From a bacterium (GTDB taxonomy: Bacteria; Bdellovibrionota_C; UBA2361; RFPC01): DNA of 32,459 nucleotides. A program made the translations under genes and the position numbers. Below are positions 1 to 32,459 of this stretch, one piece after another. Every line of letters begins with the position of its first letter. Position 1 is the stretch's first letter. The stretch is taken from the NCBI GenBank assembly GCA_009926305.1, contig RFPC01000024.1, positions 1 through 32,459 of the forward strand. Reading direction: 5' to 3'. The notes under the pieces are model-generated. The model was not told the origin of the DNA and did not search any database. It saw only the letters and a program-made list of their open reading frames with translations.

Positions 1-96
1 ACAGGTATGAGGGCTATTGTTAATCGTTCTGGTGTGTTAGCTGCTATGTTCGATTGGTACCGAGAGGGCCTTTGGGGTCAGGCTGCCTTAGAATAG
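1..96 (+). CDS. C-terminal end of an unidentified protein (partial)
   Basis: An open frame enters from the left edge and runs 31 codons to a TAG at 94-96. The residues include GMRAIVNRSGVLAAMF followed by DWYREGLWG. I do not recognise the family. It is not the C-terminus of IF3, which often precedes rpmI. The call rests only on the open frame and a protein-like composition, so it could be a chance frame. Confidence 0.4.
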   Translation, partial: TGMRAIVNRSGVLAAMFDWYREGLWGQAALE

Positions 97-159
97 CCCG
101 AAGTGATAGGCTTTAAGAGAGCTCTTTTTAGCTAAGGCCGACAATTTTTCTTCAACTTA

Positions 160-188
160 TTGATTCAAATACTGAAATTTCATAACCT
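160..188 (+). promoter_or_regulatory. candidate sigma70-type promoter upstream of tRNA-Val
   Basis: TTGATT at 160-165 is followed by a 17-base spacer and TAACCT at 183-188. The -35-like box and spacing are good; the -10-like box is weak (3 of 6 to consensus). It lies about 95 bases before the tRNA. This is pattern matching by eye only. Confidence 0.3.
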
Positions 189-241
189 TCTGTCTCTGTT
201 TGCTGAGCAGAGTGATTTGTCTTGGCGATCTGGAAAGGACG

Positions 242-261
242 GAATGCGCCGGTTCGCATTC
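242..261 (+). other. perfect 7-bp hairpin upstream of tRNA-Val
   Basis: GAATGCG (242-248) and CGCATTC (255-261) are perfect inverted repeats around the 6-base loop CCGGTT. The hairpin sits 22 bases before the tRNA 5' end. No T-run follows, so it is not a standard terminator. It may be a structured leader of the tRNA transcript or an accident. Confidence 0.45.
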
Positions 262-283
262 AGGCACCGAGTAGTATGAATAG

Positions 284-360
<77 letters not shown>

Positions 361-481
361 AGTGGTCGTGCTTACCGAGTGTAGTGGCTCGATTTGGAGC
401 TCTTGAGTTTCGGGCGCAGTGAGTTTTATAGGTGACGAGTTTACGTTAGCGGTAACAGCTTCAGTTGAAGAGGATAGAAAT

Positions 482-682
482 ATGCCAAAAATGAAAACAA
501 ACCGGTCGGTGTATAAAAAGTTCCGTGTTTCCGGTAACGGAAAAGTGAAGCGTGGGCAAGCGAATCGCAGTCACAATACCGCGAAGCGTTCGCAAAAAAG
601 AATGCGGCATCTCAGGGGTCTTCTCGTACTGGAGCCAGCGGATGCAAAGAGAGTAGTGAAGCTTCTGCCGTATATGCGCTAG
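482..682 (+). CDS. rpmI: 50S ribosomal protein L35
   Basis: This is a 66-residue, very basic protein of the large ribosomal subunit. It begins MPKMKTNRSVYKKFRVSGNG and contains the family's KVKRGQANRSH segment and an LLPYMR end, at the normal L35 length. The frame stays open upstream to 419. The ATG at 482 is chosen because family members begin MPKMKT and because GAGGAT precedes it at a sensible distance. It lies between tRNA-Val and rplT, in the usual rpmI-rplT order. infC, often just upstream, is absent here. Identification is secure. Confidence 0.95.
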   Translation: MPKMKTNRSVYKKFRVSGNGKVKRGQANRSHNTAKRSQKRMRHLRGLLVLEPADAKRVVKLLPYMR

Positions 683-753
683 TCGCAAATAGTGCGTATG
701 TAAGCGGGGCATGTAAGGTCACGCCTTGTAGCGAGGTTGCAGGGAGCAAGTAG

Positions 754-777
754 CAGACGGAATAAAGAGGATGTCTG
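754..777 (+). other. possible leader structure between rpmI and rplT
   Basis: The rpmI-rplT gap is 122 bases, longer than simple co-translation needs. It holds a 5-bp stem, CAGAC (754-758) with GTCTG (773-777), just before the AGAGAGAGG ribosome site of rplT. L20 is known to bind its own mRNA and repress translation in several bacteria, so a regulatory RNA is plausible here. The stem alone is weak evidence. Confidence 0.25.
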
Positions 778-804
778 TAGTAAAGTTTTTCAGAGAGAGG
801 AATC

Positions 805-1161
805 ATGAGAGTAAAAAGAGGACATGCTGGAAAGCGACGTCACAATAAATTTAAGAAATTAGCCAAGGGTTTCCGAGGTCGCAGGAAGAGTTGTATTACG
901 TTTATGAAGACGGCGGTCGAGCACAGTCTTCGAAATGCGTATGTCGGTCGTAAGAGACGGAAGCGAGACTTTAGAAGACTCTGGATCGTAAGAATTAATG
1001 CAGCAGCAAGACTCCATGAGCTAAGTTACAGTCGTCTTATGTGTGGGTTGAAAGCTGCCAATATCGATCTTGATCGTAAAGCATTGGCCGATATCGCGGT
1101 TACAGACCCGAGCACATTTCAAATTGTTGCGGAAAAAGCCAAAGAAGCACTGGCTGCCTAA
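805..1161 (+). CDS. rplT: 50S ribosomal protein L20
   Basis: This 118-residue protein binds 23S rRNA early in 50S assembly. It has the conserved basic N-terminus (MRVKRGHAGKRRHNKFKKLA), then KGFRGRRKS, RRKRDFRRLWIVRINAAAR and LSYSRLMCGL, and the LDRKALADIAV block near residue 90. The length is typical. The ATG at 805 follows AGAGAGAGG with normal spacing. The usual Ala after the initiator Met is missing (MRVKRG rather than MARVKRG), a trivial variation. It is probably co-transcribed with rpmI and possibly with rimI and pyrD downstream. Confidence 0.97.
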   Translation: MRVKRGHAGKRRHNKFKKLAKGFRGRRKSCITFMKTAVEHSLRNAYVGRKRRKRDFRRLWIVRINAAARLHELSYSRLMCGLKAANIDLDRKALADIAVTDPSTFQIVAEKAKEALAA

Positions 1162-1194
1162 CGTTAAGAGGGTGCTCATTTCCCCGCATCAGGC

Positions 1195-1761
1195 ATGAGT
1201 GTGAAGAAACCTTCGTGTGAACTCTTTTCATTCTGTGGTGGCGCCTCACCACTTTGCAGAGGCTCACACTGGTCTTGCTCGTCTGAATGTCCCCCAGTTG
1301 AGGTCTGCGAATCAATAGGTGCCTTAGAGCGTCTTTGTTTTCCTCCAGTTTCTTCGTGGAGTACTGAACAGATCTCTGGATTACTTCAAGAAGGAGCTTC
1401 TCTTGCGACTGTAGTGCTTGTTGAGAGACGAATCGTGGGTTATGCCCTGTATCGGAGTGTTCCTCCAGAGTCTGAACTGCTGCGTATTGCCATTGACCCT
1501 CGATTTCAAGGAGAGGGATATGGCAGACTTCTCATAGAAGATGGACTCTCGGTACTTGGGTCTCGAGGAGTCTCGTGTGTTTTTCTCGAGGTGGCCTCAA
1601 AGAATGAGGCTGCTCTGGCTCTTTATCGCGCAGCAAAATTTCTAGAAATAGGAAGAAGAGAAAACTACTATGAGCAGCTCAGTGATGATGCCATCGTCAT
1701 GAAGCGAGACATTAACGCCATGAGTTGTTCAGATAGTGCCAGATTAGGGAAGAATGTATAA
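1195..1761 (+). CDS. rimI: GNAT acetyltransferase, RimI-like ([ribosomal protein S18]-alanine N-acetyltransferase family)
   Basis: This 188-residue protein has a GNAT domain from about residue 40 to 175. The acetyl-CoA loop is visible as DPRFQGEGYGRLL (101-113), with ELLRIAI before it and the RimI-type FLEVASKNEAALALYRAAKF and GRRENYY after it. RimI acetylates the N-terminal Ala of ribosomal protein S18. The first 38 residues are unusual: they carry six Cys and no obvious homology to RimI. No ATG, GTG or TTG lies between this extension and the domain, so the ATG at 1195 is kept, although the ribosome site is weak. The 3' end overlaps pyrD by 8 bases, which suggests translational coupling. Substrate specificity cannot be read from sequence. 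Confidence 0.8.
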   Translation: MSVKKPSCELFSFCGGASPLCRGSHWSCSSECPPVEVCESIGALERLCFPPVSSWSTEQISGLLQEGASLATVVLVERRIVGYALYRSVPPESELLRIAIDPRFQGEGYGRLLIEDGLSVLGSRGVSCVFLEVASKNEAALALYRAAKFLEIGRRENYYEQLSDDAIVMKRDINAMSCSDSARLGKNV

Positions 1762-2842
1762 AACGATAGTGCGTCCTGTGCTCTTTCGCTTTGATTCAGA
1801 GAGAGTTCATGATTTTTCAGTAAGAGCAGCTACCATTGCAGCGAACCCGCTGGTGAGGAGTCTGCTTTCTTGTCTCTGGCGATACCAAGACCCAATCCTT
1901 CAGTGTACTGTATTTGACCGAGTATTTCCCAATCCCCTTGGACTGGCCGCAGGCTTTGATAAAAGGAGCCAAATGGTGCCTTTCCTTTCAGCCGTTGGCT
2001 TTGGTCATGTGGAGGTCGGAACTATCACTCCGAAGCCTCAAACGGGGAATGAGCGACCTCGTATTTTCCGTTTAGTTCAAGATGAAGCCATCATTAACCG
2101 TATGGGCTTTCCATCAGAAGGAATAGAGGAAGCGCTCTCGCATCTGGAGGTACTTTCGAGAATGAAATTACCAATACACGTCGGAGTGAATATTGGTAAG
2201 AACAAATCAACGGATCTTGAAAGTGCTGCTGGTGACTATCGAGTGTGTGCAAGAGCGCTCGGTCCAAAGGCTGATTGGATCACTATTAATGTCTCCTCTC
2301 CTAATACGCCAGGATTAAGAACGCTTCAAACAAGAGAAGCCCTAGAACAGATTGTGTTTGCGGTTCGTGAAGAAGTTGGTCAACAGCTGCCAGTGTTGGT
2401 AAAACTTGCCCCAGACCTGACAAGTGCACAACTTGAAGAGTTGCTACACGTTCTTGTTGACCTTGGGGTAAATGGCGTGATTGCGAGTAATACGACGATT
2501 TCTCGTGAGGGCCTTACTACAATCTCTGATGAGGCTGGAGGGCTTTCTGGCCCGCCACTCTATCGCCATACGAAAGCACGTGTAGCAGAAATAGAAGCCA
2601 TTACGGAGGGAAGTCTTCCAATCATCGCAGTAGGAGGTGTTCATGACTGGCGGCAGATTGTAGAACTTCTTGTTGAAGGTGCATCACTGGTTCAGATATA
2701 CACAGCATTCATTTATGAGGGCCCAGCATGGCCAAGTTCCGCACTGAAGAGAGTCGCCACTCTTTGTAAAAGTCAAGGACTAAATTCGCTTTCTGAGCTT
2801 AAAGCGAATCGTGAAATATTAAGATTTATCAACAAAATGTGA
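1754..2842 (+). CDS. pyrD: dihydroorotate dehydrogenase (quinone), class 2
   Basis: This 362-residue membrane-associated flavoenzyme oxidises dihydroorotate to orotate with quinone as acceptor, in pyrimidine synthesis. The class 2 signature is clear: an N-terminal membrane-docking helix (MYKTIVRPVLFRFDSERVHD), then PNPLGLAAGFDK, VEVGTITPKPQ.GN.RPR and NRMGF. NVSSPNTPGLRTLQ (179-192) has Ser181/182 at the catalytic serine position; class 1 enzymes use Cys there. KLAPDL, SNTTISR and IIAVGGV (FMN phosphate binding) follow. The length matches class 2 enzymes. The start ATG lies inside the last codons of rimI. Confidence 0.95.
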   Translation: MYKTIVRPVLFRFDSERVHDFSVRAATIAANPLVRSLLSCLWRYQDPILQCTVFDRVFPNPLGLAAGFDKRSQMVPFLSAVGFGHVEVGTITPKPQTGNERPRIFRLVQDEAIINRMGFPSEGIEEALSHLEVLSRMKLPIHVGVNIGKNKSTDLESAAGDYRVCARALGPKADWITINVSSPNTPGLRTLQTREALEQIVFAVREEVGQQLPVLVKLAPDLTSAQLEELLHVLVDLGVNGVIASNTTISREGLTTISDEAGGLSGPPLYRHTKARVAEIEAITEGSLPIIAVGGVHDWRQIVELLVEGASLVQIYTAFIYEGPAWPSSALKRVATLCKSQGLNSLSELKANREILRFINKM

Positions 2843-2868
2843 GTTTTTTGCTCACCTCGATTGAGGTG
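2839..2868 (+). other. two overlapping, mutually exclusive hairpins at the pyrD stop
   Basis: GTGAG (2839-2843) pairs with CTCAC (2851-2855). The bases CAC at 2853-2855 are also part of CACCTC (2853-2858), which pairs with GAGGTG (2863-2868) around a GATT loop. Only one of the two can form at a time. No T-run follows the second stem, so this is not a canonical terminator. It could protect the mRNA 3' end or act with a protein factor. Confidence 0.4.
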
Positions 2869-2890
2869 CTGGTTCAACGGAGTGGAGATT

Positions 2891-2922
2891 TTGAGTTCCT
2901 AAACTGAACCTGCTACTATACT
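2891..2922 (+). promoter_or_regulatory. candidate sigma70-type promoter in the pyrD/CarD-like gap
   Basis: TTGAGT (2891-2896) is followed after 17 bases by TACTAT (2914-2919), which overlaps a better -10-like hexamer, TATACT (2917-2922), at 20-base spacing. Initiation would fall near 2926-2930, almost on the ATG at 2929. This is pattern matching only. Confidence 0.35.
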
Positions 2923-2928
2923 TATGCT

Positions 2929-3129
2929 ATGCAAAATAAACGTTCTATTTACCATCAGTATTGTTTGAGATTAGAAACAGAAAACAATATTGGTGAGATC
3001 GAAGGTTTACATAGCACGTTTCTCACTGCACATGTGGTGCATCTCATCCCCCAATTATATTTAACTGATACACATGCAGAGCGCGAATACCTTCCAAAAG
3101 GAAGTGCGTGTTATTGTGTGCCGCTGTAG
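2929..3129 (+). CDS. doubtful 66-codon ORF, possibly leaderless
   Basis: The ORF begins MQNKRSIYHQYCLRLETENN and ends SACYCVPL. I see no domain, signal peptide or membrane segment. No Shine-Dalgarno sequence precedes the ATG. A promoter-like TATACT lies only 6 bases upstream, so translation would have to be leaderless. It is not similar to anything I recognise. It is listed because it sits alone in a long gap behind a promoter-like sequence; it may equally be chance or part of a small RNA. Confidence 0.2.
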   Translation: MQNKRSIYHQYCLRLETENNIGEIEGLHSTFLTAHVVHLIPQLYLTDTHAEREYLPKGSACYCVPL

Positions 3130-3132
3130 AGG

Positions 3133-3196
3133 CAGTAGGACTGGATTACAGTAGGACTGAAATGCAGTAGGACTGAAATGCAGTAGAAGTAAAATG
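3133..3196 (+). repeat. four tandem copies of a 16-bp repeat
   Basis: The units are 3133-3148, 3149-3164, 3165-3180 and 3181-3196. Units 2 and 3 are identical (cagtaggactgaaatg). Unit 1 differs at its 3' end and unit 4 in the middle. Units 2 and 3 contain AGGA five bases before an ATG, and in both the ATG is followed directly by CAG TAG, a Met-Gln-stop mini-frame. The ATG of unit 4 opens a 25-codon frame ending at 3271. Confidence 0.9.
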
Positions 3197-3431
3197 CGGC
3201 AGAAGGATGCGAAGATAAGAGCCGCGGGGAGAGTAGATGCGGACGGAGAAACGAAGCATTTGCTGCTTTAGAATGATAGCTCTGCTGAATTCGTGTGACG
3301 GGTGAGTTCGTGGGTTGAGATTTTCAGGTTGTTTATGCGGTAGATCTCGTGAGATAGCGACGGATTCTTGCCAGTTGATGATGTATTAGGCAAGAACGTG
3401 ATTATAGGCAACACGGGTAGCAATTGAGTTC

Positions 3432-3456
3432 GTCTGAAAAACACTTTTTTTCAGAC
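3432..3456. other. perfect 10-bp inverted repeat upstream of the CarD-like gene
   Basis: GTCTGAAAAA (3432-3441) and TTTTTCAGAC (3447-3456) are perfectly complementary around a 5-base spacer. It lies 60 bases before the TTG start of the next gene. It could be a protein-binding operator. As an RNA hairpin it could be a weak terminator for upstream transcription, but the U-rich part lies within the stem, not after it. Confidence 0.5.
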
Positions 3457-3516
3457 CTTTCGTTAATGTTTTGAGTGTATGCTGAGTATAGACTCGTTCC
3501 ACTTTGAGGAGGCGCC

Positions 3517-4056
3517 TTGAAAAACCGAACATTTAAAAAGGGTGATAAGGTTGTATATCCCAAGCACGGGGTTGGGGTAATCGCGGACATAGAAGAAAAG
3601 CAAATTGCTGGGACCAGTCAGCACTTTTATCAAATCGAGTTCATATCAGGCGGCTCTAGTAAAACAAACGATATGCGGGCCATGGTGCCGCTCGCGCAGG
3701 CGGAGTCGGTGGGGCTGAGAAAAGTGGTTGATAAAAAGACGATCGACCAGGTGTTTGATATCCTGAAGGATAGGAAGGCGAAGGTTGGCACTCAGACGTG
3801 GAATCGCCGATATCGTGAGTATTCTCAAAAAATCAATACTGGCTCCGTATTTGAAATTGCTGAGGTGATTCGAGATCTCTCGGTGCTCAGTATTAACAAG
3901 GAGCTCTCGTTTGGGGAAAAGCAGATGCTTGAAAATGCCAAATCTTTATTGGCTTCAGAGATCGCTATCGCTCGTTCCCGTTCACAAGATAAAATCATGG
4001 GTGAGATATCTGGTCTGTATCAAGTTGCTACTGCTGCGCCCGTTTTGACGCAGTAA
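3517..4056 (+). CDS. CarD/CdnL-family RNA polymerase-binding regulator
   Basis: This is a 179-residue protein. The N-terminal part is the CarD/TRCF RNA polymerase-interacting fold: FKKGDKVVYPKHGVGVIADI (6-25), a beta-rich segment with FYQIEF, then MVPLAQAESVGLRKVVD. A helical C-terminal domain follows, with W95-NRRYREYSQKI and SFGEKQMLENAKSLLASEI, as in CdnL and CarD. Family members bind the RNA polymerase beta subunit and stabilise open complexes at rRNA and other growth-related promoters. The start is a TTG at 3517, preceded by a strong GAGGAGG; no ATG fits better. A perfect inverted repeat lies 60 bases upstream. The last 16 bases are exactly duplicated after the stop. Confidence 0.88.
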   Translation: MKNRTFKKGDKVVYPKHGVGVIADIEEKQIAGTSQHFYQIEFISGGSSKTNDMRAMVPLAQAESVGLRKVVDKKTIDQVFDILKDRKAKVGTQTWNRRYREYSQKINTGSVFEIAEVIRDLSVLSINKELSFGEKQMLENAKSLLASEIAIARSRSQDKIMGEISGLYQVATAAPVLTQ

Positions 4057-4072
4057 CGTTTTGACGCAGTAA
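4041..4072 (+). repeat. exact 16-bp tandem duplication spanning the stop codon
   Basis: cgttttgacgcagtaa occurs at 4041-4056, the last codons and TAA of the CarD-like gene, and again immediately at 4057-4072. The coding sequence is unaffected because the first TAA ends it. The most likely origin is replication slippage. Confidence 0.95.
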
Positions 4073-4078
4073 AAGGAA

Positions 4079-4114
4079 GCCTGTGGATCGGGGAGCACTT
4101 CAAGTCGCACAGGC
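4079..4114. other. 7-bp stem with a long loop between convergent genes
   Basis: GCCTGTG (4079-4085) pairs with CACAGGC (4108-4114) around a 22-base loop. It lies in the 220-base gap between the CarD-like gene and the convergent metallo-hydrolase. No T-run follows on either strand. The rest of the gap, 4115-4276, shows nothing I can name. Confidence 0.3.
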
Positions 4115-4276
4115 CCGTTAATGAGAGAATCCGATTCAGCAACTGGACGCTCAGCAGGCGGCTACCCCTAGAGCGGTGGCACTATAAGCACTCGATGAGT
4201 GGAGATGCCCAGAACGTGAATGCCTCAGTCATTTCCGCTGTATTGTTTCCTGATGCGAGATGGTACAAAAATGCGC

Positions 4277-5083
4277 TTACGGTAAAAAGTCTACGTTCAG
4301 TCCGTCATAAGCAAGTTGAACTCCACTTGGCAATCTTTTGCTGACCTCATTGTAGTCTACAGTATGGGTCATGTGGAGCAGGAATGTTTGCTCTACCTCT
4401 AGGGAGGACGCTACGTCTATGGCTTCTGAAATTGTGAAGTGGGTCGCATGGGGCTCGTCTCTAAGTCCGTCAAGAAAGAGAGTTTTTACTCCGACTAGCA
4501 ATTTCCTTGTTTCCTCTGGAATGCGATTGCAGTCAGTCGCGTACGCAAGATCTCCAATTCGCCACCCGAGTACTGGGAGATCTCCATGATACAAGAGAAG
4601 TGGAAGGATTGACTGTCCCGAGGCGTTAAAAGCAGTGCCTGCTGACACCTCATGTAGTGAGAGCTTTGCCAGTGCTCCTCCTTGATAGAGGGGATCGGGT
4701 TCAAAAATATAGTGAAAAGACTTTCTCAAGCTGGTCAGAGTCTCTTGATTGGCAAAGCAGGGGATACTGCCCTTCTTCCAGAAGTTGAAGACTCGTAAGT
4801 CGTCTGTACCAAGAATGTGGTCCGCATGAGCATGGGTATAGAGTACTGCGTCTACTCGAGAGACGTTGTGTTTGAGTGCCTGCCAGCGAAGGTCCGGACT
4901 TGCATCAATAAGTATGACTTCTTTGTTTGGTAGCGTAACAACAGATGATGTTCTGAGTCGTTTATTCTTTTGGTCTTTCGATGTGCACACTGCACAGGAA
5001 CAGCCCGGAATAGGCACACCAGTCGAAGTTCCACAGCCCAGGACTGTTAGTGTTGCGTATTGTTTGCCGTGTCTCTCTGTCAT
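4277..5083 (-). CDS. MBL-fold metallo-hydrolase, PhnP-like
   Basis: This 268-residue cytoplasmic protein has the metallo-beta-lactamase fold. The metal motif is THAHADH (83-89), with an earlier DASPD (60-64) strand and a late LHMTHTVDY. Near the N-terminus, LGCGTSTGVP leads into GCSCAVC, whose Cys28, Cys30 and Cys33 match the structural zinc cysteines of PhnP and related cyclic phosphodiesterases. PhnP hydrolyses phosphoribosyl cyclic phosphate in phosphonate breakdown, but no other phn gene is nearby. The real substrate is therefore open; a general phosphodiesterase role is safer. The gene is divergent from the DUF1844 gene. A ribosome site before the ATG is poor. Confidence 0.82.
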   Translation of the reverse strand: MTERHGKQYATLTVLGCGTSTGVPIPGCSCAVCTSKDQKNKRLRTSSVVTLPNKEVILIDASPDLRWQALKHNVSRVDAVLYTHAHADHILGTDDLRVFNFWKKGSIPCFANQETLTSLRKSFHYIFEPDPLYQGGALAKLSLHEVSAGTAFNASGQSILPLLLYHGDLPVLGWRIGDLAYATDCNRIPEETRKLLVGVKTLFLDGLRDEPHATHFTISEAIDVASSLEVEQTFLLHMTHTVDYNEVSKRLPSGVQLAYDGLNVDFLP

Positions 5084-5200
5084 GTTGGGAGAATAGTACT
5101 GGATATAGCTTTGATGCGAAACGGAAAGATCTTGGCAGTGATTATCTTGATGGATTCTTTCCAGTATGGGAGGATCTGAAGACGAGCATGGAGGTGCATA

Positions 5201-5713
5201 ATGGCAGAGGATGAGGGATTTAAGGTAAAAGATCGTCGTCGCTTTGACGAGTCCGGAAACCGGAAAGATGCTGATGGGGAAGTGGATTCGGCGTCATCTA
5301 TGACTCGGTCAGCGGCCAAAGAAGAAGTTGAGATATCAGCTCCGGATTCCAATACATCTTCATCGAGACAAGGAGCGGAAGAGAGTGAAGGGGATAGTAT
5401 GGCCAAGCCCGATGGCAGTGATGAGCAGTTTATTATGAAAGACTCCCCGACAGAATCCGATGAGCATCCACCACTGGACTATAGTTCATTCATCTTGTCA
5501 TTAGCCACCCAGGCGATGGTACAGCTCGGTGAAATGGAGCCTCCTCCTGGTGTGGATATTCCTAAGAACCGGCAGGCTGCAAAGCACTCTATTGATGTTC
5601 TTGAGATGCTTTCTCTCAAAACGCGAGGCAATCTTTCGGAGGCGGAGCAACGACTAACAGAGGAGATACTTCATAGCTTGCGAATAAGCTTTGTACGTTC
5701 CAAAGACTCATAG
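5201..5713 (+). CDS. DUF1844 domain protein
   Basis: This 170-residue protein has two parts. Residues 1-90 are acidic, Ser-rich and low in hydrophobics, so probably disordered. Residues 91-170 match the DUF1844 pattern: YSSFILSLATQAMVQLGEM, then PKNRQAAKHSIDVLEMLSLKTRGNLSEAEQRLTEE split over two helices, and LRISFV at the end. DUF1844 has no established biochemical role. Family members are usually only 80-130 residues, so the acidic extension is long. GGAGGTGCATA gives a good ribosome site before the ATG. It lies about 100 bases before the htrA-like gene, on the same strand, and may share its transcript. Confidence 0.8.
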   Translation: MAEDEGFKVKDRRRFDESGNRKDADGEVDSASSMTRSAAKEEVEISAPDSNTSSSRQGAEESEGDSMAKPDGSDEQFIMKDSPTESDEHPPLDYSSFILSLATQAMVQLGEMEPPPGVDIPKNRQAAKHSIDVLEMLSLKTRGNLSEAEQRLTEEILHSLRISFVRSKDS

Positions 5714-5814
5714 GTGTTATGGCATGCCCAGTCTTCTTTTTATGGTGAACTTTTCATATCTATTATATCGTCAAGTGACTTGTCCAAGTGGGACTTCTTG
5801 AGAGGAATGTATTC

Positions 5815-7299
5815 ATGAACAATTCGAGGCTGGGGTGGCGGATTCGCTACGCTGTAGTGTTTTTCTCTATTTTGGTGTTTGGGGGCGTAGCTCAAGCGGA
5901 GAGCGAGAATTTATTTAGTGAGCACACTCCTGCATTAGGTGCCGAGGAGGTCGAGGCGTCTCCTGATTTCTCTCTTTTAGCAAAGTACGCACGTCGCGCA
6001 GTTGTAAACATCTCCTCTGAGACGGGGGCAGATGATGGCAATGGGGCTGATGAGGAGAAGGAGGAAGAGGGTGGTCTGTCGCCTTTCTTGAAGCGGAATA
6101 GTGAACCGCCGAGTCGCTCTCTCGGATCTGGGTTTTTTGTGAGTGAGACGGGATACATTGTTACGAACAATCACGTAATTGCAAATGGTGGAAAGATAGT
6201 CGTAAGAATCCCAGACGATAAGACAGAGTATCAGGCTGAACTGGTTGGCGCCGATTCAAAAACAGACATTGCTCTCATAAAAATTACGCCGCCCTCTTCT
6301 GTAGTTGCATTGCCTTTGGGCAATTCTGACTCTCTTGAAATCGGTGAATGGGTGATGGCGGTAGGGAATCAGTTCCAGCTCGGTCAGACATTCACTGCGG
6401 GGATTGTTTCCGCAAAAAGTCGTAGGGTTCCAGTTCGTTCAAGTGGTCCTTATGACCAATTCATTCAGACGGATGCAGCAATCAATCCGGGAAGCTCTGG
6501 AGGCCCCTTATTGAATACAAAGGGGCAAGTTGTTGGAATTAATACCGCGATATTTAGCCCAGGAAGGCAGGGATTTGGGGCGCCAGCTGCAGGATTTAAT
6601 ATTGGTATTGGATTTTCTGTGCCAGTAAATCTCGCGAAGGGCATTCTGCTTCAGCTCAAAGATAAAGGACGAGTTACGCGTGGTCTACTTGGAGTTATTA
6701 TTCAACCAGTAACATTGGATGTCCAAGAGGCGCTTGCGCTATCAGAGGCGCGTGGTGCGCTGGTTGCAGATGTGTTGGAGGATACGCCAGCTCAAGAAGT
6801 TGGATTCCAGCGCGAGGATGTGATCCTAAGCTTCAATGGCAATCAAATTGATGAGCATGATGACCTCCCGCTCATGGTGGCGAATACCCCTGTAGGGACT
6901 ACTGTGAAAGTAGGAGTAGTACGGGAAGGGAAGCAGATTGAGCTACGGCCGACCGTTGGTGAACTGAAGGATTCTCCTGAGGAAGAGAAAGAAAAGGGTA
7001 ATGAATTAAAGCCAGATAAGATTGGGCTGATTATCGAGGAACTTACTCCTCGTTACTCTCGGCAGATGGGGCAGGATAAACCAGAAGGGATAGTTATTGC
7101 TCAGGTAGCCCCGAGCTCTGCTGGTGAGAAGGCAGGATTGCAACGTGGAGATATCCTACTCGAGTTTAATCGAAGACCTGTGCTCTCACCTTCTGAGTAC
7201 AACAAGCTCTTGGATGACGTAACGAAAGATCAAGTCGTTCTCCTTCTGATTGCAAGAAGAGAAGGAACACGCTTTCTTACATTGAGAAATAATCAGTAG
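5815..7299 (+). CDS. degP: periplasmic serine endoprotease, DegP/HtrA family (Do-like)
   Basis: This 494-residue secreted protease has a chaperone-like quality-control role in the periplasm. An n-region with Arg residues, a hydrophobic run (AVVFFSILVFGG) and AQA form a signal peptide. The catalytic triad is His120 (VTNNHV), Asp151 (KTDIALIKI) and Ser228 (NPGSSGGPL). Two PDZ domains follow: one from LLGVIIQPV with GFQREDVILSFNG, one from IGLIIEEL with KAGLQRGDILLEFN. An acidic insert (GADDGNGADEEKEEE) sits between the mature N-terminus and the protease, where DegP has its flexible LA loop region. The frame is open back to a GTG at 5788. The ATG at 5815 is preferred because GAGAGG precedes it and the signal peptide then starts normally. 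Confidence 0.93.
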   Translation: MNNSRLGWRIRYAVVFFSILVFGGVAQAESENLFSEHTPALGAEEVEASPDFSLLAKYARRAVVNISSETGADDGNGADEEKEEEGGLSPFLKRNSEPPSRSLGSGFFVSETGYIVTNNHVIANGGKIVVRIPDDKTEYQAELVGADSKTDIALIKITPPSSVVALPLGNSDSLEIGEWVMAVGNQFQLGQTFTAGIVSAKSRRVPVRSSGPYDQFIQTDAAINPGSSGGPLLNTKGQVVGINTAIFSPGRQGFGAPAAGFNIGIGFSVPVNLAKGILLQLKDKGRVTRGLLGVIIQPVTLDVQEALALSEARGALVADVLEDTPAQEVGFQREDVILSFNGNQIDEHDDLPLMVANTPVGTTVKVGVVREGKQIELRPTVGELKDSPEEEKEKGNELKPDKIGLIIEELTPRYSRQMGQDKPEGIVIAQVAPSSAGEKAGLQRGDILLEFNRRPVLSPSEYNKLLDDVTKDQVVLLLIARREGTRFLTLRNNQ

Positions 7300-7379
7300 A
7301 CTCTCAGGCTATCCGCACTAGACCCTGTCTGATAAGGAAGCAAACTGTATGGGAGCAATCGCGCACCCTTGGGTATCAT

Positions 7380-8267
7380 TCAGGAGCAATCGTTTATCTG
7401 TGACCGTTTGTCCGCGACCCTCGTAAGGAGTTCTAGCACTTCTTTTGGGGAGGGAAGGTATAACGCATTAGGGATGTGTAGGTGTAGGCTTTCAATGATA
7501 ACGGGGGTCACTGATTGGGTTGAGCTTTGAGCAATCTTCATCATTGAGAGATCGGTTTCATCATCGCCAACCACCAGGATATGCCTTGTGGCATGAGGTG
7601 AAGTGCCTTTGTCATTCAGATAGTGAAGAAGAGCATCTCCTTTTGATGCAGGGAGCTTCACTTCTATAACACAATCCCCCTGTTGAATTTGGAATTCGTC
7701 CGAGTGGAGAAAATTCTGCCACGTGTCTATGAAGAGACCTTGCACAATATCTCCTATTTCGGGATGAGCTCTCCAGTGGGCAGCAAATCCCTTTCCTTCT
7801 TTCTCTTCACAGACAGAGACTTCAATCTCAGGCGTCCATATTGAAGAGTCTCTGAGTCCTAGACGGAATGACTCAGAGAATTGACCTACTTTCCTCTGCA
7901 CCGAATGATCAGAAGCTAAAAAGAGCTCTCTCTCATCTCCATTGCCACCTTCGGCACCGTGTAGTCCATAATACCTCACGGGCAGAGTCCCAATAAGTTC
8001 TTTGAGCTCTCCAACACTTCGCCCACTAATTACAACCACATCTACTTCAGTAAGTGATTGCAGACGCATTATTTGATGTATCGTTGCTGGAGATACCTTT
8101 GCACTATCTCGATTGACTACCTTTTCATCCAAGGTGCCGTCCTTATCTAGAATGATCAAGAGCGGACCAGAATCTGGAATACAATCTACTACAGTTGATA
8201 CTGTGCTGAAGGAGGGGCTTTCGGAATGGGTAGATGGATCTTTTTCTGATGTTGGTTCTAGATTCAT
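7380..8267 (-). CDS. otsB: trehalose-6-phosphate phosphatase
   Basis: This 295-residue HAD-superfamily enzyme would dephosphorylate trehalose-6-phosphate to trehalose. Motif I is DKDGTLD (41-47), with Asp41 the expected nucleophile. Motif II is VVVISGR, followed by the trehalose-phosphatase hallmark YYGLHGAEGG. Motif IV is VVGDDETDLSMM near residue 250. The length is typical of stand-alone OtsB. No trehalose-6-phosphate synthase (OtsA) is in the window, so the partner enzyme must lie elsewhere. It ends tail-to-tail with the htrA-like gene, 80 bases apart. The first 30 residues are polar and probably disordered. Confidence 0.88.
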   Translation of the reverse strand: MNLEPTSEKDPSTHSESPSFSTVSTVVDCIPDSGPLLIILDKDGTLDEKVVNRDSAKVSPATIHQIMRLQSLTEVDVVVISGRSVGELKELIGTLPVRYYGLHGAEGGNGDERELFLASDHSVQRKVGQFSESFRLGLRDSSIWTPEIEVSVCEEKEGKGFAAHWRAHPEIGDIVQGLFIDTWQNFLHSDEFQIQQGDCVIEVKLPASKGDALLHYLNDKGTSPHATRHILVVGDDETDLSMMKIAQSSTQSVTPVIIESLHLHIPNALYLPSPKEVLELLTRVADKRSQINDCS

Positions 8268-8452
8268 GAGTCTTCAGTTCCTCTGCACATAGGATATCTT
8301 GTGATTCTCCCTTAATCAATTTCTTGGATTGAGATACTCTTTCGGGCGCGAACTTCTTAAGATGCCGCAGTTATTGAGATTCTGTTCTTACCGGTATTTG
8401 AAGCAATAGTCTTCAACAGGAGACGGTCTGTCTGTGCTGATTGCAATAACAC

Positions 8453-9634
8453 TCATGTCTCAGGTGTTCCGGTGTGCGCGGATTTTACCTGGTAGTAGCA
8501 CCACCCTAAGATAATAAAGGTCAGCCATGGGAACCAGAAAAAAAACTGCATCTTTTTTACCAGAGCGAGAGCAACTACGTTGCTCAGCACAAGAAATCCT
8601 GCGGCAATTTTAATAGTGAGGTTTCGATTTTGTTTTGCCTGGACGAGAATCCAGACATAGCATGGTAGTAGCACACAAAAATCAAATGGCCAGCTGTAAG
8701 GAGATAATGCAACGCTTAGTGTGATGATAAGCATGGCAAAAGGTAGCGAGTTCAATTCTTGAGATGATCGACTCAAGAGCCAAATCACCCCAAAGAAAAG
8801 TCCTATGAGGGTCGGAAGAAATTGGTTGAGGGTGCTCTGGGAGTTGAAAAAGTACTGTAGCCAGCTTCCCAGACTTGCACTATGGAAGTAAAGAGGCGGT
8901 GCTTTGAGCGCTTCTCTATAATAAGACCAGACTTCGGGAAGGATGGCGGTAGAGATAGTGCAGAGCAATAATGTCAAAGATACAAAGGTCAGTATAATCT
9001 GCCACTTTTTTCTGTGATAGCTTCGAACAAACTCAAAGAGATAAAGCAATAGAAAAAGATGGGGTTTTACCAGTGTCAGTGTTAATCCAAAGCCAGCATA
9101 TATCTCGCCGTACTTGCTAGAGGGCGATCTATAGCTCTGCAGATACATCAAGACACCTGCAAGAAAAAGTGGCGTGATTTGTCCCAGCTGAAGACAACCA
9201 TAGGTGGGAACAAATAAGAGAACCACGAGAGCGCCTAAGTAGAGCAATTGGCGGGGAGAATCAGAAAAATCTTGCAGGCATTTTGCCGCAGTGAATAGGA
9301 GAATGACAATTGAAGAACAAAACCAAATCGTCGCGGCGTAGTGGAAGGGAAGAGAGAGAAATAAGCCAATCATCGGGAAGATGAATGGCGGATTCCACAT
9401 TCGAATCACTTCCTCAAGAGAAGGATAGAATTGCACCTCTATCTGAAAGAGGATATCTGGATTGTATGGATTGGAACCATTCCACCAAAGGTTGGCGGCG
9501 CTATAATACTGAACGAAATCTATCAAGCCGAGTTGTAATGAAGATAACCCTTGTAACTCTGACAAATAAACTATGCCTATTGCTACAGCGAGTAAAAATA
9601 TTGTTTTAAAAATACTCATTTTTCTAAACACCAT
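8453..9634 (-). CDS. GT87-type (DUF2029) integral membrane glycosyltransferase, copy 2
   Basis: This 393-residue protein has about ten hydrophobic segments. The N-terminal FVQYYSAANLWWNGSNPYNP, with an Asp just before it after the first membrane helix, matches the GT87/DUF2029 extracytoplasmic Asp motif. CLQLGQITPLFLAGVLM and LTLVKPHLFLLL are also family hallmarks. Known GT87 members use polyprenyl-phosphate mannose outside the membrane. Copy 1 upstream shares the same order of motifs, so the two are tandem paralogues. The start ATG at 9634 overlaps the upstream gene by 19 bases; an alternative ATG at 9619 would overlap by 4. The coupled arrangement suggests one operon. Acceptor substrate is unknown. 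Confidence 0.75.
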   Translation of the reverse strand: MVFRKMSIFKTIFLLAVAIGIVYLSELQGLSSLQLGLIDFVQYYSAANLWWNGSNPYNPDILFQIEVQFYPSLEEVIRMWNPPFIFPMIGLFLSLPFHYAATIWFCSSIVILLFTAAKCLQDFSDSPRQLLYLGALVVLLFVPTYGCLQLGQITPLFLAGVLMYLQSYRSPSSKYGEIYAGFGLTLTLVKPHLFLLLYLFEFVRSYHRKKWQIILTFVSLTLLLCTISTAILPEVWSYYREALKAPPLYFHSASLGSWLQYFFNSQSTLNQFLPTLIGLFFGVIWLLSRSSQELNSLPFAMLIITLSVALSPYSWPFDFCVLLPCYVWILVQAKQNRNLTIKIAAGFLVLSNVVALALVKKMQFFFWFPWLTFIILGWCYYQVKSAHTGTPET

Positions 9635-10929
9635 TTTGTGAGAAATGTTCGGCTGGTGGCGGGTTTCTGAAGTAGTAACAGGCAGAGAGAGGGAATGAGC
9701 ATCAATGAAAAAGGCATTACCTCTTTTAAGGAGACCGAGAGTCCACTAAAGAGCAAGAAAAACAGTACGAGGTGAGCCTGCTTTTTGACTGGCACTTTCT
9801 GTAACCAGATATACAAAGCGGGGAGAAACAGGGCTGCATCATAGTAGAGCGTGTGTGGAGAAATCAAAATAGCAACATTTGCAAGCATTATAATTGCATG
9901 AGCTTGGGATAAGTGAGCATCTTTCGATGTGCGCATAAGAGGTTTAAGAGAAAAGAAAAGTATGATTAGGGAAAGACCGGAAATCACAAAAGTCGCAATT
10001 GAGGCCGTCAGGTCGTCGATCTGCGCTAAAAACAGAATGGACTGAGTAACGCCAAGTAGGCTCATCATTTGATGGGAGTTGTTTTGAAAGTCAGCTGGAA
10101 CAAAGAGCTCCAGCCCTTGAAGCCACAGAAGTAGCCAATCTGCTCCCAAGTAGCTTTTCGCTAAGAGGTAGTAACCAACTGCTGTTAATGTGAGCGTCGG
10201 CAAGATGAGAAATCGTCTTGCGCATAGAAATCCAAGAATAATTACCAGAGAGAAATGTGGTTTAAAAAGCCAGAGTCCGAGTACTAACCCAGATATCAGA
10301 TCTGCAAGAGGAGTCTTTTCCAGGAAGAGAAAAAGAGCGAGGGTGAAGAGAAGGAGGCTAAAGGAAGCATTTTGTCCGCCGAAAACACCGTGAAAGAGGG
10401 GTGCAAAACAAAAGAAGGTGGCTATTGTTTGCGCACGGATATCTGAGGAATGAGGAAACATTCGCACTAAGAAAAATGAGCTAACAACGACGGCAGTTAT
10501 TGATAGAAATACAAAGAGCGCCTTAGCACTGACCGGATCGAGCCCTGTGAATGGGATAAAGAGAGCGATTACATAGGGGGGATACCCCACAAGATACACT
10601 CCAGTCATTTGAGGCCATATTTGTTTTTGAATCGCTGAAAGTGCTACCGGATCGTATATCTGAATGGCTGTATTTGGGTCTTTCAGAAGCGTTGCTGCTG
10701 CGTAAAAGGGCGCAAAATCTCCTTCAAATAGTATCGAATGAGAAGGAAAGAAAATGATGGCTCCAAAAACTACTGCCCCGAGTACTCCGAGAATCACCAG
10801 AGAAAAAAATCTCGAGCTGATGATATCTGATAACGATGTGCTCACTTCTGCTCCTTTTGTTTCTCCCAGCATAGAGGAATTGTTCTTTTCTGAACATTGA
10901 CTCTCTTTTAATGTGTTATTTTCTTTCAC
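9616..10929 (-). CDS. GT87-type (DUF2029) integral membrane glycosyltransferase, copy 1
   Basis: This 437-residue membrane protein starts with a polar cytoplasmic tail of about 38 residues, followed by a hydrophobic helix (FFSLVILGVLGAVVFGAIIF). GDFAPFYAAATLL then carries the Asp expected for the family's catalytic loop. GVFGGQNASFSLLLFTL and GLWLFKPHFSLVIIL parallel the GQ and KPH motifs of copy 2. About ten more hydrophobic segments follow. It is the first gene of a two-gene minus-strand operon and is divergent from the prepilin operon, 202 bases away. A role in glycosylating envelope polymers, lipids or surface proteins is inferred from the family only. Confidence 0.75.
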   Translation of the reverse strand: MKENNTLKESQCSEKNNSSMLGETKGAEVSTSLSDIISSRFFSLVILGVLGAVVFGAIIFFPSHSILFEGDFAPFYAAATLLKDPNTAIQIYDPVALSAIQKQIWPQMTGVYLVGYPPYVIALFIPFTGLDPVSAKALFVFLSITAVVVSSFFLVRMFPHSSDIRAQTIATFFCFAPLFHGVFGGQNASFSLLLFTLALFLFLEKTPLADLISGLVLGLWLFKPHFSLVIILGFLCARRFLILPTLTLTAVGYYLLAKSYLGADWLLLWLQGLELFVPADFQNNSHQMMSLLGVTQSILFLAQIDDLTASIATFVISGLSLIILFFSLKPLMRTSKDAHLSQAHAIIMLANVAILISPHTLYYDAALFLPALYIWLQKVPVKKQAHLVLFFLLFSGLSVSLKEVMPFSLMLIPSLCLLLLQKPATSRTFLTKWCLEK

Positions 10930-11131
10930 CGTTGTCGGAAGTTTGGTGATCCCGTCGTTCCTCTTTGAGAAACGTTAGCATTCTAGTGCCCTAAGTGATT
11001 GAGATGAGGTGTCTTGTGGGTATATCTCATAAAATCACCTAGAGCATGAAAGAAATTTTTCGCACCCATTTATTAAGTAAATCCTTATAGCGTCGATCTG
11101 AAATACTGGCGGCATGGATTAGGGTTTCTCT

Positions 11132-11710
11132 ATGAGGCGGTATTGCTCATTGGAAAATATTCCTAAAGAGGCTGGATTTACTCTTGTGGAGGTCGTAGTG
11201 GCGTTAGCCATTATGGGCGTAGTGATTGCAGCATCCACTACTAGCTTCATCACTCATCTCAGAGCAAATTACACAGCTGAGCTCATCTTTGAAGGAGAGC
11301 AAGCCGCTCAAAGCGTCATTGATGATCTCCGATATGAGGAAGTTTCGTCTCTTCCCCTTAATGGCACTGATTCCCCTCGGAATATTACAATGAATGCTCT
11401 CCGTGAGTTCCAAGTCTACGTTACATACTGCCCCGAGGATACGTATTGCTCGTCCGATACAGTGCGCCATCTTCGGGTAAGAGCAGACTATCGAGGCGAG
11501 AGAGTGTACCAGACAGAGACGGTTTTTACGCAGTTAGAGAGAGGGGGTGTGACATCAGATGAGAGTGAGGGAAGTCTCGATGAGTCGAATCTACCGACTC
11601 CGACTCCCGCGCCGACACCATCAGCCTCTACTCCTCCATCAGATTCTTCTTCGAATCAAACTGAAGGGAGAGGGAGGAAAAAGAAGCGGTGTAAGTACTG
11701 GGGATGTTGA
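11132..11710 (+). CDS. type IV minor prepilin, PilV-like, with a Ser/Thr/Pro-rich tail
   Basis: This 192-residue protein has a class III prepilin leader: MRRYCSLENIPKEAG, then cleavage before FTLVEVVVALAIMGVVIAA, with Glu at mature position 5. The N-terminal helix is followed by a small globular domain with Cys pairs (TYCPEDTYCSS). From about residue 145 the sequence becomes a Ser/Thr/Pro-rich linker (SNLPTPTPAPTPSAS...), then ends with a basic, Cys-containing tail (GRKKKRCKYWGC). Such a tail is unusual for a minor pilin and could be an O-glycosylation site or a surface anchor. It heads a four-gene operon. The leader indicates processing by a PilD peptidase, which is not in the window. Confidence 0.8.
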   Translation: MRRYCSLENIPKEAGFTLVEVVVALAIMGVVIAASTTSFITHLRANYTAELIFEGEQAAQSVIDDLRYEEVSSLPLNGTDSPRNITMNALREFQVYVTYCPEDTYCSSDTVRHLRVRADYRGERVYQTETVFTQLERGGVTSDESEGSLDESNLPTPTPAPTPSASTPPSDSSSNQTEGRGRKKKRCKYWGC

Positions 11711-11714
11711 GAGG

Positions 11715-12164
11715 ATGAAGAGTCACGACATGCAACAAGGCGGATTCTCTCAATTTGAGCTATTGGCGGTTATTGTACTGATGTCTATTCTTTTAATGTC
11801 GGCTCTTCCTAATTTAAAGGCTCTCGATACTCCTCTCTCTCAGAGTTCGTTTTCTACCTCACATCTCTTACGCCTTGCTCGTGCACGAGCAATATCGACG
11901 ACTTCCCATATTCGAGTCACTCCAGCCTCATCTCGTATTCTGGCGACCTACTCAGCTTCAAGCTGTTCCCCAGACGCCTCTCTTTCTCTTATCGAAGGTC
12001 TCTCAATAGAGTTGGAGGAGGAGGTCATTCTGGAAGCTCAGGATTGGTACATCTGCTTCACCCCCAGAGGATTTTCGGATGCACATATTACCTTCTCTTT
12101 TACGAATGGATTTCAGTCAAGGAGTATTCAAGTTGCTCTCGGGGGAGGAGTAAGAATCGATTAA
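11715..12164 (+). CDS. type IV minor prepilin, FimT/GspH-like
   Basis: This 149-residue protein begins MKSHDMQQGG, followed by FSQFELLAVIVLMSILLMSA. This is a prepilin cleavage site with Glu at mature position 5 and a hydrophobic helix. The body carries LLRLARARAISTTSHIRVT, a FimT/GspH-like region, and ends in a Gly-rich strand (VALGGGVRID). The frame stays open to 11559, but that upstream part reads through the tail of the previous gene and is Arg-rich and unlikely. The ATG at 11715 is 4 bases after the previous stop; an ATG at 11730 is the alternative. It belongs to the minor prepilin operon. Confidence 0.72.
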   Translation: MKSHDMQQGGFSQFELLAVIVLMSILLMSALPNLKALDTPLSQSSFSTSHLLRLARARAISTTSHIRVTPASSRILATYSASSCSPDASLSLIEGLSIELEEEVILEAQDWYICFTPRGFSDAHITFSFTNGFQSRSIQVALGGGVRID

Positions 12165-12185
12165 AGCAAATAGGAGTATTGTTTA

Positions 12186-13088
12186 GTGAGTTACCTCAGA
12201 AAATTGAATCATATCTCCTCTGCTGCTGGATTTACTCTATTGGAGGCACTCGTAGCAGCTGGGCTTACAACTCTTACCACAGGCTTGATGTATGTTTCAG
12301 TTCTTACCGTAAGAGATGGCTATATCCATGATGTTCACCGTACCAGAATCAATGGGAATCTTCGCTCTGCAATGGATATTTTATCGATGCATATTCGACA
12401 GTCTGGAGAATATTTGCCGGCCTTGTTTCCTGCTGTAGAGGTTATCGATGGAGAGCCCGAATCTGACACACTGATTCTCCGACGAGGGTTGTTATCGGAG
12501 GTTCTAACGCTTTGTGAGGATGCCTCTATGGGAAGCAGCACCTTGACTCTCTCCTCTGGAGATTTAGCTGATTCGGCGTGTTACGTAGGGAATGTTGAGC
12601 CGATGTACAATACGGTTCTCGACCGAGTAAATGATGCTGATAGTGAAGTCTTACGTCTTTTTGTGTTTGATCGCTCGACTTTAGAGTATGAATTTGTCGA
12701 GCTAGAGCAAGGAAGTCTTATTGGAGATGAATATCGTTTTTCTATCAGCCCGCTATCGAATACATATTCAAGAATGAATACCAGTATTTATTTGGTTGAA
12801 GAAATGCGATTTGTTAATTCTTCTGATGATAAGACGCTATCAGTTTCAGCGACTCATTTTTCTGATGAATCGCGACCTTTAGCTTTTCATGTAGATGCAT
12901 TTCGGGTCTCTTTAATGATGCAAGATGGAGAGACTCGATCCGAGTTGAGCGGAAATTCGGGCATACCTTGGAAGAACATCAAGAGAATCATGATAACGTT
13001 GAGTGGAGGTGATGCATTTAAAGACAGAGAGTTCTCATCCTCAATATCAGGTGAGTTCTTTCCAAGAAATGTTCTGTCTTATGAATGA
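12186..13088 (+). CDS. type IV minor prepilin, PilW-like
   Basis: This 300-residue protein has the prepilin signal AAG, then FTLLEALVAAGLTTLTTGLMYVS, with Glu at mature position 5. RSAMDILSMHIRQSGEYLP after the N-terminal helix matches the PilW/GspJ pattern, in which a pseudopilin helix is followed by an 'M...lr..iRqAG' segment. The start is a GTG at 12186 with AGGAG about 9 bases upstream. The remaining 200 residues are a beta-rich domain without named motifs. Its 3' end overlaps the next gene by 8 bases if that gene starts at 13081. Position and order (V, T, W, X) match minor pilin operons that prime pilus assembly. Confidence 0.78.
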   Translation: MSYLRKLNHISSAAGFTLLEALVAAGLTTLTTGLMYVSVLTVRDGYIHDVHRTRINGNLRSAMDILSMHIRQSGEYLPALFPAVEVIDGEPESDTLILRRGLLSEVLTLCEDASMGSSTLTLSSGDLADSACYVGNVEPMYNTVLDRVNDADSEVLRLFVFDRSTLEYEFVELEQGSLIGDEYRFSISPLSNTYSRMNTSIYLVEEMRFVNSSDDKTLSVSATHFSDESRPLAFHVDAFRVSLMMQDGETRSELSGNSGIPWKNIKRIMITLSGGDAFKDREFSSSISGEFFPRNVLSYE

Positions 13089-15003
13089 GAGGAGAGTTCG
13101 ATCCATAGGGCAGAGCTCTGATGCGGGCTATGCGCTTATAGCAACAATGATGCTCCTGGCATTACTTGCTTCTCTATACACAGCATACTTTACCGTCACG
13201 CATACGGAACTGGCTCTCGTAAAAGCCTCGAAAGACAGTCAGAGTGGGTTTAATGCAGCTGAAGCCGGGCTTAATCTCAGAGGGGAAGAAATTCGCAGTA
13301 TTTTTGAGGACTATGGCAAACCCGACGGAGTTTCACCCGATGGTATTATTGGATGTGATGCGGGGCAGCTCGGCGAGGGAGACTATCGATGTCAGACATA
13401 TAGTTTTTCAAACGGTCAAAATGCAGTCACTTATGTCAGTGAAGATCAACAAAATCCATACTCTATCGTTATTCCTCAAGGAGAGGCATTTCAAGGATTG
13501 AATGCACTTGAATACCGGTATACGGCAACGTCTGTGGGAAGAAACCTTACAGGAAGTAATGAAGCTATTCTTGAGCTGACATTCCTTAGTCGGCTCGTTC
13601 CTCTGTTTCAATTCGCAATATTCTTTGAGGAGGATCTTGAGTTCTTTAACGGAGCATCAATGACCGTCGATGGGCATGTGCATACAAATGGAGATATGTA
13701 TATTGGCACCCAGAGTGGCGGAACAACGAATTATACTGGGCAGGTAACGGTGGTAAGTAATCTCTATCGCGGACAAAAGTCCCAAGCATCATGCTCAGGA
13801 TATCAAGGTACGGCTCGTATTTCAGATGTCGCAAGTAATACGAATCCTAACTTCATCACCCTTCCTTCTTGTTCTGCTAGTCGATTCGAGATCAATGATG
13901 TTTCAAATTGGAATGAAAATGTGATGCTGGGAGTCGAGCCAGTTGATGTTCCGAGGCCTGAGGATATGGACTCTTTCTCGGATGGAGACTACTGGCAAAG
14001 AGCTGATATCCGATTAGTGCTTCGCCTAGATGGGGATGGAGCTCCAGTTTTGGATAATAGTCCGACTGGTATAGAGGTAGTAGGCACAGACGGTCTTATC
14101 GACACGGCAGCAACCGCAGCGTTGCACGATATGAGCTGCTCTGGGCAGATTGATGAAGGGGGGGTGAATTATTCAGTAGGCAACAGAGGACCATCTGATC
14201 CACAAAAGCTTCGACTATTTCGAGAGTATCAATCGAACTCAATATTGAATGGTTATGAAGTAACGCTCGAGGTTGATTTACAGAATCTACTCAACTGTAT
14301 GTATCAGCACCCTGAAATTTTAGCAGGTAAGACACTTGATGATGATACGGAGGACGGCTTAGTGTTTTATTTTGCTCTCGATGGTCCTGAGTCTGGTGCA
14401 TCACACAATAACTATGGTGTGCGTATTCGTAATGGAGCAGAGCTGCAATCATCTCTCTCAGGGGCTCCTCTGGTGAAGGGGCTGACGGTGGTCTCTGATC
14501 AAAAGATTATTGTATGGGGGGATTATAATAGTATCGGATGGGTACCAGCTGCTCTTATGGGGGATACACTTTGGCTTCTTTCTAATGACTGGAACGACTC
14601 TGATTCAGAGCAATTAAGTGTCTATCAAAGAGATGGAAACGCCACTCAGGTATATGCAGCGGTCATTTCAGGCATGCGAAGAACAGGGAATGCGAACGGA
14701 GAAGCCGGGCAGAATTTTGGAGCAAATTCTAATGGGGGAGGGGTAATTAATATCTTTCGCTTTAATGAGTGGTTTCGCGAAGGGACGTCCATTCCAGACT
14801 TTACCTATGTCGGTTCCTTGGTGAGCCTCGGTCCTCCTCGCCATTCAACGTCTACCTGGGGACCATTCACGTATTATAGCGCTCCAAATAGAAACTGGTC
14901 TTACGAAGTTCGTTTTAATGATCCAGATTTACTGCCTCCGATGACTCCAACATTCGTATATTTACGACAGGAGCTCTTTGTCCGTGATTATGAGCTGTAC
15001 TGA
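13081..15003 (+). CDS. giant PilX-like pseudopilin with a large C-terminal domain
   Basis: This protein is about 640 residues. The N-terminus has the PilX pattern: DAGYALIATMMLLALLASLY, without Glu at mature position 5, then a segment ending SGFNAAEAGLNL. PilX proteins are usually 150-250 residues. Here about 450 extra residues follow, with FFEEDLEFFNGASMTVDGHV and HTNGDMYIG, a motif block I associate with large PilX-N-terminal proteins carrying a repetitive beta domain. The operon has no separate PilY1, so this protein may serve as the tip or adhesin component; that is inference. The start is uncertain: ATG 13081 (8-base overlap with the previous gene), ATG 13069 or earlier. Its end overlaps the convergent gene by 16 bases. 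Confidence 0.72.
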   Translation: MNERRVRSIGQSSDAGYALIATMMLLALLASLYTAYFTVTHTELALVKASKDSQSGFNAAEAGLNLRGEEIRSIFEDYGKPDGVSPDGIIGCDAGQLGEGDYRCQTYSFSNGQNAVTYVSEDQQNPYSIVIPQGEAFQGLNALEYRYTATSVGRNLTGSNEAILELTFLSRLVPLFQFAIFFEEDLEFFNGASMTVDGHVHTNGDMYIGTQSGGTTNYTGQVTVVSNLYRGQKSQASCSGYQGTARISDVASNTNPNFITLPSCSASRFEINDVSNWNENVMLGVEPVDVPRPEDMDSFSDGDYWQRADIRLVLRLDGDGAPVLDNSPTGIEVVGTDGLIDTAATAALHDMSCSGQIDEGGVNYSVGNRGPSDPQKLRLFREYQSNSILNGYEVTLEVDLQNLLNCMYQHPEILAGKTLDDDTEDGLVFYFALDGPESGASHNNYGVRIRNGAELQSSLSGAPLVKGLTVVSDQKIIVWGDYNSIGWVPAALMGDTLWLLSNDWNDSDSEQLSVYQRDGNATQVYAAVISGMRRTGNANGEAGQNFGANSNGGGVINIFRFNEWFREGTSIPDFTYVGSLVSLGPPRHSTSTWGPFTYYSAPNRNWSYEVRFNDPDLLPPMTPTFVYLRQELFVRDYELY

Positions 15004-15689
15004 GAGGCAGGTAGGTTCCGATGTCGAAAAACAAATCGTTCAAAGAGGGTATCAAATCCTAATTGTAAATCTTGTTCATCGATATAGATCAGAAGCTCTC
15101 GTGAGGTAGATGCAATCTCGATCACGTTGATGTTTTGGAAGAAGAGTTGTTGGAAAACCGCATACAAAAAGCCAGGAGTCCGTCCATACTGCTTGGGGAA
15201 GTAGAGAGCAATGCATCCAACACCACCTCTTTGAATCAGAGGTGTGCCAATGGATTCAATAGCGACGGTATTGCCTTGAGTCTCAAAGATGAGAGTGATC
15301 TCACGCGCCCCCTCTGTAAGAGTTGCAAAAAGTTCTTTTCGCTGTATCTGCCGATAGAGCTTTTCAAGCAGCTTCCGTGTCTCGGGAGTTTGAGGATAAG
15401 AAACGAGCTCTAGCCCAGCTCGAATACTAATATCTGATGTTGAAAACTGCAGCGTGTCCTCTGTATTCTTTCTTGAGTTCGAAGAAGCCCCTAAGACCAC
15501 CTCAGAGTTCATTCTTGAGAGTGCCATCGCAATTGCGGAGGTGGAGATAGGTTTTTTGAGGCGAGCAGCGAGTGCTGGTTGTAGAAGCCGAGCAACCGCA
15601 GCGCTATTCAAGAGAGCTTCGCGTAGGCCAAGTTCGAGGAACGGATTGCCTTTGATGAGTTTTGCGAGTTCGGATTGGAGCTTTTTCAT
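14988..15689 (-). CDS. putative regulator with a C-terminal ACT-like domain
   Basis: This 233-residue cytoplasmic protein starts with a helical region (MKKLQSELAKLIKGNPFLEL, then LLNSAAVARLLQPALAARLKK) that resembles a winged-helix or dimerising segment; TSAIAMALSRM follows. The C-terminal part has two ACT-like units with the pattern of strands around GVGCIALYFPKQYGRTPGFL and FFQNINVIEIASTSRELLIY. ACT domains usually bind amino acids or mediate dimers. Similar two-part proteins occur as uncharacterised ACT proteins; no specific ligand can be named. The ribosome site is poor. The last 16 bases overlap the 3' end of the PilX-like gene on the other strand. Confidence 0.5.
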   Translation of the reverse strand: MKKLQSELAKLIKGNPFLELGLREALLNSAAVARLLQPALAARLKKPISTSAIAMALSRMNSEVVLGASSNSRKNTEDTLQFSTSDISIRAGLELVSYPQTPETRKLLEKLYRQIQRKELFATLTEGAREITLIFETQGNTVAIESIGTPLIQRGGVGCIALYFPKQYGRTPGFLYAVFQQLFFQNINVIEIASTSRELLIYIDEQDLQLGFDTLFERFVFRHRNLPASQYSS

Positions 15690-15807
15690 AAGTTATAAAT
15701 ATCACAAAAAATGTTAATAATAACACAAATTATCGTAAAAATTGACCAAAGAGGGGCTACAGCACATACGTGAGCAGTTAATTGTCTCATTTTTCTAAGG
15801 CGTACTT

Positions 15808-17406
15808 GTGATAAACCCAGAATCAGGAGCCTCAGTCCCTCCTGCTCATAGTTGTCCGTTACTGAATCAATCCATCTTACAGAATCAGTCGGTTGCCGAT
15901 TCAAGGGAAGGAGTAGGCCCTAGTCTTCACAGTGTAAAATCGCTTGGACTATCGGTGGTGCATGCCCATGGCATAGCCACCGATGGTGCGAGCGTGTTGT
16001 TGTGTAACAGTTATGTAAATGGACCATTTACAGCAGGAGATGTTGTACAAAATATTCTTCCCGATCCATCTGGTGATGCATATTTGCATTTCACTGCTAT
16101 TCCAACTCTTGCTGCCAAAGAGACGCTGGTAACACTGACGATTCAACCTGGGCTTCTTGATTATTATGAAAGAGTTGGGCTTTTGTCTCCTGAGGCGAAC
16201 ATTATTGAAGTGAATCCTGATCGCAGAATCCAGCAAAAAGCAGGATTTCCATTCAGTGATCCCATTACGCTTCTGAAAGCGAAAGAAGAGGAGGTAAGAA
16301 TCTTAAGCTCAGATACTTATTTTGTAGCGACATTTCCAACCTCAGAGGGAATAGAGTTCTCACTGCAAAATAAATGTTTAGGTATACAAAATTTCAATCC
16401 TGCCGAACTGAATAATAAGGCGCTCTTTCGCGAGAGTGCTCAAAAGTTTGATTTTAGAGTACTTGAAGGTTGCGTCATTCGAAGTGACCACGATCTGAAG
16501 AACGCGAGCGCTCTTTTATCTGGTGACTATTGGTTGAAGCTCTCGTGTGGCTCAGGAGGAGATCTCGTAAAGAGTTTTAGTACTGATAGGGGACCAGGGC
16601 TCGATGCCGCGTTGTCAGATATGAGACGTTCAGTGGAAGCTGCTTTTTCATCCGCGGAATTTCCAGAAAGTTCCCAACTGAGAGATTTTTGGCCCAAAGA
16701 GAGAAACACTCCTCTTGCTCAAGAGCTTGTTATTGAGAGGGATGCGCGGCAAATCGGTAAAGTAGTATTAAACGGGAGTATGAATGTATTATTACGCCAC
16801 GATGGAACAACAGAGCTGGTAGACTTCTTTCGGCAGAATACGGCAAGTGATGGGAGCTACAGAGGTAGTGAGCGGTTTGATCCCAAAGTGCTTTCACCCG
16901 AGATCCTTGAAGATATCCTTGAGCAGGGGAAGAGAGTATTCCATTATGCTCATGCGAGCGGTTATCGAGGATATGCAGGGTTTGACTTCTTTATTGTTGA
17001 CACTCCTGAGGCTGGACCGACCGTTTATTGTATAGAACTTAATGCTCGACCTACAATGAGCACGGTTCCTGCTCTTACTGCAAAGAAACTTGCTGCACTG
17101 TGGGGTGAAAGGCATGAGGGATTCATCAATGTAAATATTACCGCTCATAAGCCGCTTCTTTCATTTGATGATTTTGAGGAGGTATTCACTATTAGCGGAG
17201 AAAATTTAACTGATCCTCAAAATAATACTGGTGTGACCGTTGTTCCGCTTGCGATGAGAAGTCTTTTTGCGAGAAGCGGGAATGATTATGAGAATATTGT
17301 TTCTTCTCCTAAGGCAAAGATATTAGTGACAGCAGAAACAAATGAGATAGCGTGGAGTATGTTAGAACAGATTCAGCAAAGAGGTAGTATCTCCATAGGA
17401 GGATAG
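15808..17406 (+). CDS. ATP-grasp amide-ligase-like protein
   Basis: This 532-residue cytoplasmic protein starts at a GTG with TAAGG 7 bases upstream. The C-terminal half shows an ATP-grasp domain: DYWLKLSCGSGGDLVK with Lys244 and a Gly-rich loop for ATP, TPLAQELVIERDARQIGKVV (strand pair and Glu), GYAGFDFFIV with Asp, and CIELNARPTMSTVPAL with Glu410 and Asn412 as likely Mg2+ ligands. The N-terminal 240 residues resemble the pre-ATP-grasp region of large carboxylate-amine ligases but have no clear hallmark. Such enzymes activate a carboxylate as an acyl phosphate and join it to an amine. The next gene, 6 bases on, is a C26-family hydrolase, so the product may be a glutamyl-type amide. Substrates are unknown. 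Confidence 0.68.
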   Translation: MINPESGASVPPAHSCPLLNQSILQNQSVADSREGVGPSLHSVKSLGLSVVHAHGIATDGASVLLCNSYVNGPFTAGDVVQNILPDPSGDAYLHFTAIPTLAAKETLVTLTIQPGLLDYYERVGLLSPEANIIEVNPDRRIQQKAGFPFSDPITLLKAKEEEVRILSSDTYFVATFPTSEGIEFSLQNKCLGIQNFNPAELNNKALFRESAQKFDFRVLEGCVIRSDHDLKNASALLSGDYWLKLSCGSGGDLVKSFSTDRGPGLDAALSDMRRSVEAAFSSAEFPESSQLRDFWPKERNTPLAQELVIERDARQIGKVVLNGSMNVLLRHDGTTELVDFFRQNTASDGSYRGSERFDPKVLSPEILEDILEQGKRVFHYAHASGYRGYAGFDFFIVDTPEAGPTVYCIELNARPTMSTVPALTAKKLAALWGERHEGFINVNITAHKPLLSFDDFEEVFTISGENLTDPQNNTGVTVVPLAMRSLFARSGNDYENIVSSPKAKILVTAETNEIAWSMLEQIQQRGSISIGG

Positions 17407-17412
17407 GAGGCA

Positions 17413-18171
17413 GTGAGTACAGCAAGAGTCTTGGTTCCATTAGGAACTGATAATAATGATGGGAACGTGGGTCATGGAGAGGTCCACTTCGCTAGGAAGA
17501 ATTATCTGGAGCGTCTTTTTTCTGAGGGACTTCTTCCACTCCTCATCTCACCCTTTACGCCACTTGAGGATGCGTATGAGTTATTGGAGGAGTCGTCAGG
17601 ATTATTTCTCATGGGGGGTGATGATATTAATGCTTCCTTTTATGGCGAGCAGAATCATGAAGAGAATAAGACGGTAATTGCTGAGCGGGACATTCTGGAG
17701 CTCAATCTCGTGCGAAGGGCATTAGAAAAAAAGATACCAGTTCTCGGAATTTGTCGTGGGGCTCAGGTAATGGCAGTAGCATGTGAAGGGAAGTTGTACC
17801 AACATCTTCCTGATGTCTCAGATAATATGGTTCACGCAGCTCCCGAGGGATTTTCGAATTATCACAACTGGATCTCAACAGTAGAGCATGAGATATCGAT
17901 AGATGCAGGCACGTATGCCTCTCATATTTTGAGCTGCTCTGAGGACGTTTCAATTACTATTAACTCGGCTCATCATCAAGCAATAAAAGATCCAGGCGCA
18001 CTTTTTCGAATTGTTGGACGGAGCAGGGATGGAATTCCAGAGGTAATCGAGCATATAGATTCAGATTACTTTTGTTTTGGTATTCAGAGTCATCCAGAGG
18101 TTGAGGGGAGAACAGCTTTGTCGCCATTTTTTGCTGAATTCGCGAGTGTCTGTAAAAAATTCAAGACTTAG
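17413..18171 (+). CDS. class I glutamine amidotransferase-like peptidase C26 (PuuD-like gamma-glutamyl hydrolase)
   Basis: This 252-residue protein has the class I amidotransferase triad: Cys114 (LGICRGAQVMA), His227 and Glu229 (FGIQSHPEVEG). FLMGGDDINASFYGE and NSAHHQAI are typical of PuuD-like enzymes, which hydrolyse gamma-glutamyl bonds such as gamma-glutamyl-GABA. The start is a GTG with GGAGG before it. The gene follows the ATP-grasp gene by only 6 bases, so the two are surely co-transcribed. It may recycle or edit the ligase's product, or supply ammonia by glutaminase activity; sequence cannot decide. Its stop overlaps the stop of the lipid kinase gene on the other strand by 4 bases. 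Confidence 0.85.
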   Translation: MSTARVLVPLGTDNNDGNVGHGEVHFARKNYLERLFSEGLLPLLISPFTPLEDAYELLEESSGLFLMGGDDINASFYGEQNHEENKTVIAERDILELNLVRRALEKKIPVLGICRGAQVMAVACEGKLYQHLPDVSDNMVHAAPEGFSNYHNWISTVEHEISIDAGTYASHILSCSEDVSITINSAHHQAIKDPGALFRIVGRSRDGIPEVIEHIDSDYFCFGIQSHPEVEGRTALSPFFAEFASVCKKFKT

Positions 18172-19109
18172 GTCTTTGGAAACAGCGATATATGAACGGC
18201 TCCTAGAGGTCGAATGTCAAGAGAACGTACTGGCTGAGTAAGCTGTTTTGGTTCACCATCAAACTGGATACTCTCTATTTCGTTTTCAAGATGGAGCGCC
18301 CACTTGCAGCCTTCTGCGTAGGGGGCTTGCTTTCCAAGGGGACTCATTGTTTTAAAATAATTCCAGATGCTTTGCATGAAGCGGACTTCAATAAGCATAT
18401 CCTCTGGATTGCCACGTGGCTTCTGCCAGCCGAGGCCCATGAGTGAAGAGAGATTTGTGAAGCAGATAGAAAGCAGATGCTTGGGCGTTTGGGTTTGCTT
18501 ATTAGACTCAGATATCAGTTGGTTTACGATTATAGTCTTCCCTTTTTTTAGTTCTTGAAGAGTGTATCGAGCATAAAGAAGTCGATTTATGATTCGGGAG
18601 CCAAACCATGCTTTTTGTTTCTCTCTCCCCATCGAAAATTTTTTAATAACAGCTGCCTCTAGCCCTATGGAGAAGTAATTCATAAACCGTATTGGGACCT
18701 CATTGGTCTGAGGGAAGCTACATTCCCAAATCTGCATATTTCGGGTTTTCTCTCCTAATATATATGCTTCTAATTCTTGCTCTTTCAGTGTGCTGAGATG
18801 CGACAATCCGAACTCCCGAGCGAGGTCATTTCCTGTTCCTAGGGGTACGATATGAAAAGCGATGGTCGAGCCAGCAAAACGGCATATTTGTTGTGAGAGC
18901 GTGCCATCACCACCTGCGATTATATATTTGTCAAACTGATGCCAGTCTTCGTCGGGTAGAGCGCTTGCTTCTTGTGGTGAAAGAATAAGGAGTGAATATC
19001 CATGACGTTGGGCAAGTTGTTGCAAACAATCTTTTAATTGATATCCAGAGCCACTACCGGAATTGTAGTTGATAATGGCTAATAACCGCTTAGTAGAGCT
19101 AGGCTTCAT
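18168..19109 (-). CDS. diacylglycerol kinase-family lipid kinase
   Basis: This 313-residue protein has the DAGK catalytic fold. LLAIINYNSGSGSG at the N-terminus corresponds to the family's 'NP.aG.g' phosphate loop. KYIIAGGDGTLSQQI contains GGDGT (66-70), and IVPLGTGNDLAREFG (88-102) is the second ATP/substrate motif. A beta-sandwich C-terminal domain follows, with IQFDGEP near the end. Such enzymes (DgkB, YegS and others) phosphorylate diacylglycerol or related lipids at the inner membrane. No membrane helix is present. Which lipid is used cannot be told. It is convergent with the C26 hydrolase gene. Confidence 0.88.
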   Translation of the reverse strand: MKPSSTKRLLAIINYNSGSGSGYQLKDCLQQLAQRHGYSLLILSPQEASALPDEDWHQFDKYIIAGGDGTLSQQICRFAGSTIAFHIVPLGTGNDLAREFGLSHLSTLKEQELEAYILGEKTRNMQIWECSFPQTNEVPIRFMNYFSIGLEAAVIKKFSMGREKQKAWFGSRIINRLLYARYTLQELKKGKTIIVNQLISESNKQTQTPKHLLSICFTNLSSLMGLGWQKPRGNPEDMLIEVRFMQSIWNYFKTMSPLGKQAPYAEGCKWALHLENEIESIQFDGEPKQLTQPVRSLDIRPLGAVHISLFPKT

Positions 19110-19112
19110 ATA

Positions 19113-19307
19113 ATGCGTGCTTCACTCGCTTTAATTGACGAATTCGTTTCTTGTCATGGAATGATAACGGAGAATGATTTATCGCGTCCACATCTTTATT
19201 TGGCCGCTCCGGCTCAACGTATTGGTATTGTTGCTCAAGAACAAAGACCGTTCACAATAAGAGATGGATGGAGTGATAGTCAGGTCTGTGGCTACACGAT
19301 CATTTGA
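19113..19307 (+). CDS. doubtful 64-codon ORF
   Basis: The ORF begins MRASLALIDEFVSCHGMITE and contains LYLAAPAQRIGIVAQEQ. I recognise no family. It starts 3 bases from the divergent lipid kinase start, with a modest AGCTAGG about 9 bases upstream. Its stop is followed at once by a strong AGGAGGG and a second short ORF, which is the only reason to take it seriously. There is no domain, signal peptide or membrane segment. Confidence 0.22.
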   Translation: MRASLALIDEFVSCHGMITENDLSRPHLYLAAPAQRIGIVAQEQRPFTIRDGWSDSQVCGYTII

Positions 19308-19319
19308 GGAGGGTCAGGG

Positions 19320-19445
19320 GTGAGTACCGCAGAAGCGAGGTGGAATTCTAATGCCAAGGAAATTTCCCATGATAGAGTACCGAATGGTACTGGAATGAGC
19401 CGCTGCTCTGGGGTTATTGATTTGTGGTGGCTATGCAAATTTTGA
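19320..19445 (+). CDS. doubtful 41-codon ORF with a strong ribosome site
   Basis: A GTG at 19320 opens a 41-codon frame starting MSTAEARWNSNAKEISHDRV and ending LWWLCKF. AGGAGGG at 19307-19313 sits 6 bases before it, a near-ideal Shine-Dalgarno sequence. The upstream 64-codon ORF stops just before that site, so the two could be an operon. No family is recognised. The composition is not distinctive, and the frame may be a chance result. Confidence 0.25.
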   Translation: MSTAEARWNSNAKEISHDRVPNGTGMSRCSGVIDLWWLCKF

Positions 19446-19450
19446 TGGAA

Positions 19451-19568
19451 GAGATACAGGGCCTAGCGCCGAGCGGAGATACAGCGGGCCTAGCACTGAA
19501 CACCGATGAGGAAAATCGCGCCGAGCGGAGATACAGCGGGCAGAGCGCCGAGCGAAGATACTGCCGGA
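19451..19568 (+). repeat. degenerate GC-rich direct repeats running into tRNA-Leu
   Basis: A 24-bp unit with core gcgccgagcggagatac is exact at 19466-19489 and 19518-19541. A diverged third copy at 19545-19568 has gcgccgagcgaagatac, then departs from the unit as it enters the 3' end of the tRNA-Leu gene. A partial copy (gagatacagggcc) lies at 19451-19463. Starts of the full copies are 52 and 27 bases apart. The function is unknown. They resemble REP-like or rearranged tRNA-adjacent debris. Confidence 0.7.
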
Positions 19569-19645
19569 GGAGGGAATCGAACCCTCACTGAGTTGCCCCA
19601 ACCGGATTTTGAATCCGGCGCGTCTACCAATTCCGCCACTCCGGC
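19562..19645 (-). tRNA. tRNA-Leu (anticodon CAA)
   Basis: On the minus strand the gene begins GCCGGAGTGGCGGAATTGGT and ends with CTCCGGC and discriminator A. Acceptor GCCGGAG pairs fully with CTCCGGC. The anticodon stem CCGGA/TCCGG holds TTCAAAA, with CAA at 19609-19611. A long variable arm (TTGGGGCAACTCAGT) and a GAGGG/CCCTC T arm confirm a class II tRNA. CAA reads UUG. No CCA is encoded: the next bases are GTA. Confidence 0.93.
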
Positions 19646-19726
19646 AAATGACTAACAGACCTCGCTGCGCAGGTTGTACTGTATCTTGCTATCGAGGGTC
19701 AAATAATCTGTAAAATATGCGTAATC

Positions 19727-20344
19727 TCAAGAATTCAGATACTTCTCAAGTTCAGGAGGGACGTGCCCAGAAAGACTGCTATGCACCTTAAGATCAAGCA
19801 TGTTTATTTCCCCTAATACGTATGGAATCTCAATGGGAGTCTCGCTTTTAAAGATACTGACGAGATCATCAACCTCTTGTTCAAGCCGATTCTCGACACC
19901 ACTTACCCTGCCTGAGATACTGTGTATTTTTGCAATAACGAGGTCTTCAACTGGAATCGCGGGATAAGTGCTGCCAAATACATCGCACTCTAAAAGCTGC
20001 CCTCTTCGTACCCCTTTTGAAACCCAGGGTAGGGATGGTAAGTAGAAATGAATAGTCGGATATTGTTCTGAATGTTCATGCTTGCCAATGACTATTCCAA
20101 CGGTTTTTCCTACAGCCGAATGAAGACCATCAAGCCATTCATGCTCAATCGTGTATCCAAGCTCTTTCAGAATAGCTTCACACTCTTTTCGCGACCGTTT
20201 TGCACTTCCAAGTGCTAGAGCAATATCGAATGAAGTGCCAGGCCGCTCTGTTTCACGATAAAGATTCGCTGCGTGTGAACCATATATTGCATACCCCTCT
20301 TTGAATACACTGAGGTTGCTCAAAACTGTTTCTATAACCTGCAT
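19727..20344 (-). CDS. nucleotidyltransferase-fold protein with a degenerate active site
   Basis: This 205-residue protein starts MQVIETVLSNLSVFKEGYAI, then YGSHAANLYR and TSFDIALALG. This corresponds to the G[GS]...DxD nucleotide-binding core of the Pol-beta-type NTase superfamily, as in antitoxin/abortive-infection AbiEii-type or DUF-type NTases. Only one Asp of the usual DxD pair is kept: Asp40, with Ala42 in the second place. Later, IPVEDLVIAKIHS and RLEQEVDDL resemble the helical end of such proteins. It may be a non-catalytic binder. No antitoxin-like partner gene is adjacent. The family assignment is moderate; function is unknown. Confidence 0.5.
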   Translation of the reverse strand: MQVIETVLSNLSVFKEGYAIYGSHAANLYRETERPGTSFDIALALGSAKRSRKECEAILKELGYTIEHEWLDGLHSAVGKTVGIVIGKHEHSEQYPTIHFYLPSLPWVSKGVRRGQLLECDVFGSTYPAIPVEDLVIAKIHSISGRVSGVENRLEQEVDDLVSIFKSETPIEIPYVLGEINMLDLKVHSSLSGHVPPELEKYLNS

Positions 20345-20452
20345 GACGTCTCCTCTGCTCGCTGACGTAGAGATGAAAAACTCTTGTGTGTTCCTATAAA
20401 TCGATAGGTATCAATAGATACTCCATAACGATAGTGGATCTTACCCAATCGC

Positions 20453-21250
20453 TCAAGAAGCCTTTCGCCACATTTCTAGGCGTTGCTGAATAGTGGACTC
20501 TGCTTCAGAGACAATCTCCTCAGAGCTTTTCCCTTCTCGATTTAACGGATCATGAATGTGGAGTAAAATTCTTGCTCCAAGTCCGATCGGGAGTAATTGC
20601 TTTCCTACTACGGCACCTGTTCCGTCAACAGTGACGGGAATGATTTGGGCATTTGGCATCGACTCAAGTAAAGAGATGACTCCCGCCGCCTTAAATGGGC
20701 GCATAGCGCCATTCGGTGAGCGAGTGCCTTCTGGGAATATGCAAATTGCCCCAGTCTGAGCTTCTTGCGCTTTACCAAATTCTTGAATTCGCCTGATCGC
20801 ATCTCTTTTCTTGTTCCGATCAATAAGTAAGTGCCCACCGCGGCGAAGAGCAAATGATATAGAGGGGATGAACGATGCTGACTCTTTTTTTGAGATAAAC
20901 TTGGGACGACGTGATTTCATATTCCAGATGATCAGTGGAATATCGTACATCGCTTGATGATTTGATACCAAGATCAGGGGCTTTTCTGGTGAGATATGCT
21001 TGCTTTTCTGAATTGTATAGCGGGCTCCCGTCAGTCGAATATTGAAGAGATGGATCAGACAATGAAAATTCATCACCCAGTCGAGTGCTCTTTCACCAAA
21101 CAGCCTTGCAACCAAAAGCAGGGGATGAAAAAGCAGCAAGTTACAACAGAATATGAATATGTGTATTACCGTAGAAGGATATTGTAGCCATAGTCGTTGA
21201 CTCTTTGTTTCCGCTAGTGTTGGAGAAGCGATACATTCTTTTTTAGTCAT
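20453..21250 (-). CDS. plsC: 1-acyl-sn-glycerol-3-phosphate acyltransferase
   Basis: This 265-residue membrane protein makes phosphatidic acid from lysophosphatidic acid. Two hydrophobic stretches lie near residues 27-50 (VIHIFIFCCNLLLFHPLLLV). The catalytic NHQAMYD (97-103) gives the His98-x4-Asp103 pair. FPEGTRS (172-178) is the glycerol-phosphate binding motif. The length suits PlsC. The ATG overlaps the stop of the upstream gene by 4 bases (ATGA), so the two are translationally coupled. Acyl-chain preference cannot be told. Confidence 0.9.
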   Translation of the reverse strand: MTKKECIASPTLAETKSQRLWLQYPSTVIHIFIFCCNLLLFHPLLLVARLFGERALDWVMNFHCLIHLFNIRLTGARYTIQKSKHISPEKPLILVSNHQAMYDIPLIIWNMKSRRPKFISKKESASFIPSISFALRRGGHLLIDRNKKRDAIRRIQEFGKAQEAQTGAICIFPEGTRSPNGAMRPFKAAGVISLLESMPNAQIIPVTVDGTGAVVGKQLLPIGLGARILLHIHDPLNREGKSSEEIVSEAESTIQQRLEMWRKAS

Positions 21251-21798
21251 GAGTGATTATCACCTCCATATCGCTTTTTTGTCCTGTTGAGAGCTGCATC
21301 GTACAGGGTAAGGAGTCGCTCCATGGGGGCATCCCCGGGTTCAATTTCTATCACTTTGGGAAGGTCTTGGAGGATTGCCTGCCGCGTAGAATCCTGGACC
21401 GATGGGTAGTGAAGATGTCGAAGAATATCAAGTGAGTATGCTAGATCAGCATGATCATGTTCCTGATTCTCAGACGAAGGTCGAGTCTTTATTCCGCTCG
21501 CAAGAGTAATTGCTGCTCGCAGTGTTGAAACGTTACTGCACTGACATTCACGGAGAAGTATTTCAGTAACACGCGCTGGAAGAGGATTGAAGGAGACACC
21601 GGATTCTCGTTTAATCCACTCGTACTCTGGTCTCTGAGCTATCGCTCCAACAAGCTGTCTTCTCAACTCATGCTTTTGCTGAGGGAGTAATGCAGAGCGT
21701 TCAAGGATTTGGTCCACGCCAGGAGCGAGTTCTTTGAGTGATGCTGACGTGCTGTCAGAAGGCTCGTTCGTCTCTTGTGATAGGATAGGTGCTGCCAT
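21247..21798 (-). CDS. uncharacterised 183-residue protein coupled to plsC
   Basis: I do not recognise this gene. It encodes a polar, mostly helical protein without signal peptide or membrane segment. It starts MAAPILSQETNEPSDSTSAS (disordered) and contains RRQLVGAIAQRPEYEW, ILLRECQCSNVSTLRAAITL and SLDILRHLHYPSVQDSTRQ. Two Cys form a CQC. The stop overlaps the plsC start by 4 bases. It lies between fliD and plsC, both on the same strand, so it could belong to either transcription unit. Confidence 0.7.
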   Translation of the reverse strand: MAAPILSQETNEPSDSTSASLKELAPGVDQILERSALLPQQKHELRRQLVGAIAQRPEYEWIKRESGVSFNPLPARVTEILLRECQCSNVSTLRAAITLASGIKTRPSSENQEHDHADLAYSLDILRHLHYPSVQDSTRQAILQDLPKVIEIEPGDAPMERLLTLYDAALNRTKKRYGGDNHS

Positions 21799-21848
21799 AG
21801 GTCACAGAATAGCAGCCTACGGTTCTTTTCTCCATCCTCTGGAAGGCT

Positions 21849-23279
21849 TTATCCAGAGCCGCCACCTAGCCCAGCAAGAGCCGAGGTAAGAGCGGCCTGT
21901 TGAGACTGCATCCGCGAGATGTTTGCTTCAAGTCGAGCAAATCGCAGACGAATTTGAGTTGCCTCTTTTTCGATAAATTCTTCTGCCCTTGCTATCTGGT
22001 CATTTAAATTCTCGATACGCGTAGTATTTGCACTCTCAATCGTATCGATAAGGCCGTTGAAACGAGTGTACTGTTCGATAAGTCCACCTGATACAGCGGT
22101 CTCATCCGCAAACTTTTTGAGAATTTCGTTCACTGAATCTGGTTCATTAGAGAGAGCTTCTTGGAAATCATCAGCATCGAAAGCAAGGGTCCCGTCTCGA
22201 TTCGTAGTAATGCCAAGATCTGCAAAAATGCGAACCGCATTGGTTGTCATATCATAAGCCGAAGCGGTAATCTTCCCTCGAAGAGCGGTAAGCGCACCAT
22301 CGTCTACTCGTGTGCTTGCAAGCGGCCCAAAAATATTGTCAATATCTCGTCCATTATCGCTTCTCGTAATCTCGTTGTTCTCAGCAATAAACTCTACGAC
22401 TTCATTAAACTTCTCGATTAACGTTCTTACGGCACTTTCTGTTCCAGAGGAATCGTTTTTCACTTGTATAGTAACATTAGTGGTAATGTTTGCATCTTCA
22501 AGCGAGATCGTTACTCCCTGAATAACGTCATTGATTGTGTTGGAGCCCCGCTCGATTTGTCCTACTCCTTGAAGAGTAAAGATTGCATTTTGAGCAGGTA
22601 TATCAACGGCATTAGCCGCAACGGAATCGAGATAGGTATCAAGATTTGGCGATGATGTGACGTTTGTGGTTGTGTCGATAGTAATCAGTCCATTCTGTTC
22701 ACCGACATTATTGCTCGTAATGACAAGTCGATAGTCAGCGGTTTGTCCTGGCGCAGCCACATTGACTAATTGTGCAGTCCCAGCATCTGTGGTCGTATTG
22801 AATTCGTTTACGAGATCATTAAAGGTGGTTGTTTCATCTACAGAAATAGAGAAGCTTTCAGTGCCGATAGTTACATCAAGTTGCCCCTCTTCGCCTGCAC
22901 CCATGATGGCAGCTGATGGATCTGAGATGCTTTCAGTGAAGGTATAGGTGTGGTTTGTCGCAAGTTGATCAATGGCAGTAATGGTATACGTACCACCAGT
23001 TGCTGCATTACTTGCAACAGCGGTAACTGCCGTCTCGTCAGAGCTTGAGACTGTCTTAGATACGCCGCCACCATTCAGAGACGTAAAGTCCAAGAGTTGA
23101 GTCTTAAACTCATTGAGCAGGGTCGTTAACTCTTGGAGGGCGGTATTTGTTCCCTCGAGTTCGGTAACTTCTTTCTCTTTGGGTTCGACTCTGGTAGCTC
23201 GACGAGCATCCACAGTCGCTTCAATAAGCGCTTCGGAGTCAATTCCCGATGCAAGACCCGAGAAGTTTATCAGTGGCAT
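21849..23279 (-). CDS. fliD: flagellar hook-associated protein 2 (filament cap)
   Basis: This 476-residue protein forms the cap at the tip of the growing filament and helps flagellin fold into place. The N-terminus INFSGLASGIDSEALIEA is the FliD_N signature. A variable central region rich in Thr/Ser/Asn follows (SSDETAVTAVASNAA...). The C-terminal coiled-coil part contains QIARAEEFIEKEATQIRLRF and ends SQQAALTSALAGLGGG, as in FliD_C. The frame is open back to 23336. The ATG at 23279 is preferred because GGGAG precedes it and FliD proteins start near this residue. FlgK, FlgL and FliS are not in the window. Confidence 0.92.
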   Translation of the reverse strand: MPLINFSGLASGIDSEALIEATVDARRATRVEPKEKEVTELEGTNTALQELTTLLNEFKTQLLDFTSLNGGGVSKTVSSSDETAVTAVASNAATGGTYTITAIDQLATNHTYTFTESISDPSAAIMGAGEEGQLDVTIGTESFSISVDETTTFNDLVNEFNTTTDAGTAQLVNVAAPGQTADYRLVITSNNVGEQNGLITIDTTTNVTSSPNLDTYLDSVAANAVDIPAQNAIFTLQGVGQIERGSNTINDVIQGVTISLEDANITTNVTIQVKNDSSGTESAVRTLIEKFNEVVEFIAENNEITRSDNGRDIDNIFGPLASTRVDDGALTALRGKITASAYDMTTNAVRIFADLGITTNRDGTLAFDADDFQEALSNEPDSVNEILKKFADETAVSGGLIEQYTRFNGLIDTIESANTTRIENLNDQIARAEEFIEKEATQIRLRFARLEANISRMQSQQAALTSALAGLGGGSG

Positions 23280-23417
23280 TCCGCGGTGCTCCCGTAAGTA
23301 AGATCTCTGAGGATGAGTGAGCAAGATATACGCCAATAGTAAGTAATTGAAACTTATAGCTCTTTGTGAGAGAAAAGAGGCAGCTTTGTTCGTTTTTGAG
23401 CGCGGAGTAGGAAAATT

Positions 23418-24797
23418 ATGACCGTTACGGTGACGTTTCTAGGAGCAGCAGGGACCGTTACAGGCTCCAAGTATCTTGTTCAGGGTAAGAGGGCGAAGAT
23501 TCTTGTCGATGCGGGACTTTTTCAAGGAAGTCGAAAATGGAGGGAGAAGAATTGGGATACTCCACCGTGTGACCTCTCCGATATCGATGCGGTCCTTTTG
23601 ACCCACGCGCACATTGATCACATTGGTATTCTGCCGAGATTTTCCCATCTTGGGCTTCACTGTCCGGTCTTTTCAACGCGGGCTACCCGCGACCTCGCCC
23701 GTATTCTGCTGCCTGACAGCGCTCGTTTACAAGAGGAAGAGGCTGAATGGAGGAATAAAAAAGGAAAAAGCCGCCATCATCCAGCATTGCCACTGTACAC
23801 GGTTACTGATTCTGAAAAAGTGCTCCGCTCGTTTAAGTCGGTTCCTGTTGATAAGCAGGTTGATATTGCACCAGGGGTTAAGGCTGAGTGGAAAAGAATG
23901 GGGCATATCCTTGGGGCTTGCTCAATAACACTGGAGATCGATGGAAAGAAAATTACTTTCTCTGGTGACGTCGGGCGTTACACTATTCCAATCTTGAAAG
24001 ATCCGGAGCCCGTCGAATTTGGGGACTTACTCCTTATTGAGTCAACCTATGGGAATAGACTTCATGATCATTCGCAGCCTCAACAAGCCATAGAACGTGT
24101 TGTAAATGAAACGGTGAAACGAGATGGCGTAGTGGTCATTCCCTCTTTCGCAGTGGGTCGTGCCCAATTACTCCTTTACTATATCCGTGAATTAAAAGAT
24201 CAGGGAAAAATTCCAGATATTCCTATCATCATTGATAGTCCCATGGCACAAAGTGCAACCGAGGTCTATCGCCAGAATATTCATGACTACGATGAGGAAG
24301 CACTTGAATTAAAAAGGGAAGGGAGTGATCCATTTGCCCCGTCAAAGCTTTACTTCACCAAGAGCCAAGAGGAGTCAAAGCAGCTGAATCGTATTGTAGA
24401 ACCCATGGTAATTATTTCTGCCTCGGGAATGCTCTCAGGTGGAAGGATTCTCCATCATTTGAAGCATCGAATCTCTTCCCCAAATAATACCATTCTGTTT
24501 GTTGGCTATCAGCCTCCTGGTGGACGAGGTGATTGGATTCTAAGAGGGGAGAGCACACTTCGCATTTTTGGCGACGAGGTTGATATACGGGCCGAGATAG
24601 AGTCAATCAGTGGGTTAAGCGCTCACGCGGACAGAGACGAGCTTCTAAGGTGGTGTGAAGCGGGTAAGGGATTGCCTGGAAAAGTGGCTGTGGTTCACGG
24701 AGAACCGGACTCGGCTCATGACTTTGCTCAAACCTTGAAAAATACCTATAAGTGGCAGGCCGAGGTGCCCGAATACCTTCAAGCACTCGAAATCTAG
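23418..24797 (+). CDS. MBL-fold beta-CASP ribonuclease (RNA-processing CPSF-like)
   Basis: This 459-residue protein has the metallo-beta-lactamase core: VTFLGAAGTVTGSKYLV, then LTHAHIDHIGILPRF with THAHIDH at 62-68 and later SGDVGR. The beta-CASP cap follows: ESTYGNR, PSFAVGRAQLLLYYI, then IISASGMLSGGRILHHL, and SGLSAHADRDELLRW near residue 400. These proteins are metal-dependent RNA endo- or exonucleases related to RNase J and CPSF-73. No KH or dsRNA domain is seen, as in the short bacterial form. It lies between fliD and flagellin but on the opposite strand, so it is not in a flagellar operon. The ATG at 23418 follows TAGGAAAATT. Confidence 0.87.
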   Translation: MTVTVTFLGAAGTVTGSKYLVQGKRAKILVDAGLFQGSRKWREKNWDTPPCDLSDIDAVLLTHAHIDHIGILPRFSHLGLHCPVFSTRATRDLARILLPDSARLQEEEAEWRNKKGKSRHHPALPLYTVTDSEKVLRSFKSVPVDKQVDIAPGVKAEWKRMGHILGACSITLEIDGKKITFSGDVGRYTIPILKDPEPVEFGDLLLIESTYGNRLHDHSQPQQAIERVVNETVKRDGVVVIPSFAVGRAQLLLYYIRELKDQGKIPDIPIIIDSPMAQSATEVYRQNIHDYDEEALELKREGSDPFAPSKLYFTKSQEESKQLNRIVEPMVIISASGMLSGGRILHHLKHRISSPNNTILFVGYQPPGGRGDWILRGESTLRIFGDEVDIRAEIESISGLSAHADRDELLRWCEAGKGLPGKVAVVHGEPDSAHDFAQTLKNTYKWQAEVPEYLQALEI

Positions 24798-24826
24798 TTT
24801 TTGTACACCGAGTGTAGTCTTTCCTG

Positions 24827-25684
24827 TTACTGAAGTAGTGACAGGGCAACCGCCGGTTGTTGATTTGCTTGCGCTAGTATTGCGGCGGCAGATTGCTGTA
24901 AGACTTGTTGCCGAACGAGCTCTGCCACTTCTGAAGCAATGTCAGCGTCTCGAATACGTGAATCAGCAGCTACATAATTTTCTCGCGCGACTTCAAGGTA
25001 CGATATCGCAGCGGACAGCCTGCCCTCTGCGGCGCCGATCTGGCCACGGTTTGTTGCTAGCGTAGAAATTGCGGTGTTAATTGCATCAAGAGCTGCCGCT
25101 GCAGCAGTTTGAGCAAACGCATCGCTCGCGCCGTTAATTGAGTAGCTAAGGGCTCCTCCAGGTGTTCCAACCCCCAGTGCATCGAGAGTAGCTAAAACGC
25201 CGTCAATCTGAACCACAGATGCCCCTGTATTATCAAATCCGACTTGAATACTAATAGAACTACTATCCGAGAGAAGTGTCATATCATTGAATGCTGTCGT
25301 ACTGGCTATTCGCTCTATCTCAGACCCAAGAGCAACAAACTCTGATGCTAATGCTGAGCGTTGAGTTGTGGTATAGGTTCCGTTTGCACTCTGTTCGGCG
25401 AGTTCAGCCATTCGTCCGAGAATACTTGAAATTTCTCCCATGGCAGCATCTGCAATCGAAACAACTGATATTCCATCATTGGCGTTACGAACTGCAACTG
25501 CAGCTAACATTGCATCTGCTCTCAGGCCCTCCGCCATCGCTAATCCTGCTGGATCATCCGATGCTTTATTTATGCGAAGACCAGATGATAACTTTTCAAA
25601 GCTATTAGAGAGTTCGCGTGTGCTTTTCGTAAGGCTTGTTATTGAGCGTAGTGCTGATAGATTATTTCCGAGGCTTATCGTCAT
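24827..25684 (-). CDS. fliC: flagellin
   Basis: This 285-residue protein is the filament subunit. The N-terminal D0/D1 segment reads LGNNLSALRSITSLTKSTRE, then ELSNSFEKLSSGLRINKASD and DDPAGLAMAEGLRAD, all flagellin hallmarks. The C-terminal D1/D0 segment has AAISYLEVARENYVAADSRI, RDADIASEVAELVRQQVL and ANQQPAVALSLLQ. It is short, with only a small central domain, typical of a compact flagellin. GGAGGAG lies 7-8 bases before the ATG. A single copy is seen. A sigma28-like candidate lies upstream. Confidence 0.93.
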   Translation of the reverse strand: MTISLGNNLSALRSITSLTKSTRELSNSFEKLSSGLRINKASDDPAGLAMAEGLRADAMLAAVAVRNANDGISVVSIADAAMGEISSILGRMAELAEQSANGTYTTTQRSALASEFVALGSEIERIASTTAFNDMTLLSDSSSISIQVGFDNTGASVVQIDGVLATLDALGVGTPGGALSYSINGASDAFAQTAAAAALDAINTAISTLATNRGQIGAAEGRLSAAISYLEVARENYVAADSRIRDADIASEVAELVRQQVLQQSAAAILAQANQQPAVALSLLQ

Positions 25685-25743
25685 GTTTGCTACTCCTCCG
25701 TGACGGTCAGGTCATTTACTTCCTCTAACGTGCCTTGAAGAGA

Positions 25744-25770
25744 GTTACGGCATGAATTGATTTTTTATAA
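25744..25770 (-). promoter_or_regulatory. weak sigma28-like candidate before flagellin
   Basis: On the minus strand GCCGTAAC (25744-25751) resembles the FliA -10 GCCGATAA. An AT-rich TTATAAAA lies about 15 bases upstream, but a proper TAAA -35 is not at the right spacing. It is 60 bases before the flagellin start. The match is partial; treat it as a suggestion only. Confidence 0.25.
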
Positions 25771-25926
25771 GGTCTTTGAGCCAAAAAACTTAAGGGCAAA
25801 TTGAGCAGCCCATGAAAATGGTGGAAACTCGTATATAAAAGCAAGGAACTTTTAACTACTTAGGGGAGTAAGCTTTGTTTGAATTTCTATCTCAAGCGAT
25901 ACGTTTTCTGCAACAAGGGGATTTTT

Positions 25927-26832
25927 TTAAACGCTTGCCTCAAGAAATGAGCGCAGATCTTCTTCATTCACTCCTGGTTCTCCAGGACTCAGATTGTTGA
26001 GTTTTCCTTGCTTGATATAGTCTTCAAGCGAGTTGATGTGTTCAAAAAGCTCATCAAAGGAGTTGATAACGAAATACAGTGGTTGATAGTGATCAATTTC
26101 AAAATATTGATTAATGACCCACTCAATTTGAAATGGATGTCTCTGTGGTTCAGGAGACTCAATGGCGTACTCGATCTCGCCATAAGAACTGAGAATTCCA
26201 CTACCATATACTTTCAGCTCATCTTCGTGGCGCATTAGCCCAAATTCTACGGTAAACCAAAAGAAGCGAGACATCCCTTTCATGATATTTTCAACAATTT
26301 TGTAGGACTTCTCATTATCGCCCAACGACTGAGCATATTGCACCGCGGTTCTTGCTACTTCCCCAAATTTTACTAAGGAATCGGCAAATTTGGGGTCGGT
26401 ATGCATCGGCACGTGACCTGCGGCATCATGAAAAATATCGGGTTCTGGTAAATAGTCGAGCTGCGATTTATCTCGAATAGTGATAGTCGTCGGAAATGCT
26501 CGCTGACGAAGGGAGTCGAAGAAAAGATAAAAGGGGACATACCCTGTGACTGCCCGAGCTGAAAAACCGCTTAGCGGAGCAAGAAAATTGTTAATGTCAC
26601 TTAATCGAGGCACTCGTTCTGAATCAAGCGCAACTTTTTGAATTCCTTCTAAGAACTTCGGATGAGCATATTTCTCCCATTGGGGTAGCATGCGGCGGTA
26701 AAGAGCTCTCCATGCCTGGTGATTTGCTTCGCTGTATAAGTGATACGGTTGCTCGGTAAAAAGCTGCCCACCAGAACGCGCCTCTTCTATGAAGGGAGCC
26801 CGATTGGTGGTCATGTCTACTGTTTCAGCCAT
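25927..26832 (-). CDS. phhA: phenylalanine 4-monooxygenase (aromatic amino acid hydroxylase)
   Basis: This 301-residue non-haem iron enzyme uses a pterin cofactor to convert phenylalanine to tyrosine. The iron-binding motif is FHDAAGHVPM with His135 and His140, and the third ligand Glu196 lies in FFWFTVEFGLM. ARAVTGYVPFYLFFDSLRQR and LPEPDIFHD match the bacterial PhhA family, which is 260-300 residues. There is no N-terminal ACT domain, unlike the vertebrate enzyme. phhB (pterin carbinolamine dehydratase) is not in the window. Tyrosine is the expected product, but substrate choice among aromatic residues is inferred. The start ATG has no obvious ribosome site nearby. Confidence 0.9.
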   Translation of the reverse strand: MAETVDMTTNRAPFIEEARSGGQLFTEQPYHLYSEANHQAWRALYRRMLPQWEKYAHPKFLEGIQKVALDSERVPRLSDINNFLAPLSGFSARAVTGYVPFYLFFDSLRQRAFPTTITIRDKSQLDYLPEPDIFHDAAGHVPMHTDPKFADSLVKFGEVARTAVQYAQSLGDNEKSYKIVENIMKGMSRFFWFTVEFGLMRHEDELKVYGSGILSSYGEIEYAIESPEPQRHPFQIEWVINQYFEIDHYQPLYFVINSFDELFEHINSLEDYIKQGKLNNLSPGEPGVNEEDLRSFLEASV

Positions 26833-26991
26833 AGGTACACGCTTACCTCAAATCCTTATCCAACAGTATAGCATGTAAGCCCAATACGCGCTCTTGGAAT
26901 TCTTCCCCAGGATTCTTGTATAGGATAGGCTCTAACCTCAGAAAAAAGGCAAGAGATCTTTGCTGGCCCTGAGGCCTCTCACTGGCCCGTT

Positions 26992-27025
26992 AGAAGCCGA
27001 GAAGAAGATTCAGAAGCCTAGAAGA
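26992..27025 (-). repeat. near-identical 14-bp direct repeat at the dnaB stop
   Basis: agaagccgagaaga (26992-27005) and agaagcctagaaga (27012-27025) differ at one base. The second contains the end of the dnaB frame, whose stop is at 27018-27020. It is similar in placement to the duplication at the end of the CarD-like gene. No function is evident. Such short repeats can arise by chance in purine-rich sequence. Confidence 0.5.
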
Positions 27026-28472
27026 TGTCGTCATCCAAGTTTGAAAGATCGAGCTCTTGGTCGATGAAGTCGGACTCTTCTCGCTCATCGAGGTTCGCAA
27101 AAAGGGTATACTCTGGAAGAAACGCCAGTCGGACAATCCCCGTTGGGCCATTCCGCTGTTTAGAGACGATTATTTCTGCAACGCCCTTATCCTCAGTCTC
27201 TTCATTATAAACCTCATCGCGATAAATAAACATAATAAGGTCAGCATCCTGCTCAATAGCACCTGATTCCCGAAGATCAGACATGATAGGTCGCTTGTCA
27301 GTCCGGTTTTCTAACGAACGATTGAGCTGTGAGAGCGCGAGAACAGGTACATTCAGCTCTTTCGCAAGTGCCTTCAACGAGCGTGAGATATCTGAGATTT
27401 CTTGTTCTCGGCTACTGCTATACGCAGGACTTCTCATCAACTGCAAATAGTCCACAAGAATAAGTCCAAGAGGATTCTCCCTGTGCAGTCTTCGACATTT
27501 TGCACGAAGTTCTGTGACCGTCATTGCAGGAGTATCATCGATAAATATCGGGGCTTCAGCAATTTGGCTTGCTGCTTCGACGAGTTTTGGAAAATCATAT
27601 TCCTGTAAATTCCCTACCCGGACTCGAGCACTATCAACCTTTCCAACTCCGCAGAGCATTCGGGTCACAAGCTGTTCTTTTGACATTTCCAGCGAGAAAA
27701 GGGCTACCGGCTTTTTTGTCGTTACACCGACAAATTGTGAGATACTCAATGCTAATGCCGTTTTCCCCATCGATGGACGTGCAGCGATAATGATTAAGTC
27801 AGAGGGTTGAAAGCCTGCTGTCAGTTGATCCAGCTTCGTGAACCCAGCAGGAGTTCCTGTGATCGGCTCTTTTCGTTGATAGAGGTCTTCAATCAGTTTA
27901 ACCGAGGTTTGAACAATATCTCCAACACGGTGAAAAGCAGGCTTTGCCCTAAAGTCAGAGACCCCGAGTATGCGCTGTTCAGCCATATCAAGAAAGCTTT
28001 CGATATTCTCTGAGAGATCGAATGCTTCTCGAGAAATCTCAGCCGATTCGTGGATGAGTTTTCTCCGGATAGACATTTCTTTGAGCATCTTTGCATAGTA
28101 CGCGACGTGGGCTGAGCTTGGCACTACGGCAGCAAGTCGAGAGAGTTCTTCAAGCCCTCCGACGTTATCAAGCTCGCTCCTCGCACGAAGTTGTTGGCCA
28201 AGCGTTACGATATCAATTGGCTGCCCCTTGTCATGAAGCGTGCGCATACACTCGAATAAGACTTGATAACGCGGCTGATAGAAGTCTTCACTCGTTACCT
28301 TTTCGAGCACCATATCAATGGCGTCATTATCAAGAAGGACTGCACCAAGTACTGATTCTTCAGCCTCCAGAGTATTGGGAGGAATACGAGAGTGGGATTG
28401 CAGAGCAGAGGAGTTTTGTTCTCCCCGTTTTTTATTGGCGTTTCGAGTAAATGCGTTTGAGCTTTGCGTCAT
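27018..28472 (-). CDS. dnaB: replicative DNA helicase DnaB
   Basis: This 484-residue hexameric helicase unwinds DNA ahead of the replisome and loads primase. The N-terminal domain reads EAEESVLGAVLLDNDAIDMV. The RecA-like domain has Walker A ARPSMGKTALAL with Lys237, then VALFSLEMSKEQLVTRML, the Walker B region LILVDYLQLM, and LKALAKELNVPVLALSQLNR and DLRESGAIEQDADLIMF. The length is normal. No intein is present. The first 30 residues are polar and disordered. rplI, a common neighbour, is absent. The ATG at 28472 follows TAGGTT. The NYN-domain gene lies 88 bases upstream on the same strand. Confidence 0.97.
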   Translation of the reverse strand: MTQSSNAFTRNANKKRGEQNSSALQSHSRIPPNTLEAEESVLGAVLLDNDAIDMVLEKVTSEDFYQPRYQVLFECMRTLHDKGQPIDIVTLGQQLRARSELDNVGGLEELSRLAAVVPSSAHVAYYAKMLKEMSIRRKLIHESAEISREAFDLSENIESFLDMAEQRILGVSDFRAKPAFHRVGDIVQTSVKLIEDLYQRKEPITGTPAGFTKLDQLTAGFQPSDLIIIAARPSMGKTALALSISQFVGVTTKKPVALFSLEMSKEQLVTRMLCGVGKVDSARVRVGNLQEYDFPKLVEAASQIAEAPIFIDDTPAMTVTELRAKCRRLHRENPLGLILVDYLQLMRSPAYSSSREQEISDISRSLKALAKELNVPVLALSQLNRSLENRTDKRPIMSDLRESGAIEQDADLIMFIYRDEVYNEETEDKGVAEIIVSKQRNGPTGIVRLAFLPEYTLFANLDEREESDFIDQELDLSNLDDDIF

Positions 28473-28560
28473 AACCTAGGCGATTCCTGCTTCTTCTTGT
28501 AAGATTCTCGAACGAGACGGGAGAGAGTATATCACTCCAGCCCATGGAGTATAGTGATAC

Positions 28561-29289
28561 TTAGTCTTCTCGCCAAATAGTTTCCGAATCTGAAAGGTCA
28601 ATCCATTTCGCAGCGCTCTTGAGGAGCTCTCTGCCTGAAGCCTGACCAAAATCTGCACTAACTGTCTGAATATTCGCACTTCTCAGGAAGAGGAAGGGAT
28701 AGCTTAAATCTCTGCCTGGACAAACTACGGTGACAATTCGCTCCTCCTGTTGGCCCTCTGGTGCATCTTGAGGGCTACTGATGAGTCTCGGTTTTGGTTC
28801 TGCCTCTGGTATCCTTCTTTCCTGCTTTCTGAACGGCATTTTTGTGCGGTTGCCTTCTCGGTTTGAAAACTCTTGTTGAGCCTCATCGTCTGAGCCTAGG
28901 TCGTATCCGAGGTTTTCAAATGTATTCTTCCCTAATCCGAATGCAATAATGTCTGAGGCCATCTCAGTTTCAATAGACACTTGTCTCGTAATGCCCTTCG
29001 GGGGGAGACGCTTTACAATGACTTGAAGTCCTGCATTACGTACGGCATCCAAGAATGCCCGCTGTCTTGAGTCATCTTCATGCGGAATCAGGGTATAGTA
29101 CCGGGCCACAGCAGGTGTAGCACCAGCAGCTACGCCCTTTACAAGCTTAGGCATATCGACTCGCTTCTGCATTCTTCTTGTTGCACGGTCTAAACCAGTC
29201 CCGTCAATAAATACCCCGACAATCCGACGGCTCTTCCTCTTTACGACGCCTTTTTTAACTTTCTCGAAAGGTTGTTGTGTCATATTCAT
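28561..29289 (-). CDS. NYN-domain (PIN-like) protein
   Basis: This 242-residue protein has the NYN/LabA-type nuclease fold. VGVFIDGTGLDRATRRM (25-41) has Asp29 in the usual catalytic place, although the common DGxN is replaced by DGTG. KRLPPKGITRQVSIETEMAS, then DIIAFGLG, gives the second acidic strand, and VTVVCPGRDLSYPFLFLRSA the third with Asp. A polar segment of about 60 residues (RTKMPFRKQERRIPEAEPKP...) is inserted between the second and third acidic strands and looks disordered. NYN proteins are RNA-processing nucleases or RNA-binding proteins; the substrate is unknown. GGGGATGAAAC precedes the ATG at 29289. It may be co-transcribed with dnaB. Confidence 0.75.
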   Translation of the reverse strand: MNMTQQPFEKVKKGVVKRKSRRIVGVFIDGTGLDRATRRMQKRVDMPKLVKGVAAGATPAVARYYTLIPHEDDSRQRAFLDAVRNAGLQVIVKRLPPKGITRQVSIETEMASDIIAFGLGKNTFENLGYDLGSDDEAQQEFSNREGNRTKMPFRKQERRIPEAEPKPRLISSPQDAPEGQQEERIVTVVCPGRDLSYPFLFLRSANIQTVSADFGQASGRELLKSAAKWIDLSDSETIWRED

Positions 29290-29500
29290 GTTTCATCCCC
29301 TTGAGGGAGCCCCGCATTTGTGGAAAGGCAAACAGCTCTCTGCTTCCACTGGTTTCCTCTAGGCGCGGCTCAGCCACCCCTCTTCAGCCCTCTACTCCTA
29401 TTCACGATGTGTGTTTGGAACGCAAAGACTATAACTCGAGTGGGATAGAGAGTCAAAGTCAGTTGAGGAAGGCTGGCTGAGGGAGAAACGCGGAACGGGA

Positions 29501-30208
29501 CTAACGGACGATGACCGGCATTCCAACTTTCACATGGCGAAGTAGGTCTCGCATTTTTTCAGGAGCGACTCGATATCCATTTACTCGAGTAGACGGATCC
29601 AATGTTTGAGCTTGAGATGGGCCAGAGTGGATAACTTGTCCATTGGAAAGATAGATGGCATGGGAGCCAAGGATTCCTTTCAAAAACCGTCTACTATCTC
29701 CCTCAGGCGGTACAGGTAAACCTCGCGCTAGGAAATACTCTGCAGGGGCGATCCATACAGGATTATCCGAGACCATTACTACCTCGGTCTTTTTCTCAAA
29801 GTGTAACTCTTGGAAGATGTCTTCAAATTGCAGTCGCATCTGAAAGACCGTATGCATACTATTTTTTGCAGTGACCCGTCCCGCAGAGCTGTTAATTTCA
29901 AGCCAGCTTTTTTCAGCCTCCTGTGTTCCTATTGCCTCTGTCTGATGGATAGGGGGAAGGGGTAAAAATCCGTATAGAGGTATCTGATCAATCTCAGTTA
30001 TGGGAGGGAGCTTCTTAGCAATTAAAACAGACCCCGGTGTAATTTTTACTGGTGTGCTGTTTTGCACGTGTTGAACGCCTATGGTGCTAGAGCACCCGGG
30101 AAAACAGACCAGAGTGAGAAGCACTGAAAGTAAAGAGCATTGGAGTTTTGAGCACACTTTTCGAGTAAGTTCGATGACTTCCGTTCTAGCCGCTGGATTA
30201 GAATCCAT
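29501..30208 (-). CDS. lipoprotein with a YkuD (L,D-transpeptidase)-like domain lacking the catalytic Cys
   Basis: Starting at the ATG at 30208 (AAAGAAG upstream) the protein has 235 residues. A basic n-region and LQCSLLSVLLTLVCFPGC give a lipoprotein-like signal with Cys39, though the lipobox is non-standard. The C-terminal half matches the YkuD fold: NPVWIAPAEYFLARGLPVPP, then GILGSHAIYLSNGQVIHSG, where active enzymes have ...YxIHG, then GYRVAPEKMRDLL..VKVGMPV, where they have SHGCxRM..eDv..L...V..GTPV. The catalytic SHGC is replaced by RVNG (208-211), so the Cys is a Gly. It is likely an inactive peptidoglycan-binding relative. The frame stays open to 30475 but that N-terminus is not protein-like. 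It is divergent from the lytic transglycosylase gene. Confidence 0.6.
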   Translation of the reverse strand: MDSNPAARTEVIELTRKVCSKLQCSLLSVLLTLVCFPGCSSTIGVQHVQNSTPVKITPGSVLIAKKLPPITEIDQIPLYGFLPLPPIHQTEAIGTQEAEKSWLEINSSAGRVTAKNSMHTVFQMRLQFEDIFQELHFEKKTEVVMVSDNPVWIAPAEYFLARGLPVPPEGDSRRFLKGILGSHAIYLSNGQVIHSGPSQAQTLDPSTRVNGYRVAPEKMRDLLRHVKVGMPVIVR

Positions 30209-30422
30209 TAGGCTTCTTTCAGAGTAGGCGATCTGAGTCTTGTCTGTTATTCTCTGTCCATATTCTGATCGCTGTCGAGGTCCTGCTGGCTGAGGGCGGG
30301 CGCCAGTAGGGTGGTTCAGAGCAGTATGACTGAGAAAAGCGAAGCGCCGCATAGCTGTTAGCCTTTTTAATAACCAGCAGTAAACCGTAATTATGCCCAT
30401 TTTTTTTGAACCCGTGTTTAAG

Positions 30423-31235
30423 ATGCTGCTAGCGCGCCTAAGACAACAACAATTTTTTTCACCAATAAAATTCAATAGGTTAACTTTGAAGTTTCATATG
30501 GTGATCGTCATACTGTGCCTGACTGGGTGCTCATTTATAGAACAAAACTGGTTGATTTTCCACGATCCGTCGCCTCGAGAGGAGACGGTGTCTCCTTTCG
30601 TTCGTGCCAGCGCCTCCAAGAGCGCCTTTTCCTATGAGATGGGCGAAAATAATAGCTTTTTATTGCCGCGCTTTGACCGAGTGCGTCCCGTGGAGGTTCT
30701 TCAGGAGTATGAACGGTTGCAGGGGAGGCATGGACGTGATTTAGAGAACGCCTTGAAGAGAGCAATTCCTTATTTTGATAGTTTCGGCAGAATTTTAGAG
30801 AAGCACCTCATACCAACCGATATGCTCATTATCCCATTTGTTGAGAGCCACTTTCGTTCTCAAGCAGTTAGTCAAAAAGGTGCGGCAGGATTATGGCAGT
30901 TTACCCGAGCTACCGGTCGACACTACGGTTTACGTGTAAATTTGTTTGGAGATGAGAGGAAAGATCCCGACCGTTCAACGGATGCTGCTGCTCAATATCT
31001 TTACGACCTCTACTTGCAGTTTGGAGATTGGCCACTAGCACTTGCGGCATACAACTGTGGTGCTGCTCGCGTCAGGAGAGCTTGCAAAGGAGAACTGGTG
31101 TGTGATTATTGGAAATTGATTCGCAAGAAAGCGCTTCCACCGCAGACCAGGAAGTATGTGCCTCGTTTACTTGCATCTCTCCTGTATTTGGAGGATCGTG
31201 AGCTCTGGCCGTTTACTAAGGCGCGAGGACGTTGA
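30423..31235 (+). CDS. lytic transglycosylase, SLT type (MltD-like lipoprotein)
   Basis: This protein of about 270 residues cleaves peptidoglycan glycan strands. The SLT domain reads LIIPFVESHFRSQAVSQKGA (catalytic Glu in the ES pair), then AAGLWQFTRATGRHYGL, DPDRSTDAAAQYLYDL and WPLALAAYNCGAARVRRA. HMVIVILCLTGCS gives a lipobox with Cys after LTG, so outer-membrane anchoring is expected. No LysM repeats follow, unlike full-length MltD. The start is uncertain: ATG 30393, ATG 30423, TTG 30486 or ATG 30498 all keep the lipobox; GAAG precedes 30498. The stop overlaps the ispF start by one base (TGATG). Confidence 0.85.
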   Translation: MLLARLRQQQFFSPIKFNRLTLKFHMVIVILCLTGCSFIEQNWLIFHDPSPREETVSPFVRASASKSAFSYEMGENNSFLLPRFDRVRPVEVLQEYERLQGRHGRDLENALKRAIPYFDSFGRILEKHLIPTDMLIIPFVESHFRSQAVSQKGAAGLWQFTRATGRHYGLRVNLFGDERKDPDRSTDAAAQYLYDLYLQFGDWPLALAAYNCGAARVRRACKGELVCDYWKLIRKKALPPQTRKYVPRLLASLLYLEDRELWPFTKARGR

Positions 31236-31720
31236 TGGAAATTCGCATTGGTCAGGGAGTTGATGTGCATGCTTTTGAAGCAGGTGGACGTCTTATTCTT
31301 GGCGGCATTGATGTTCCGCATCATTCAGGGCTGAAAGCGCACTCTGATGGCGATGCTCTTCTTCATGCGATCACTGATGCAATTTGTGGAGCGATGGGAA
31401 GGGGAGATATCGGCGAATTTTTCCCGGATACGGACTCACGATGGAAGGGAGCAGATAGTGCACAACTTCTCTCACGCGTCGTGGAGGTAATGAAGAAAGA
31501 ACAATGGAAAATTCTTAATATAGATTCCACAGTGGTCACGGAGCAGCCGAAAATCGGGCCTTATCGGCAACAAATAAAAGAGCGCATCGCGCAGATCCTA
31601 GAGCTTCCAGCTGATGCTGTTGGTGTTAAGGCAACAACCTGCGAACAGATGGGATTCCTTGGGCGAGGTGAAGGGCTAATGGCCACAGCGGTGGTTCTCA
31701 TAAGTCGCTTTTCTTCTTGA
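31235..31720 (+). CDS. ispF: 2-C-methyl-D-erythritol 2,4-cyclodiphosphate synthase
   Basis: This 161-residue enzyme of the MEP isoprenoid pathway closes CDP-methylerythritol-2-phosphate into the cyclic diphosphate and releases CMP. The zinc ligands are Asp10 and His12 (GVDVHAF) and His44 (SDGDALLHAITDA). GRGDIGEFFPDTDSRWKGAD and KATTCEQMGFLGRGEG are family hallmarks. The length is normal. A TTG lies just upstream at 31232, but the ATG at 31235 is preferred, with GAGG 6 bases before it. ispD, often fused or adjacent, is not in the window. Translation is probably coupled to the lytic transglycosylase gene. Confidence 0.95.
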   Translation: MEIRIGQGVDVHAFEAGGRLILGGIDVPHHSGLKAHSDGDALLHAITDAICGAMGRGDIGEFFPDTDSRWKGADSAQLLSRVVEVMKKEQWKILNIDSTVVTEQPKIGPYRQQIKERIAQILELPADAVGVKATTCEQMGFLGRGEGLMATAVVLISRFSS

Positions 31721-31731
31721 GCAGTAGTCTG

Positions 31732-32142
31732 TCAGGGGGTGTTCCAGCCTTCTACAATTGAGCAAATTTCAGGTAGACCTCCCGCATTGAGAACATGAGT
31801 GAAGCCATTCTGCTCAAGAATGTCCTTGGCGTAGGAGGAGCGCGCCCCGCTTCTACAGTACACCACGATTGATTTGTTCTTATCTTTTCCTAATTTTTCG
31901 AGTTGGTTTATGAGCTCGTCATGCGGAATATTTTGCGCTCCTGGTGCATGCCCTTCCTCGTATTCATCTGGCTGCCGCACATCGATCAAGAGTGCCCCTT
32001 CTTGTATTGCTTCTTGAGCCTCATTTATGGAAAAGCTTTGTGGTTCTGCCATAATGTTTCCTGAAAAAGATAAAAGTAAGCCTGAAAAACACAAAAGTAA
32101 GGTTGCAAAGCAAGATCTGCGGTACTTCGCTCGATTATTCAT
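31732..32142 (-). CDS. periplasmic rhodanese-like sulfurtransferase
   Basis: This 136-residue protein has a signal peptide: basic MNNRAKYRR, hydrophobic CFATLLLCFSGLLLSFSG, then IMAE as the likely cleavage region. A single rhodanese domain follows: ALLIDVRQPDEYEEGHAPGA (CH2A-like), then VVYCRSGARSS with the active Cys96, which would carry a persulfide. It resembles small PspE-like exported rhodaneses, which transfer sulfur from thiosulfate. The physiological donor and acceptor are unknown. It ends tail-to-tail with ispF, 11 bases apart. Confidence 0.85.
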   Translation of the reverse strand: MNNRAKYRRSCFATLLLCFSGLLLSFSGNIMAEPQSFSINEAQEAIQEGALLIDVRQPDEYEEGHAPGAQNIPHDELINQLEKLGKDKNKSIVVYCRSGARSSYAKDILEQNGFTHVLNAGGLPEICSIVEGWNTP

Positions 32143-32206
32143 CCTCCCTCTCCTTACAGTCTGCTCAGGTCTTCATTGGAACAAAGCCAGTGGCTAGCGT
32201 CAAATA

Positions 32207-32230
32207 CCTGATTTTTTGCTAAAAATCGGG
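32207..32230. other. 10-bp hairpin upstream of the rhodanese gene
   Basis: CCTGATTTTT (32207-32216) pairs with AAAAATCGGG (32221-32230) with one G-T pair, around TGCT. It lies about 65 bases upstream of the rhodanese start and 107 bases before the last ORF. It has no T-run after the stem on the plus strand. It may be an operator or chance. Confidence 0.35.
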
Positions 32231-32336
32231 GAGAAAGCTGAGTTCTTACGATACATTCTCCCTTCTTGCTGCCACAACACCTATAAGAATACGTTCGTTC
32301 ACCAAGAACGGGGGCTTAAAGGCGCGATTTAGAGAC

Positions 32337-32459
32337 ATGGCAGTTGACCGACCAGGAGACCAGAAACAACTTCGGCAGAGGCTAGAGGTGGCTGACAATG
32401 TGTTATGTGAGCTAGAACATCCGAAGAATGCGGAGTTACGAGGTAGGCCGCAAAAGGAT
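32337..32459 (+). CDS. start of an unidentified protein (cut by window end)
   Basis: An ATG at 32337 opens a 41-codon frame to the right edge, beginning MAVDRPGDQKQLRQRLEVAD and followed by a polar, helical-looking stretch with LCELEHPKN. TTTAGAGAC just before it is a weak ribosome site. No family is recognised in this short piece. It could be a chance frame. Confidence 0.4.
   Translation, partial: MAVDRPGDQKQLRQRLEVADNVLCELEHPKNAELRGRPQKD

Follow-up and report, generated by a model that had tools for sequence, protein, structure and literature searches.

Insight into the control of cell-wall enzymes has come from dead enzyme folds, those of degenerate LytM domains among them. One protein of the latter kind, DipM, binds the lytic transglycosylases SdpA and SdpB and stimulates SdpA (PMC10336132). 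L,D-transpeptidases (LDTs) are recognized in their active form by the motif HG(S/T)-X10-(S/T)XGC-phi-R(M/L) (PMC12729407), and a catalytically dead variant of one of them, LdtJ C390S, restores fitness and shape (PMC12548408). For Lpg1514, a protein of the YafK/YkuD fold, serine-dependent chemistry has been reported (PMC13400389). No description of a natural YkuD family lacking the catalytic cysteine was found in searches of the open-access literature.

We analyzed a window of 32,459 nucleotides, i.e., the whole stretch of contig RFPC01000024.1, in which a gene on the reverse strand (29501..30208, stop codon included) encodes a pseudo-L,D-transpeptidase (pseudo-LDT) lipoprotein of 235 amino acids. 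A previous sequence-only reading had been built on the open reading frame itself, on its GILGSHAIYLSNGQVIHSG stretch, on RVNG (residues 208-211), and on EKM..LL..VKVGMPV near the C-terminus; all of these were borne out by the translation. The protein begins with a predicted lipoprotein signal peptide (residues 1-38; 30095..30208, reverse strand), comprising a hydrophobic stretch and an atypical lipobox, FPGC, and would be exported and lipidated at Cys39 (30092..30094, reverse strand). This cysteine is aligned in 29 of 29 mature sequences of the family and, together with the serine at position +2, makes anchoring in the outer membrane plausible. The following linker (residues 40-100; 29909..30091, reverse strand) was modeled with low confidence (pLDDT mostly 48-76) and is probably flexible. 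It contains the conserved segment PGSVLIAKKLP, which corresponds to the family consensus GSLxISRPxP; the glycine of this motif is invariant and proline is present in at least 90% of the alignment, and the motif may be a partner-binding element. The remainder of the protein (residues 101-235; 29504..29908, reverse strand) constitutes the domain considered below.

The C-terminal half had been read as following the YkuD pattern. The window protein alone gave no Pfam match, its sequence being too divergent, and only a chance match when searched by phmmer against PDB sequences; the resemblance was therefore tested through its relatives. As a single query, the protein likewise gave no match in the search for related loci. 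Most related genomes nevertheless proved to contain the gene. Among its relatives, 13 of 29 matched PF03734 (YkuD) weakly or better, with a best E-value of 8.3e-7, and three reached the curated PF03734 cut-off in the genome search. Comparison of the family with cysteine-containing LDTs of the same phylum by hhalign gave a probability of 97.7% (E 1.8e-12). Structure prediction, in which another fold might have emerged, returned the YkuD fold: for the window protein as for one relative (L030), the AlphaFold2 model had pLDDT values mostly above 90 in the domain, with low confidence in the linker, and the listed Foldseek matches of these two predicted structures against the PDB were almost all LDTs (probability 1.00), including Klebsiella 4lzh, LdtMt1/2, Ldtfm, and Bacillus subtilis YkuD. 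The TM-scores were modest (about 0.48), in part because some 60 linker residues count in the length. By these models, the profile comparison, and the Pfam matches of the relatives, the resemblance exceeds chance, and residues 101-235 are predicted to adopt a YkuD fold.

We aligned 37 family sequences with 33 cysteine-containing LDTs; with L085 included, 38 members could be compared. In this alignment RVNG (29576..29587, reverse strand) lies at the place of (S/T)HGC, with G211 at the position of the catalytic cysteine and V209 at that of the histidine, in line with the substitutions originally proposed. Glycine occupies the cysteine position in 37 of 38 members and leucine in one, with no cysteine there in any of the 38, and the histidine position is filled by isoleucine, valine, or a similar residue across the family. 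The claim that SHGC is replaced thus stands for both residues, with one refinement: the other active-site histidine, His194 of IHSGP (29627..29629, reverse strand), is retained. It is equivalent to the histidine of HG(S/T), present in all active LDTs aligned, and is kept in 36 of 38 members (36 of 37 rows without L085), L019 and L085 having tyrosine. Most orthologues have the motif E-I/V-G-G-L/V-R. In the typical member the retained histidine and the glycine at the cysteine position are 11 residues apart, compared with 16 in the published motif, so the catalytic loop has lost about five residues. RVNG and a longer loop are peculiar to the genus of the window, where an insert of unrelated sequence, TLDPST in the case of the window protein, has restored the loop length. 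The published motif is absent: the window protein has IHSGP, altered spacing, and no SXGC. Residues W152, P167, R174, G181, H194, and R213 are common to the family and its nearest active enzymes, and A154, Y158, and R162 are family-specific, each at 100%.

No cysteine that could take the catalytic place was found in the orthologues; the sole repeated cysteine within the domain, an IHC variant in five members, is not conserved, and the others are isolated. An assembly error behind the missing residue was also ruled out, since the loss is family-wide. Cysteine transpeptidase activity therefore appears, from the aligned residues, close to certainly lost, and the description of the protein as an inactive family member is well supported in the sense that it is not a cysteine transpeptidase.

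With the alignment as query, orthologues were detected in 41 of the 46 genomes from this class, including 19 of 20 genomes at least 90% complete; a search at the level of the phylum returned the same 46 genomes. Cysteine-type YkuD proteins, by comparison, were found in 18 of 46 once the matches of the pseudo-LDT family itself were set aside. Ten columns are invariant in the 29 aligned mature sequences: the lipobox cysteine, one linker glycine, and W, A, Y, R, P, R, L, and G of the domain. The family forms one clade (support 100/100), such that a single loss of the cysteine suffices to explain it, and the matches fetched from outside the phylum were all cysteine enzymes, most of them of the sub-type HGTLYxRLLGRxVTHGC. 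Between close members, dN is 0.065-0.24 and synonymous sites are saturated, indicating purifying selection. Members from family f14 (L161 of genome G031 and L162 of G029) are more degenerate, the G031 protein lacking the retained histidine as well; neither of these genomes has a close orthologue of the transglycosylase described below.

The gene is divergent from a lytic transglycosylase gene, as had been noted. This neighbor (30393..31235, forward strand) encodes a lipoprotein with an SLT domain (Pfam E 3.6e-27) in which Glu151 of VES is kept. Its end is overlapped by ispF (31232..31720, forward strand; Pfam YgbB E 2.3e-64), which is syntenic in many genomes. Downstream of the pseudo-LDT gene lie a gene for a NYN-domain protein (28561..29289, reverse strand; Pfam NYN E 9.2e-6), a lineage-wide neighbor, and, at the outer end of the conserved block, a gene read from its sequence as the replicative helicase DnaB (27018..28472, reverse strand; syntenic in 21 loci). 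The widely conserved block is therefore dnaB, NYN, and pseudo-LDT, followed divergently by the lytic transglycosylase and ispF. Its steadiest part is the divergent pair of pseudo-LDT and transglycosylase, present in 34 of 37 loci, always adjacent when the transglycosylase is present, and maintained at loci where ispF or NYN has relocated; the other links are looser (transglycosylase and ispF, 20/33; NYN within 800 nt, 24/37; NYN and dnaB, 14/28). Cys46 and Glu151 are invariant in the transglycosylase alignment, and the region of the catalytic glutamate is intact in nearly all copies.

Exceptions occur in both directions. The transglycosylase is kept without the pseudo-LDT in three genomes: in G040 and G043 (genus g27) the interval from transglycosylase to NYN is cleanly devoid of the pseudo-LDT gene, and its absence is clean in G038 as well. 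Conversely, G032 has the pseudo-LDT but no transglycosylase, the gene for which has been lost at this locus (L124, 6659-8636) from an otherwise conserved order of ispF, pseudo-LDT, and NYN; the G032 member has the longest branch of the family. The link is thus frequent and old rather than obligate. At G009 the transglycosylase seemed to be absent, but this was a shadow of ORF calling, the gene being found by tblastn. The frequency of the pairing lends weight to the proposal of a shared cell-wall role, notwithstanding the genomes that keep the transglycosylase alone. No confident promoter or terminator signal was detected in the divergent region, where counts were near the shuffled mean. Elsewhere in the window, a gene resembling an MBL-fold RNase lies between genes that read as flagellar cap-like (FliD) and flagellin-like (21849-25684), which suggests a flagellated organism, and several successive genes whose products have prepilin-like N-termini (GFTLVE, GFTLLE; 11132-15003) are probably a minor-pilin cluster of a type IV pilus.

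We tentatively favor the view that these proteins are phylum-wide pseudo-L,D-transpeptidases, probably anchored in the outer membrane, that bind peptidoglycan and serve as regulators or adaptors of the neighboring lytic transglycosylase; we rank this role above a plain tether, and the tether above a cryptic enzyme. Within this proposal, the fold, cysteine loss, single origin, constraint, and gene pairing come from sequence, and we infer that the protein is lipidated, resides in the outer membrane, binds peptidoglycan, and acts on the transglycosylase. The lipid anchor at Cys39 and the flexible tether would probably hold the protein at the inner face of the outer membrane, such that the YkuD domain would lie against the peptidoglycan. 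Lacking a thiol, the domain could form no acyl-enzyme and hence no cross-links. Its retained predicted groove (Trp152, Arg174, His194, Arg213) would most likely bind tetrapeptide stems or dock on a partner, and the bound pseudo-LDT might then mark or regulate sites for the adjacent lipoprotein transglycosylase, as degenerate LytM proteins do with autolysins. We favor a regulator or adaptor because the groove is retained, because the domain has a lipid anchor and a flexible linker, and because of the partner gene, and a non-catalytic role is credible given that dead LdtJ restores fitness and that DipM controls lytic transglycosylases. Against this role, each gene of the pair occurs alone in some genomes; moreover, neighborhood is no proof of contact, as ispF, NYN, and dnaB are also syntenic yet unrelated. 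The modest TM-scores also count against it, and chemistry independent of cysteine is conceivable. The stronger version, in which a dead LDT fold has given rise to a lineage-wide class of regulators, i.e., outer-membrane lipoproteins that read tetrapeptide stems and switch the adjacent transglycosylase on or off, is possible though doubtful.

The next best account, which we consider rather unlikely, is that of a plain tether between outer membrane and peptidoglycan, in which the dead YkuD domain would bind stem peptides with no cross-linking and no specific relation to the transglycosylase. The lipobox and flexible linker would serve such a function, and the separate losses of transglycosylase and pseudo-LDT agree with it. 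In the genome of the window, which nevertheless encodes four transpeptidase domains of the PBP type, no cysteine-type YkuD protein was matched by a YkuD search, which would miss very divergent enzymes; a covalent lipoprotein linkage made by an LDT is consequently unlikely there. However, this genome already encodes eight matches to OmpA-like domains, a usual non-covalent tether, and a tether leaves the persistent divergent pairing without explanation.

It is improbable that the family is a cryptic enzyme using another nucleophile or the retained histidine, e.g., for hydrolysis of stem peptides or reaction with beta-lactams. The near-universal retention of His194 and the serine-dependent chemistry of Lpg1514 speak for such an activity. 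Yet no invariant nucleophile lies beside this histidine, position 195 being serine in only 72% of members and otherwise cysteine, threonine, aspartate, or asparagine; no serine is invariant in the family, the histidine itself is tyrosine in two members, and the loop shaping the oxyanion hole has become shorter. Lastly, a decaying LDT remnant with no current role, to which the lost catalytic residue, the clean absences in g27 and G038, and the long branches in the genus of the window might point, is already contradicted by the presence of the gene in nearly all high-quality genomes, the single clade, the invariant columns, and dN far below dS.

The family combines a known fold with an inactive site conserved across the lineage, and probably with a new role. 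It is more widespread in this lineage than the active enzymes and is coupled to a lytic transglycosylase gene. It offers a ready test of the LDT fold as a peptidoglycan reader, as well as a caution that a YkuD match alone does not justify annotation as a transpeptidase.

Compared with known systems, the family resembles the L,D-transpeptidases (PF03734) in fold, in the order of its elements (PxW, P, R, LG.YA, IH, GxR, vGt.V), and in one active-site histidine, its nearest outside relatives being a sub-type with KPDWAFIEEG and LYxRLLGRxVTHGC. In contrast to these enzymes, it has no catalytic cysteine, (S/T)HGC having become xxGG or RVNG; the catalytic loop is shorter by about five residues in most members, and A154, Y158, and R162 are invariant. 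LdtJ of Acinetobacter baumannii indicates that an LDT protein can have a non-catalytic role, but possesses the cysteine and extra domains, and growth is restored even by LdtJ with its YkuD domain deleted. DpaA/YafK and Lpg1514 are similar in having a YkuD fold and an activity different from L,D-transpeptidation, although both retain the cysteine. A parallel in idea is with the degenerate LytM regulators DipM, EnvC, and NlpD, in which an inactive fold of a peptidoglycan enzyme regulates cell-wall hydrolases; their fold is that of LytM metallopeptidases rather than YkuD, and the interaction proposed for the pseudo-LDT is putative. If such a class of regulators exists, it would be the counterpart of the degenerate LytM factors, built on another fold.
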